Below are positions 1 through 64,000 of a DNA stretch of 64,000 nucleotides, in pieces. Both the position numbers and the translations under genes were made by a program. The DNA lies in the NCBI GenBank assembly GCA_003833135.1, contig QZLH01000150.1, forward strand, positions 20,685 to 84,684, read 5' to 3'. This DNA is from Oehlia diaphana (taxonomy: Eukaryota > Glomeromycota > Glomeromycetes > Glomerales > Glomeraceae). The notes under the pieces were generated by a model, which saw only the letters and a list, made by a program, of their open reading frames with translations, ran no database searches and was not told where the DNA came from. The first letter of the stretch is position 1. Each line of letters starts with the position of its first letter.

Positions 1-441
1 TTAAAAAATGTTCAAAAATGAATTGCTTATTAAATATACGGAATTTGTATACGGAATCTATAGAAACGTACATAAAATGTATACAAAACGTATCCTTTCC
101 GTATACATATTTCTTATAGGGCAGGGATATAACCGTTATTCCGTTATTAGGCACTTCGTTATTCGGTGGATATTGAATGATTGTTGTCATGTGTCACTGC
201 GCGGCACAATGGCAGCCAATCATTCAACACCCACCTCCATATCATGCCAAATAACTCTTATATGCATATGTGGGCTTGTTACCCATATATTTCTCGGTTA
301 TAGGCGAAACTATTGCATGACCGTATGCATAATTTCATTGGAAAATAAATTTCACATTCTTTTCAAAGTTGACATTCTGCGTGGAATTCCCATAAGAATT
401 CTTAATATATACCTCTATTGGAAATAATTATTGTTTTTTTA
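1..441. other. intergenic, no gene seen
   Basis: No convincing coding exon. The stretch carries a segment (about 276-313) that recurs at about 1076-1110 upstream of the first kinase gene; both contain CTTGTTACCCAT followed by CGGTTATAGG. It is therefore probably a duplicated kinase upstream region that now lies in front of a TLDc fragment. The open frame at 8-427 has no recognisable domain and I take it as chance. Confidence 0.5.
377..406 (+). promoter_or_regulatory. orphan copy of kinase upstream palindrome
   Basis: Contains CTGCGTGGAATTC, four spacer bases and AGAATTCTTAAT, matching the elements at 1125 and 7337 that lie upstream of the two kinase genes. Here no kinase follows. One base of the left half-site differs (GAATTCC instead of GAATTCT). 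Confidence 0.4.
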
Positions 442-703
442 AGATATTTTATTTTTTCATTTGAAAGTAGTGAAGATATTAAAAATATGAAATTAAGTCG
501 TGTAAAAATTTTTTTAAACATTTATTGTAACAGTGCTTCAGGTTTTAATTTTGGTCATGGTTCTTTATATGCGAATAATCAAATTATATGCTAATAATCC
601 TCATTGTAATTATGAACGTTATTTAAATTATTTAAATATAGATTATAGTCATAATTATTTTAATATTAAAGAAATTGAAACATTTTTAGTAATAAAAAAA
701 TGA
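442..703 (+). pseudogene. TLDc domain C-terminal fragment
   Basis: Translation gives RYFIFSFESSEDIKNMKLSR, then GFNFGHGSLYANN, two stop codons (TAA TAA), and after a frame change a tail with FNIKEIETFLVIKK and a final TGA. This matches the last third of the intact TLDc proteins in the window (FIFSFENG..IQNMKISRVN, FNFGN, EIEVF). The BTB, BACK and first part of TLDc are absent, so it is a relic. Non-coding sequence just upstream (about 418-441) is shared with a second relic at 6381-6470, so the fragment was duplicated after truncation. Confidence 0.75.
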
Positions 704-1124
704 TTAAAAAATTAAATAAATAAATTTAAAATTGTTAAAAATAAATAAATAATGTAATAAAAATTTTTCGCTGGTGACAAATTAAATTTTTTGCGTTTGA
801 GATATCATTGTTCTATATTATATATTCCATATTTTTCCAAAAATGTAACATATTTCCAAAATTATAATGAAATCATGGGACTTGAATTTTTGCTTAATAT
901 AAGCAGTCTCGGAATGTAAAGAGAATATTCTTATAGGAATATTCTATAAAATTGTGTTTCGAAAATCGTTTTATAGTTACCAAATGATGCGTAGTTTTTT
1001 CCTTTTTTGGATAATGCCAGTATCATTACGTAATTCTGAGATGCGTAGAACTGTTAGTAAATGGGCGCCGATCTCTTGTTACCCATTTACGGTTATAGGT
1101 GAAACAGTTTCAAGTTGTGTCTTT

Positions 1125-1256
1125 CTGCGTGGAATTCTGATAAGAATTCTTAATCCAATTGATCAACAGATTGTTCTATCTTTATCATAATGTACCAATA
1201 GTCAAAAAATTATAAGTATGTTGTAGTTTTCTTATTACATTTTATTATAGCATAAA
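1125..1256 (+). promoter_or_regulatory. upstream region of first kinase gene
   Basis: Starts with the inverted repeat GAATTCT-GATA-AGAATTC followed by CCAATTGATCAACAGATTGT, and ends in AGCATAAA just before the ATG. The same order of elements occurs before the paralogue at 7468 (GAATTCT-TATG-AGAATTC, CCAATTGATCAATAGATTGT, CATAAA-ATG). Conservation against an AT-rich decayed background suggests promoter function or recent common origin; these cannot be separated here. Confidence 0.45.
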
Positions 1257-4061
1257 ATGGATCTTGTAAAGATATTAGATGATTTTGACCCAACTCCAAA
1301 ATTAAAATCTAGTCCAATACCAATAAATTTTATTCCTTTTTATAATACTGATTATTGCATTTTTTGTGAAGAACACTACACTCTTGCGCCTTTTTCTATT
1401 TGGCAAAAATATTGCAAAAATTGTTTATCATGTTATCTTATCAATATAACAGATAATAATATGTACTTGGATGCATATTATACAATGAACTTAGAATGTA
1501 GTGAACATGAAATTAGGGCAAAAGAACCACAAGTTATTCAAGAATGTTGCAGAAATTGTTTGAAAGTATTATGTTTTAAACAACTATTTGAATATTATAT
1601 CACTTGTAATAATGATTTATACCAAAATATATACACTAGTACACTCGAAATTGAACAACATTGCAAACTGTGTGAAAAATCACTATATCAAGATACTAAT
1701 ATATCTAAATTCAAGTTATGTTCAGATTGTTATCTAATATTTTCTGAATATATAGAATCAACTTTGACCAAAAAGCCTATTTTAATTATTTACTTACCAT
1801 GGTGGCATAATATATCTCATTGTAACATATGTAATTTAGATTTAACTATAACATCAGACTGCCAGAAATATTGCAAGAATTGTCTTACATTTTATACTGG
1901 ATGTAGAAATTGTTTAACAACAAATATTATTTTTGGATTAATAACTCAATCTCAATGCAAAAAATGCAAAAGAATATCTATCATTTCTGATTCCACAAAT
2001 ATTTTGAATGATAATATTAAATTATCCCAAATATCTAATTGTGAAGCTTGTGGCAAATCCTTAACACTTATATCAGAATTCCAAAAATATTGCGAGAATT
2101 GTTTTATATATTATATTAAATGTAGATATTGTTTAACAATTAATTTTATTTTTGGGCTTACAATTCAATCTCTATGTAGAAAATGCAATAGAACATCTAT
2201 TGTGAATATTTTTAGTGGAAACAGTGAATTAGATGAATTCCTCTTCAACTTATTTCCTGACACACATTTTTGCGTTGATATGAATGTAGATGAGTTTATA
2301 GACGCAGATGAGATTATAGGCGTAAATGAGTTTATAGACATAGATGAGTTTATAAACAAAATAAAAAATATCGACAAATTTTATTTTCCATCAGAAATAA
2401 ATTCAACTATTCTTTCTATATTTCAAAAGTACAAAAATTATCGATCAAAAGAGTTGAAGGATCAATCAAAAAAGTTGAAAGATCAGTTGATGGATCAATC
2501 AAAAATGTTGATGGATCAACCTAAAAAGTTGATAGAGTGGATACCATATTCTCAATTTGCAAATGTAAAGGAAATAGCAAGAGGAGGATTTGGTATCATA
2601 TATTGTGCAACTAGGAATCAAAAAAGTGTCATTCTAAAAAAGTTCAAAAATTCTCAAGATACCAGCAGATATTTTTTAAATGAGGTATTACAAATCTTTG
2701 TATTATTTATAAAATAACTTAATTTTAATCTTTGATATTGAAATTTTTTTAGTTAAAATCAAATCAAAATTGTTATGAAATTAAGCATCATATTATTAGA
2801 ATTCATGGTGTTACAAAAGATCCTAAATTAGGCAATTATATGTTAGTTATGCAATATGCATCAGGAGGAGATTTACATAACTGGTTACAGAAGAAATTTG
2901 CAGATATCACATGGAATAAAAAAAAATTAGCTATTTTGTGGCAAATTTCAGAAGGGTAGAGTATTTATTAGACATAAATAAATAATTCTTGTTATTTATA
3001 ATGTAATTTATTAATTATTTTTATTTTAGACTTGAAACTATTCATAAAGCAGATTATATACATCGAGATTTTCATAGTGGAAACATATTATATGATTTAT
3101 CAAGTATAAAAAGACATCAATGGCTAATTGGAGACCTAGGATTATCACAACCTGCAGATAATACATCGTCAAATAATGAGATATATGGAGTGATACCTTA
3201 TATTGCACCAGAAATATTTAAGGGATCTGCATTTTCTAAAGAAACTGATGTTTATTGTATGGGTATGATTATGTGGGAACTTACAACAGGTTGTAAACCA
3301 TTCTCTAATGTTGAACATGATATCAATTTGATTTTTAAAATCCTTGATGGAGGACGACCTAAAATTACGGAAGATACTCCTGAATGTTATGCAAATTTAA
3401 TGAAAAGTTGTTGGGATCCTGACCCCCAAAAAAGACCTTCTATGACAGAAATTCGTAAAACTTTTGGTAAATGGTTTTTTAAAAACAAAAACATCGAGCC
3501 ATTTAATCAAGCTGAATTAAAAAGAAGAGAGTTAATAGAATCACAGAAACTTGGTCCTGAATTTGCTAAAAAACCTCATCCAAAAGCTATTTATACGAGT
3601 AGGCCACTAAGCTTTTTCATTTCTAAATGTTCATCGATTAACTCATCACAAGGTATTAGTTGTCCTATAAAAAAATCTAAAAATTAACCATAGTATTTTA
3701 AAATGTTAATTAAATTCATTAATTTTTTTAGATTATAATTACATTTCAGAAGAACAAGGATTTGATATAGATGTTGAAAGGTATTCAAAAGTTAAAAAAT
3801 TTTTTTTTTTTTTGAAAAAAACCAATATTATTAATTATTTGTAATTTAATTGACATCCAAACGCAAGTTATACTAGTAGGTCCTTAAATGTACCTGTAAC
3901 TTCTTTGGGAAAGCGAAATATCGAAGAATTAAATATAGAAGAAACTAATAATGATAGCGGTAAATGATTATTTATTTATAATTATTAATTTTATTCAAAT
4001 ATAATACTTATTTTTTTTTAAATTTTAAATAGGAAAACATGTTAAACTCGTTGTATATTAA
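1257..4061 (+). CDS. cysteine-rich protein kinase, six exons
   Basis: Exons by GT..AG borders and frame: 1257-2684, 2753-2955, 3030-3652, 3732-3780, 3868-3959, 4033-4061; 807 aa. The N-terminal half (about 34-312) carries repeated CxxC pairs (CIFC, YCKNC, HCKLC, LCSDC, CNIC, CKKC, CEAC, CRKC), resembling zinc-ribbon modules. The kinase domain follows: glycine loop ARGGFGIIY at about 441-449, lysine in VILKKF near 461, HRDFHSGN with catalytic Asp near 557, GDLGLS in place of DFG at 579-581, and PYIAPE near 604. The tail contains GPEFAKKPHPKAIYTSRPLS and GKRNIEE. A 70-residue cysteine module is duplicated relative to the paralogue at 7468. Acidic DEFID repeats (344-367) and KDQ/MDQ repeats (398-424) precede the kinase. 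It is likely an active tyrosine-kinase-like Ser/Thr kinase; the ligand of the Cys region is unknown. The last three exons are small and the least certain. Confidence 0.85.
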
Positions 4062-4244
4062 TATAGAAATAATTCAATGAACATACATAGTTTGAAGTTA
4101 TTTAATTATTGTCACATATAAATTACTTAGTTTTATAAAATGGACGAAAGGGATAATAATAAATGTGCGTATAATTTAATCGTACGACATTTTTGCTTTA
4201 AAATAAAAAAATCAGCGCTATTTTGCTCAAATGTGTTTATAAAC
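4062..4244. other. kinase 3' flank, no gene
   Basis: AT-rich sequence after the kinase stop codon. The open frame at 4140-4334 runs into the repeat that begins near 4245 and has no domain, so I do not call it. Confidence 0.4.
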
Positions 4245-4720
4245 GAGTTTATATTAGAAATTGTATATAATTTGAGTTTAATACTAAAAAAATCCCGAAC
4301 AAACATTTTAAAAAATAGAAGTTTGTGCTCATGATCAGTTTAAAATGCTTTTTTTGACCAATTTAACAATCCTAATCTAAATAAAAATTATATAGAAGCG
4401 TAAAGTCACATGATTTGCTTACGTTGTATGATTCCTTACTTTCCAAAAGAATATATTTATAATTTCAAGGAGAAATATATTAGAATGTATAAGTGCATTA
4501 CAGTGACATTAAACTCACCGAACTGCAGATGATATTTAATCCTTCTTCAAATAACTTTATTACCCAGCAGCACCCAATGATCATGCTTATAAATATGAAA
4601 AATACCAATAATGAAAAGTGTAGAACTTTTGTAAATTAAGGAAAAAAATTTTTTGATGGCTTTTAAGGTCAGAGAGAGAAACTTGTTTGAATCACGTCAC
4701 TTAATGTTGTCCGTAATATA
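4245..4720. repeat. large degenerate repeat, copy 1
   Basis: Several blocks recur in the same order at 5546-6290: AGTTTGTGCTCA, GCTTTTTTTGA.CAATTTAAC, GAAGCGTAAAGTCACATG, AAGTGCATTA.AGTGACATTA, ACCGAACTGC, and GGTCAGAGAGAGAAACTTGT followed by CACTTAATGTT. Copy 1 is shorter by internal deletions. No coding potential is seen. It may be a non-autonomous transposon present twice in direct orientation about 1.3 kb apart. Confidence 0.6.
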
Positions 4721-5198
4721 CCTAGTAAATTTTAGTAATTATGAGGCGTAGTATTATATTTAAAATTAGTATAAATTTTTAGTAGTTTAAAATTGTATGA
4801 CGTTAAACTAGAGTATCAGGTGATTAGGTTAGTAACAATCTATAATTAGATTTAAGAAAGGGATTAAGATGGTGATTTTAAAGATCAAAACGAAGAAAAA
4901 TTGAATTTCTAAAAACATTAAAAACATGAAAAATAGTAAGTTACATGATGGACGGTTCGTTTGAGCATAAAAACTGAAAATTTGAAATTTTTAGATTTTG
5001 CAACAAGACATAGACATGAAAGGCGCAGGAGGTTTCTTTGAGAAGTTATAATTGGAAATCATATAAAAGGACATAAATATTGACTTTGTGAAAATTCAGG
5101 TTACGAATTTGGGGATTTATTTAAATAATTATTTAGGATATATTTAGTATTGTTAAACCAAGCATATATTTGTATTTATTTATTATTAATAATTGTTA

Positions 5199-5493
5199 AG
5201 CCTAAGGTAGCAACGTGAATTATCACGGGCTTAGGTATTACACCGTCAGATTTAATCCGGATGAATTATGAATTTTGGATTCATGCTTAATTCGGGCAGA
5301 GAATATTTTTTATCAAATTCAAAAAAGGCAATGATCGGCATAGCATAATAAATAGCCTATCATCCACTTTTTTATCTGGATTCATCCGTCATCCGACTGA
5401 AATACTAGCGGATGATCCAAATGAATTTCGAATTGGATATCCGTTGGATTGACGGATTAACCTTGGTCTGGATCTTAACACTAGCTCTTAGGC
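5199..5493. mobile_element. possible MITE with weak terminal repeats
   Basis: Left end TAAGCCTAAG and right end CTTAGGCA form short imperfect inverted termini. The interior is rich in GGATGAATC/GGATTCATCC-type words in both orientations. It sits between the two copies of the 4245/5546 repeat and may have inserted there. No open reading frame. Confidence 0.3.
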
Positions 5494-5545
5494 AGATTTG
5501 ATAAAAAACGAGAAGTTTGAAACGATACAATTATCGTTATTAGGA

Positions 5546-6290
5546 CATAGTTTGAGTTAATACCAAAAAATCCCGAAAAAAATTTGAAGCACGTCTTGGA
5601 ATACATTTTAAAAAGCTGAAGTTTGTGCTCAAACTCTGCTTACTATGCTTTTTTTGAAGCAATTTAACGTCCCTAGTTTAAATAAAAATTAACCATATTA
5701 ACATTAGAAAGAAGCGTAAAGTCACATGCTTTGCTTACGTTATATGATTTTCATGATCTCGTTATTCGCTAGAAAAATATTAGTATGGATAAGTGCATTA
5801 TAGTGACATTAAACTCATAAAAGTTAAATATTTATGGTATTAGTTATTTGATAGGGAGGTTAGAATTACACCGAACTGCGAAACAGTTCGATGATATTTT
5901 TATTACCCTGCAATCGCTGATGATTATGCTTATAAATATGAAAAAATATCAATAACAATTATACAATAGAGTTTATTTATAACTTAATAAAAAAAATCGG
6001 CACGATGAAAAAAAGCGTGATCCTATTTGGCTATAAGATAATAGCAAATATCATTTTATTATAAGCGTCTAGATACTTTGGTCACATGAAACCAATCATT
6101 TCTTTATAATCTGCGTAACCTAAGATTTTAATTACTTTGTTATAATTTATTTTGAATTTTTAATCGATATACAAATTAAATGTGTAGAATATTATTAATT
6201 AAAGAAAAATTTTTTTGATGGCTGTTAAGGCCAGAGAGAGAAACTTGTTCGAATAAAAAAATGTCGTGTCGCTTAATGTTAACTCCTGGG
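5546..6290. repeat. large degenerate repeat, copy 2
   Basis: The fuller version of the repeat at 4245-4720. At 5841-5897 it includes an imperfect hairpin (TAGTTATTTGATAGGG, ACCGAACTGCG, CAGTTCGATGATAT) that matches the near-perfect hairpin at 27569-27648. It ends with GGCCAGAGAGAGAAACTTGT and runs into the TTAATGTTAACTC repeat at 6262. Confidence 0.6.
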
Positions 6291-6380
6291 CAAATTTTAA
6301 TAAAAAAGAGCAGTTTGAAACATTACAGTTATCGTTACTACAAATAATGGATGATGAAATCATATTACTCAATTGGAATT
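6262..6380 (+). repeat. TTAATGTTAACTC dispersed repeat, copy A
   Basis: Shared words: TTAATGTTAACTC, a GCA.ATTTTAAT.AAAAA block, AAACATTACA.TTATCGTTA and ATAATGGATGATG. Further copies lie at 11252-11372 and 15734-15875, with partial ones near 4690 and 5490. No coding content. Confidence 0.6.
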
Positions 6381-6470
6381 TGGAAATAATAATTGATTTT
6401 CTAAAAATAATTTTATTTTTATTCATTTGAAAATAGTGAAGATATTAAAATATGAAATTAAGTTGAGTAA
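6381..6470 (+). pseudogene. short TLDc relic
   Basis: Encodes FYFYSFENSEDIK, a one-base change of frame, then MKLS and a stop. It is related to the relic at 442, including shared non-coding sequence just upstream (TGGAAATAAT.ATTG). Only about 25 codons remain. Confidence 0.55.
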
Positions 6471-7336
6471 AAAATTTTCTAAAGCTATTTAATGTGCATT
6501 GGGAGTTGTATTTTATGTCGAGTTTAATATGTAATATCTATAAATTTTTATAATCTGTAATACATACCTACAACAAAAAAAATAAACGTACAAGAAATGC
6601 ATGATAAACTTATGTACTGAACAAACCAAGGTGAATTAGTAAAGATGATAATCTACTATACATAATTTGATCGCCAAAACAGCTTCATTCAAAATACATA
6701 CTTCAGGGAAAAGGCTAAAGCCACTAAATTATGTAATAATGAAATAATTAGAGGTTAACTGATTAAAATTATTTGGATCGTAATTCTGGTCAGAGTTATA
6801 TAATGCAGATAATGCGAGACAGAAGTATGCATCGAAGCTTTCCGATTTTTTTCTTTTTTGATCAACAAATTAATATGGGGTTACCTATATACTAAATATG
6901 TATGTGAATAGAATCAAATAGATACGATTACAACCAAAAAAAAAAAAAAAAATTTAACCATTTTAGTATTAATCCCTTGGTTAACCGGTTACTAACTTAC
7001 TAACTGGTTAAGGTTTTTTGAAAGATGAAATAATAAGCTTACAAATATATATATGTATGTATGATATAATGAAGCTACATGACATATAGATTGTGTTAAA
7101 AAAAAAAGGTTTTTTTTCTATTGTTTCTAAACGTGATTATTGTGGCTTATTCGAAAATTCTTTAAAATAATCGGCACCCAAATTTCATATCAATTTTAGG
7201 GTGATCTACATATTGAGCAATAGTGTTGTCGTACAATAATACATAAAAGTCAGTAAATGAAAAATTATTAAATAAACTAATTTTTTTTCGGTATGGAATC
7301 GAAAAGTTCTATGCATTATCCTGTATGTCTTACTTT
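6471..7336. other. intergenic, nothing identified
   Basis: AT-rich sequence with homopolymers (A run near 6938, T run near 7110) and no supported exon, RNA gene or clear repeat. Confidence 0.4.
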
Positions 7337-7467
7337 CTGTGTGGAATTCTTATGAGAATTCTTAACCCAATTGATCAATAGATTGTATGACGTATGATCA
7401 TGTCAAAAAATTATAAATATATTATGAACTTTCTAATTTTTTTTATCGATATTTGATATAACATAAA
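7337..7467 (+). promoter_or_regulatory. upstream region of second kinase gene
   Basis: Inverted repeat GAATTCT-TATG-AGAATTC with perfect arms, then CCAATTGATCAATAGATTGT, GTCAAAAAATTATAA and CATAAA-ATG. The order and wording match 1125-1256 before the paralogue. The regulator is unknown. Confidence 0.45.
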
Positions 7468-9956
7468 ATGGTACTTTTAAAAGAAATTTCTTTCGACCCA
7501 ACTCCAAAATTGAAATCTAGTCCTATACCAATTAAATTTATTTCTTTTGATAGACGTAAAAATGAATGTATCTATTGTGGAGAAAAATATATTCATACGC
7601 TTTTTACTTATCAAAAATATTGCAGAAAATGTTTATCACGTTATCTTACTGGTATAAAAGACAATAATTTATATTTGGATGCACATTATTCAATGAACTT
7701 AAAATGTATTGATCATGAAATTAGAACATTTAAACCACGAGTTATTCAAGATTGTTGCGGAAATTGCTTGGTAGTATTACTTTTTAAACAAATATTTGAA
7801 AATATTTTCCGTCATACCGATTTATACATAAATTGTTATAATAATGTGGTCGAAAGTGAAAAGGATTGTAAACTATGTGGAAAATCACTATATCAAGGAA
7901 ATGATGACTATATTATGAAGAAAATCAAATTGTGTACAGATTGCTATCTAATTTCTTCTGAATATATAGAATCCCCCTTAATTAAAAAACCTATTCCAAT
8001 TATTTATTTACCATGGTGGCATAATATATCTTCTTGTAATGCTTGTGATTTAGATTTAACATTTACATCAGACTGCCAGAAATATTGTAGAAATTGTCTT
8101 ATATTTTATACCGGATGTAGATATTGCTTAACAACAAATATTATTTTTGGATTAACAACTCAATCTCGATGTAAAAAATGCAATAGAGTAAAAGGATTAT
8201 TACCATCTATCATTACTGATTTCACAAATATTTTGAGTGGAAATCATGAATTAGATAATTTTCTCCTTGATTTAAGAATTCAAGTACGATATGATAATTT
8301 AAAAATAGACAAGTTTTTAGACGAAATAAAAAATATTAACAAATATTTTGTTTTATCGGAAATAAATTTAACCATTTATTCTATGTGTAAATACTACAAA
8401 AATTCTCAATCAGAAAAAATTATGGAATGGATACCATATTCTCAATTTACAAATATAAGAGAAATTGCAAGAGGAGGATATGGCATCATATATCATGCAA
8501 CTCGGACTGCACTTTTTCAAAATAGTGAAAGTGTTATCTTAAAAAAATTTAAAAATTCTAAATATACTAGCAGATACTTTTTAAATGAGGTATTAAATAT
8601 TTTAATATTTGTTGATATTCGTATTATATATTTTATAATAATAATTTTAATTCTTGTTATTGAAACTTTTTTCAGTTAAAATCATATCAATATTGTTACG
8701 AAATTAAACATCATATTGTTAGGGTGCATGGCGTTACAAAAGACTTTAAGTTAGGTGAATATATGTTAGTTATGCAATATGCATCGGGAGGAGATTTACA
8801 TAACTGGTTACAAAAAAATTTCGCAAATATTACATGGAATAAAGAAAAATTGATGATTTTATGGCAAATTTCAGAAGGGTATTTATATAAATGTATTTAT
8901 AACTATTACTTATGATAATTTCTAATTCACCTATTTATTATAGACTTGAAACTATTCATAAAGCAGATTACATTCATCGAGATTTTCATAGTGGAAACAT
9001 ATTATATCACAATAATTCAATGCAAGAAAGGTATAAAGAAAGACACCAATGGCTAATTGGAGACCTAGGATTATCACAACCTGTAAATATTTCATCATTA
9101 AATAATGAAATATATGGAGTAATACCTTACATCGCACCAGAAATATTTAAAGGGTCTTCATTTTCTAAAGAATCAGATGTTTATAGTATGGGTATGATTA
9201 TGTGGGAACTCACAACAGGTTGTAAGCCTTTTGCTAATGTTGAACATGATCATAGTCTTGTTTATAGAATTCTTGATGGAGAACGACCTGAAATAACAGA
9301 AGACACACCAGAATGTTATGCAAATTTAATGAAAAGTTGTTGGGATCCTAACCCCAAAAAAAGACCTTCAGTAAAAAAAATTCGTAATACTTTTGGTAGT
9401 TGGTTTTTCAGAACTTTACTTGATGATATATTTGCTAAGGCTGAATTAAAAAGAAAAGAGTTAATAGAATCACAGAAACTTGGTCCTGAGTTTGCTAAAA
9501 AACCTCATCCAAAAGCCATTTATACGAGTAGACCATTAATGTCTTTTGTTTCTAAAAGCTCATCTATCAAGTCATCTTTATTTTACAGTAATGAAGGTAT
9601 TTGTTTGGTGTGATTTGTCTTAATGTATTATATAATTATAACGACTATTTTAAATTTTTAGGTTACATTTCGGAAGAAATAAAATTTGATATAAAGTTTA
9701 AAAGGTATTTAATTATAATTAAGTGCATTTTGTTTTAGTATCATTAATAATTATATTTAACGTTTTAAAATCTTTCATCCAAGCGAAATTTATACTAGTG
9801 CTTCATTAAATGTGACAGCAACTTCGAGAAAGAGAAAGGTTGATGGATCAAACATTGAAAATGACGGTAAGTGATTTCACTTGTTTATATTATTATTTAT
9901 TCCATATATTAAATTTATAACCCAAATAAATAGGAAAGAAGAGACTTTGTGATTGA
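7468..9956 (+). CDS. cysteine-rich protein kinase, paralogue
   Basis: Exons 7468-8589, 8676-8878, 8944-9596, 9662-9704, 9784-9866, 9934-9956; 708 aa. All intron positions and phases match the gene at 1257. The N-terminus has the same CxxC series (CIYC, YCRKC, DCKLCGKS, LCTDC, CNAC, YCRNC, CRYC, CKKCNR) but only one copy of the module that is doubled in the paralogue. Kinase motifs: RGGYGIIY near 335, VILKKF near 357, HRDFHSGN with Asp 455, GDLGLS at 481-486, PYIAPEIFKG, and SDVYSMGMIMWELTTG. The tail has GPEFAKKPHPKAIYTSRPL and ATSRKRK. A complete, probably active kinase produced by tandem duplication; AT-rich introns of 65-86 bases. The last small exons rest on frame agreement among three paralogues. 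Confidence 0.87.
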
Positions 9957-11251
9957 ATATAGTCTTAAATATGCTATATAGTTACCTGTTCTAATTACGG
10001 TTTAGGTATAAAAATAACCAAATTAAATTATTATTATTTTAACTAGAACGCTTTTTGAATTTAAATATGAATGTACAAAGATTTATTAATTATAGACATA
10101 TTATTTGTAAGTCGCTTTATTCATAGTTTTCACTATATTTTTTACTGTTCGTACTTATGTCAATTATTTTATGCATAAATAAATCTAGCTGTATATTTGG
10201 TTTATTGTTTGAATATTAAAATTATTAATAACTAACGACTTAAGTTTATTTCACGTGATTTTTTTTCTACTACAATAAACGATTATCATGTAAATATCTA
10301 TTTCGACATACTGTGCATTAAACCCGTCACATGATTTAATGTGCAACCTTTTATAAATGTTCATTAATTATAAAATATTAAATCATTTTTATTTTCGATA
10401 ACATATTAGTTTTGCGAAATATTTCAAAATGATTATTTAATAATATTCTAATTTCTAATCGTGAAATCAAAAACTTATCATAAACTTCACGTTTTTTTCA
10501 CTTAAACATTGTTGAATATTGAATACGTAATTTAAAAATTATTAATCTGCCGGCACCCGGTAATTTGGCCAGGGTTAGAAGGCCATGTTCAGCAAGTGCG
10601 TAAATGTGGATTGGATAAGTATTGTAGCGTCTAAAACTCACCTATTAATTGTGTGGCGCAGTACAAATTTTAAGTTCGTGTTTTAAGTATTTTTATTTAC
10701 TGCGGTCCGGAATGACGGTGGACTATCAACAATATCATCAATTTGGGTTTATTAAGGTGGTCCGCGATGACGTTTCATTTTTAGGAGTTATATGAGGAAT
10801 CAATCATTAATGATGATGGACAGTAGTTGATCATTTACTCTAATAGAAGGATTGGTTCGATATTTATTTAGAAATTATTATTTTAATTGATATAAATATA
10901 CCTTGAATTCGCAGGTTAAGAGATAATTTTGATTGGTTGATTCTTTTTGTCTTTTTCTTATGATTGAAAAAAGAACCACATTAATTATCATGATTAATGG
11001 TTTAATTAGGGTTATGATTATATGATAGGGGGGAAACTATCCCAGTTTGATTTTATGACTTGGGTTAATATATTAGTTTATTTTAGTATGTAACTCAGGA
11101 CATATTAATATTTTATTGCATTTAATAAAGGAATATTTTTGTAAGCTTGTGGTGGCAAATGTCTTTATGACGGGCACAAGTTCTACAGTATGTAACGTAA
11201 GATTCGCATAATTACTTTACTCCGATCCATTAATAAGGCACGGAACGTAAA
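9957..11251. other. intergenic, nothing identified
   Basis: AT-rich, with a slightly more GC-rich patch (10545-10760) containing GCCGGCACCCGG, GTGTGGCGCAG and GCGGTCCGGAATGACGG. No coding exon or RNA gene could be supported. Confidence 0.4.
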
Positions 11252-11372
11252 TCTTGCGCCACTTAATGTTAACTCTCTCGCAGATTTTAATGAAAAACGG
11301 GCGTTTTTAAAACATTACAATTATCGTTACTATATAATAGATATTAAATATTCAAGAATTATATTATATGTT
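11252..11372 (+). repeat. TTAATGTTAACTC dispersed repeat, copy B
   Basis: CACTTAATGTTAACTC, GCAGATTTTAATGAAAAACG, GGGCGTTT, AAACATTACAATTATCGTTA, ATAATAGATA and TTCAAGAATT, in the same order as the copy at 15734. Confidence 0.65.
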
Positions 11373-11796
11373 GATACAAATATGTGTTATCATAATTGTG
11401 CGAGAAATTGGCAACAAGAAAAATTACAGATACTAAGTAATACTATAGTCTGTTTTTACCGCCGTATATAGCGAATTTTTACTGAAAAAAAATTAGAGAA
11501 GTGTTTATATCAAATAATATCAAACAAAGTTTCTTAATGTATGGTATTCGCCCAAAATTAATTGTTAGAATATCCATTGAACTTCATTTCTAAAATTTCT
11601 TATCGATACATTAAATGATCTTTCTCGTTGAATATGTCGTATAACTTTTGATCAATATTACTATTTTTAGAAATTTCAATCGAATAAATGAACTAAAAAA
11701 TTTTTATTAATTTATTTTTATTTTTTAAAATATAGACGAAACTGAAAGGTAATAATATTTATTTATTTAATTATTTATTTTTAACATAGAAATAAG

Positions 11797-12042
11797 TTAA
11801 GCCGTTCCAAATTAATTTTTAGTTTAGCGTTCTCCTCCCCCTATTTTTAAAAATTTTAAAATAATTGAAATAATTTAAACACATATGTTCACATATGTTT
11901 AAGCACCCTAAAATTGTGTGGCACCGAATATTTCCGATTTTACCAAAAATTTCCAAAATTTATAGTATGTTTTTATCCTCCCTCGAATATTTCAGCCAGT
12001 CAGAAAAGACATTAACCTAATTCTTAGTTTGGAATGGCCTTA
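11797..12042. mobile_element. MITE family 1, copy 1
   Basis: Left terminus TTAAGCCGTTCCAAATTAAT, then TTTAGTTTAGCG; right terminus CTTAGTTTGGAATGGCCTTA. These are imperfect terminal inverted repeats, also shared with the element at 59971-60260. The interior contains ACACATATGTTTAAGCACCC and TTTCCGATTTTACC words similar to that copy. No open reading frame. Confidence 0.7.
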
Positions 12043-12179
12043 TTGTGCTTTTTAACATAGGACAAAGTCAAGTATTGTTTATCAAAATCTTAAAAGTCAT
12101 CATTACATAATGACATGTTTACGTGATTAAATATATATCACTATTTACACACCTACAAAAAATTACGAATCCGGGGTTG

Positions 12180-12350
12180 ATATTAATATCTTGCCCCAAA
12201 ATTTTTCACCCCCACGTGACCTGCATAAAATGTCACCCCGCCGTTTTCATTTTTTCATAAGTATTCTGGGACTTAGAAAATTTTTAGTGGTGAAAAAAAT
12301 ATTTTTCACGCCCTTTAAACATCACCGGTCACGTGGGTGAAATTTTACTT
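12180..12350. repeat. CACCGGTCACGTG dispersed repeat, copy 1
   Basis: Contains CACGTGACC at the left and TTTTTCACGCCC, ATCACCGGTCACGTG and GAAATTTTA at the right, so it has an inverted character with CACGTG near both ends. Related copies are at 20437, 52500 and 55765. No coding content. Confidence 0.6.
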
Positions 12351-12647
12351 AGAAATCTTGGGGCGATATCATACTGGGGTAAATAAGCAAGAAAACATTA
12401 ATACCCTTATTCTTAACAAATTCAAAAGACAAGACAACAACATAGTCAAACTCCTAGATATACCCGCTGGGCTGTCCAATATATTAGTTGTGAGCAAAAC
12501 TAATCGTGTGACATATTTTTTCGTTATCTGTAATAAATTTAGTTAATAGAGCACATTTTATTCATGATTGTGACGATTCCTGCATAATATTTCACAATAT
12601 ATCAAACAATAATTATATAAGAAATATATATTATTTAATGTTATTTA

Positions 12648-12806
12648 ACAACATAGTTTAGATAATTTAAATGCACTTTTACGATATTTTTACAATAGTT
12701 ATAGTGATATTTCTGCAATACATCTAACAACAAAGTTTAGATATTTTAAATGCAATGTTACGATATATTTACAATAGTTATAGCGATATATCTGCAATAC
12801 ATTTAA
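12648..12806 (+). repeat. 79-base tandem duplication
   Basis: Two copies with period 79, each starting ACAACA.AGTTTAGAT and containing TTACGATAT, TACAATAGTTATAG and CTGCAATACAT. They differ at scattered bases, so the duplication is not recent. No function seen. Confidence 0.8.
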
Positions 12807-12965
12807 AATGATTTACCATGCATAGTAACGGACATGGCACTATATTATAATTTTTTCCATTACTTAATGTTAACTTACTTGTGAATTCAATTGGCACAGT
12901 ACCGTCACGATTCTATTTAAACATCTAAATGACATTGGATAAAAAATTGAAGTTTCTGCAAAGAA

Positions 12966-13858
12966 GGATCTTCATTTTCTAAAGAATCAGATGTTTATAG
13001 TATGGGTATGATTATGTGGGAACTCACAATAGGTTGTAAACCTTTTGCTAATGTTGAACATGATATCAATCTGATTTTTGAAATCCTTGATGGAGAACGA
13101 CCTGAAATTACAGAAGATACACCAGAATGTTATGCAAATTTAATGAAAAATTGTTGGGTTCCTGATCCCAAAAAAAGACCCTCAGCAAAAAAGATTCGGA
13201 ATACTTTTGGTAGTTGGTCTTTCAGAAATAGGCATAACGATATATTTAATGAAGCTGAATTAAAAAGAAGAGAGTTAATAGAATCACAAAAGCTTGGTCC
13301 TAAGTTTGCTAAAAAACCTCATCCAAGAGCTATTTATACAAGTAGATCACTAAGCTCTTTCATTTATAAATGTTCATCGAATAATTTATCTTCAAGTATC
13401 TCATCTTATAATAAACAAGGTATTGTCTTAGAAAAAATCTAAAAATTAATCGTAGTAATTTTAATCAAATGCAGTAAAACTTTTTAGGTTATAGTAGTTA
13501 CATTTCAGTAGAACAAGAATTTGATATAAACGTTGAAAGGTAGTTTAAAATTATTATGATTTGTTTAGTTATTTTTGAATTTGAATTCTAAAATTTAATT
13601 GCTTTGCATCCAAATGCAACTTATAGTAGTTCACTAGCAGCAACTTCGAGAAAGCGAAATATAGAGGAATCAAATATTGAAATTCATGACGATTTGGGTA
13701 AATATTTGTCTGACCAAATGGAGCTTATATTGTCTTTGTTGAAATTGACTATTTATAATTTGCTTAAATTATTTTTTTTTTTAATTTAATTTAAAATAGG
13801 AAAATACGTTAAAACCAGTTCCAGTTATCCAAGGACGCTATATATGAATGGAATTTGA
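12966..13858 (+). pseudogene. 5'-truncated kinase, C-lobe and tail only
   Basis: Homology to the kinase at 7468 starts abruptly at GSSFSKESDVYSMGMIMWEL (after the APE motif). It continues through exon 3 to 13419, then exons 13488-13539, 13627-13697 and 13800-13858, with the same splice sites and phases as the intact genes. Upstream sequence is unrelated. All catalytic motifs (glycine loop, Lys, HRD, DLG) are missing, so it cannot be a kinase. The remaining frame is intact to GKYVKTSSSYPRTL and a stop, suggesting a recent truncating duplication. A short product from the internal Met at 13002 is possible but not supported. Confidence 0.8.
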
Positions 13859-14987
13859 TTACGTATTTATATAATTCTATTTTGATTTCATTCTATTAAA
13901 ATTTCTCAACAAAAAATCTTAGCCAGTTGTTCTATCGTTAACGAATATATTAAACTATCATTTTTTTCTTGGGTGTAAATTTTATACAGTACCTTTTCGT
14001 AAGTTGCAATAATATCTTACAGTATTTTTTTTTTATATTATTTTTATATAATTATATTATTATTGTACGTGTTATCTGTCATATATTGCAAATATTATTA
14101 TTTATTTATTTTATTACTATTGTATAATTATGTATTTGAGTTATAAATAATTAAATTTTCATTATAATTCTTATAAATTGCGTGGTATTGCTAAAGTTCA
14201 CCAGTGGTTATGGTCATCATACCAGCATTATGATTTACTTTTGGCCAGAATTAAAAATCTAATAAAATAATGGCTGGCATTATACCATAAATTACCGTGA
14301 TGTTTAGTAATACCATAAATTTGTTCTGTTTTTTTTTCATAATAGTATGTAAAATATTAATCGTCCGAAGCGAATCGTCCGAAGCGTAGCGTAGTTGTGC
14401 ATATATCTTATCATTAAAATATTGAATCGAGCTTTAGATACTCTTTAGATACCACTCTCGTAAAAAATTTGGTCTTTTACTGACGCGGACATTGTTTATA
14501 AGATTTGGTTGGCAAAGTAACACAAATTTGCGGTGTAAAAGGCTAAAAGCAATAGAAATTATTCGTAAAAATATTCTAAACATTTGTTTTCCAACTGTGA
14601 AAAATCAAACATTTTCTAGATATAACCTGCTTTTACCTCACTTGTCGAGAACTATGAACATAAATTTAATAAACGAAAAATTTCATTTATTCAGAATACA
14701 ACTCATTCAAAGAAGTAATTGATAGGTTTGTAATTTTGATGATTTCGTTATGTACATTAAAAAGGTTTAATCAAATACTAGGTGGTCGTACAAGATGACG
14801 TACAACGTACAATCCTTAACTGGTATCATACAAAAAATTAATTTACCAAAGTACGGAAAGATTTTATCACAATCAAATACGTAGACGAAGGTTTTAACTT
14901 CTAAAGTTTGTTACATCATCTCAACAAAGGATTATCAAACAACTTTCACTTTGTCTACGAAAAAAGGAAATTCGTTCTCAAAATATT
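13859..14987. other. intergenic, no supported gene
   Basis: AT-rich. It includes a short direct repeat near 14365 (ATCGTCCGAAGCG, twice) and an open frame of 76 codons at 14492-14722 without any recognisable domain, which I do not call. Confidence 0.4.
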
Positions 14988-15069
14988 CTATATCAGTCAC
15001 AGAGCCGAATGATTGGATACGTTGTGTCACATTTTCGCTAATCAACGAAGGGCCCTGTGACCGATATAG
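14988..15069. repeat. 82-base inverted repeat
   Basis: Ends CTATATCAGTCACAGAGCC and GGGCCCTGTGACCGATATAG are inverted repeats with two mismatches across 19 bases. The small size and absence of coding sequence fit a miniature inverted-repeat element or the remnant of one. Confidence 0.6.
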
Positions 15070-15733
15070 CCTCACATCCAAATAAAAGCGTTATCGTTCC
15101 ATTAACTATAATATAATAAATATGCTTTATTTGATTTTCCATAAATTTCATTTTTATACCCACTTTATAATCTTCAAACTTTTCCCGAGGATCGTTTATA
15201 AATAAATGACTTGGAAAAACATTACAGTAGTAAACTTTCTGGACCCTTTCTGGACCATCTCTACTAGTTTATACGAGATGATTTAACTCATAAAAACCGA
15301 AAATCTTATGACAGAGATTGATTAGAATTAAATAAAATGATACTTCATTGATTCGTTAATTTCAAATTATTAATATAAGTTTTTGTGTCCTAACATATCC
15401 TAACAAAGAATCAGTGTTGAGCAAGGACTACCAATAATAGTGTTAATTATGATCTACACATCTATTCAGGGCCGGAATTACGTAATTTTTCCTGGCATTA
15501 TCCAAAAACGGAAAGTTCCACACATTATTTTGGCGCAAAATCGAGGCTAGTGGCGCGTGAAATACGCGCCTCAATTTTCAGTTGATCTGATAATTATTTT
15601 TTTCAAGCATTTCAAAAATTCTAATATTTTCTCAATAATAATAATAATAAAATCTCATAAAATTGACGACAGTGACACGTCAACAATGATCAAGTGATCA
15701 ACAAGTGATCAACCTCAGATCGACGGATTCGAA
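15070..15733. other. intergenic, nothing identified
   Basis: AT-rich. A block near 15472 (TATTCAGGGCCGGAATTACG) recurs in altered form near 16362 (TATTCAGGGTTGGCGTAATT). An (AAT)n stretch lies near 15642. Confidence 0.4.
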
Positions 15734-15875
15734 TCTTTGCGTCACATAATGTTAACTCCTGCGTAGATTTTTAATGAAAAAAACGGGCGTTTTTTAAACA
15801 TTACAATTTAATATCGTTTTATAACTAACATATAATAGATAATGCAATCATATTATTATAAAAAGTAATTCAAGA
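15734..15875 (+). repeat. TTAATGTTAACTC dispersed repeat, copy C
   Basis: CGTCACATAATGTTAACTCC, AGATTTTTAATGAAAAAAAC, GGGCGTTTTTTAAACATTAC, AATAGATAATGCAATCATAT and TTCAAGAATTC match copies A (6262) and B (11252) in order. Confidence 0.65.
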
Positions 15876-16775
15876 ATTCTATTGTAGTTTTAATAAACTA
15901 TTTATTTTATTCAGTGTAACATAACAATCGTAAAATTTCAAACCACAATTTAACCATATTTGGTTCATGAATGATCACAAAAAACGTATTTTTTGAAAAT
16001 ATGGGGGAATTTATAATAAAGTTTTCTAAACAATACTTGAGAAATTAAAAAAAAAAAAATAAAATAATGAAAAAAAAAATATGAAAAAAAAAAGTTTCTC
16101 ATAAAGGAAATTCGGCATAAATAATTATTATTATAATTATTAAACAAAAACAAATAAATAAAAAGATCTCATACCGTAAAATACCGTAAACATATGTCAT
16201 ATGTGTTACACATTATCAATTTACTTTACGTAGTATTTTTTTTTTTTTATGCATAAATATTCATTAACAAAATTTTTTTTTTTATTTAATACCTAAACTT
16301 TTATTAACAGTTAAAAATATGAAATGAAAAAAAAAAGTGGGTAGTGGAACGGGCACAAGTATTCAGGGTTGGCGTAATTGCGTATTTTTATGTACGGGTT
16401 AAGTGTTTTGGCGTAAATGCATTCAATATTTCCAAAAGATATTAAACCATATACATAATAAATATAACCATAAATATAATACAATATCCTAATAAAAAAT
16501 AAAGAAAAAAAAAAAAAAAAAAAAAAAAAGTAAAAAAGATCGACATCCCGAATTTAATTTATCCTTATGGTTTAGAGTTATATGTACATTTGATTTTAGA
16601 CTCTGATATAATAATGAAATAATGATAGTCAAAAAGTACTAATTTATAACGCTACTCTCCTTTTAAATATTCTCCACATTTTTTTTAAAAAAAACGCTAA
16701 ACTTTAATATATATATATATTTATATTTTTTTTTTTTAAAAAAAAAAAAAATTTATATATATAAATTTATATAAT
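15876..16775. other. low-complexity upstream region of BTB gene
   Basis: Many A and T homopolymers (A run near 16505-16530; mirror-like T/A block 16725-16765 just before the next ATG). No exon found. The A/T block next to the start codon resembles poly(A) tracts before other BTB genes in the window. Confidence 0.4.
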
Positions 16776-18410
16776 ATGCAATTAGAATTATTACCGTGTC
16801 TTTCTTCGGAATTTTCTAAATTACTTAAAAATCCTTATAATTATGATATTATTATAAGGATTAATGAAAAAGAATTTAAAGTACATTCAATAATATTATA
16901 TGCACGTTCAAATTATTTTAAGATTTTATTATCACAAGGAAGGATTATTAATGAATTTAATATTATGTGTCTTGAGTTATCGGAAGTTGATCCGGAAATT
17001 TTCGAAATGATTATTACGTAAGTACATTTTATTTTTTTTATCCGCGACAATCTTTTTGACAATACATAACTAAAATATATATATATATATTTTTTTTTAC
17101 TTAGGTATATATATACAGGAATAATAGATTTTTCAAATGCTACAAGTGAAAAAATATTTTCATTCTTGATCACATCATCAAAATTAAATTTATCAGAAGC
17201 AACATCATTTACACAATCATATTTAGTAGATAATGAAAAGAATTGGATACATGAAAATTTTTCAAAAGTATTAAATAATGTATTTAAATTAGAAAATTGT
17301 AAAAAAATTCAAAATTATTGTATAAAAAGGGTTTGTTTCGAAGCGAAATCATTTTTTTCTTCAAAAGATTCTTTAAATCTTAAAAAAAATATTTTAAATT
17401 TAATATTAGATTTAGATAATTTATATATTGAAGAAATTGATTTATGGGATTTTTTAATTGAATGGGGTATGAATCAATTACATAAAATTCATAATTATAA
17501 TATTAATATTAATTATTATAATAATAATAATAATAATATTAGTATTTTTATTAATAATAATAATTATGATGATGATGATGAAGAAAATCAAAAAAATCAT
17601 AAATTTATTAATAATATTAATAATGAAATTATGAATCAACAACATAAATCACCAAAATGGAAAATTCGTGAAGCATTAAAGAAAATTTTGGATCCTTTAA
17701 TTTATAGAATAAGATTTAGAGAAATAAGTTCTGACGATTTTTATGAAAAGATTAAACCTTATAAAATGATGATTCCAATGGAAATATATGAAGATATTAT
17801 GTCATATTATCTTATAGGAACTTCTACAAAGGTAAATATGCCTTCTATACCAAGAAGAGGTTATATTAATTCTTTAATAATTAATTCAAAACATATGAAT
17901 ATTATATCAAGTTGGATCGATAAGAAAGATTTAGAAAATAATGATTTAATAACAAAAATTAATCAATATGAATATAAATTATTATTTAGAACAACTTCTT
18001 TAGAAGATTTTAATTCAATAAGATTTCATGAATATTGTGATAATAATGGTCCTTGTATAGTAATAATTAAGATTAAAGATTCAAATAAAATTATTGGAGG
18101 TTATAATCCTATTGGTTGGTGTATAAGTAATTCTTGGTTACAATCTAATGATAGTTTTATTTTTTCTTTTGATGATTATTTGAATTTATCAAAAAGTAGA
18201 ATTAGTAGAATATTAGAAAATAGTAAATATTCTATTTATGATTGTAAGGATTTTAATTTATTATTAAATTTTGGTAATGGTGATTTAATTTTAGATGGTA
18301 CAATTGGAATCTGTGATAAATCTAATTATGAATTTTGTATATTAAATAACGATGAAAGATGTTTTGAAGCTGAACAATTAGAAGTATTTAGTGTACAATT
18401 AATCGATTAA
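16776..18410 (+). CDS. BTB-BACK-TLDc protein, Asn-rich
   Basis: Two exons, 16776-17017 and 17105-18410, with a phase-2 intron at the codon just before YIYTG; 515 aa. The BTB domain (about 1-115) shows YDIIIRINEKEFKVHSIILY and ARSNYFKILLS. BACK (about 120-290) has LRNINLD-type helices and the conserved DFYEKIKPYKMMIP. TLDc (about 320-515) has YKLLFRTTSLEDF, GPCIVIIK, IIGGYNPIGW, SFIFSFDD and a closing QLEVFSVQ. Between BACK helices lies a low-complexity run of Asn and then Asp (about 210-245) from AAT/GAT codons. BTB-BACK proteins commonly bridge Cul3 ligases to substrates; TLDc proteins bind V-ATPase in other fungi and animals. The role here is inferred. This is the most divergent BTB domain in the window. 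The gene faces the next one tail-to-tail. Confidence 0.85.
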
Positions 18411-18564
18411 AAAAAAAAAAAATTTCAATTATTAAAAATATTTCTCATTTATTAAAAAAAAAAAAAATTCTATACATACAACAAAAATTTCTTAATAATT
18501 GTTTATTGTACCGCTTTTTTATTTAAAGAAAAATATGTATATATAACAGATATCTTAAAAAGAT

Positions 18565-19751
18565 TTATTGTTTAACAACCCTAAAAGCTTCCACTTCTTT
18601 AACAGCATAAGATGCATTCACTTGAAAATTTTCATAATACCCTTGATCGTTAAGATGTAAATTTTTGTCATTATCCATAGTCATGGATCCTCCGCCAAAA
18701 TTGAACGCGCAATCATAAAATTCATATAGAGCATAATTAGGACATGTTACTCTACTTATCTTCATATTTTCAATATCTCCATCATTCTCAAAGGAAAAGA
18801 TAAAACTATCGTATGTGTAATGCCATTGACTACCATTACAAAAATAAACTCCGATAGGACTGTAACCTCCGAATATTTTTGGTGAAGAATGAACACTGAC
18901 TAAAACTAAACATGGAAGTTGACGATAACAATTATTTTTAAAATTATCTGAACTAATATAATCGCGACTACTACGATATAGAAGATCAAATTTATATTTA
19001 TGGTTATTCTGGTTATTCTCACTACGTTGATAGTACATGTAATTACTGTAATTACAAGATTTAGATTTCTCTTCGATATAATTAATAATCGCTGAAGCAA
19101 GTTTTGGTTTTACAATTGTTGATTCAATATGGTTCGTTCCAATTCGTGGTGTTAAAATCATTGATTTTGGCAAGGTATTTTTTAAATAAAATTCCATCAT
19201 ACCTTCATAAATATTATCAGGTATAATAGCTTTGTATGGACGGATTTTATCAAAAAAATCTTTAGAATTAATGTATGTAAATCGAATTAGAGGAATGATT
19301 CCTTTCATTGTATTCTTTAAATCCTCATAATTTTTGTTAGTCCACTCATTCTGAGGTTTATCCTTCAATCCAGGTGTTTTCTTGATACCCCATTTAATCA
19401 AAGAATCCCAGACGGTAATTTCTTCAACCTGTAAGTCATCACGTTTAAGAAGTTCATGGAGAATTTCAGTATCTAATGATACGAAATTATTAGAAAAGAA
19501 AAATGGTAGTGGATGTACACAGATTAATCCAAGGCAATAACCAAGTAATTTTTTACAATTAATAAGTCTAAACACAGATTTTAAAATAAGAACAAAATTT
19601 TGTTGAACCCAAGTTATTTGTTTTTCAATTAAATAATCTTGTACATAATTAAATAATTCTTCAAGGAGCAATTCGTCAGATGAAATTAACAATTCAAGAT
19701 TAACTTCCCCAGAATTCACAGTTAAATCTACTTCTCCCGTATAAATATATC

Positions 19752-19806
<55 letters not shown>

Positions 19807-20131
19807 TTATTAATTAAAAATATATGTACGTTACGTATGTAAAAATAAATAAATAAATAAATTTGATTTACTTGAGAATTATTTCGAAAATATTGGGATT
19901 AATATTTGGCTTTTCGAACTTAATTGTACCATTCTCATTCTTTTTACCAGTCCATTTAGACGATAACGCACTTTTGAAATAAGCTGAACGAAATCTCAAA
20001 ATATTTGAATGTGCACGAAATTCTTTTACATTATGATTTTTTCCTACACGAATGATAACATCACGATCATCCGCATTATATAACATTAATAAAAGGTCCC
20101 GTGAGAGGCCTGCATGAAATTTTGCAGCCAT
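18565..20131 (-). CDS. BTB-BACK-TLDc protein
   Basis: Exons 20131-19872 and 19750-18565; 481 aa. The start MAAKFHAGLSRDL is chosen because the family begins with (K/E)xHxxLxxDLSxML about 10 residues before the first BTB strand; the upstream in-frame Met at 20188 would add a poly-Phe stretch unlike paralogues. BTB: DVIIRVGKNHNVKEFRAHSN, LRFRSAYFKSALS. The acceptor is AG followed by A rather than G, still coding K-YIYTGE. BACK: LKRDDLQVEEITVWDSLIKW. TLDc: FDLLYRSSRDY, PCLVLVSVHSSPKIFGGYSP, DSFIFSFEN, FNFGGGSM, EVEAFRVV. A T/A homopolymer block occupies the intron. Probable Cul3-adaptor-like protein of unknown target. Confidence 0.88.
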
Positions 20132-20436
20132 TTTATTAAAAAAAAAAAAAAATTGTGGAAAAAGGGGAGCGGTGGCGCAAACAACCAAGTTAAATAATGA
20201 CGAACGTCACACAATGTCAATCTCATATTGTACAACAGTATATCGACAAACCAAGTTTTTACATAAAAATTGCTTGATAATAAAGAATCCATATAATCAT
20301 GTATAACCTCGCTTTGGGTAAAAACTAAAAAGTAACATTTGGAAGGAGGTACAATTGGTCAATAAAATTTTTACCTGATCTAACGTTAATATTACACAAC
20401 ACCAACAAATTTCTATCCACGTGACTTAAAAATATT
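20132..20436 (-). promoter_or_regulatory. upstream region of BTB gene
   Basis: Immediately upstream of the minus-strand ATG is an A-rich leader (14 A/T-run bases at 20138-20152). Further up, GATTGACATTGTGTGACG resembles the TTTTGACATTAATAAAAC..GTGTGATA block upstream of the paralogue at 33728. Weak evidence for a shared promoter. Confidence 0.3.
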
Positions 20437-20545
20437 CATCACGTTTTCACTGTTTATATTTATCGTTTTTTATTTGACTCCCAAATTATTTTTTCACATC
20501 CTTAAATGTCACCGGTCATGTGGAGTAGAATTTTAATTATAGGTA
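20437..20545. repeat. CACCGGTCACGTG dispersed repeat, copy 2
   Basis: CACGTTTTCACTGTTTATAT, TTTTTTCACATCC, TTAAATGTCACCGGTCATGT and GTAGAATTTTA match the copy at 55765 closely. CACGTG is altered to CATGTG here. It lies about 300 bases upstream of a BTB gene start. Confidence 0.65.
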
Positions 20546-21559
20546 AATTTAATATTACGGTCACACTACCTAAAATTATTTACAAATGACGTGATAATTT
20601 TTTTTCACATTCATTCAATAATGAGTTAGTGACGCATTTTATTAATTATTTATAATCAAATAGATTATATAATAATTTTTTAAAATACCTAGAGGTAACG
20701 ATAAATACATATCGATAACCCTATAATTAACCAGTCTAACCTAATATAACTATAACTTATCTAAAAGAATTTTAACTTAATCGTGTAATTCTATAACTAT
20801 ATTCGTGCCTATTACTAATTAATAATGTTTTTTTAAATATTTTTTTTTAATTTGCATAAAATTCTCAATTACAAAAAATTATATAAAAATTGCAAAAATC
20901 AGAAAAGTAACACATTAGAAAAAGTTAAGTCTAATTATTTCCGATTGCGGAAACGTACGCGAAACTAGGCAAAAATTCTCCACTTAACTAAAATCTAGTA
21001 CCTTTTTCCTCGAAAAAAAACCCTAACCCTTAATAATTAAATTATCGACTTCTCCGTGTGAATATTTTAAAATGTAATATATTATTAGCGGTATTGCGTC
21101 AGATAATCACAGTGACGGATGTGACAACGATAATTTAACCTAATCCTAACGCTAATACAGATATCGACTAAATTAGAATTTCTTTAGAAATAAAATTTGT
21201 CATACTTGAACTATATTATTATCATTATAGGTGGATTTGTTAATAATAATTCATATGAAGAGTACTACATAAATTAAATTTATTATCATACCCTGTAAAA
21301 AAAATCGATCCGTTTTTTATATTCCGTCTTTTTTCCGTAAAAGGCTCATATTTCTGGAATTAATAACCTTATATCCCAGAATTTATCGAATTATTTACAT
21401 TTCCGTGAACGGATCCGGGAAAATATGAAATTGTTTGCACAATAATGTGAATCATACTTTCCATAAATTTCAATTGGGTATTTCGTATCAAAATTATTGA
21501 ATGTTAAAATTATTAACTGTTCTATTGTTTGCGTGATTTGGTTTGATCAATATTAGACA
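20546..21559. other. intergenic, nothing identified
   Basis: AT-rich, no coding exon seen. Contains short CCCTAACCC-like text near 21022. Confidence 0.4.
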
Positions 21560-21860
21560 TGGACCTTGCCTTCTTGGTTTCTGCATCTGTTACGAATGTA
21601 CTATATGCGCTAAAATTAAAACTATCTCGACTATTGCGGTAATTCATGCATGTTCCGGTTTATCATTCCAAGTCATGGTAGCAAAAGTATTTGTTGGTAA
21701 AGTACCTTTCGTATGAAATTGCATAAATTATTCATAAATAATACTAGGAATGATCCTTAAATGGACGAGCTTTATCAAAAAATTTATGGCTCATTTCTGA
21801 GAATTGAATGAGAGGAATAAACCACCTCGGGTCGTTCTCTTCAATTTGATCAGATAGTTG
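21560..21860 (-). pseudogene. BACK-TLDc relic
   Basis: Minus-strand reading gives IQFSEMSHKFFDKARPFKD (compare FSEISSADFFDKVRPFKA in intact genes), then stops, YLIIYAISYERYFTNK-like text, and YRNSRDSFNFSA (compare YRSSRDG in TLDc). Several stops and frame changes. No BTB exon is visible upstream. An old decayed member of the same family. Confidence 0.65.
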
Positions 21861-22825
21861 ATGTCATTGTGCGAATCAACATTTCCAATAGAAATATAGT
21901 ATTATAAGTTTGAGCTTACCTTTTTTTTATAGTTTGATATAAATTCATAAATTTAAAGCAATGGATTTTTTATGACAATGATGACTTGAGTAAAAGTTAA
22001 AAGACAATCCATAATTGTATCAAATTATCTATTATTTATTTTAGTAATAATTTTTCTATATTGAAAAAATCTTGCTGAGAACTCATTTTTTTATACTAAA
22101 AATAAAATAAATTAAATAAATTGAGAGCGTTATGAAGATTTTAGCTCGCTTATTGTTTCATCTAAATAGAAAACTCTTCGAAACTCTGAAAATTATTTTT
22201 TTTTTTGCTAATCAATTGAGGTGCTTTAAGAACACTCTTAAAGTCTCTTTTAACTCTTGATATTGTCATTGTCCCTATTTCTCAACTGGGAGTCTCTCAA
22301 TTTTTTTATATAAATCAAGACCTGTACATTATATACTGTATAATTCTGACTAAATAAAAACTACAAAAATTAAACTGACTTTGACAAATCACAATATGGA
22401 TGGTTAACTAAAAATAAATGACGTTTAACAAATCTGATTTCTAATCATAGAGCTAAGGAGAATATATAGTCTTTGGTAATGATTTCTCCCATTGCAAGTT
22501 CTTTGCCCGCTTTCTTTGAGAACTTGTGGTTGTTTTGATATTATTTACGTATGCCTTTGTCTGATTAACAGAATACTGTACTTGATTTAATTTAATTACT
22601 GTATACTGCATCAATTAATTAATTAAAATTTTTTTGTACGTACTATCAACCCTTCAAAAGTTCGATCAATAAAATCATCTTTTCTTACTTGATAGAGATC
22701 AAACTCAGGTTTGTCAAAACAAAAATTTTCATCTTAAACCCTTAAGAAAGTGTATTAAATTTTATTAAAGATAAAATATATCAATTATTTTTTTTAAAAA
22801 AAATATTAAGCTTGAAAATCACCTG
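21861..22825. other. intergenic, nothing convincing
   Basis: AT-rich. A minus-strand frame of about 35 codons near 22160-22275 (MTISRVKRDFKSVLKAPQL) is the only coding-like text and is too short to call. Confidence 0.35.
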
Positions 22826-23118
22826 TTATTTGGATACCTTATATCTCCAAATTCTTAAATGAATTAATATTAAGTAATGAATATTTACTGAAAAATGTCT
22901 GGCTATGTGATCGTAGATATCTTTAAGCATTCGAATTAATTTCTTACGATCTATTAAATGATACAGTTTCTTTAAATCATCTACAGTAGCCAGAAATTTA
23001 ACAATTTTAAATATTAAGTCACACCTTTATTGGGTTTGCTTTTCTCTTTCCAAGGAGAATTTGATACCTCTTCCACAAAAATTCTAGCTTTTTTTTGGAA
23101 TAATTTGGTTTTAGACAT
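22826..23118 (-). CDS. hypothetical small protein, uncertain
   Basis: Reading on the minus strand, exon 23118-23025 (MSKTKLFQKKARIFVEEV..) and exon 22980-22826 (..DDLKKLYHLIDRKKLIRML..) join in frame over a 44-base GT..AG intron to give 82 aa ending WRYKVSK. The protein is Lys-rich and helical with no recognised domain. Alternatively the intron is not real: the bases before exon 2 also read IFKIVKFLATVDDLKKL in the exon-2 frame, which would make this a frameshifted relic. It lies downstream of, and on the same strand as, another unrecognised degenerate gene. Confidence 0.35.
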
Positions 23119-23286
23119 AATCATGAGGTCTAGTTTTCTCCCTATTTTCTTTCTTTTCTATTATATACAGTATATGATAAATGACGAAAAAATTTGAGTC
23201 AAATTATATATCTTTCTTTCTATAGTTTCTAAAAATTATATTATTGAGGTGTCAAAATATTTAAAATAACTTCCCTTTGAATAAAC

Positions 23287-23986
23287 TCATCGTTCCTCAT
23301 CCGTTTTTTCTTTATCGGCTTTCTCATTTTCCTTATAAAAGTTCTCAGAGCTAGAATTAGAAATCACGGAGTTTTTACGTTCGCTTGATGCTTTACTTGA
23401 TTTTTCGGGCCTATGAAAAATCATTTAATCATATAAAAGTTATTAAATAGCTTATTTTATTTAAGATTAATAATGGATTTATAACTTTAATATTCTGGTT
23501 TAACTTACATTAATAATAAAACATCTGTGAGCGATCTTGATGAATACTTAAGTGAAATTTCAATCTACCAGGAACCTTCATTAATTTCATTATTATGATA
23601 CTTATAATCTTTCATTTTTCTTATCCATTTACTAAATTGTTATCAAATTTAATTAGTTAAAATTTTTTTACCAGTTATAGTTTTGCCCCCCTATTAATAC
23701 TTACAAGTGATTTTTTATTGTAGATCCCTCTGAATTGAAAAAAAATCTTTCACTTCTTCTAATGAATTTTTTATAATGACAGTTATCATTATTAGATATG
23801 ACCTTCCACTCATCATCAGAAAATTCATTCTAATTCAAGTGAGTGGATTTCAGTATCAATAATTGATGAACAAATCGGTTCATCATAGTTGATGTTTGTT
23901 AAATCTATATCTCTTAAACATTTTTTAACGCGTTCGTGCATAACACTATTATTGATTTTCCATGGATAAGAACTAATCTCATCATC
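23287..23986 (-). pseudogene. unrecognised degenerate gene, three exons
   Basis: After an acceptor TTTAG at 23987, the minus strand reads DDEISSYPWKINNSVMHERV..CLRDIDLTNINYDEP..ICSSIIDTEIHS, a one-base frame change, NEFSDDEWKVISNNDN, then a canonical donor GTAAGT. A second exon reads KWIRKMKDYKYHNNEINEGS, an in-frame TAG, and EISLKYSSRSLTDVLLL. A donor GTAAGT and an acceptor CATAG lead to PEKSSKASSERKNSVISNSS and a stop at 23287. Coherent splice sites plus one frameshift and one stop suggest a recently decayed gene. Acidic and Ser/Lys-rich; family unknown. Confidence 0.45.
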
Positions 23987-25089
23987 CTAAATCAAAAAAA
24001 ATAAAAGGAATAAATGATTAATTTCTTCATTAGATTAAATAATCAATAAAAACTTAATCGCACCGTAATATCAAATAAATTGAAATTGTTTGCATTTGTA
24101 CTGTACAATCAGAATTTTGATTATTATGCTAAAATATTGTAAATAATATTAGTATCATAACATTTATAAGTATTTATTATATATCAATGTGCATCCTTCA
24201 GTAGAAAGATGAAATTTATTTACTCTATGAATTAACTGTTATGAGAAAGATACATAACCAATTTCTCATCCAAAATTGGTAGACTTCAAACAGAAAATTC
24301 GGATGTACTAAATGTACTAGAGTAACTACATGGTGCAACAGTATACCATCGCAAGGCGCTATAAAGCAACCACGAAAAAACGCGCTGACCAAAGTAAAAT
24401 TACGTGACGTAAAAAAATTTAGTTGCTTTTAATAGAAAAAAGATCAACAATTCTCGGCCAATCATTTTTGCTGCGCCGCGGAGAAATCTACGCAATAACT
24501 ACTGCGTAAACAAAGCAACGTTCTAACTTTCAAACTTTTTGCACTATGTTGTGTGGCCCAACTGATTAAATTTAAATTTAATTTTAGCTACAATAGTCAA
24601 AGAAATTATACATAAATTTGAAGAACTCTTCAATCCTGTGATTAAAGAATATATACTGTACTGTACTTGGAACATTCGTCATTATCCAAACTAAATCCCT
24701 TCTCTCCTTTCATAGACCTCTGGAAATACATATTTTTCTAAATTAGGATATTATCTGTATATTGTTTCCAATTATAAGAGGAAAAAGAGCATATTACTTT
24801 TCTGTGAAAACTGTATACTAGTGAAATACTTGAACGTAGATATATAGAGGTTTCTTTGTTGCGTTGTAAAAATTGGCAAGAAAATTCATATTAAAGGGAA
24901 TTCTAAGAGAAGTGATGATGGTGAGGTTAGCTAGTTTAAATAATTTATTATTAAATTTCTTAATTAAGCAATAAAAATGGCTTATTTCTTATTAAAAAAA
25001 AAATTTCTTCAAATGTAAGATGTAATAGTAAACAAATTCTGTCATAAATTAGAAAGTCCTTCCAAGTTAAGAAATTAATTAGCGCAAAA
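23987..25089. other. intergenic, nothing identified
   Basis: AT-rich with a few GC-richer patches (24340-24560) containing CGCGCTGACC and GCTGCGCCGCGGAG. I find no coding exon, RNA gene or clear repeat. Confidence 0.4.
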
Positions 25090-25181
25090 TATCTTAATCG
25101 ATTTAATTTGTTTGTTTAATTATGTAATTTTCTCTCGATCATACGGTATATTAAGAAGAAATCTTTCCCATGTTATTTTAG
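25090..25181 (+). promoter_or_regulatory. displaced promoter of BTB pseudogene
   Basis: TTTTCTCTCGATCATACGGT, AAGAAGAAA and TTTCCCATGT match 33478-33550 upstream of the intact BTB gene at 33728. The corresponding coding relic begins at 25710, so the foldback element at 25182-25675 now separates promoter and gene. Confidence 0.5.
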
Positions 25182-25675
25182 GTATCCGGACTTTTCGTCG
25201 AAGTCACCGAATCCCATTTCGCCGAAGCAATTTCGCCGAAGGGATGTTTCACCGAAGTGCCATTTTGCTGAGATGCCATTTCCCCGAATGGATATTTTAC
25301 CGAAGTACATTTCACCGAAGCAATCTCGCCGAAAGGACACTTCGTCGAATATATGGAATTTTTCTTTTACCGAAAATGTTATTGATTAACATAATTCCTT
25401 AATCATTAACAATTTGATACAAAGAAATAAAAAATATCTCGGAAAATTGATGAGTTTGATGAATTTGTTAAATAAAATTAATTTCCTTTAATAAAAAATA
25501 ATGTACAAATAATATGTTTTTGTCCTTCGACGAAATGAACGATTCGGGGAAAGGATTCGGCGAAATGTCTATTCGAGGAAACGCACATTCGATGAAATAT
25601 CCCTTCAGTGAAACTTACATACGGCAAAATAGCCTCGGAGAAATGGGTTTCGGCGAAACGTACCGTAACCCAATA
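25182..25675. mobile_element. foldback element with CGCCGAA subrepeats
   Basis: The left half (25190-25360) is a string of short units of the form CATTTCGCCGAAG. The right half (25525-25670) is the same string in reverse complement (CGGCGAAATG, GGAGAAATGGG, CGGCGAAACG). The outer ends TATCCGGACTTTTCG and CGTACCGTAACCCAATA are only loosely inverted. The middle is unrelated AT-rich sequence. The long open frames on both strands are by-products of the repeat. A non-autonomous foldback transposon fits best. Confidence 0.7.
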
Positions 25676-25709
25676 ATATATGTATTTTCGAAAAAAAAAA
25701 ATTAAAAAT

Positions 25710-26190
25710 ATGAGTTTCAAATTCATGCAAGATCTTTCGTTAATGTTAATTAATGTACTGTAACTAATTAATCAAGTTATTGAAAATCATAATATGGAAA
25801 AAATTTCACAATTTCACATACATTCAAATATTTTAAGAGCTCGTTCACCCTATTCAAGATTACGCTTTCGGATTGATCGTAATAAAATTTTTAAATGGAG
25901 TGAAATTGGATTTAAAAGATATGATTTTAACATTAATTCTTTCGAAATATGAATTCTAAAGTACACAATTATTTAAATTAAAAATCTTATTTTAATAAAA
26001 AATCACTATGATATTAATCTTTTTATATTTACAGTAACAACAACTATTAAAAAGCAGGTGAAAAGGATTTTATCCAAACAATTAAGCGAAGATATTCTTA
26101 CTTAATGTGAACTTATTATTCTCAGAAAATTATTTAACTATGTTTAAAATCGATAAAATTTTGTTCTTATTATCCTGATATAAAACGAAT
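25710..26190 (+). pseudogene. BTB gene relic (exon 1 and start of exon 2)
   Basis: Starts MSFKFMQDLSLML and continues IENHNMEKISQFHIHSN, LRARSPYSR and SFEI, with frame changes, matching exon 1 of the gene at 33728. After an AT-rich intron-like stretch, exon-2 text reads LSKQLSEDILT, stop, CELIILRKLFNYV, stop, NFVLIIL. BACK and TLDc sequence is absent before the assembly gap region. It shares upstream DNA with 33728, so it is a duplicated and decayed copy of that locus. Confidence 0.75.
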
Positions 26191-26211
26191 CATAATATGT
26201 ATTACTTATCT

Positions 26212-26904
26212 CCTGGCTAATTAGGAATAAGTAAAATTTTACTAGGATTGGATAAATGATCGGCCGAAGGCTGATCATGTTCCGATTCTAAGTAAAATTT
26301 TACTATTCCAATNNNNNNNNNNNNNNNNNNNNNNNNNNNNNNNNNNNNNNNNNNNNNNNNNNNNNNNNNNNNNNNNNNNNNNNNNNNNNNNNNNNNNNNN
26401 NNNNNNNNNNNNNNNNNNNNNNNNNNNNNNNNNNNNNNNNNNNNNNNNNNNNNNNNNNNNNNNNNNNNNNNNNNNNNNNNNNNNNNNNNNNNNNNNNNNN
26501 NNNNNNNNNNNNNNNNNNNNNNNNNNNNNNNNNNNNNNNNNNNNNNNNNNNNNNNNNNNNNNNNNNNNNNNNNNNNNNNNNNNNNNNNNNNNNNNNNNNN
26601 NNNNNNNNNNNNNNNNNNNNNNNNNNNNNNNNNNNNNNNNNNNNNNNNNNNNNNNNNNNNNNNNNNNNNNNNNNNNNNNNNNNNNNNNNNNNNNNNNNNN
26701 NNNNNNNNNNNNNNNNNNNNNNNNNNNNNNNNNNNNNNNNNNNNNNNNNNNNNNNNNNNNNNNNNNNNNNNNNNNNNNNNNNNNNNNNNNNNNNNNNNNN
26801 NNNNNNNNNNNNNNNNNNNNNTTTACTAGGATTGGATAAATGATCGGCCGAAGGCTGATCATGTTCCGATTCTAAGTAAAATTTTACTATTCCAATTAGC
26901 CAGG
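26212..26904. mobile_element. foldback element interrupted by gap
   Basis: The left end CCTGGCTAATTAGGAATA is inverted at the right end (TATTCCAATTAGCCAGG). Inside are AGTAAAATTTTACT (palindromic, near both ends) and a central hairpin GATCGGCC-GAA-GGCTGATC. Without the gap the element would be about 110 bases. The 75 bases 26238-26312 are identical to 26822-26896, so the gap duplicates part of it. Confidence 0.65.
26313..26821. other. assembly gap (509 N)
   Basis: Run of N. The same 75-base sequence abuts both edges, so this may be an unmerged contig overlap rather than 509 missing bases, or a tandem array of the foldback element. Apparent proteins through it are meaningless. Confidence 0.95.
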
Positions 26905-27568
26905 GGATAATTGATTTATCCCCTGCCATTTACACAATAGTAAGTGTTTTATAGTATATCGTGAGTATAATATAGTATATTTTATTGTTGAATCTTATTT
27001 TTCATTCGCTTGATTTTTTTTTTCTTTTTATTTTAAAAAAATAATTAAATTTTAAAAAGCTTCGGAATTATTACTATTACACTTGAAAAATAATATCGAG
27101 ATTACAAATAAATTAAAAGAAAGTGTTTCTCATTTGGAAAATGTAAATCTTTCCGAATTACTCAAATTTTCAAATCAGTCCATTATAGTATAATCAATAG
27201 TTAATATTTACCGCAAAATTTCCTAGAAACGGATAAATAAATACATATAAAATTTGCTACCCAGTAGGTATAACTACATTTGCATAATCGTGTAAATGGT
27301 GCCGATCAGGGGATAAAAACTGTTTATTTACAGCTATAGGAGTACAAATAAATTACTTTGGTGATATTTTGACGCGTTACGTTATTTGGATTAAATATCA
27401 ACGTATATTAAATTTTACAGTAAAATACTACATATTATGCTTTTTTCACTGTGCTGATATTTTTTTATTAAACTATAAATAAACTACAATTGCATAATTA
27501 TTATTGATATTTTTGACGTTGTTTAATCAATAGTTTATTGTATTTATAAGATGATCATTGGCGGCTGC
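26905..27568. other. intergenic, nothing identified
   Basis: Begins with a small palindrome GGGGATAA-TTGATT-TATCCCC. Otherwise AT-rich with no exon. Confidence 0.4.
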
Positions 27569-27648
27569 AGTTATTTGATAGGGGTGTTAAAATATCATCC
27601 GAACTGCTTCGCAGTTCGATGATATTCTAACACCCCTATCAAATAACT
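27569..27648. repeat. 80-base near-perfect hairpin
   Basis: Arms of 39 bases start AGTTATTTGATAGGGGTGTT and return as AACACCCCTATCAAATAACT, with a TT turn at the centre (GAACTGC-TT-CGCAGTTC). Only one mismatch and one bulge. The older hairpin at 5841-5897 and a remnant near 4517 belong to the same family. Flanking sequence on both sides also shares AATAGTTTAT.GTAT...GATCATC in direct orientation (27527 and 27678). Probably a recent copy of a short foldback element; a transcript would fold into a long stem. Confidence 0.75.
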
Positions 27649-28070
27649 AATATTTAACATGTAAAATGCAAGAAATAGTTTAAACAATAGTTTATCGTAT
27701 AAGCGTGATCATCAGTGGTGATATTTGCTTGTTACCTAAAGCTTACTGAGTTTTGCTTTTATGGAGAAATCTATCTCCGAACTCCAGAACTCCTTTGCAA
27801 TTTGTAACATCCCTATATAATAATAAATAAATTATTGGTTTTTAAAGTAAAAATAATTTATAGTTTGAAATACTGATCGGTAAAATCAAGCTTTTACAAG
27901 TTCAATCGCGCCGCGCTACAATCCACATGATGCTTACTATTGTAATTCATACTCAGAAACTTATGATTCTATTAATCTATTTAATCGAAATTTTTTTTTT
28001 TTTTTTAGAAACTAGTTTCTTTTTTTCTATTTCTCTCAGAGGTCTTTGAATAACTTGAACTATGCAAAGT

Positions 28071-28190
28071 GTAAAGGCCAGGCACGCGCGAGGAATACGA
28101 TAGAAGACCCCTCGAAAAGTCCCCCTCTTGACATACAGTATACTAAAGCGTGGCCTATGTACTTTCTCCAACATGAAAGACTTTTTTTAT
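28071..28190 (+). repeat. T-terminated repeat family, copy 1 (diverged)
   Basis: GGCCAGGCACGCGCGAGGAA, TACGATAGAAGACCCCTCG, TGACATA, AAAGCGT, then GGCCTATGTA and CATGAAAGACTTTTTTT. Central part deleted compared with the copies at 29224 and 29532. Confidence 0.65.
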
Positions 28191-28203
28191 TCATTATTTA
28201 ATA

Positions 28204-28350
28204 AGCGGTGGCAACTAGCAACGCGTGAAAGCCAGTTGCGAGGATACGATAGAGGCCCTCGGAAAGTCCTCTTTTTTACATAAACTAAAACGTTGTCGCT
28301 GGCTTTTATGGAAAAATTGGCTTTACACTTCCCTGACATGGTTCATGTAA
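28204..28350 (+). repeat. T-terminated repeat family, copy 2 (diverged)
   Basis: GGTGGCAACTAGCAACGCG, AGCCAGTTGCGAGGATACGA, TAGAGGCCCTCGGAAAGTCC, GCTTTTATGGA.AAATTGGC and CCTGACATG align with the copies at 29224 and 29532 in the same order. Adjacent to copy 1 in direct orientation. Confidence 0.65.
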
Positions 28351-28489
28351 AAATTTTTACGAGCATTGTAATAATCATTATTTTTATTGAATTTTTGATT
28401 TGAAATTTTCTCAACAACTTACGTATTAATTTATGTTTAAACTTTTTTATTGAAAAACATATCAATAAAACTTTTATTTACAATTATTA

Positions 28490-29045
28490 ATATCGGGTAG
28501 GATGCCCTTTGGCCTTAACTACAGCTTAGACACGTCTGCTCGTACCTTCGACAAACCATTCCTCCTCCAACAAATTGAATAATTCAACCTCGTTATTTGG
28601 CAAAGAAACATGCCTACGAATATGGCGCTCTAATTCATCCCAAATATTTTTAATTGGGTTTAAATCGGGACTTTGCACGGGCCAGGGAAGTTGATAATAT
28701 TATTATCTGAAATCCAACGCAAAGTTGATCTTGCACGATGAATTTGAGCGTTATCATCTTGAAATATATAATTTTTTTGATTACTGTATCTAACCCTTCT
28801 AAATAAGGTAATTAGTGGTTAGTTAAGACATTAATATAATCATTTGCGTTCTCTTACGGTCTGATTTAAAGGTTGAAACTAAACAATCAACATTATATTT
28901 TTCTTCAGGTTTCCTCCAAACATAATCACGGCCATCTCCTTCAAACACTTCAAACCGTGACTTGTCACTCCATATAATAAAATTCCACCAACTCGGTCAC
29001 AAAATCCTTCTTTGTGCAGATACTGCTATATAGTACGAGAACATA
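28490..29045 (-). mobile_element. Tc1/mariner transposase relic
   Basis: Minus-strand reading in broken frames gives YLHKEGFCDRVGG, SDKSRFEVFEGDGRDYVWR, FQDDNAQIHRARSTLRW, and VQSPDLNPIKNIWDELERHI. These are the hallmarks of Tc1-type DDE transposases: the SDESRF-like first Asp, DNAxxH second Asp, and SPDLNPIENxWDxLK third acidic residue. Stops and frameshifts separate the blocks and the N-terminal helix-turn-helix region is not recognisable. No terminal repeats could be placed. An inactive remnant. Confidence 0.85.
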
Positions 29046-29223
29046 CATTGATTCAACAAATTTATTAGTTAAAATATTTAGGGAAGATTTTACTAAACGA
29101 ACAAGGTGACGTCAAAAAAAATAATAGTAAAGGTATGCTAACATTGTAAATAGTTTTAAGATCTTTAATGTATTTTAAAATAGCTTTCTGTGCCGAAGTA
29201 TAATGTAAAAAAGAGACTAATTA

Positions 29224-29412
29224 GTGGTAGCAATAAGCAAAAGCGCGGAAGCCAGGCGTGAGGATACGATAGAGGACCCCTCGGGGAGTACCCCCTCATG
29301 ACATATACCAAAGCGTTGATCGCTTAAGCGCTGGAGCTGCTTTTATGGAGAGACTGGCCTTCCCGGATGAGGGTTTGGCCTATGTATCTCTGACATGAAA
29401 GACCTCTTTTTA
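29224..29412 (+). repeat. T-terminated repeat family, copy 3
   Basis: About 185 bases, GC-richer than the surroundings: TAGCAATAAGCAAAAGCGCG, GAAGCCAGGCGTGAGGATAC, ACCCCTCGGGGAGTACCCCC, GCGTTGATCGCTTAAGCGCT, CTTTTATGGAGAGACTGGCC and CATGAAAGACCTCTTTTT. Almost identical to copy 4. The T run at the end resembles a polymerase III terminator, and GGATACGATAGAGG is weakly like a B box. A SINE or small structured RNA is possible, unproven. Confidence 0.7.
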
Positions 29413-29531
29413 TTTTTTTATGTAAATTAATAATAATTCATCAATATTTCGCTTAGTTTAGTTCCAGTATTGCAGATTTTGTAGTTAGATTCTTTTGTAA
29501 ATAGTTTTGAAATTTTTAATGTACCTTTCAA

Positions 29532-29720
29532 TGGTGGCAATAAGCAAAAGCGCGGAAGCCAGGCGTGAGGATACGATAGAGGACCCCTCGGGGAGTACCC
29601 CCTCATGACATATACCAAAGCGTTGATCGCTTAAGCGCTGGAGCTGCTTTTATGGAGAGACTGGCCTTCCCGGATGAGGGTTGGCCTATGTATCTTCGAC
29701 ATGAAAGACCTTTTTTGTTT
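29532..29720 (+). repeat. T-terminated repeat family, copy 4
   Basis: Repeats copy 3 about 308 bases downstream with very few differences, ending GACATGAAAGACCTTTTTTG. The DNA between the copies (29413-29531) is unrelated AT-rich sequence, so two insertions or a segmental duplication are both possible. Confidence 0.75.
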
Positions 29721-30281
29721 TTTATTTTTTTTCTTTTCGAGTAGTTCATTCGTGTTGACTAGACTACCCTTTCTCCTTCCCTAATAGGTATCTCCTCCTC
29801 CTTCAAGAGACCCACGAGGATGACGCGCATGACCAGATAAATATTTACCGCCTTTCAGCATATATGTCAAACTCTAGCTCTATTAAAGCATAGTCCAAAG
29901 ATTTAACTAAGTATTTTACGTTTAAAATTCATACCTTTTGAGAAATTGATAGATGAACATGAAAAACATGGAAAATAAAAGAGCTCTTTGGTCTAATTGT
30001 AAAAATAGCTCTTTGTACACGAGCGCGCTGAAACCTAAATTGAATTAAATTATTTAAGTAATATAAATATATCGCAAGTGCGATTTTATGATAAGGAAAA
30101 TCTTGTAAATACATTCCCATCATTCAATAATTTATATTGCAGAATTAGTAACAGACGAACCAGCCTTCAAAAAATATGCAAGAAATTAGAAACAATGTAT
30201 AATTTTGACGATTATTTCATTCTTTATTAAAATATGTAATATATTTCAGATTCATTGTTATAATTTTATACTATCAAATTA
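29721..30281. other. intergenic, kinase 3' flank
   Basis: AT-rich. The minus-strand open frame at 29929-30123 has no domain. The region contains the 3' flank of the following minus-strand kinase. Confidence 0.4.
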
Positions 30282-32042
30282 TTAATTTGATTCATTTAAT
30301 TCATGTTGCAGAAATTGTGCGATTGCGGAACTATCACTAAACTTTACATCATATTTTGGAATATCTTTTGTATAAGAATTAAGTAGTCGAGATGTATAAA
30401 TAGCTTGTGGATGAGTAGTTGATGGATTATTTTTAACAGATGAAAGATTTGCTTTTCTATATTCTTCAGCTTCATCGAATTCCTTTTTTGTTTCATAATT
30501 ATAATTTTGATCCATTCCTTCGAACAAAATTATTGCATTTCTGTATTCATCATCCTTTTCTAATTGCATTTTAATTTCATTATCTCCTGTAATTATTGCT
30601 TTTCTATATTCTTCCACTTTTTCGAATTCCTTTTTCATTTCATAATCTGATTCTTCTATTCCACTTATAAATCTAGTTGATTTACGAAATAACTCTAATA
30701 ATTCAGATATTTCTATAGGATTTGGTCTATTGATTGGATCTGCATCCCAACACTTTTTCATCAAGTTAATATAACATTTTGGTGCTTCTAACTCATCTAT
30801 TTCAGGTCTTTTTCCGCATATTATACTTAGTGCTAGATCTCTATCATGTGCACAGTTGCCAAAAGGTTGTCTCCTAGTTACTAGAAAATACATAATCATA
30901 CCAAAGCTATATATATCCGCTGCTTTAGTATAAGGCTTTCCTTCTAATACTTCAGGAGCTATATATGGCATAACTCCATAAATTTTTGTTTGATCTGTAT
31001 TATTAGCTTCTCCACATAATCCCATATCTGAAATATGTGACGTTATATCATTAATTAATATATTTCCCGTATGAAGATCACGATGAACCAACCGTTTCTC
31101 GTGTATTTCTTTAAGAGCATCATTAATATCAATTAATGTTCGTACTATATTTTTCCAATTAAAAAATTCACGATTTTTAATCATATAATTGTTAACATTT
31201 CCACCTGATGCATATTGAAGAACCATAATATAATCTTTTGTATCAGGATTTTGAGATATTCCATATTTTTTAATAATATTACTACTATACTTATTTGAAT
31301 ATACTATAATCTACCAAATAAAAATATATATATAAATAAAAATAAAAATAAAAATAAAAATAAAAAATAAATTCACAGAGAAATTTCATACCTCATTCTG
31401 AAATTCGTTAGTCATAAATTTGTTAGATAAATCTTTCGAGTTATGTAAAAATTTTAAAGCAATTTTATCATCAACTGATCTTTTCCATTTCTTGTTTTTA
31501 TAATCATAACGTAATGGACCATCCTTCCACATTGCTGAACATACTGTAGCGAAACCACCTTTACCTATTTCTTTAATATCATAAAATTGATCGTATGGTA
31601 TCCATTCAAATATTATAAAACCTGGTTCATTAATTTGTACTTTTTGAATGAAATCATCAATTTTCTTATCCCCACTGGTCCAGTTTTTAAAATTTTCTTT
31701 TAAATAATTTATTTGACAAGGTTGACATAATTCTCTATCATTTTCATAATAAGAACATTGTATACATCGACCTTTAGGTTTAAGTTGCATTCTTTGAATG
31801 AAATCATCCCTTTCTTCAGTGGTCCAATTTATAGAATTTTCTCTGAAATATTTAACTTGACATGATTGACACAGTTCTTCGTAACTTTCACTATAAGTAC
31901 ATTCTATACATTGACCTATATATCCCTCACTTATTCTGTTCTCTTGAGATGACTTTGTATTATCATTTGGGATTTTCTTGACTTTCTTAAATTTCTTGGG
32001 TATAAAATTTTTGAATTTAAGTTTCTTAAATTTGAATTTCAT
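30282..32042 (-). CDS. two-exon protein kinase with Cys repeats
   Basis: Exons 32042-31392 and 31310-30282; 559 aa. It starts with a Lys/Phe-rich segment MKFKFKKLKFKNF. Two tandem modules of about 48 aa (43-90 and 91-139) share GxCIxCxYxE..ELCQxCQxxY and a DDFIQ helix, probably metal-binding. The kinase domain has GKGGFATV (160-167), KIALKFL with Lys 197, VHRDLHTGN with Asp 295, SDMGL in place of DFG (312-314), PYIAPEVLEG and ADIYSFGMIMYFL. The C-terminal tail has three EYRKA-type charged repeats (about 430-500) likely forming a coiled coil, then HPQAIYTSR, a motif shared with the kinases at 1257 and 7468. A simple AAAATA repeat fills the intron. Probable active Ser/Thr or dual-specificity kinase; substrate unknown. 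Confidence 0.87.
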
Positions 32043-32350
32043 GGTTACAAAAGAAAAACATATTCGGCGTTAATTAGGAGCTACTTAAAAGCAATGATCG
32101 CTGCATTTTTGTTTACTTGATCGTATGACCAATGGTGAAACATTTGTATAACATCAAAAGTCCGAGTTTTACGGAGATCCCAACCATGGTCGTGCCGCGC
32201 TATTATATTCGATGTTTAGTTTAGGATAAGATACATTTTTTTCGCATTCTATAACATAATAATAGAACGTGTATATCCGAAGATGTATATATATTTAGGA
32301 TTTAAGGATCCTTTTTTTAGAAAAAATAAAAAAATCTCCTATTATAAAAA

Positions 32351-32387
<37 letters not shown>

Positions 32388-33084
32388 ATATTTATTTTTG
32401 ATTCGAGTTTTAGGAAAATATGCCAAGACAAAGAGCTCTTCGACTTTAATTTGGAGTCAGATTGAAAGAATTTTCATTGTTTTTTCTTTCATTTTAGCAA
32501 GTACAATATTAGAAATTTTTAGTTGTACATCAAAATTCTAAATTCCATAATTGAAAAAAGAAACTTTTGTTAATCTATTGGAAAATACGGAAAATTAAAT
32601 CCATGAAATTTTAAGGAATTCTTAGAATGTTAAGAAATTCTATAACAAATTGTATTAAAATCAAAAAATACATAAATTATATATATATATATATATATAT
32701 TTGAAATTCTGTGCCTATATCGATATTATTTTTCATTCCAAAGAAGTTTTTTCCTGAGAAAAATTTAACCGCCCTTAAACGCCATAATTTCAGGAAAAAA
32801 TCAAAATCATTGTGCAAGTAATTTATATTGTAAAAATTCCCATTAACGTTAAACACAATAATACGCTTTACTGCTTTACGAAAAAAAAAAAAAAAATTTA
32901 GAATCTACATGCAGTTTCCTTTTTTGATTATTTCATTCATTACATCTCTCATTGTTAAATGTGAAACTATTTTGGGTACTAACTAAAAGAAAATAGCAAA
33001 TAATTTTTTAAAATAAAGAACTAGTTAATATTATAGAGTATATACTGTAGGTTTATAATAATGAATTATTCATGGATTTATTAA
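32043..33084. other. intergenic with homopolymers
   Basis: Contains a T run of about 37 at 32350-32386, an (AT)n stretch near 32678-32700 and an A run near 32880. No exon found; the open frame across the T run is spurious. Confidence 0.5.
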
Positions 33085-33420
33085 AGTACCTTTATTGAAA
33101 TTTCTTTTAAAGCGTGATGATTTGAATTTAAATGAGATAGAAATTTGGAATGGTTTAATTAAATGGTGATTAGAACAAGGTCAAGAATTTAATAAATGGA
33201 ATAAAATATGAATATAATCATTATTAAAAGTATTCGATAATTAGATTTTATGAAATAAACTTTTGATTTTTTGAAGATCATATTAATAAAATTAAATCCT
33301 AATGTCAAGAATTGCGAGATGATATATTAAGATTTTACGTGAATCCTGAATATAAACAAACACTAAACTTTATAATTAGATCAGGTGTGGAATTATCAGC
33401 ATAAATTAGAAATCCTTCTC
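33085..33420 (+). pseudogene. BACK-domain relic
   Basis: Reads VPLLKFLLKRDDLNLNEIEI, WNGLIKW, stop, LEQGQEFNKWNKI, stop, then further broken text. Compare LLKRDDLQIEEIVAWDHLIKWGIEQ in intact genes. Neither BTB nor TLDc is preserved. It lies directly upstream of an intact member of the family. Confidence 0.7.
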
Positions 33421-33477
33421 ATCTATTTAAGGAATAAATTAAGTGAAAAAAAAATATCGTACTTAATCGATTTCTTT

Positions 33478-33727
33478 CTTTTTTCTCTCGATCATATGCT
33501 ACTGTGTTTATTTTTAAAGAAGAAAATTTCCCATGTCTATTTAAATTATTAATCAAATGAACTCATTTTGACATTAATAAAACGAATGGCGTGTGATAAT
33601 TTCTTGAAACGTTTTAACTTTAATTATGTTATGTATATAATCAATAATCTATTTAAGCGACTTGTTCTTAAAAACTTGCACAATAATTTTTTTTCGAAAA
33701 AAAATAAAAAATTTTTTTAAAAAAAAA
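33478..33727 (+). promoter_or_regulatory. upstream region of BTB gene at 33728
   Basis: TTTTCTCTCGATCATATGCT and TTTCCCATGT are shared with the displaced promoter at 25090. TTTTGACATTAATAAAACGA followed by GGCGTGTGATAATTTCTTGA resembles TGACGTCAATAAAATG..GCGTGTGATCTTCTT upstream of the next gene (35513). Poly(A)-rich sequence touches the ATG. Confidence 0.45.
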
Positions 33728-35248
33728 ATGGATACAAAATTTCACGACGAACTTGCACAAGATCTTTCGTTAATGTTAAATAATTCAGATGATTATAATG
33801 TAATTATTCAAGTTGGAGAAAATCATAATATGAAAGAATTTCGTATCCATTCAAATATCTTAAGAGCTCGTTCACCTTATTTCAAGAATGCACTTTCTAC
33901 ACTTTCGGGTAGGTCATCTAAAAGGAAGACTGATAATTCTAAAAGAAGTGACATTATTGAATTTAAAAAATCAAATATTAACCCTAATTCTTTCGAATTA
34001 ATTCTCAAGTACGTAGTTGAAGTTTTCTTATTTTTAATAAAGTCATTTTGTTATAATTAACATTTTTATTACAAATATAAAAGGTATATTTATACGGGTG
34101 AAGTGGATTTATCTAAACAATCAGGCGAAGATATTCTTGGAGTTTTAGTTGCATCAGATGAACTTCAACTCGGAAAATTATTTGATCACGTTCAAGATCA
34201 TTTAATTGAAAAACAATCAGTCTGGGTTAAACAAAATTATGTTCTTGTTCTTCATACAATTTTCAAATTATATAATTGTAACAAATTGCAGGATCATTGT
34301 ATTAAGTCTATCTGTGCAGACCCAAAACCATTTATTACTTCAGAAAATTTTCCATCTCTTGATAAAGATATTGTATATGAATTACTTAAACGTGACGATT
34401 TACAAATTGAAGAAATTGTTGCTTGGGATCATTTGATTAAATGGGGTATCGAACAAACTCCTGGCTTAGGAAGTAAGAATAACGATAGAGCTAAATGGAG
34501 CGACAGTAATTATAAAGCGTTAAAAAGAACGTTAAGTCATTTTATTCCTCTAATTCGATTTGTGGAAATTTCTCCTGCTGATTTTTATGATAAAGTTCGT
34601 CCCTATAAAGCTGTTATCCCTGAATATATTTATGAAGATATTACTGAATTCTATTATAAAAATACTTTACCAGAAGCCACTATATTACCGCCACGAAATG
34701 CTAAGGTCCGAATTGAATCAAAGCTTATTAAATTAAATCTTGCCGGTATAATTGCTGGCTGGATCGAAAGAAGAAATGAAAAAGAATTATCACACAAGTA
34801 CAATTTTGATCTTCTTTATCGTAGTAGCCAGGATGGGGTTAATACTAACACATTTCGAACTAAGTGTAATAATCAAGGTCCATGTTTAGTATTAGTCAAA
34901 CATCAACAATCAGCAAAAATATATGGAGGTTACAATCCACTTGGATTTATGCAATACGGTGGACAATGGTGTAATACAACTGAAAGTTTTATATTTTCTT
35001 TTGAAAATGGCAGAGATATTCAAAATATGAAAATAAGTCGTGTAAATAATGGCTATAATAATTATGCAATATACGAGGATTACAATCAGGGATTTAACTT
35101 TGGTAACGTATTTTATATGAATAATGATCAAATATATTTTAATAATAATGGCTATTATGATGGTAACATTAATAATGTTGGAAGTCCATACCTAAATAAT
35201 AATTTTGTTCCGGAGGAATTTGAAGTCTTTAAAATAACTACTTCGTGA
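33728..35248 (+). CDS. BTB-BACK-TLDc protein
   Basis: Exons 33728-34008 and 34084-35248, phase-2 intron of 75 bases inside LILK-YIYTGE; 481 aa. Start MDTKFHDELAQDLSLML chosen by family alignment; the upstream in-frame Met at 33662 would translate the poly(A) leader. BTB (15-130): YNVIIQVGENHNMKEFRIHS, LRARSPYFKNALS. BACK (about 140-265): LLKRDDLQIEEIVAWDHLIK, FIPLIRFVEISPADFYDKVR. TLDc (about 300-480): ESKLIKLNLAGIIAGW, YNFDLLYRSSQDG, GPCLVLVKHQ, KIYGGYNPLG, ESFIFSFENG, FNFGNVFYMN, EEFEVFKI. All three domains are full length. Its closest relative is the next gene downstream, in the same orientation, indicating tandem duplication. Confidence 0.92.
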
Positions 35249-35512
35249 TTCAATTAATTAAATGTAGTCAAAAAATAATTATATTATAATTTGTCCTTCA
35301 CAAAAATGTATTTTCCCACATGTACTGTGTACTACATAAATACAGTATTTTTTACAAGCATTCTCTTACATGATAATCATAAATAATATAGTGTAATGAT
35401 CATTTTGTGGGAAGATTACTATCGTAACGTCTAATTATGCAATTATTTCATCATATGATATATGTTGCTAAATTTTCTCATGATTATGAACAATTAAAAT
35501 TTTACCTCAATC

Positions 35513-35594
35513 TGACGTCAATAAAATGTGTAGCGTGTGATCTTCTTAATTCAGAAATTTTAATCAATTTAATCAATTAAGTGATATTTTTGTA

Positions 35595-35687
<93 letters not shown>

Positions 35688-35696
35688 AAAAAAAAG
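35513..35696 (+). promoter_or_regulatory. promoter element and long poly(A) leader
   Basis: TGACGTCAATAAAATG and GCGTGTGATCTTCTT (35513-35556) parallel the block before 33728. From about 35599 to 35694 the sequence is almost pure A, broken only by single T or TT, and ends 5 bases from the ATG. If transcribed it forms a poly(A) 5' leader. Confidence 0.45.
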
Positions 35697-36007
35697 ATGG
35701 ATTCAGAATTACACAAAGATCTTTTAAAAGATTTCTCGTCAATGTTGTATGATTCAGAAGATCATGATGTAATTATTCAAGTGGGAGATGATCATAATAC
35801 TAAAGATTTTCGAATACATTCAAATATTTTACGAGCTCGTTCTCCTTATTTCAGGAGTGAGCTTTCGACTAAATGGGGGAGCAATAATAGTAATAATTTT
35901 AAAAGAGGTCATACTACGATACTTAAAAAACCTCATATCAGTCCAAACGTTTTTGAAATAATTCTCAAGTAAGTAATTATTTAATATAAATGTAATTATT
36001 TATATGA

Positions 36008-36050
<43 letters not shown>

Positions 36051-37237
36051 TAAATCAATTTAATATAATTAGGTATATTTATACGGGTGAAGCTGATTTA
36101 TGTAAGAAAACTGGAGAAGATATTTTTGGAGTTTTGGTCACATCAGCTGAGTTTCTTCTCGAAAAATTATTTAATTATGTTCAAGATCATTTAATTAAAA
36201 AACAGACGATTTGGATAAAACAAAATTTCGCTTATGTATTTTATACAACTTTTAAACTTGAAAATTGCGAAAAATTGCAGGATTATTGTATGGAATGTAT
36301 GAGTGAAGATTCACAATTATTTACCTCAAAAAATTTTCCATCACTTGAAGAAGATATTCTTTATAACTTACTTAAACGAGACGACTTACAGATCGAAGAA
36401 ATTGTTGCTTGGGATTTTTTAATTAATTGGGGTATCGAACAAACTCCTGGTTTGGGAAGCGAAAATAACGATAGAACAAAATGGAGTGAAGATGATTACG
36501 AAGCATTAAAGGAAACTATAAGTCAATTTATTCCTCTTATTCGGTTTATGGATATTTCTCCCGCAGATTTTTACGATAAAGTTCGTCCTTATAAAGCTGC
36601 TATTCCTCTCCATATTTATGAAGAATTAGAAGAATTTTATTATAAAAAAACTTTGTCAAAAACTGAAATCTTACCGCCACGAATTGGAAAACTAAAAATT
36701 GAATCAAATCTTATAAATTCAAAACTAGCTAATATAATTGCTAGTTGGATCGATAAAAAAGATTTAAACAACATATCATCCAGTGAAAAGTACAATTTTG
36801 ATCTACTTTATCGTGGTAGCGAGGATGGAATTAATTCGAAGTCATTTCGTGTTAAATGTAATTACCGAGGTTCTTGCTTGGTATTAGTTAAAAAAAAAAA
36901 ATCAACAGAAATTTACGGAGGGTATAATCCAATTGGATTTACAAATTCTAATAGAAAATACCCTGCAAGTGATAGTTTTATATTTTCTTTCGAAAACGGG
37001 GAAGATAGTCATAATATGAAAATAAGTCGTGTGAATAGTAAATGTATTAATCGTGCGATATGCGAGCAACATAACAACGGATTTAATTTTGGCAATACAT
37101 TTTATTTTACGGGAGGTCATGTATTCTTTGGTAATTCCGATATTTACGATAATATAGGCAATATCTCAGAATTAAATATGAATCCTATACCAGAGGAAAT
37201 TGAAGTTTTTAAAGTAACGTGTGTAAAAAAAAAATAA
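35697..37237 (+). CDS. BTB-BACK-TLDc protein
   Basis: Exons 35697-35968 and 36073-37237; 478 aa. The ATG directly follows the poly(A) tract. BTB: HDVIIQVGDDHNTKDFRIHS, LRARSPYFRSELS. BACK: LLKRDDLQIEEIVAWDFLIN, FIPLIRFMDISPADFYDKVR. TLDc: ESNLINSKLANIIASW, YNFDLLYRGSEDG, GSCLVLVKKKK, EIYGGYNPIGFT, DSFIFSFENGED, FNFGNTFYFTGG, EEIEVFKV. The intron holds a T run of about 34 followed by an A run. A tandem paralogue of 33728 with both in the IYGGYNP subgroup. It converges with the minus-strand gene at 37367, about 130 bases away. Confidence 0.92.
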
Positions 37238-37366
37238 TTTTTTTTTATTATAGAAATGTTGTAAATAAAAGATCAAATTAAAAAATAAACTAATAAAAAT
37301 TATATCAATTTTCATGATTATTAAAGCCAAAATTTGTTGTTCCTGCCGTAAGTATAAGTTATAGAA

Positions 37367-38405
37367 TTAGTACGGATTCCATCTTACAGATCCTTTTATA
37401 GTCTTCATTGCAATTGGCATAAAAGGTTTTTTGGCTTCTATATTTTTCTTTAAAGGTCTTCTAACTCGCGGAGTCGAAATAATTGAAATTGGTGGTATAT
37501 CTTTCATGTAAAATTTCATGATTTCCTCGTAAACATTATGAGGAATAACAGCCTTATATGGACGAACGTTATCATAAAAATCAGCGCGGCTAATTTCTGA
37601 GAATCTGATGAGAGGTATAAATTGACTTATGGCTTTTTTTAAATCTTCGTAATCGGTCTCATTCCATTTCTCTCTATCGCTTTTCAACAATTGAATTTGA
37701 TTAATACCCCATTTGATTAAATAATTCCAAGCAATAACTTCATTAATATGCAAATCATCTCTTTTAAGTAATGAATAGAAAATATTCTTATCAAGTGATG
37801 GAAAATTTTTTGAAGAGAAGAATTGGTGTGGATCTTCACAGATGAGTGCAAGACAATGTTCTTGTAATTTCTTACAACTAACATATTTAAAAACTATATT
37901 AAAGACAAAATCAAAATTTTGTTTAATCCAATTCACTCGATTTTCAATTAAAAAATCTTGAATATATTTAAATAATTTCTCGAGAAGTAGTTCATCAGAA
38001 GCAATTAAAAGCTTGAAAATATCTGTTCCTGATTTCTCGGATAAATCCGCTTCGTCTGTATAAATATACCTTTTTATTTATAATGGAAAAGAATTAATTT
38101 TACTAACATTATTTTTTCTTTTTTTAACCTAATTAATACACAAAAAATCGTGCATACCTAAGAATTATTTCAAAAACGCCAGGATCAATATTTGGTTTTT
38201 TGTACTTAACCATGTCTTCGTTATTCCTTTTAGTAACCCATTTTTTCGAAAGTGCGATTTGAAAATAATTCGAACGAGCTCTCAATATATTAGAATGAGC
38301 ACGAAAGTCTCTTGTATTTTGATTTTCCCCAACTTGAATTATAACATTATGATCATCAGCATTAGTTAACATCAATGATAGGTCTTTTGAGATGCTATGT
38401 TCCAT
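37367..38405 (-). CDS. BTB-BACK protein lacking TLDc
   Basis: Exons 38405-38158 and 38069-37367; 316 aa, against 478-515 for most of the family. BTB: HNVIIQVGENQNTRDFRAHS, LRARSNYFQIALS; the junction codes R-YIYTDE. BACK: LLKRDDLHINEVIAWNYLIK, FIPLIRFSEISRADFYDNVR, PYKAVIPHNVYEEIMKFYMK. After STPRVRRP the similarity ends and an unrelated Lys/Pro-rich tail of about 25 residues (KKNIEAKKPFMPIAMK..) closes with a stop. No TLDc text follows in any frame before the next gene, so the domain was deleted. It may still work as a BTB-BACK adaptor, or be an early-stage pseudogene; the frame is intact. Confidence 0.8.
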
Positions 38406-38917
38406 TTTTTTTAATGTATTTTGCGTGTTTAGGATTATTTTGATAAAAATTATAGTATCAGTAATGGAGTTGATTAAAAATTACAAAGCTTACGAAAGCC
38501 ATTTTATCAGTGGTGTAATTCTGTAATACGTAATATTATTTTAAATATTCACTAATTGAGGCGTATTTCTTGTTTATTACAAGTTCCTAATGATTGTCTC
38601 ATGTGAAATATTTATGTTGCAAGATCTTTTAAGTTTGTTATCGTTATTGATAAGGATAAACTTGTAAGCATGTGAAAGTTTCAAAATACCTATTTATGCC
38701 ATGTAAATCATCTGCTTTTTTTTCTAAATATATCATTTCTAAAATCGGAAAAAATGACCACTAATAAAACTTTTAAGCCGGTTCCGCCCCTGAATATATG
38801 TACCGATCATCACCTGACTCTTGCAGGGCAAAATTTTTACGTAAAATGGTTGAAACACGAAACTTAATACTTTTTTCACCTTATTTTAGAAGTGTAGTAT
38901 GGATTAATCGAAACAGT
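38406..38917. other. intergenic, nothing identified
   Basis: AT-rich. Upstream flank of the minus-strand BTB-BACK gene. Confidence 0.4.
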
Positions 38918-39012
38918 GAATGACTATAGTCGTTTTTCGGTGAGTTACTATATTCATCGAATGACTATAGTCGTTTTTCGGTGAATTAATAGTCATTTAC
39001 CGAAAAACGATA
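38918..39012. repeat. tandem and inverted CGTTTTTCGGTGA units
   Basis: GAATGACTATAGTCGTTTTT followed by CGGTGA occurs twice with a period of 41 bases (38918, 38959). A third copy, TAGTCATTTACCGAAAAACG, is inverted at 38990. This can fold as a small hairpin and resembles a terminal fragment of an inverted-repeat element. Confidence 0.65.
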
Positions 39013-40144
39013 AGCAACAATATATGGTAAGTTATTTGTTCTTTTTTTTTTAAAAAAAAAATGTATATTTATAAAAATGAAAATTTTTATACTATATTTA
39101 TACGTAATGATTTTAAGGATAATAAACTTTTTTTTTAGAAATTATTATTATACGTATTTCTAATAAATGAAAGTTTACATTTACGCAAACAAAAAAATTA
39201 TTATAATTCAATTTATGAAACTCTCCTCTTCCGATCATTAATTCTGTAAGTACAGAATATAAAATAAATTTATTTGATTTTCAATTTATGTATGCCTTTA
39301 CTTTGGTCATAGACATTTATAGTTCTAATATTTTGGTATATTTTTTAAATATTTAGAATTTAATTATTTTTTAATCCAATAATGGAGAAAATATGAGGGT
39401 CAATAATTATTGTATGTTAAAATTATTTTTTTTTCCTTTAATAACGAATAATAGTAAGTAATTTGTTAATAGTTTTTAAATCCTGTTTGAATTTTTTATC
39501 GTTCCTAATTATATTGAATTCTTATGATCGCTTAAGAGCAAGATTTAACATCTAAACTATTTCTTAAACTTAGTTAATAAGACAATGGTGATGGCCTTGT
39601 TAGACGCAATAAAATTAACTACTGAAAAGTACAAATATCAAACGCCGGCGGGTACCACTTCGTGGTAATACGTAACGGTGACTTTTTTGGACGAAAAAAA
39701 TTAATTAATATTGTTAGAATACTTATCCGAATGTTAGATAAAGTGCTAACTGAAATGAAAGATTAGATTGAGCATGGATATTTACAACAAATATCGATGA
39801 AGAAAATTCTTACATAAACAATCCGACTCTTAATCAAGGACGAGTCGTTCATCTTGAGTAAAATCACGCGAAGGAGCATCCAAATCGATATGTTGGAGTC
39901 TGATCTCATGAATACAGATTTTTTACAATATCTTCAAGAAAAGTGATACGAATTTCTTCAGAGCAAAAGTCTTTTGAAAGCCAGAATTATTAAAAAAAAA
40001 AGTGAATTTGAAGTTTATTTTAATTCTTTTTGATGAGTATATCTCTAATCAACTGGAAATGTGCACTATCTCTATCAAAAGTGGGATGCAACTTGAATTT
40101 ATTAAGTTAGGAGGTTTGGGCTTGTATAAATTTAACCGGTATAT
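39013..40144. other. intergenic, no gene seen
   Basis: AT-rich sequence. GGCGGGTACCACTTCGTGGT near 39650 has a short GTACCAC-TTC-GTGGTA hairpin. No exon. The stretch leading into the rRNA fragment may contain further decayed rDNA but I cannot align it. Confidence 0.35.
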
Positions 40145-40420
40145 CCGGTAGACGATTAACAATCAACTTAGAACTGGTACAAATCGGACTGTCTGACTGT
40201 TTAATTAAAACATATCATTGTGATGTCTGTAAACTGGTGTTGACACAATATGATTTCTTTATCAGAAGTCTAATCAAGCGTGAGTAAACGTTTAAAGTAG
40301 TCATCTATTACCTTCGTCTATTACCTAGCGAAACCACAACCGAGGGATGTGGCTTGGTAAAATCAGCGGGGAAAGAAGATTTTGCTGAACTTTAGTTTGA
40401 CGTGAAAAGACAAAGAATTT
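40145..40420 (+). pseudogene. 28S rRNA fragment, decayed
   Basis: Several blocks match the conserved part of nuclear large-subunit rRNA in order: ATCAACTTAGAACTGGTAC, CTGACTGTTTAATTAAAACA, GGTGTTGACACAATATGATT, AGCGTGAGTAAACG, CTAGCGAAACCACAACC, GGCTTGGTAAAATCAGCGG, GGAAAGAAGA and TAGTTTGACGTGAAAAGACA. Compared with canonical eukaryotic 28S, the core between GTAAACGG and CTAGCGAAACC is mostly missing (roughly 70 bases or more) and many G or C bases have become A or T. It cannot be functional. The flanks are unrelated, so it is a dispersed, truncated copy. Confidence 0.85.
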
Positions 40421-40587
40421 GATATAATATACCGAAAGCTTTATATCCTTTACTTTGCAAAAATAAAAGGATTAAGTTGTGTAATATAATAATGATTGTG
40501 GGATATTTTACATTGTAGAACGTTAAAGTACTTAATAATTTATTAAGATTTAACGAAAAAAAAAAATTTTATTGGTGTGATAATTAC
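40421..40587. other. intergenic
   Basis: AT-rich. The first 40 bases may continue the rRNA relic but alignment is unsure. Confidence 0.3.
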
Positions 40588-40649
40588 ATTTTAATAATAC
40601 TTTCTGCCTAAAGTCGCAATTTTAATAATACTTTCTGCCTAAAGTCGCA
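40588..40649 (+). repeat. exact 31-base tandem duplication
   Basis: ATTTTAATAATACTTTCTGC plus CTAAAGTCGCA occurs twice without any mismatch. The identity indicates a recent event, unlike the old repeats around it. Confidence 0.9.
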
Positions 40650-41074
40650 GTATATTTTATTAACTCGATTATGATTTTTCGAAAATCTAATTTATTTTAA
40701 TCTATGAAAAGAGTAGTAATAAATAAAAATTTCTTAAAGGGGAGACTATTTTGCGATAAGTGTGCATCTTAAAAATGAAACAATGGAATCACCACCTTCA
40801 AATAATAATGTAGAAATAAGAGATTAATGATACCGATAGCACTTCCGATAACACTTCAAAAAATTTCTTTTTGTTTAACGGAATTGAAAAAAAAAATATT
40901 ATTTTATTTACGTAAATTTATTATTTTAAATCAATAAACATAAATAAAATAAATCTTTTGATACATCATATCGATTTTCTAAATCTGATTATAAAATATA
41001 ATAAGAATCATCGAATAAAACGATGAAATTATAAATATGCAAAATTTCCCTTGCTTATACGTGATTTAAAATGG

Positions 41075-41430
41075 AACTTATGAATAAAAATTATAAAAAT
41101 TCTTTCAATCCGATTCCCAAAATTAAAATCTAGCCCCATACTGATTATTATAATGATAAGTATTTTTCTTATTGTAATCAGGAGTTACCTTACAAAATAA
41201 ACGTGAAATAAGCAAGACAAAGAAATCACAAAATATTCGAGAACGTCACAAAAATTGCTTAATGTTTTAAGTAATTGTAAATACCTGTACATGAGTTTGG
41301 TTGCTTTAATTACCGTGAAGATATTTCATTGCTTCGGATATGATGATAATGTGATTGTAAAATATTGTAAACTATGCGGAAATTCATATCAAGGAATAAA
41401 TATTCAACGCCACCTAATTCTTTAAAATTG
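41075..41430 (+). pseudogene. relic of cysteine-rich kinase N-terminus
   Basis: Reads NSFNPIPKIKI then a stop and PHTDYYNDKYFSYCNQELPY, compared with DPTPKLKSSPIPI..NTDYCIFCEEHY in the gene at 1257. Further on, IVKYCKLCGNSYQGINI matches DCKLCGKSLYQGND. Many stops and frame changes. The kinase domain is absent. The source was a member of the family at 1257/7468. Confidence 0.7.
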
Positions 41431-42290
41431 TTAAAATTGTTGTATCAGTAATTTTTATCAATAACTATTTGTCCTCACTTGTAAATTTTTTAAATCATTT
41501 ATAATCTACACGCATCAATTGCACCATTTAGTCCATTTACTATATGTATGATGTATCATTCTCTTACAAGAACGACGGAATTATTGAATCAGCCGTCAGC
41601 CGTCAGCCAATCAACCAATCAACCAATAAGATTTTATCTCGCGTGATGAGTTTGCTTCAAAGTAATAAATTTTTGTCGTCAATCTTCAATTAAAAATAAA
41701 ATTCGTATCAAATAACGTAATTTACGAAGAAAATAAATATTTTGCGTCCATGAAATCAAATAAGGTAGAATCACAATCAAATTTTTTTATATTAAGTAAT
41801 CCACCTACCTGACACTTTTAGTTAGAAATTAGAACAAAGTAATTTTTGTTATGATACTATTTAAAAAACACCTAAATTTTTAAACATTCTATTATTAAGT
41901 ATTAAGTTCTCGATCGATCGATATTAGAGACAATAACAAACTTTTAGACTAGTTCGCCCGAAACGCTCGTCGGTCATATAATCACGTGTACAATAAAATA
42001 TGTAAATACGTAAAAAAAAATTTTTTATTTTTGATTGAAATGAAAAATCATTAAAGAATATATTATACAATCTCTCTTCTAACATCACCCTTTCCCTCCT
42101 TCAATGTAAATAATGTTATTGAAATGTAAACCTATATGTGCAAACATTACAATCCTAACCTACTGTTGTTATCAGTTCATTTTTCCTGTTAATTTTACTA
42201 AATACTTATTAATAGACATTCCACAATAATAATTTCAACGACTATTACATTTGTCAAGGTTTTTTTACGATCTATTTTTGTGATAGTATT
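41431..42290. other. intergenic, nothing identified
   Basis: AT-rich. Contains a short tandem GCCGTCA plus ATCAACCA run near 41602-41636. No exon. Confidence 0.4.
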
Positions 42291-42405
42291 CACGATGTAA
42301 CCACCAGTTACTTCGATTTCGGCCATTCACAATGTACCTACTAGTTGCTTCGAATTCGGTCATTCACGATGTAACCACTAGTTGCTCCATTTACAATTTC
42401 AGCCA
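42291..42405 (+). repeat. three-copy 37-base tandem repeat
   Basis: Units start CACGATGTAACCACCAGTTA, CACAATGTACCTACTAGTTG and CACGATGTAACCACTAGTTG and each ends in a TTCGG.CATT-like block; the third is extended. A minisatellite; no coding frame. Confidence 0.8.
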
Positions 42406-42680
42406 TAATTAACAATATCTGCATCATATGCGCGTTCGTATTCGTGCATTCTCTAAATAATCTTCAAATCCATCTGCATATAATCTTTCATCGAAATGTC
42501 TCCGTAACTTCGGTTGAACAGTACAGTTTATCATCTGGCAGTCAACTAAGTGAAGGGCTAGATGGGACTAGACGCTATTTTAAATGTTTGTAAAAAAAAT
42601 AATAAATAAATAAATGGAATGGAATGGAATGGAATGAATGGAACAAAACAAATAAAAAGATACATACGTAAAATTACCGT

Positions 42681-43016
42681 CTAATCACCACCACTACATT
42701 CACTAGGAATATCATGTATCGACTGCCAGAGAGTGCTTATTGAGTTCACGCCCAGTATATCTCCTGGGTGAAAGCAAGGCGATGTTACGGAGACATTTTT
42801 ACGAAAGATTAATATGCTGTTGTCCTTTTTATCGTGAAAATGACGAATAACACGATTAAGAGCGAATGACCAAATTCGTATTTCGACATCTTGACTCGCG
42901 TGAATATAATTCAAATGCTTTTTGCTTATCAACACTAGTTCCAATTCCATTTTGTCCTTAATAAGACAATAGATCGTCTTTCTTTCTGAGTTGGTTGTTG
43001 AGACAGAAATCTTCAT
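42681..43016 (-). CDS. hypothetical protein, weakly supported
   Basis: Open frame of 111 codons in a locally less AT-rich stretch, starting MKISVSTTNSERKTIYCLI and ending DIPSECSGGD. No domain recognised and no intron needed. The composition looks more coding-like than its surroundings but there is no paralogue in the window. An inverted pair AATTAAATGGATTA / AAGTCCATTTAATTA lies just upstream (43038-43075). It could equally be an exon of a decayed gene. Confidence 0.3.
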   Translation of the reverse strand: MKISVSTTNSERKTIYCLIKDKMELELVLISKKHLNYIHASQDVEIRIWSFALNRVIRHFHDKKDNSILIFRKNVSVTSPCFHPGDILGVNSISTLWQSIHDIPSECSGGD

Positions 43017-43874
43017 TAAGATTATAATCGTGAAGGTAATTAAATGGATTAGATACTAAGTCCATTTAATTACTTCTTCGTAAAATTGTAGTCTCACGTT
43101 TCTTATAATTAACCAATAAGACTCAAATATTTTTATAGTTTAGCTCATAAAAAAACATAAAAATATTTCTTTTAACATAAAATTGTATGATAAAGGAGAG
43201 TTCTCAATAAATTTACCAAAGAAATTATTGGCTTTATTTAAAAAAAGAAGGGGGCAAAAAAAAACTAAAAAAAATCAGGAAGTTGTTTATGCGTATGTCG
43301 GGATGTATAAATATTTGATTGCCATGTGATAAACCCGGTTATTGTTACCGATTTTAGACTCTACAACAATATTATTGTCGATCACTTGCTTGGCTATTGT
43401 CAAAGTAATTAGTTAAACCATTTTCTTTTTTTTCAAGCAGACGGTATATTTGGTTTAAAAGTGAATAGGATGATGTTTAGCCCATTTTCAACGATCTTTA
43501 GAACTATAACCATTGTTTGATTTTCTTTTATTCCTTTTTTCAAAAAAAAAAAAAAAAAAAAAAGTTATTTAGTTTCTATGCTGCGTAAAACGTTACACGT
43601 TTCTGTACTCAGTTATCTCCGAAATGACCCGCGGTATTGTGAAACGAACTTTGGGAAATTATTTTTGTGTAGTGTGGCGCAGCTGAAATTCCACGGCGCA
43701 GTTATTTATCCAATATACTTTTTGGTCTTTGGTGTTACTGGGGAAGATAGATGACAATCATCTGTCATTTGACTCTTAATGACATCATGTCACTAATGTC
43801 AATTTCATATCATTTTGCCAACACACTTATTTTAAGGAGCAAATAAAATTTCTTTATCAACATCAGAAGCATTA
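43017..43874. other. intergenic, nothing identified
   Basis: AT-rich with an A run near 43543-43563 and GC-richer text GTGTGGCGCAGCTG near 43672. No exon identified. Confidence 0.35.
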
Positions 43875-44656
43875 GTGAGATGGATATTACTTTTGGAGAT
43901 AAAATTATATAATGTGACAGTCCGAACGACAGAGGGCTCCGCACAGAAAAAAAAAGGTTCTAGCGTGTCTTTGAGAGAACAACGACCTAATGAACCAATG
44001 TTTCCTTCTACGAAACAAGAAAATGAATGTCATGACTCTGTTAGAGAAATGGAGATTGCAGAGTTCAACTCGTTGACTCATCATCAGATTCCATTCGATC
44101 TCAACGCAAATTTGCAAAAATTGTCTCGAGATCTTGAAACGCAATATTCACAAGAAATTCACTCAATTCCTAGTATATTGCCCAAGATCATGAGACACGA
44201 ATCTCGACACGCCCTTCCTTCTTAGTATGTTAAAAAATATTTATTCTTTTGATGGAACAAGCAGTAATTTCTTGTACGATTATGAAATAAGCGATTTCTT
44301 CAAAGTTTATGACATGTCTAACGAACGTTCGCCCAATTCTCGCAAGAGATAATGACTATGACATTTGGTTAGAAGATATTGGTGCTATATATATGGTCAC
44401 GTTTAGATAGTAGCATGTTGTATGTAGGACAGAACTTAAGAGAAGCCTTAATAAACTATCTGTTCCACCAATATAATATTTGGTATGTTATTGAATTCAC
44501 TCACGAAATTATAACAGTGAATGAAGTAAACCAAAAAGCTAGAGAATTGGCAGAATAATACGTACATTTTACATTGGAGTAACTAAAAAGCCATTAAAAG
44601 GAGATGGAAATAAAAAAAAGAAAAAGAAAAAGAAAAAGGGGAAAAAGCAGAATTAA
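43875..44656 (+). pseudogene. frameshifted gene of unknown family
   Basis: Four coding-like stretches follow one another in different frames. The first, 43875-44225, reads ..VRTTEGSAQKKKGSSVSLRE..SRDLETQYSQEIHSIPS. Next comes MLKNIYSFDGTSSNFLYDY..SNERSPNSRKR with a stop near 44352, then NDYDIWLEDIGAIYMV and LREALINYLFHQYNIWYVIE. The last, RTFYIGVTKKPLKGDGN, runs into a poly-Lys tail ending KKQN and TAA at 44656. Base composition is more balanced than the flanks. At least three frame shifts mean it is not functional unless introns or sequence errors explain them. Family not recognised. Confidence 0.5.
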
Positions 44657-46060
44657 TCATCAATTTTATTCTACAATTTTACAATATCTTTTATTTAGTC
44701 TTTATCTTGTATATTACAATGTTGTGTAATTTGCTTATTATAAGTGTATCTGAAATAATAAAAACATGAAATTTAACTGCAAATTCATTAACATAACATA
44801 TTTATCATAATTATTATTTTTTATTCCGACTAACATTAAGAGTGAAACGTTTATAATATGAAATAATATGATGCTATCAAAGAAGGAAGGAGAATGCGAG
44901 TCCCAGCATCAAATTATTTCTTTGCTCTCTCACGTTTCAGATAAATTTTTATAGCTATTTAGAAAGCGTGCTGGTAAATCTAGTTAAAAAAATGGTAGAT
45001 AAATAGGATAATTGTAAACATTATAATAAAGGTTATGCGTGTATTTGATTATAAGCCCAGGTATCATTGTTTTTTGTTAAAAAAGTGCAAAATGTCATCA
45101 AGAAAGTGTAGATATATTGCTGATTAACCATAAGTTTGTTAATTTCACCTCAGATCGGTATATTGGTACGTTCACGTCGTTCCGTCATTAAAAATGCTGC
45201 GCAAATTATTAACGTATGAAATGGTGTAAAAAAATGTAATAATTGTCAACACAGCGAAAATAATATTATAATTTGATGCGAATAGAGTAATTTTTATTAT
45301 ACAAAATAAGTCAAGTATAGCGTCCTATGAATAACTTCAAAATAAAAGCGAAAGAATAATTTCTTATCTTTGCATATTTTCTATTCAAATTTTCCAATGA
45401 CTCCTGCAAGCATAATCTCTTCTGATTTTTCATTCCTGATTTCTCTCCTGTTCAATGGAGATTTCTAATTTTAAAAAAACGTATTTTTTTTTAAAAAAAA
45501 AATGGTATAAAATTTTTTGTTGAATCTTAAATTATAAATTCTTATTTAATTATTGATTTATTAAATATGTTCACTTTCTAATAAAAATTATCATGTAGTT
45601 AAAAAAATGAATTATTCGTTATGTCCTTTTGCATAACGGGTTATTTCGAAAAACTTTATTTAACGAACGCAAAAAGTATCGCAGATTAAATTCGATATAT
45701 TAGACTATTTAATAACTAAAAATCTCAACAACTTTTTTTTTAATTTGCAAGTTTTTATTATCAAGTCATAAAAAATTCTTTACAATTTTTTTTTTAATTA
45801 CAAATAGTTTCCCAGTATGATAATATTTTAGAACAATTCAAGGTCTCAAAGATAATCTTCTCCTAATCAAATTCGTATATTTATTTACCTATTATTGTCG
45901 AGATTATTGTATATTTTTTCTTCATATCATACGACATTTATTATTTATTAAGGTCTTGACCTAAAGTATTTATAAATATAAAAAAAGAAAGGGAATTAAA
46001 TATAACGTAATCTTATTAAAAATCAAAAACATTTTTATATACTAATATAATTAAATTTGA
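44657..46060. other. intergenic, nothing identified
   Basis: AT-rich sequence with A/T homopolymers and no supported exon. It ends at the 3' flank of the minus-strand BTB gene. Confidence 0.4.
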
Positions 46061-47945
46061 TTACTTAGAACTGATTAGGAAAACTTCAATTTCCTTAGGA
46101 ACAAACATCTTTATATTTTGGTTTATAACATTCTTATCGTTATAGGCTGAATTGTTAACTTCTATGTCCGGACCATTCATACGAAAAACATTACTGAAAT
46201 TGAACTCATTTCCATAATTAAGTTCTAATTTATCATAATTCATACGACATATTTTCATATTTTTAATATCATCATCATTTGTAAAGGAAAATATAAAGTT
46301 TTCAATCGAATAACGCTGCCCATTATGCATATGTATATGTGATTGATATTCTCCATAAATTTTTGTTAAATCTTGCGCAAGTGATGGTTGATCTGTTACT
46401 GTTTGTCGAGGGGGATCAGACGTTTGCCAAAGAGAAATAGATGAATCACGACTTGATTCATCTAAAGTTGTACTCCAATTGGACCAGCTATCATTATTAT
46501 TAACAGAACCCCAGTTATCATTATTATTAACAGGACTCCAGCCATCATTATTATTAACAGGAACATTATTATTAGCAAGACCCCAGCCATCATTATTATC
46601 AGCAGGACCCCAGCCACCACCATCTGGATGAGAGGGAGGAAAACCCCAACCATCACTAACTGAAGTTGTATCTATTTGTGGGGAACGGCGTTTATTTTTT
46701 GTCCGATTTGGTTGAACATTCCAACTATCCAAACTATCCCAGCTATTATTAACGGGATTACAAGTATGAGATGTTTCTATTAATATTAAACGCGGACCCT
46801 TATGTTCACATTTATTACGCAATATATTTATATCGAGACCATCCCGACTACTGCGATAAAGTAGGTCTAATTTGTATTGCAAATCATTTCTACGACGAAT
46901 CGCTTTTGCATCTTTTCCCTCAATCCAATTAGCTATTATATATGCAAGTTCCGGTTTAATTATTTTTGATTCAATGTTTATCATGCCAATTCGTGGTGGC
47001 AGAGTAAATTTATTTGTACCTTTCATATAAAACTCAAAAACTTCTTCGTAAATGTGATTAGGAATAACGGCCTTAAATGGATAAACTTTATCATAAAAAT
47101 CAACGGAACTAATTTCTGAGAATCGAATAAGTGGAACAAATTGACTTAATGTTTCCTTTAATGCTTTATAATTCTCATCATTCCATTTGATTCTATCGCT
47201 ATTTTCATTTCCCAAACCGGGCGTTTGTTCAATACCCCATTTAATTAAATAATCCCACGCAATGACTTCCTCAATCAGAAAGTTATTTCGTTTAAGTAAT
47301 TCATAGAGAATAATTTTATCGAGAGATAGAAATTCTTTTGAAGTAATGAATGATTGTGGATCTGCTGATACAGATTCAATACAGTGATTTTGTAGTTTCT
47401 TGCAATTAGAAAGTGAGGAAACTCTACGAAAAACGTGAATAAGATTATGTTGCACCCAAGTTGTTCGATTTTCAATTAAAAAATCTTGAGCATATTCAAA
47501 CAATTCTTCAAGATGTAATTCGTCAGATGTAATTAACAATTCAAGAATATTTTTTTCTGGTTGTTCTGATAAATTCACTTCACCTATATAAGCATACCTT
47601 TATTTTATTAATTATAGAAGTAGAAAAAAAATTAAACCATAATGATATCATTTTTATAAAAATTTATTGAGGCTAGTATATTACTTACTTGAGAATAATC
47701 TTGAAAACACTTGGAATAATATTTGATTTTTTAATCTCAATCTTTTTATTGATCAAGTCATTTGATACGTTTGATAATACAGCTTTGAAATATTTTGAAC
47801 GAGCTCTAAGAATATTAGAATGTGCACGAAATTCTACTATATCTTGATTTTCTCCAACTTGAATAAGAACGTCATGATCATCTGCATCATCTAACATTGA
47901 CGAAAAATCTTGTAAAAGATTTGAATAGTTCTCAAAAGTTTCCAT
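46061..47945 (-). CDS. BTB-BACK-TLDc protein with WG-repeat insert
   Basis: Exons 47945-47689 and 47597-46061; 597 aa, about 100 longer than its relatives. BTB: HDVLIQVGENQDIVEFRAHS, LRARSKYFKAVLS; junction K-YAYIGE. BACK: LLKRNNFLIEEVIAWDYLIK, FVPLIRFSEISSVDFYDKVY. TLDc: ESKIIKPELAYIIANW, YKLDLLYRSSRDG, then after GPRLILIE an insert of about 130 residues (about 365-495) before LTKIYGEYQSHI, ENFIFSFTNDDD, EIEVFLIS. The insert is rich in Trp, Gly, Asn and Asp with a 9-residue VNNNDGWxP-type repeat and ten Trp residues, several as WG or GW. It sits where paralogues carry a short variable loop, so the TLDc fold may be kept with an exposed disordered loop. First of three tandem minus-strand genes. 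Confidence 0.9.
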
Positions 47946-48682
47946 CTTTTTTTTTAAAAACAGATATAACATTAACAGATAGGAATATATATAAAATGAT
48001 GTTCTGAAATCAGATGATTTTCATATCGGAATTAGTCTTTTTAAGAGTAACAAACGCATTTGTAGATCATCTGATTTGTGAAAAACAAAAGCAACAAAAG
48101 CAACAATTGCAATTTTGCAATTGTAAATTTTCAGCTCGTGACCATGGCTTTTAGATCGGATTTTACATACAATCGGCATTTCAAAGTAGTCTCTAACTTT
48201 CAATAAAGAGAATTCTAGAAGCTTAGCGTTCCACTTAATTGTTTATTTAACATTTTGACGTATCCCATTTTTCAAAAAATATAAAATTTAATAAACATAT
48301 ACATTTAAATCCCCCTAAATTTAAATTACGATTTTCTGAAATTTTCTGAAATTTCCCAAATTTTCAAATTTTTCCAAAAATTTCAAAATTTTATTGTTTA
48401 TTTCCAAACAATAACGACTTTCACGTCATCCATCGAAAAATTAAATATCAGAGTTATTTCTGTTTAATTATTTAATGCATCGTGAATTTTTCCTAATGTT
48501 TCTAATACAAAGATCCAATTTTATTGAATAGAAAACTATATTTTATTATGTACAGTAATCATGTAACAAAAAAAAAACAATAAATATTAACTTTAATTAT
48601 ACAATAAAAATCTTGTTATTAATAATATTAATAATCTTAATAATCAATAATTCATTATATACTATATATATATTATTCGGAG
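47946..48682. other. intergenic between tandem BTB genes
   Basis: Upstream flank of one gene and 3' flank of the next. The segment 48230-48400 (GCGTTCCACTTAATTG, ACATTTAAATCCCCC, TTTCTGAAATTT) is reminiscent of MITE family 1 but too decayed to define ends. No exon. Confidence 0.4.
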
Positions 48683-50314
48683 TCAATTAGAAATTATTTC
48701 AAAAACTTCAATCTCCTCAGGAACAGGCATAAGCATACGCTTCAATACATTATCATCATTATAATACGAATTGTCAATATATAAGTACTGCCGATCTATT
48801 TCAAAAGCAAAACCGAAACATAACTTCTTATAATTACTGGTATTATAAGTTATATCATGATAATTCATGCGACATATTTTCATGTCTTTAGTATCATTGT
48901 CATTTGCAAAAGAAAATATAAAGTTTTCAGTTGTAGCTTTCCAAACGCTATCCACTTTACCGGAATAATATTCTCCATATATTTTTGTCGAAATTTGCGA
49001 AAGTGTTTTTTGAGAACCAGGATTATCCCAATTTGTTGACTGAGCATTTCTAGAGGTAAGAGACATTCTTCGTTGAGAAGATTGAGAAGTAATATTCCGA
49101 TTTAAATGTCTATCAAATTCATTCGATTTCGGTTTGATCAAGATAAAACACGGGCCATGATTTTTACATTTAAAACGAAATGAATTAATATGAAGACTAT
49201 CATTACTACTGCGATAAAGAAGGTTGAATTTATATTGTGAATTCCTACTACGAATAGCTGTTGCATCTTTTTTTTCAATCCAATTAGCTATTATATATGC
49301 AAGTTTTGGTTTAATTATTTTTGATTTAATGTCTATCATTCCAACTCGTGGTGGTAAAATAATTGTATCCGTTGGTAAAATGCGCATATGAAATTTCATA
49401 ATTTCTTCGTAAATATTACGAGGAATAATGGCTTCAAATGGACGAATTTTATCAAGAAAATCATCAGCACTAATTTCTGTGAATCGAATAAGAGGAATAA
49501 ACCGACTTAAGGTTCTCTTTAGTGCTTCATAATTTTCATTATTCCACTCTGATCTATCTCTGTTCCTACTTTCCAAACAGGGAGTTTGTTCAATGCCCCA
49601 TTTAATTAAATAATCCCAAACAATAGCTTCCTCAATTAGAAAGTCATCCCTTTTAAGTAACTCATAAAGTACATCCTCATCAAGTGATAAACTTTCTTTT
49701 GAAAAGTTTAATGATTGTAATTCAGCTGAGGCAGATTTAACACAATGATCCTGCAGTTTCTTGCAATTGATAAGTGTAAAAACCGTATGAAGAACGAGAA
49801 AAAGTTCTTCTCGAACTAAAGTTGGTCGAATATTAATTAAACAATCTTGAGCATTATCAAGTAATTCATCAAGGAGTAATTCATCACATGCAACTATCAA
49901 TTGAAGAATATAATCAACTGATTTTTCCCTTAAATTAAATTCACCTGTATAAATATACCTTTTATTTATTATTATAAAATGAGAAAAAAAAAACTATTAT
50001 TTAATCTTAATAAATATATGCAATAATTATATTATAAGACATATTGTTGTTACTTACTCGAGAATTGTTTCGAAAGCGGTAGGGTTAATATTCGGTTTTT
50101 TAAACTCAATGATATCATTTTTTTTAATAATCCAACCGTCTGAAAATGCGATTTTGAAATACTCTGAACGAGCTCTAAGGATATTTGAATGCGCACGAAG
50201 TTCTTTTCTGTTTTGATTTTCTCCAACTTGAATAATGACATCATGATCCTTTGCATCAGTTAACATGTTTGAAAGGTCTCTATAGAAATTTGGATATAAT
50301 TCTATAGATTTCAT
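48683..50314 (-). CDS. BTB-BACK-TLDc protein
   Basis: Exons 50314-50058 and 49958-48683; 510 aa. Start MKSIELYPNFYRDLSNML fits the family; an upstream in-frame Met at 50467 would add unrelated sequence. BTB: HDVIIQVGENQNRKELRAHS, LRARSEYFKIAFS; junction E-YIYTGE. BACK: LLKRDDFLIEEAIVWDYLIK, FIPLIRFTEISADDFLDKIR, PFEAIIPRNIYEEIMKFHM. TLDc: SKIIKPKLAYIIANWIEKKD, YKFNLLYRSSNDS, GPCFILIKP, a polar insert of about 50 residues rich in Ser, Arg and Asn, then KIYGEYYSGK, ENFIFSFANDND, EEIEVFEI. Intron of 99 bases. Middle gene of a three-gene head-to-tail array, closest to its neighbours on both sides. Confidence 0.92.
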
Positions 50315-50825
50315 TTTGTTTTCAAACACGTATATACAGTATACAACGTTAGTGGATGAAATATAGTAAAAAATTGGGTGGAAAAAAATTAAATTAGATC
50401 TTTCCGGTGTCCAAGGATTTTTATGTGCAATAAATATTATATTTCTAAAAAAAGAAAACAAATGCAAGTTTATTTATTTGTACGTTTTTTGAATTATTAT
50501 TTTTTTTTTTTACTGCGATTCCTAAAGGAGTTACAATTTTCCCTTATAGTGTAAATGACAATAACTTTTGCTAATTAAGATCGTCAAAAGAATACGCAGT
50601 TTAAGTTTCACATTTACGTGATGCTAAATTTTGTGGCACAGTAGAATCGGTAAGCATTGAAGTGAATAGGATAAAGCATTCACTGTTCATTATTTTATTA
50701 TAAAATCACATCAAATAAAAAATCATAAAATTATAACGTTCGGTAATATACAATTATCATTTGTGTAATAACATAATAAATATAATAATAATAACTGATA
50801 ATTTATTTATTTAAAAATAAACGAA
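50315..50825. other. intergenic between tandem BTB genes
   Basis: AT-rich. GATGCTAAATTTTGTGGCAC near 50620 is the only less AT-rich patch. No exon. Confidence 0.4.
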
Positions 50826-52367
50826 TTACTTATTTTTGTATACAATAAAGATTTCAACTTCCTTTGGAACAAAATTTTCATTCTTCCATACAACGTTACC
50901 ATTACAATAGTCCGACATTTTAACATGAACATTTTGACCACTTGAATCATTAAAGGAATTAAAGGAAATAGAATCGTTTATATTCCGACTTATTTTCGTG
51001 TTTTTAACATTATCATTTTCAAAAGAAAATATAAATCTTTCATTATGAGGTATAAACGAATAGTATTCCCCATAAATTTTTTTAAAATCTTGCGAGATTT
51101 TTTCTTGAGAAACAACATTTCGACTTTTTTGTTGAAAAGTATTATTAGTATTTTGTCTTTGGTTGACCAATATTAAATGTGGATCTCGATTATCTTTACA
51201 CCGATCACGAACTCTATTAATTGCCATAATGTTAGTACCGTGCCACCCACTGAAGTATAAACGTTTGAAATTGTATTTTAAATCACTTTTGTTACGAATA
51301 GCTTTTTCATCTTTTCTGTCGATCCAATTGGCTATTATAAAAGCATGTTTTGGTTTAATAATTTTTGATTCGATATCTATCATTCCAACTCGTGGCGGCA
51401 AAGTAGTTATACCTTCTGATAAAGTGCCCTTCATATAATATTTTAAAACTTCTTCGTAAATATTACGAGGAATAATGGCTTCAAATGGGCGAATTTTATC
51501 AAAAAAATCATCAGAACTAATTTCTGAGAATCGAATAAGAGGGATAAATTTTTCTAACTTTTCTTTTAACGCTTCACAATTTTCATTATTCCATTTGGTT
51601 TTATCCCCATTTTCACTTCCCAAACCGGTAGTTTGTTCAATAACCCATTTAATTAAATAATCCCAGATAACAATTTCTTCTACCTGCAAGTCATCTCGTT
51701 TTAGCAATTCAAAGAGAATATCCTCATCAAGTGATAGAAAATCTTTTGAAGTAATGAATATTTGCGGATCTTCTACGATAAATTTAATGCAATAATCTCG
51801 CAGTTTCTTACATTCAGGAATTTTGGAGACCGTATGAAGAACGAAGACGAGATTTTGTTGAATCCAACGTAATTGATAATTAATCATACAATTTTCAAGA
51901 TATATGAGAATATCATTGAAAAGCAACTCTTTAAATGCAACAATCAATCCAAGAATATCTTCACCAGATTCATCTGTTAGGCGGATTTTACCCGTATAAA
52001 TGTACCTTTATTCATTAGTTAAAGAAGAAAAAAGTTAAGTTATAATAACAAAATTATAATAAAGGAAGATACGAAAATCTTATTATTATATTACTTACTT
52101 GAGAATTATATCGAAAATATCAGGGCTAATATTTGGTTTTTTAAACTCAATCAAATTATTCTTTTTTGCAATCCAATTTTCTGATAACGCAGTTTTGAAA
52201 TATTTTGAACGAGCTCTAAGGATATTTGAATGTGCACGAAATTCTTTTATATTTTGGTTTTTTCCAACTTGAATAGTAACATCATAATCATCTGCATTGT
52301 TTAACATTAATAAAATGTCTCGTAGAAGTCCTTCATAAAATTTTTTCACAGCAATTTTTCCACTCAT
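50826..52367 (-). CDS. BTB-BACK-TLDc protein
   Basis: Exons 52367-52099 and 52005-50826; 482 aa. BTB: YDVTIQVGKNQNIKEFRAHS, LRARSKYFKTALS; junction K-YIYTGK. BACK: LLKRDDLQVEEIVIWDYLIK, FIPLIRFSEISSDDFFDKIR, PFEAIIPRNIYEEVLKYYMK. TLDc: ESKIIKPKHAFIIANWIDRK, YNFKRLYFSGWHG, RDPHLILVNQ, a short polar insert, KIYGEYYSFI, RFIFSFENDN, KEVEIFIV. The TLDc core is more divergent than in the two neighbours (YFSGWHG instead of YRSSxDG, and a missing FNFG block), so its activity may differ. Divergent from the + strand gene at 53533 across about 1.2 kb. Confidence 0.9.
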
Positions 52368-52499
52368 TTTTTTCTTTAAAAAAAAAATTTTACATGTATT
52401 ACGTTAATGAAAAGTTGAATATTTATAGGAGATTTAGGAGATTTAATTTAATCAACAAAAGCAGTAGATCATGAAAATGATACTACAAAAAAAGCTCGG
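52368..52499 (-). promoter_or_regulatory. A/T-rich leader of BTB gene
   Basis: On the minus strand the sequence just before the ATG reads as a T run then an A run (AAAAAAA at 52379-52389 on +). The pattern resembles leaders of the other BTB genes. Nothing more specific is seen. Confidence 0.25.
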
Positions 52500-52640
52500 G
52501 CACGTGACCGTGAAAATATTCGTCACATTGTCACACCTCCGGCCGAGTTTCACTGTTTATATATACTGTATCTGGGTGACTTAGTTTTTTTCGAGTAAGT
52601 AAAAATTTATTCGTCACGCCCTTATTCGTCACTGTATATT
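52500..52640. repeat. CACCGGTCACGTG-type dispersed repeat, copy 3
   Basis: CACGTGACCGTG, TTCGTCACATTGTCACACC, GTTTCACTGTTTATATATAC, TTTATTCGTCACGCCC and TTATTCGTCACTG relate to the copies at 12180, 20437 and 55765. It starts about 130 bases upstream of a BTB gene start codon. Confidence 0.5.
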
Positions 52641-53532
52641 ACACGTGTTAGTGCATAACGCCGTAATGCGGGCCAAACCCGAGCTTTTTTTGATGGCGTA
52701 GCTGGGGGAGTTTTGTCATCTATTTGAGTCATGTGATCTTAATGCCTGAGCAGAGACGTTACACTTTAGCCTAGATTCAAATGACATAGTACACATAAGT
52801 TAAAATCATAATGATGAAAACTATAGCTATCTTTGCGGAGTCAAATTATTCATCAACATATGCAACAATTCGAACGGCCATAATTATGATTATGATACAC
52901 ACAACAATATTACAAAGCGGATTTGGAGATTTGTATTCATATTGTGCCTATTGTGATGTTAATTTTAAGGTTGTTATGAGTAATATGAGTAAATTAAAGT
53001 TTTTGTCCCATTTATTTTTATGATACGTATTGACGTTATAAAATTTGACTTTCAGCCACTACATTCTGACCATAAAAGTATATTTATTAATAAGTAACCT
53101 ACAATTCATCATACTTTCCGACATAAATTAACTGGGCCACATGGTGAATATAATGTTACGTGTTGTCGATTAAAAATTACCAACGCTATAAAAGTGATTA
53201 TCATTATAAAAAAATTAATTAATTATTTAATTCAAAGAACAAAAGCAAATGCCATAAAAAAGTTACAAAAAGAAGTAAATAAATAAATAGTAAATCATTC
53301 TGATTTTTTATTATGATCATCAAAATAAAATGAATGACTTAGGTAACACGACCTTTCAAAAGGAATTGTAAATCCGGTGTAATTGTTGTAATTGTTTTTA
53401 TTCCTAATTTCTAATTATTTTAAGATTTTAAATATTTATAAAAATTCAAGTCGATGTCAAAAAAAAAAAAAAAAAATTTCTTTTTTTACTTCCATCATAA
53501 TTATCATTAATATACTGTATATATATATAAAG
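52641..53532. other. intergenic, divergent gene spacer
   Basis: An open frame of 70 codons at 52811-53023 includes YCAYCDVNFKVVMSNMSKLK, faintly like a zinc-finger fragment, but it lacks support. An A run precedes the next gene (53458-53476). Confidence 0.35.
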
Positions 53533-53816
53533 ATGTCTATAAAACTTCATAAAGTTCTTTTAAGAGACTTTTCATCAATGTTAAAATATTCAAATGATTA
53601 TGATACTATTATTCAAGTCGGAGAAAATCAAAATATGAAAGAATTTTTTGTACACTCAATTATTCTTAAAGCTCGTTCAACCTATTTTAGAAGAGCATTA
53701 TCAGATGAATGGATCATCAAAAAGAATAATATGTTCGAATTTAAGAAACCAAATATTGATCCTGCTGTATTCGAAATGATTCTCAAGTAAGAGATATAAT
53801 TTTAAATTATTTCACA

Positions 53817-53851
<35 letters not shown>

Positions 53852-55124
53852 TTAACATACTTTTTCCTTCATACAAAGTTATATTTATAGTGGTGATTTA
53901 AAATTAATCAAATCAGGCGGATTTATTTTTAAGCTGTTAATTGCATCTGACGAATTGCTTTTTGAAGAATTATTTTATCCACTACAATATTTTTTAATTA
54001 ATGAACGATCGTTTTGGATTCGAGATGAACTTATTTTCGTTCTCAATACGGTTTTCGTACTCCCTAATTGTAATGTGGTACAGGATTTTTGTATGGAGAT
54101 CTTAAGGAACCAAGAATATTTCATGAACTCAAAAAATTTTCCATTACTCAAAAAGGATACTTTATTTGAATTACTTAAACGAGATGATTTTTTAGGAGAT
54201 GAAGCTATTGTTTGGGATTGTTTAATTAAATGGAGTATTGAACAAACTCCCAGTTTGAAAAACAAAAATAGGAATAGATGGAATAAAGATGATTTTAAAG
54301 CATTAAAAGAAATATTTAGTCAATTTATTCCTTTTATTCGATTCTTAGAAATTAGTTCTGCAGACTTTTTTGATAAAATTCGACCATTTAAGGCTATTAT
54401 TCCTAACAATATTTATAAGAAATGTATAAAGTTTTATATGAAAGGTAGTTTGCCAGAAAATATAAATATTTTACCACCACGAATTGGAAAGTTAAATATT
54501 AAATCAAAAATTATTAAGCCGGAACATGCTTATGTAATAGCTAATTGGATTGAAAGAAAAAATGCAAAAGATGTTCGAAACGAAAATAATTTGCAATACA
54601 GATTTAACTTAATTTATTCTAGTAGTAGGGACGGTTTCAATGTTTGTACATTTCGTCGTAAATGTATGAACAAAGGTCCTTGCTTATTATTGATCAAACC
54701 GGATCCGGATGCACCTGATTCTGTACGACCAATTGCAAGTTTACAGCAAAATTTGGCAAAAATTTATGGAGAATATTATTCAGGTATATTTACACAAGAC
54801 ATATGGGAATGTAAATCTAAAAATTTTATATTTTCTTTTGCAAATGATAATGATATTAAAAATTCGAAAATTACTCGCATGAACTGTAAATCTGATACTG
54901 TAATAAATAGATGTGGAAAAGGTTTAGATCCTAGTATTACTTTTCACATGAAAAATCGAAATATTTATGTTAATAATTTTTTCTATAATGATGATAATGT
55001 TATAAATGCAGATATAAAGCAATTTGTTTCAATGGAAATTGAGGTTTTTTTAGTTTCAGATGGCCAATATAAAACGACCAGAGAATTTAGAAGATCAAGA
55101 AATATTACTCCGTGGGAGATGTAA
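53533..55124 (+). CDS. BTB-BACK-TLDc protein
   Basis: Exons 53533-53786 and 53879-55124; 499 aa. Start MSIKLHKVLLRDFSSML is shared with the gene at 57257; the upstream in-frame Met at 53392 would add a hydrophobic leader unlike any relative. BTB: YDTIIQVGENQNMKEFFVHS, LKARSTYFRRALS. The acceptor is AAAG-T, giving N-YIYSGD. BACK: LLKRDDFLGDEAIVWDCLIK, FIPFIRFLEISSADFFDKIR. TLDc: IIKPEHAYVIANWIERKN, YRFNLIYSSSRDG, GPCLLLIKPD, KIYGEYYSGIF, KNFIFSFANDND, MEIEVFLV. A charged tail of about 24 residues (TTREFRRSRNITPWEM at the end) extends beyond the TLDc domain. A 31-base A run lies in the intron. Confidence 0.9.
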
Positions 55125-55394
55125 CTAAATTTTATTTATTTGATTACTACAAGTATAAAAATAATAGTATTTTTGGATTTCGATAGTTTATAATTTTTTT
55201 TTTTTTTTTTATGATAGTAATTTATTAAAATTTTATTATTATAAATATTTTTGTTTCTTATTTATTATATCCATTAAAAAAGAATATATATTTATTATTA
55301 AATAAATTTATCCGATTTTTTTATAATTACTCCACCGGTATAAAGTATAAAAAAGTATAAAATCCATTGGTGTATACGTGAATATTTCAGTTAT
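55125..55394. other. intergenic
   Basis: AT-rich 3' flank with T run; no feature. Confidence 0.4.
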
Positions 55395-55745
55395 TCATTG
55401 ATACCCATGAAATAATACCATATACTTCATCAGATGATTTACTTAGTCCTAAATCACCTGTTGTCGTACCAGAGTCGTACCAATATAACAAAAATATTTT
55501 TACTATGATAATCTTTATGAATTATTTCTGAATCATGTATATATCTAAGTCCAAGTGCAGTTCCATATAATTTACCTAATTTCTCTTTCCAAGTAATATT
55601 AAAAAAATTATTTAGTAATATAATGTGTAAGATCTCCTAACTCGTAATATTTTGTGATTATCATAAAATTTTGTGTAATGGAATGTTGATTGATTCCATA
55701 ATACTCATTGACATTAGGAGATGTATATTTTAAATTAATATTATA
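55395..55745 (-). pseudogene. kinase relic with HKDYHSKN loop
   Basis: Minus strand reads NVNEYYGINQHSITQNFMII, KYYELGDLTHYI, a stop, FFNITWKEKLGKLYGTALGL, RYIHDSEIIHKDYHSKNIF, a frame change, then LGLSKSSDEVYGIISW. This is the stretch from the middle of a kinase N-lobe to just before APE. The catalytic loop has HKD instead of HRD. The sequence differs clearly from the kinases at 1257, 7468 and 30282, so it comes from a different subfamily. Glycine loop and C-lobe are missing. Confidence 0.75.
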
Positions 55746-55764
55746 AAATATTTTGATCATAACC

Positions 55765-55870
55765 GGCATCACGCTTCACTGTTTATATTTATCTGAGGGA
55801 CGCCTCCCAAAATTACTTTTTCGCATCCCTTAAATGTCACCGGTCACGTGAGATAGAATTTTAGATGATG
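55765..55870. repeat. CACCGGTCACGTG dispersed repeat, copy 4
   Basis: GGCATCACGCTTCACTG, TTTATATTTATCTGAGGGAC, TTTTTCGCATCCC, TTAAATGTCACCGGTCACGT and GATAGAATTTTA: the cleanest copy, nearly matching 20437-20545 throughout. Confidence 0.65.
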
Positions 55871-57256
55871 CAATCGATATAATTATGTGTTATTTGTACG
55901 TAATAAAAAAATTTAAATCATACTATTAACATACTAACTTACAAAATTCCCTCAAGGTTAGTATTAGGGGTTAGGTTAGGGTTAGAGGTGCAAACTTTAC
56001 CGATGTAACTGCGGTTAGAGATTAGGTTTATTTATCACAAGTCACAACGTATCACACTCCACTGTCTTCATTTTGTTAATTAGGGGGCTTAGAAATTAAA
56101 AATCCTATCTGTCACCTTTATTCGTCACGGGAAGAATTTCCCTCCGGCTAAAAATTAATAAAAAGCTTAAGATGGAGGTCTGGGCCTTGGATCTTCAAAA
56201 AAAAATTTTCTTCAGTCGAATAAACATGCCACAAATTATAATTTATAAGTAATTCTATCGAAAATTATTTCTTTGAAAGCCAATATGACTAGGACCACAT
56301 TTAAGATACTTGAAGCGGTTAACAATACCATGTTACATTGTTACAAATTGCGCACAAAATATTTGAACAAAATCAGCCAAATTATCATATTACAAATTAA
56401 CAGTTAAGCTCAAGATAGTTAGTTACTATGCAAAAATGCAAAATGTGTAGTAAAGATCTTGTTACCAAGTACGTTTGGTAATTATGGTATCATTATATGA
56501 ATTTTGGGATAAATGTTACTAATAATTTAATGATCTAATATTGCTCTATAATTCACGTGTTTATTTCGTTAAAATTATATCATTAGAAAAATTAATGAAG
56601 TCAAACTATCAGTAATTTTATTGATTTTAATATCGATGCTAATATGCTATGTATATCAATAATCATATTATTTTCGTTTTGTTGTGACGCAAAAAATGAT
56701 TTTAGATCAATTATTGGAATTTTATTATGAATTGCAAAATAGTGAAAAGTTTATGTTCAAATTGAATATGATTAAAGCTAAAATTGTTTACGTATTAAAT
56801 TTATAAAATTTCGATTTTTCTATAAAGATCAACCACATATAAAGTTTATTAACTTATATTGTTAGTTTTTTTATTTTATTTTTCATGCTAATTTTTCAGT
56901 ATCACACTACTTTTGGAAAGGAAAATTTTTTTTAGCGATCAGTCCAATTATTGAAAATAGATCACATGTCTGAATAAAAGCTAGATTTATCGGCTATTCC
57001 TTAATCCAAAGTTCCACAGTTTATTAGTGATGTATGTTTGCCTTGAATATAATAATTTAGATAATTAACGCGTCGTGTGCGTCGTGTCACTGGTCGATTA
57101 CGCGGTAGACGTTGTGTAACCTTTATCTCTATATATTCTGATCGCAATAATATTTATTTTTTTTTTTTTTTTTACTCTATTTTCTCTATTTTTTTCATTA
57201 CACAACTTTTATCGATATCCTTAAATACGTATACTCTACATAATAATTTTAAAAAG
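55871..57256. other. intergenic; short telomere-like text
   Basis: 55963-55987 reads TTAGGGGTTAGGTTAGGGTT, resembling TTAGGG telomere repeats but only three units long. The rest is AT-rich without exons; just before the next gene is GCGTCGTGTGCGTCGTGTCA near 57069 and a T run. Confidence 0.4.
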
Positions 57257-58837
57257 ATGTCTATAAATCTTCATGACGTTCTTTTAAGAGACTTTTCATC
57301 AATGTTAAAAGATTCAAATGATCATGATGCTATTATTAAAGTTGGAGAAAATTCAAATATGAAAGAATTTTTTGCACACTCAAGTATCCTTAAAGCTCGT
57401 TCAAATTATTTTAGAAGAGCATTATCTATCGAATGGACTACTAAAAAAGATAATATGATTGAGTTTAAAAAACCAAATATTGATCCTGCTGTATTCGAAA
57501 TAATTCTCAAGTAAGAGTTATAATAATTTAATAATTTTAAAATTTTTAACAATAAAAAAAAAAAATGTTAACATAATTTTTTTTTTTTTACCTTATTTCA
57601 ATTAAGTTATATTTATAAAGGTGAAGTAGAATTAATGGATCAATCAGGCGAACTTATTTTTGAATTATTAATTGCAACTGATGAATTACTTCTTGAAGAA
57701 TTATTTTATAAATTACAAGATTATTTAATTAAAAAACAATCAAATTGGATTCAAGATAATCTTATTTCCGTTTTAAATACGGTTTTTACACTTCCTAATT
57801 GTAATGTGGTCCAAGATTATTGTATGGAGATCTTAAAGGACTCAAAATATTTCATGAAATCTGAAGATTTTCCATTACTCAAAAAGAATATTCTATGTGA
57901 ATTAATTAAACGAGATGATTTTTTAGGTGATGAAGTTGTTGTTTGGGATTGTTTAATTAAATGGAGTATTGAAAAAATTCCCAGTTTGAGAAGTAAAAAT
58001 AAGGATAAATCCAATTGGAATGATGATTTTGAAGCATTAAAAGAAACATTTAGTCAATTTATTCCTTTTATTCGATTCTCTGAAATTAGTTCTGCAGACT
58101 TTTTTGATAAAGTTCGTCCATTTAAGGCTATTATTCCTAACAATATTTATGAAGAATTTATAGAATTTCATATGAAAGGTACTTTACCAGTAAATTCAGC
58201 TATTTCACCACCACGAATCGCAAAGTTAGATATTGAATCAAAAATTATTAAACCGGTACATGCTCATGTAATAGCTAATTGGATTGAAGGAAAAGATGCA
58301 AAGGCTATTCGCAATAAAAATGACTTGCGATACAATTTCAATTTACTTTATTCTGGTAGAAATGACGGTTTTGATGTTAGGAAATTTCGTAGTAAATGTA
58401 TGAATAAAGGTCCTTGTTTAATATTGATCAAACCATCAACAAATAATTTGACTCAATCAACAAGTGAGAATAATCTTGATACTTGTAATACGCGATCAGT
58501 ATCAAGTCCATTACCTACGCAAAATTTGGCGAAAATCTATGGGGAATATTATTCAGGTATATTTACAAAAGACATTTGGGACTGTACAACTGAAAATTTT
58601 ATATTTTCTTTTGAAAATGATACTGATATTAAAAATATGAAAATATGTCGTATGAATTATAATATTATATTAGATAAATCTTGTGGTGATTTTGATCCTA
58701 CTAATACTTTTCGTATGAAAGGTCAAAATATATCTGTTAATAATTTGGCCTATAATGATAATAACGTCATAAATTCAAATATGACGAAATTTGTTCCAAT
58801 GGAAATTGAAGTTTTTAGGACAACATGCGATATTTAA
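57257..58837 (+). CDS. BTB-BACK-TLDc protein
   Basis: Exons 57257-57510 and 57607-58837; 494 aa. Start MSINLHDVLLRDFSSML. BTB: HDAIIKVGENSNMKEFFAHS, LKARSNYFRRALS; junction N-YIYKGE. BACK: LIKRDDFLGDEVVVWDCLIK, FIPFIRFSEISSADFFDKVR. TLDc: IIKPVHAHVIANWIEGKD, YNFNLLYSGRNDG, GPCLILIKPS, a short Asn/Ser/Thr insert, KIYGEYYSGIF, ENFIFSFENDTD, MEIEVFRT. The two exons equal those of 53533 closely (exon 1 is 254 bases in both), showing tandem duplication. An upstream in-frame Met at 57077 lies in T-run-containing leader sequence and is unlikely. Confidence 0.92.
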
Positions 58838-59970
58838 GAGTCTTGGTATTGGCGTAATTGTATAGAAGGATGAATTTTTTTATATAAAATATTTTTTTAT
58901 ATAAAATGAATAAATAAGAAAAAAATTGAATTTAATTTTATGATTTTTGATTTATTTCTTAGCTTCTTACTAAGAATTCAGTAAAAGTGTTTTAATTATT
59001 AAGTGGAAAAATGATGTTCCCCGTACATCTTCCATTCTGATTAAAATCATTGTCAAAAGAAATTATGAAAAAAGAAGTTACAACCGAAATTATCGGTATC
59101 GGTCATGATTTAATGAATGTCGTGTGTTTAATGAATTTGCACCAGATTTTGTCATTTGAATTTCTTTTAGTATACAGTTTATTTACACGTGATTTATCTA
59201 CTGAAATTTAATATATATTTTCAGGATATATAATTTTTTTTCTTTGTTTCAGTTTTATTAAACTTAAAAGTACACGATACAATTAGTTTCTCTGCCTACG
59301 ACTAATAGTTAATCTTGCCATAATTTTTTGAAAATGATAATAAAACCATAACAATTTCATTCAGAATTAAACGCATTGTTCTAATTATAATATAAGGGAA
59401 CGTGTTCGCATAATAAATATATCTTAGACCTTTGCTAACTAAGAAAAATGACATTTAAAAAAATATTAACCATAATCTTTTAAATTAATGAATTTATTTT
59501 ACGAGTTAATATGCTTATAAAATTAAATATAATAAAATATTGTTAATTTAATTTCAGATTTTATAATTCATATTAAAGTTCTATATACAAATCGTAAAAA
59601 GAGAAGTATTCGGAATTTTTTTACAGGTTAACACTTCATTATTATGTTTCTATTTACGGTCTGTGAGAGAAGTCCTTGAATAACTAGAACTAATCTTAAT
59701 GGATTTTCCTATTTTAAATTAAATAAATAAATAAATAAACAAATAAAATAATAAATGAATGTAATTAAGAATTTTCCTAGTTAATATATTTACCGTTATT
59801 TTCATGAAAATCAATATTTATATCTTCAATTTTTCGTTTAATTCCAAGTGCGTTAGTTCTACTACTAGTATAAAATTACGTTTTAAATAAAAAACTACCG
59901 TTTCCATCTAAATATTTTTAGAATAATTATAAAATGATTATGGTCAAATAATTCATCATAATTTTTTAAT
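58838..59970. other. intergenic, nothing identified
   Basis: AT-rich. A block near 59662 (GAGAAGTCCTTGAATAACTA, GAACTAATC) recurs near 28038 (GAGGTCTTTGAATAACTTGA, ACTATG), showing a shared old repeat. No exon. Confidence 0.4.
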
Positions 59971-60260
59971 TTAGGCCGTTCAAAATTAATAATTAGTTTA
60001 ACGTCCTTTCCGGCCAAAAATTTTGAGGGGGGGGGGGGGGGGGGATAATTTAAACAAACATGAAAATTAAACATATTAAAAATTTCGGAAATTTTCGGTT
60101 AAATCAGAAATTCTCGGTACTATTAAATTTTAGTAAAGGAGGGGGTGTTTTAAGCATATTTAAACATATCAAACATATATGTTTAAATCACCCTTGAATT
60201 TTTCAAAAATAGAGGGGGGGGGGAGGACGTTAAACTAAAGATTAAATTGGAACGGCCTTA
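59971..60260. mobile_element. MITE family 1, copy 2
   Basis: Termini TTAGGCCGTTCAAAATTAAT plus TAGTTTAACGTCC and, inverted, GGACGTTAAACTAAAGATTA plus GGAACGGCCTTA. A run of 17-18 G lies near 60025 and a shorter G run near 60214. Same family as 11797-12042. TA or TTA target duplication is possible. No coding frame. Confidence 0.75.
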
Positions 60261-60382
60261 ATTTAATTACAAATGTTGAAGAATATTTTAATTTTTTATA
60301 TTCTAATGAAAATTCGTAAGAAGATTTATCTTCGTCAATCCAATTCGATAATATCAATAGTGGCTTTTTTTTTGTTCCTTTT

Positions 60383-60544
60383 TCATTCATTTGTACTTTC
60401 CATAATTATCTTCGATGTTGAAATGTTTAGTAATTTACGGCAATATTTAAAAGGCACTTCCACTAGTTGATCATGTGCATCTTTAACTAAGTCGATGCGA
60501 TTAGCCTTTCGATAAAGTACTTCTAAATTTTTAAACGGATTTCT
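60383..60544 (-). pseudogene. isolated exon of unknown gene
   Basis: After an acceptor-like CTACAG the minus strand reads RNPFKNLEVLYRKANRIDLV, KDAHDQLVEVPFKY, CRKLLNIST and a stop at 60383, giving 53 open codons that look coding. No upstream exon was found and no family is recognised. It may be the last exon of a decayed gene. Confidence 0.35.
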
Positions 60545-60754
60545 CTGTAGTATTGTAGTAAATTCTTAAAAATTCCATGGAAAAATCTGAAAATACTTTA
60601 ACAGAAAGTTCTAACTCTTAATAAAGGGAATTATCGTTATAAATGTTGTTGCGTCAATTGTCAGCTGACGGCTGACGTCATCAGATGACGGCTTGCCTGT
60701 CAAAACATTAAGGTGTTATAATATTGGAGGTATTGAGTAAAATATGACTACGTA

Positions 60755-61400
60755 CGTGTGTTTTTTTTGTTCGTACGTACATTTACAGCTAATCAATTTT
60801 TTTATACTAGTACGTACGAAAGCCTTAAAATTTTCGTACTAATTTGAGTTTTTTACAATCGTACGACTTTGCATTTTTGTATTTTCGTGCAACTTCGAAT
60901 ATTGTTTTTAACAAAATATCTTATAATAAAATTAAATGTTAAAATATAGACTTAAAAAAATTCTTTGGAGCTAATAAATTTTCATTCCTTTAATATATTC
61001 AGCTTCATAATAATAAAACTGACCATTAAAATAATAAATAAATTTTATTGATTTATTTATAATTAATATTTCAATTCTTTATCATATTTTATTTGTTCAA
61101 ATTCAGGATTTACTAGCTCAAATGATTAATCTTCAGCATCGGATATATTATAAATATCCATATTTCCAATTATTTTTCTTCTTCAAAGAAGTAAAAAATT
61201 AAAAGAGATATTTACGATGACAAAACGTTAAAATCATTATATTAAATTAATCAGACACAATTATTATATTACTCAAATATTGTGTGCAACATATTCATCT
61301 CAAAAATTTGATCACATGATGTTACAATATAAAATATTAGTACGAAAAAATCAAAAAATTTTTTTGAACGTCCGTACTAATTTGTATTACCGTACAGTAC
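60755..61400. mobile_element. possible GTACG-bounded repeat element
   Basis: Words such as GTACGTACGAAAGCC, TTTTCGTACTAATTTGAG and CGTACGACTTTGC at the left, and AATATTAGTACGAAAAAATC and CGTCCGTACTAATTTG at the right, are in partly inverted orientation. Ends cannot be fixed, and the interior is AT-rich without a frame. Just upstream (60657-60690) is a cluster of short palindromes (GTCAGCTGAC, TGACGTCA). Confidence 0.25.
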
Positions 61401-61524
61401 TAATTAATATTGGGCCGATAATGTAGGCCGGTGTCATCTGACGCAAATCGATGTCCTTGCAAAAATGTTTATCACTCTATACTAATGATTAATAAAAAAT
61501 TCGTGATTTGGCGATTGGACTTTT

Positions 61525-61960
61525 AGAAGCAGAATTTAATCAAGCTGAAGTAAAAAGAATGTAATTGATAACATCAAAGAAAATTAGATCCGAAATTGCT
61601 GAAAAGCATCATTCAGAAGCCATTTATACAAGTAAGCCATTAAGTACTTTATTCCTAAATCTTATATAGTTTTAAAAACATATTAATTAAGAATTGGAGG
61701 TTGATATAGACTTTGAAAAGTGTTAAAAGATTAAAAATAATAAAATACATTGTTTAAATTTAATTCCAAATTTTGGGATATTAAGCAAAATAATAAATAA
61801 ATTAAGTTCTATAATTCAAAGTTCTTCATTTCTAAATGTTGAAATTCATGACGATAGTGGTAAATATTTATCTGACTTTCGATGATATTTATTCTATCTT
61901 ATTTTATATCTATGTTAATAATTATTAAAACTTATAGCAGGAAACATATTAAAATTGGGG
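61525..61960 (+). pseudogene. kinase 3' end relic
   Basis: Reads FNQAEVKRM, a stop, then SKKIRSEIAEKHHSEAIYTS and KPLSTLF, compared with FNQAELKRRELIESQKLGPE..KPHPKAIYTSRPLS in the gene at 1257. About 160 bases on is NVEIHDDSGK (exon 5 end) and, after an AG, GAAACATATTAAAATTG (exon 6). Frame changes throughout. Another truncated 3' copy of the kinase family, older than the one at 12966. Confidence 0.7.
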
Positions 61961-62462
61961 AATTTAATCGACTCAAAAGATCGTGATCGAAATTGGTTCC
62001 AATTATCCATAAAACTACAAGAGTTAAATACCATATTATGTTACAGATAGAGTACAGAATGTGATAAATATTCAATAATTTTTTATCGGACGTTAGAAGA
62101 AAAATAATGTAAAGAAATTTGAGTTATAATAAATTTCGTATGTTAACTAGGAAAATGGTAGCCGTTAAAGCCTACCACGTTTATTTACTCGGAATCCTTT
62201 TTATTACAACATCAAACAAAAAAGTTGATTACGAAAAATAGCAAATTATCATTGTTACAAAAAAAAGGAATATGATCGAAAGAATTTTTAAAACATATCG
62301 TTAACAATGTGCTATCCTAAGAATGTTATTATGAAAAACTTTGCACAATGATTCAAAATCAAATAGCCTTAAAATACGTAATCACTATTTGTTGCTGACT
62401 TAGCCAAGTCATTTTAGAAACTTGTTGTCACCTGATCACCACGTTGAGGTGCAGCAACATTG
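61961..62462. other. intergenic, nothing identified
   Basis: AT-rich; the last 60 bases (CACCTGATCACCACGTTGAG) are more balanced and lead into the purine tract. Confidence 0.35.
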
Positions 62463-62840
62463 ATCAGGGGGGAAAGGGATAACGAAAGGGAAGGGGAAAA
62501 CGAGAGGGATAGGGGAATACGAAAGGGAAAGGGAGAACGAAATCGAAAGGGGATTAGGGAAACGAAAGGGAAAGGGAAAGGAAAGGAAAGGGAAAGGGAA
62601 AACGAGAGGGAAAGGGGAGGGGAAACTGAGAGGGAAAGGGGAAACAAAGAGAAAGGGGAGAACGAAGGGAAAGGGAAAGGGAAAGGGGAAAACGAAAGGG
62701 AAAGGGAAACTGAGAGAGAAAGGGAAAACGAAAGGGAAAGGGAAGGGGGAAACTGAGAGGGAAAGGGAAACGAAAGAGAAAGGGGAGAACGAAAGGGAAT
62801 AATACCGAAAGGGAAAGGGAAGACGAAAGGGAAAGGGCAA
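62463..62840. repeat. polypurine GGGAAA-type tract
   Basis: About 380 bases almost free of C and T on the + strand, made of GGGAAA, GGGAAAACGA and GAGAGGGAAAGG units. Long open frames on both strands encode only Arg/Glu/Lys/Gly or Phe/Pro/Ser/Leu repeats and are artefacts. Such purine-pyrimidine strand asymmetry can form triplex DNA. Confidence 0.9.
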
Positions 62841-63224
62841 GAAAATGTACAAACATAACACCACCCACACACAAACCTACACACAACAACCCACATACCT
62901 AAAGGAAACGTAAAAAAAAAGGAGCCGAGAAGACCTAGACAGAGGAAAAACAGTAAAAACAGACCTAAAAAAAAAAAAATACTTAAAAAGAAATATATAT
63001 TCATAACAAAACCCACATCAAGACTATGTGTTACAACTTACAATTATTAATTGCATATTTGCATGAGTAATTTTTTTCGTGTAAGTAACTTTTATTATGA
63101 CTGAGTAATTATATTTAGTTTATTATATTTACTTATATATTACACTAGGAAATGGGAAACCGTTCAAGGGTTTATTGCAAGGGTGCGTGAGTGGATAATA
63201 TTACAATCGTCTAGTGCATAATTA
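62841..63224. other. intergenic
   Basis: ACACAAC-rich text at 62860-62900 and then AT-rich sequence; no gene. Confidence 0.35.
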
Positions 63225-63669
63225 TGGCACGCCAGGCTGGACAGATGTTTAACGTAAAAGCTAAATCATTTGACGTTAACACCATATCATTTGACTTTGG
63301 AGTACAAAGCATTTGGCGTTAAATATAAACCATTTGTCATTAATTCCAAAGCATTAGTCATTAATTCCCAAAGCATTTGCCATTAATTCCAAAGTATTTG
63401 CAAATCTATAAACAAATTTCCTATAAAGGAAATAGAATTTCACGAGACTTTTAAAAAGAAAATTATTACTTAAATTGCACCATTTGAATTTTAACCAAAT
63501 ATGGAAAATTATTTTCATATCGCCAAACTGTTTAACAGTATTGGCAAAGAATTTAACTATAAAGTCAAACAGTTTGTCAGTACAGCAAATCATTTGAATT
63601 TCGCAGTTAACCTTAAACGTCAAATGATTTAGCTTTTACGTTTAAACATCTGTCCAGTCCGGCGTGCCA
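63225..63669. mobile_element. 445-base MITE with 55-base inverted ends
   Basis: Left end TGGCACGCCAGGCTGGACAG, then ATGTTTAACGTAAAAGC and TAAATCATTTGACGTT. The right end is the same sequence inverted (GCTTTTACGTTTAAACATC, TGTCCAGTCCGGCGTGCCA), with only a few mismatches. TA lies on both sides, as expected for Tc1/mariner-type insertion. The interior has degenerate repeats of AAGCATTTGNCATTAATTCC (about 63300-63400). No transposase. Confidence 0.85.
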
Positions 63670-63724
63670 TATTATCCAACATGATGTCTGGATATCAACC
63701 TTTTGTCAAAATTTTGAACTTTGA

Positions 63725-63900
63725 AAATCGCCTTTTAAGGAAATTTTCCTTTTATAGAATAGATCTACGTTACACATAACGTCTGAAAAGGGAAATTTGG
63801 TAATACGAACTTCCTTATAGGGATATTTGTGTAATGTTACGTTAACATAAAAGGAGATTTTCCTTATAAGGAGAATCTCCTTATAAGGAGATTTTGAAAA
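63725..63900. repeat. AAGGAGATTTT / AAATCTCCTT palindrome cluster
   Basis: Units such as AAGGAAATTTTCCTT, CTTCCTTATAGGGATAT and GGAGATTTTCCTTATAAGGA followed by GAATCTCC are palindromic or inverted with respect to one another. The minus-strand open frame across it (63706-63984) has the corresponding PYKE repeats and no recognisable domain; it may continue beyond the window edge. Confidence 0.5.
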
Positions 63901-64000
63901 TTCAAAAATTGAAAAATCAATTTTTTGAAATTTTGGCACTTTTCGTTCAAACGGTACACCGTATGGATCAATATCTCGCATCATTCTTCGTTGTACAGGA

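Follow-up and report, generated by a model that had tools for sequence, protein, structure and literature searches.

A tryptophan-rich acidic loop in the TLDc domain of a BTB-BACK-TLDc protein of Oehlia diaphana, a putative docking arm

A gene in the window (the whole stretch of 64,000 nucleotides of Oehlia diaphana analysed here, from an assembly of 108.8 Mb) encodes a BTB-BACK-TLDc protein in which a turn of the TLDc domain is extended into an acidic loop of 138 residues with ten tryptophans. With a probability of about 0.5, this loop is a multivalent docking arm, offering tryptophan motifs from a BTB-BACK-TLDc scaffold to a putative partner. The protein, here called Q, is a variant form within a known protein family, and it would illustrate the growth of a new interaction surface out of the turn of a folded domain. 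No paper on a tryptophan-rich loop in TLDc proteins was found in the literature searched.

Such an arm could have arisen and could act as follows. Q would be a scaffold protein from a large family that has expanded in Rhizophagus. Within one clade of this family a tight turn connecting two TLDc strands, just before the motif [FY]GGY (YGEY in Q), would have grown long, and in Q it is predicted to be disordered. In the orthologous group of Q it may have become an acidic platform for many short tryptophan motifs, approximately D-[GS]-W-[GD]-[ST] and mostly 8-16 residues apart, which would be renewed in part through minisatellite expansion. The folded BTB-BACK-TLDc body would position the arm, and single tryptophan side chains would enter pockets of the partner protein; we infer that the tryptophans of the Q loop are its binding residues.

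Anatomy of the gene and its loop

Gene Q lies on the minus strand in two exons (47945-47689 and 47597-46061). Its spliced coding sequence has 598 codons with the stop and no internal stops, and in the product of 597 amino acids Pfam finds BTB, BACK and TLDc in that order, as is characteristic of the BTB-BACK-TLDc family. Its top database match, among the best 120 of 336 matches listed, is the Rhizophagus irregularis protein P0001, at 92% (P-numbers denote database proteins; L-numbers denote open reading frames or fragments of the genome, comprising 62 family ORFs and, as L061-L068, Argonaute). Exon 1 (47689-47945) contains the start codon and the larger part of the BTB/POZ domain (Pfam BTB, E 1.5e-8 at 47945-47685), with the N-terminus of P0001 bar a few substitutions. 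Removal of the predicted 91-bp intron (47598-47688, GTAAGT...AAAG) restores the stretch IILKYAYIGE of P0001. The end of the BTB domain, the BACK domain (Pfam match at 47234-47428), a loop-split TLDc domain and the stop codon are all encoded by exon 2 (46061-47597), as judged from Pfam, AlphaFold2 and the spliced coding sequence. The first half of TLDc (46778-46987) ends with a strand in LILI. The second half (46070-46363) opens with the residues KIYGEY and is recognized by an AlphaFold2 strand at residues 414-419, by later strands and by structural match. Both the Pfam TLD match (exon 2 residues 209-449, E 9.3e-7) and the structural TLDc match (residues 205-510) of Q run across the loop.

The loop itself (46364-46777, minus strand) has a net charge of -10 along with its 10 tryptophans. 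It is delimited by the family alignment and AlphaFold2 and is mostly predicted to be disordered, with residues 285-407 at pLDDT <50 between two strands. A sequence-only reading had described an insert, disordered and rich in Trp and Gly, inside the TLDc domain of a BTB-TLDc protein, and Pfam, the structural match and AlphaFold2 agree with this. It had also counted about ten tryptophans in 105 residues at 46427-46741; the translation gives exactly 10 in 105 amino acids. That segment lies inside the loop, although the real insert is larger, with its 138 residues extending from 46777 to 46364 between LILI and KIYGEY. Several WG or GW pairs had been noted as well, and there are 8 overlapping GW/WG dipeptides, involving 5 of the 10 tryptophans. 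The 9-residue repeat of VNNNDGW type corresponds to a tandem array of 27-bp (9-residue) units at 46484-46616 on the minus strand, with one tryptophan in most units, but the array covers just part of the Trp-rich stretch. Its copy number varies among relatives in the alignment with P0001 and P0002. Since the array is a minisatellite, part of the tryptophan count is duplication. Successive tryptophans in the loop are 6, 25, 12, 9, 15, 9, 9, 3 and 16 residues apart.

Chance composition was rejected as an explanation. The six reading frames of the window hold 40 stop-to-stop ORFs with 105 or more amino acids, and in these the runner-up 105-residue stretch has 4 tryptophans; no second copy of the insert was detected in the genome in a search at E up to 1. 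The insert also had no match to any Pfam family at E up to 10.

Just before the loop, Q has an in-frame GT...AG stretch of 63 nucleotides (46839-46777) that corresponds to the shorter of the pieces skipped by two R. irregularis gene models. The models P0003 (from DAOM 197198) and P0002 share the corresponding acceptor, with the junctions YMK/ETSH and SRD/ETSH. The skip is either alternative splicing or an annotation error; the absence of part of TLDc from P0002 and P0003 is put down to these causes because P0001, P0004, P0018 and Q keep GPRLILI or GPCLILI ahead of the loop.

The long loop in the family and in the cluster

A family search of the genome gave 107 exon-level matches, and 62 ORFs were aligned with 120 database proteins (the best 120 of the 336 matches) to give 182 sequences. 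A profile search (best 120 of 363) added 31, for a total of 213. L046 and L047, which have in-frame stops, and 19 further genome places (largest open frames 470 and 461 amino acids) stand outside this alignment. In the 213 members, a set containing near-duplicates (e.g., L012/P0016 and L015/P0047) and truncated models (P0116 has zero loop residues), 187 have a loop of no more than 7 residues without tryptophan and 26 a loop of at least 17, with none in between. The core tree was built from 179 sequences, P0116, P0018 and P0049 having been dropped beforehand. On it the 25 long-loop proteins fall into one clade of 26 tips with a support of 0.999. P0103, with a loop of 5 residues, also lies inside this clade and is probably a faulty model beside P0088. 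The anatomy of the expanded loop, its predicted disorder and its restriction to this clade are shown here.

Length varies widely even within one gene cluster. In that of the window, loops of 138 residues (Q), 50 (the adjacent paralogue at 48686-49993), 34 (L012), 28 (L015) and 21 (L032) are found, with more lengths in sister species. That the expanded loop is common to a whole TLDc clade, including these four other genes of the window cluster, was absent from the sequence-only reading. The cluster comprises no fewer than nine BTB-BACK-TLDc genes or fragments, distributed over the two strands at 18577-19752, 34082-38071 and 46061-58819, with loops of 6 to 138 amino acids where measured. The longest tandem array listed for the window is elsewhere, a G/A-rich array of 372 bp with period 6/18 (GGGAAA type) at 62470-62841.

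Q shares its BTB, BACK and TLDc domains and its clustering with the expanded BTB-BACK-TLDc (Kelch-like) family of Rhizophagus. In most members of that family the loop before [FY]GGY has 5-6 amino acids, in contrast to the Trp-rich 138 of Q, and the GGY of the family is GEY in Q, as in the rest of the long-loop clade. The TLDc regulators of the V-ATPase, Oxr1, NCOA7 and mEAK7, presumably also have a short turn at the matching position, unlike Q. The TLDc fold of Q is matched structurally; binding to V1 of the V-ATPase would be putative. Two papers (PMC8647823, PMC6399891) count BTB/POZ, Kelch-like and Argonaute (PIWI-domain) genes among the families that have expanded in R. irregularis. For the BTB-TLDc proteins of that fungus, the accessible text of the literature searched gives no function.

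Tryptophan retention, drift and selection

Tryptophans are abundant in the loops of several relatives. To the 10 in Q correspond 10 in P0001, 9 each in P0002, P0003 and P0018 (a fused model), all from R. irregularis, and 9 in P0004 from R. clarus. P0005 (JGI) and P0006 from Glomus (Rhizophagus) cerebriforme have 6 each, P0007 has 5, and P0017 and P0010 have 3; the other 15 loops of the 26 contain one tryptophan at most. The R. irregularis proteins P0001-P0003 and P0018 are, by sequence, most likely sister-species copies of Q. The core tree unites Q, P0001-P0003, P0004 and P0005 in a single group with a support of 1.0. P0006 pairs with its own neighbour P0023 (0.942) and not with Q, and both are on R. 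cerebriforme contigs of equal size. It was therefore rejected as a plain orthologue of Q, and its loop may reflect descent, gene conversion or a parallel gain of tryptophans, the last suggested by its grouping with P0023. P0007 and P0017 belong to a different subclade from Q. Tryptophans and acidity are maintained in three firm lineages (Q with R. irregularis, R. clarus and P0005), with P0006 as a fourth of unsure orthology. The net charge is -8 to -11 in the Trp-rich copies Q, P0001-P0006 and P0018, a range that leaves aside P0007, P0017 and P0010.

The setting of the tryptophans was tallied for 46 residues in 11 loops. Asp is found at -2 in 19 cases, Gly or Ser at -1 in 33, Gly or Asp at +1 in 28 and Ser or Thr at +2 in 21. 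A Gly neighbour occurs in 22 of the 46, for example in 5 of 10 tryptophans in Q, 6 of 9 in P0004, 3 of 6 in P0005, 1 of 6 in P0006 and 0 of 5 in P0007. As read from these loops, the kept element is a tryptophan in an acidic, small-residue setting; glycine is frequent but does not seem to be the kept element.

Around these tryptophans the loop changes quickly. Repeat units are of the VNNNDGW type in Q and of the GGWGPNYNG type in R. clarus, and unit number differs among the R. irregularis copies. At aligned positions, non-Trp loop identity is 0.58 for Q and P0004 and 0.53 for Q and P0005, compared with core identities of 0.77 and 0.78. Aligned tryptophans are identical in 7 of 9 cases for Q and P0004 (1 more gapped) and in 6 of 6 for Q and P0005 (4 more gapped). 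With gapped positions left out, Fisher tests of Trp identity gave P 0.31 for Q-P0004, 0.03 for Q-P0005 and 0.08 for P0004-P0005; the pooled P is 0.002 over three pairs that are dependent. Conserved tryptophans with drifting linkers had been proposed in advance as the pattern that would support function, and this pattern is present: 6-10 tryptophans are kept in R. irregularis, R. clarus and P0005 while linkers and units drift. As a sign of function it goes part of the way, being upheld by retention in sister species, whereas pairwise retention by itself is compatible with neutral drift.

A rival account has to be weighed here: the surface loop may be permissive and its minisatellite may have grown neutrally or nearly so, the turn tolerating insertions and the tryptophans being a by-product of unit duplication. 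This accounts for the 27-bp array with copy numbers that differ between relatives, for the faster evolution of the loop than of the core and for the many long loops with at most one tryptophan. Stop avoidance also makes neutral Trp retention high. In neutral models with stop avoidance, a stationary GC of 0.27, threefold transition weight and no indels, at a non-Trp identity of 0.55, a tryptophan was kept in both descendants with a mean of 0.64; retention was at least 0.8 in 22% of runs and at least 0.9 in 8%. Since such a model reaches 0.8 so often, retention alone proves little, and Trp conservation by itself was rejected as proof of function. Several points count against the docking arm: drift with stop avoidance keeps tryptophan slightly better than other residues, two of the single-pair tests (Q-P0004 and P0004-P0005) are not significant, the tryptophans of P0006 are possibly a parallel gain, and P0007 and P0017 sit in the other subclade.

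Joint properties of the loop are harder to obtain by drift. With 90, 110 or 130 changes, none of 600 runs per setting reproduced the combination of Trp density, acidity and low hydrophobicity seen in P0004, P0005 or P0006, in a model without indels and at the stationary GC given above. For P0006, whose distance, some 210 changes, was derived by scaling core identity, the joint match was also 0/600 in each of four settings from 110 to 260 changes. The test on P0004 and P0005 stands without P0006. Taken separately, the Trp density of P0004 arose in 1-4 of 600 runs and that of P0005 in 58-133 of 600, so that the density of P0005 is within drift, a point in favour of neutral growth and against the docking arm. 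The charge of P0004 and P0005 was matched in 0-3 of 600 runs, and hydrophobicity in none. Tryptophans are also found outside the array, as DSW at the start of the loop and SLW or NLW near its end, and these are common to R. clarus and P0005, which counts against duplication as their source. Neutral growth is unlikely, if worth keeping in mind. We take the simulations to indicate that selection acts on the overall character of the loop, with weaker support for the tryptophans themselves than for acidity. The rejection of drift owes most to acidity and low hydrophobicity, two properties that a loop exposed to solvent may need on other grounds.

Candidate partners

Several more specific roles can be compared with that of a general docking arm. 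Two of them, a kinesin-light-chain W-acidic motif and a transcription activation domain, which we take to be conceivable identities for such a loop, were considered and set aside. Another role would be that of a CUL3 ubiquitin-ligase receptor, in which BTB-BACK binds cullin and the Trp loop captures a substrate. Cullin-family genes are present in the genome, and by fold the BACK domain and BTB end of Q match adaptors of the KLHL11/KBTBD2 type. Those adaptors have a Kelch propeller, where Q has TLDc, and a canonical CUL3 contact motif, which is not kept in this family. The contact motif of BTB adaptors is phi-x-E. At this site 85 of the 98 family members examined have a tryptophan, mostly followed by [IV]-[TS]; the residues are SND in P0001 and Q and LPD in P0004, compared with FSE in KLHL11. 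With the motif missing, a canonical CUL3 adaptor was lowered among the candidates, and the receptor role as a whole is improbable. The site tryptophan kept in those 85 BTB domains is absent from P0001, P0004 and P0006, all with Trp-rich loops. An animal CUL3 ligase that acts on Argonaute, ZSWIM8, is not of BTB type, according to the available part of one paper (PMC13083262).

The partner could also be next door. The upstream adjacent paralogue, a BACK-TLDc exon at 48686-49993 on the minus strand, has a loop (49135-48986) of 50 amino acids with 1 tryptophan and a net charge of +5. The BTB domains of the two proteins might pair, and the acidic Trp loop of Q might then contact the basic loop of its neighbour. 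Basic loops are found in the five copies of the neighbour that were compared (+5 in the window, +3 in P0011, +9 in P0008 and P0010, and +8 in P0023), with Trp-rich partners at -8 to -11. Locus tags suggest that the two genes are neighbours in R. clarus (00330040/41) and R. cerebriforme (740944/45), the JGI contigs that carry P0005 and P0010 are both 28406 long, and the P0018 model fuses pieces of both genes. However, adjacency outside the window is deduced from locus numbers and contig sizes, the family forms tandem clusters anyway, and a charge difference alone shows no contact. Paired loops are highly unlikely.

The sequence-only reading had linked the loop to Argonaute through its WG/GW motifs. 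Argonaute hooks such as those of GW182/TNRC6, NRPE1, SPT5L, SPT6L and Tas3 share with the Q loop its predicted disorder, its low hydrophobicity and its repeated tryptophans, often next to Gly, and variable repeats with kept tryptophans are described for them in the accessible part of PMC10991848. Hooks with such a disordered context and spaced tryptophans are described in the available text of two papers (PMC9262622, PMC10991848), the first of which asks for at least two tryptophans about ten or more residues apart. The Q loop is likewise predicted to be disordered, is acidic and rich in N, D, G, S and P, and has Trp pairs at least 10 residues apart, and half of its tryptophans are in WG or GW. 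It differs from hooks in lying inside a folded domain, in having Gly inconsistently next to Trp and in being strongly acidic, and would be a putative hook at best.

The genome does contain candidate partners. RNAi genes had been said to be expanded, and this is borne out by 85 exon-level Piwi matches here and by the 40 AGO-like genes of R. irregularis reported in the accessible part of PMC6399891. For the PIWI part of L066, the match to human AGO3 scores 370 bits and that to AGO2 361 bits. Eight fragments of the 85 (L061-L068) were compared at the tryptophan pockets, to which we take F587, V591, F653, Y654, F659, L694, E695 and Y698 to belong. In the available parts of the sources, P590, K660 and R688 are pocket mutants (PMC11336974), and C691 and P700 are pocket positions (PMC9262622). 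L065-L068 keep F653, Y654, K660, C691, L694, Y698 and P700 in all four, P590 in three of four, and have Lys for R688 in three of four; V591 is changed in them. L061-L064 keep C691, Y698 and P700 but lose P590 (E, K or D instead), F653 (Tyr), Y654 (Cys), L694 (Phe) and E695 (R or Q). None of the eight fragments retains F587 or F659. With most pocket residues kept in the first set and several lost in the second, a hook could fit one class of Argonaute. In the available text of PMC12477606, Trp pockets as a whole are variable in fungi, which weakens the case, and one of them, TRP3, is distinctly conserved there.

Further points go against a hook. Few or no tryptophans are in WG/GW in P0006 (1 of 6) and P0007 (0 of 5), the insert is without a Pfam match, and no other RNAi-linked feature occurs in gene Q. 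The Ago_hook profile of Pfam (PF10427), which is built on animal proteins, had no match in the genome, but 14 control genomes were equally silent, so this search is uninformative. The proposed link to Argonaute thus found no specific support, with WG/GW apparently not the kept element, pockets partly conserved in the eight fragments and no Pfam match, and an Argonaute hook is distinctly unlikely. Very doubtful is the fuller scenario, that a TLDc turn became a hook by which the scaffold holds small-RNA complexes through 6-10 tryptophans that are replenished by minisatellite slippage, in a fungal lineage whose Argonaute-type genes number in the dozens. If the partner were Argonaute, the loop would link two expanded families and, to our knowledge, would be the first hook of such architecture. 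If BTB-BACK also recruited cullin, Q would serve a ubiquitin ligase as a dedicated receptor for Argonaute.

Some of the Argonaute fragments are altered at catalytic positions of PIWI. D597 is replaced by S in L064 and L068, D669 by N in L064 and L065, and H807 by L or R in L064 and L068, which suggests that L064, L065 and L068 are non-slicing members. Several Piwi-domain genes or fragments, some with in-frame stops, are located close together on one contig (G000:C192:33825-49663).
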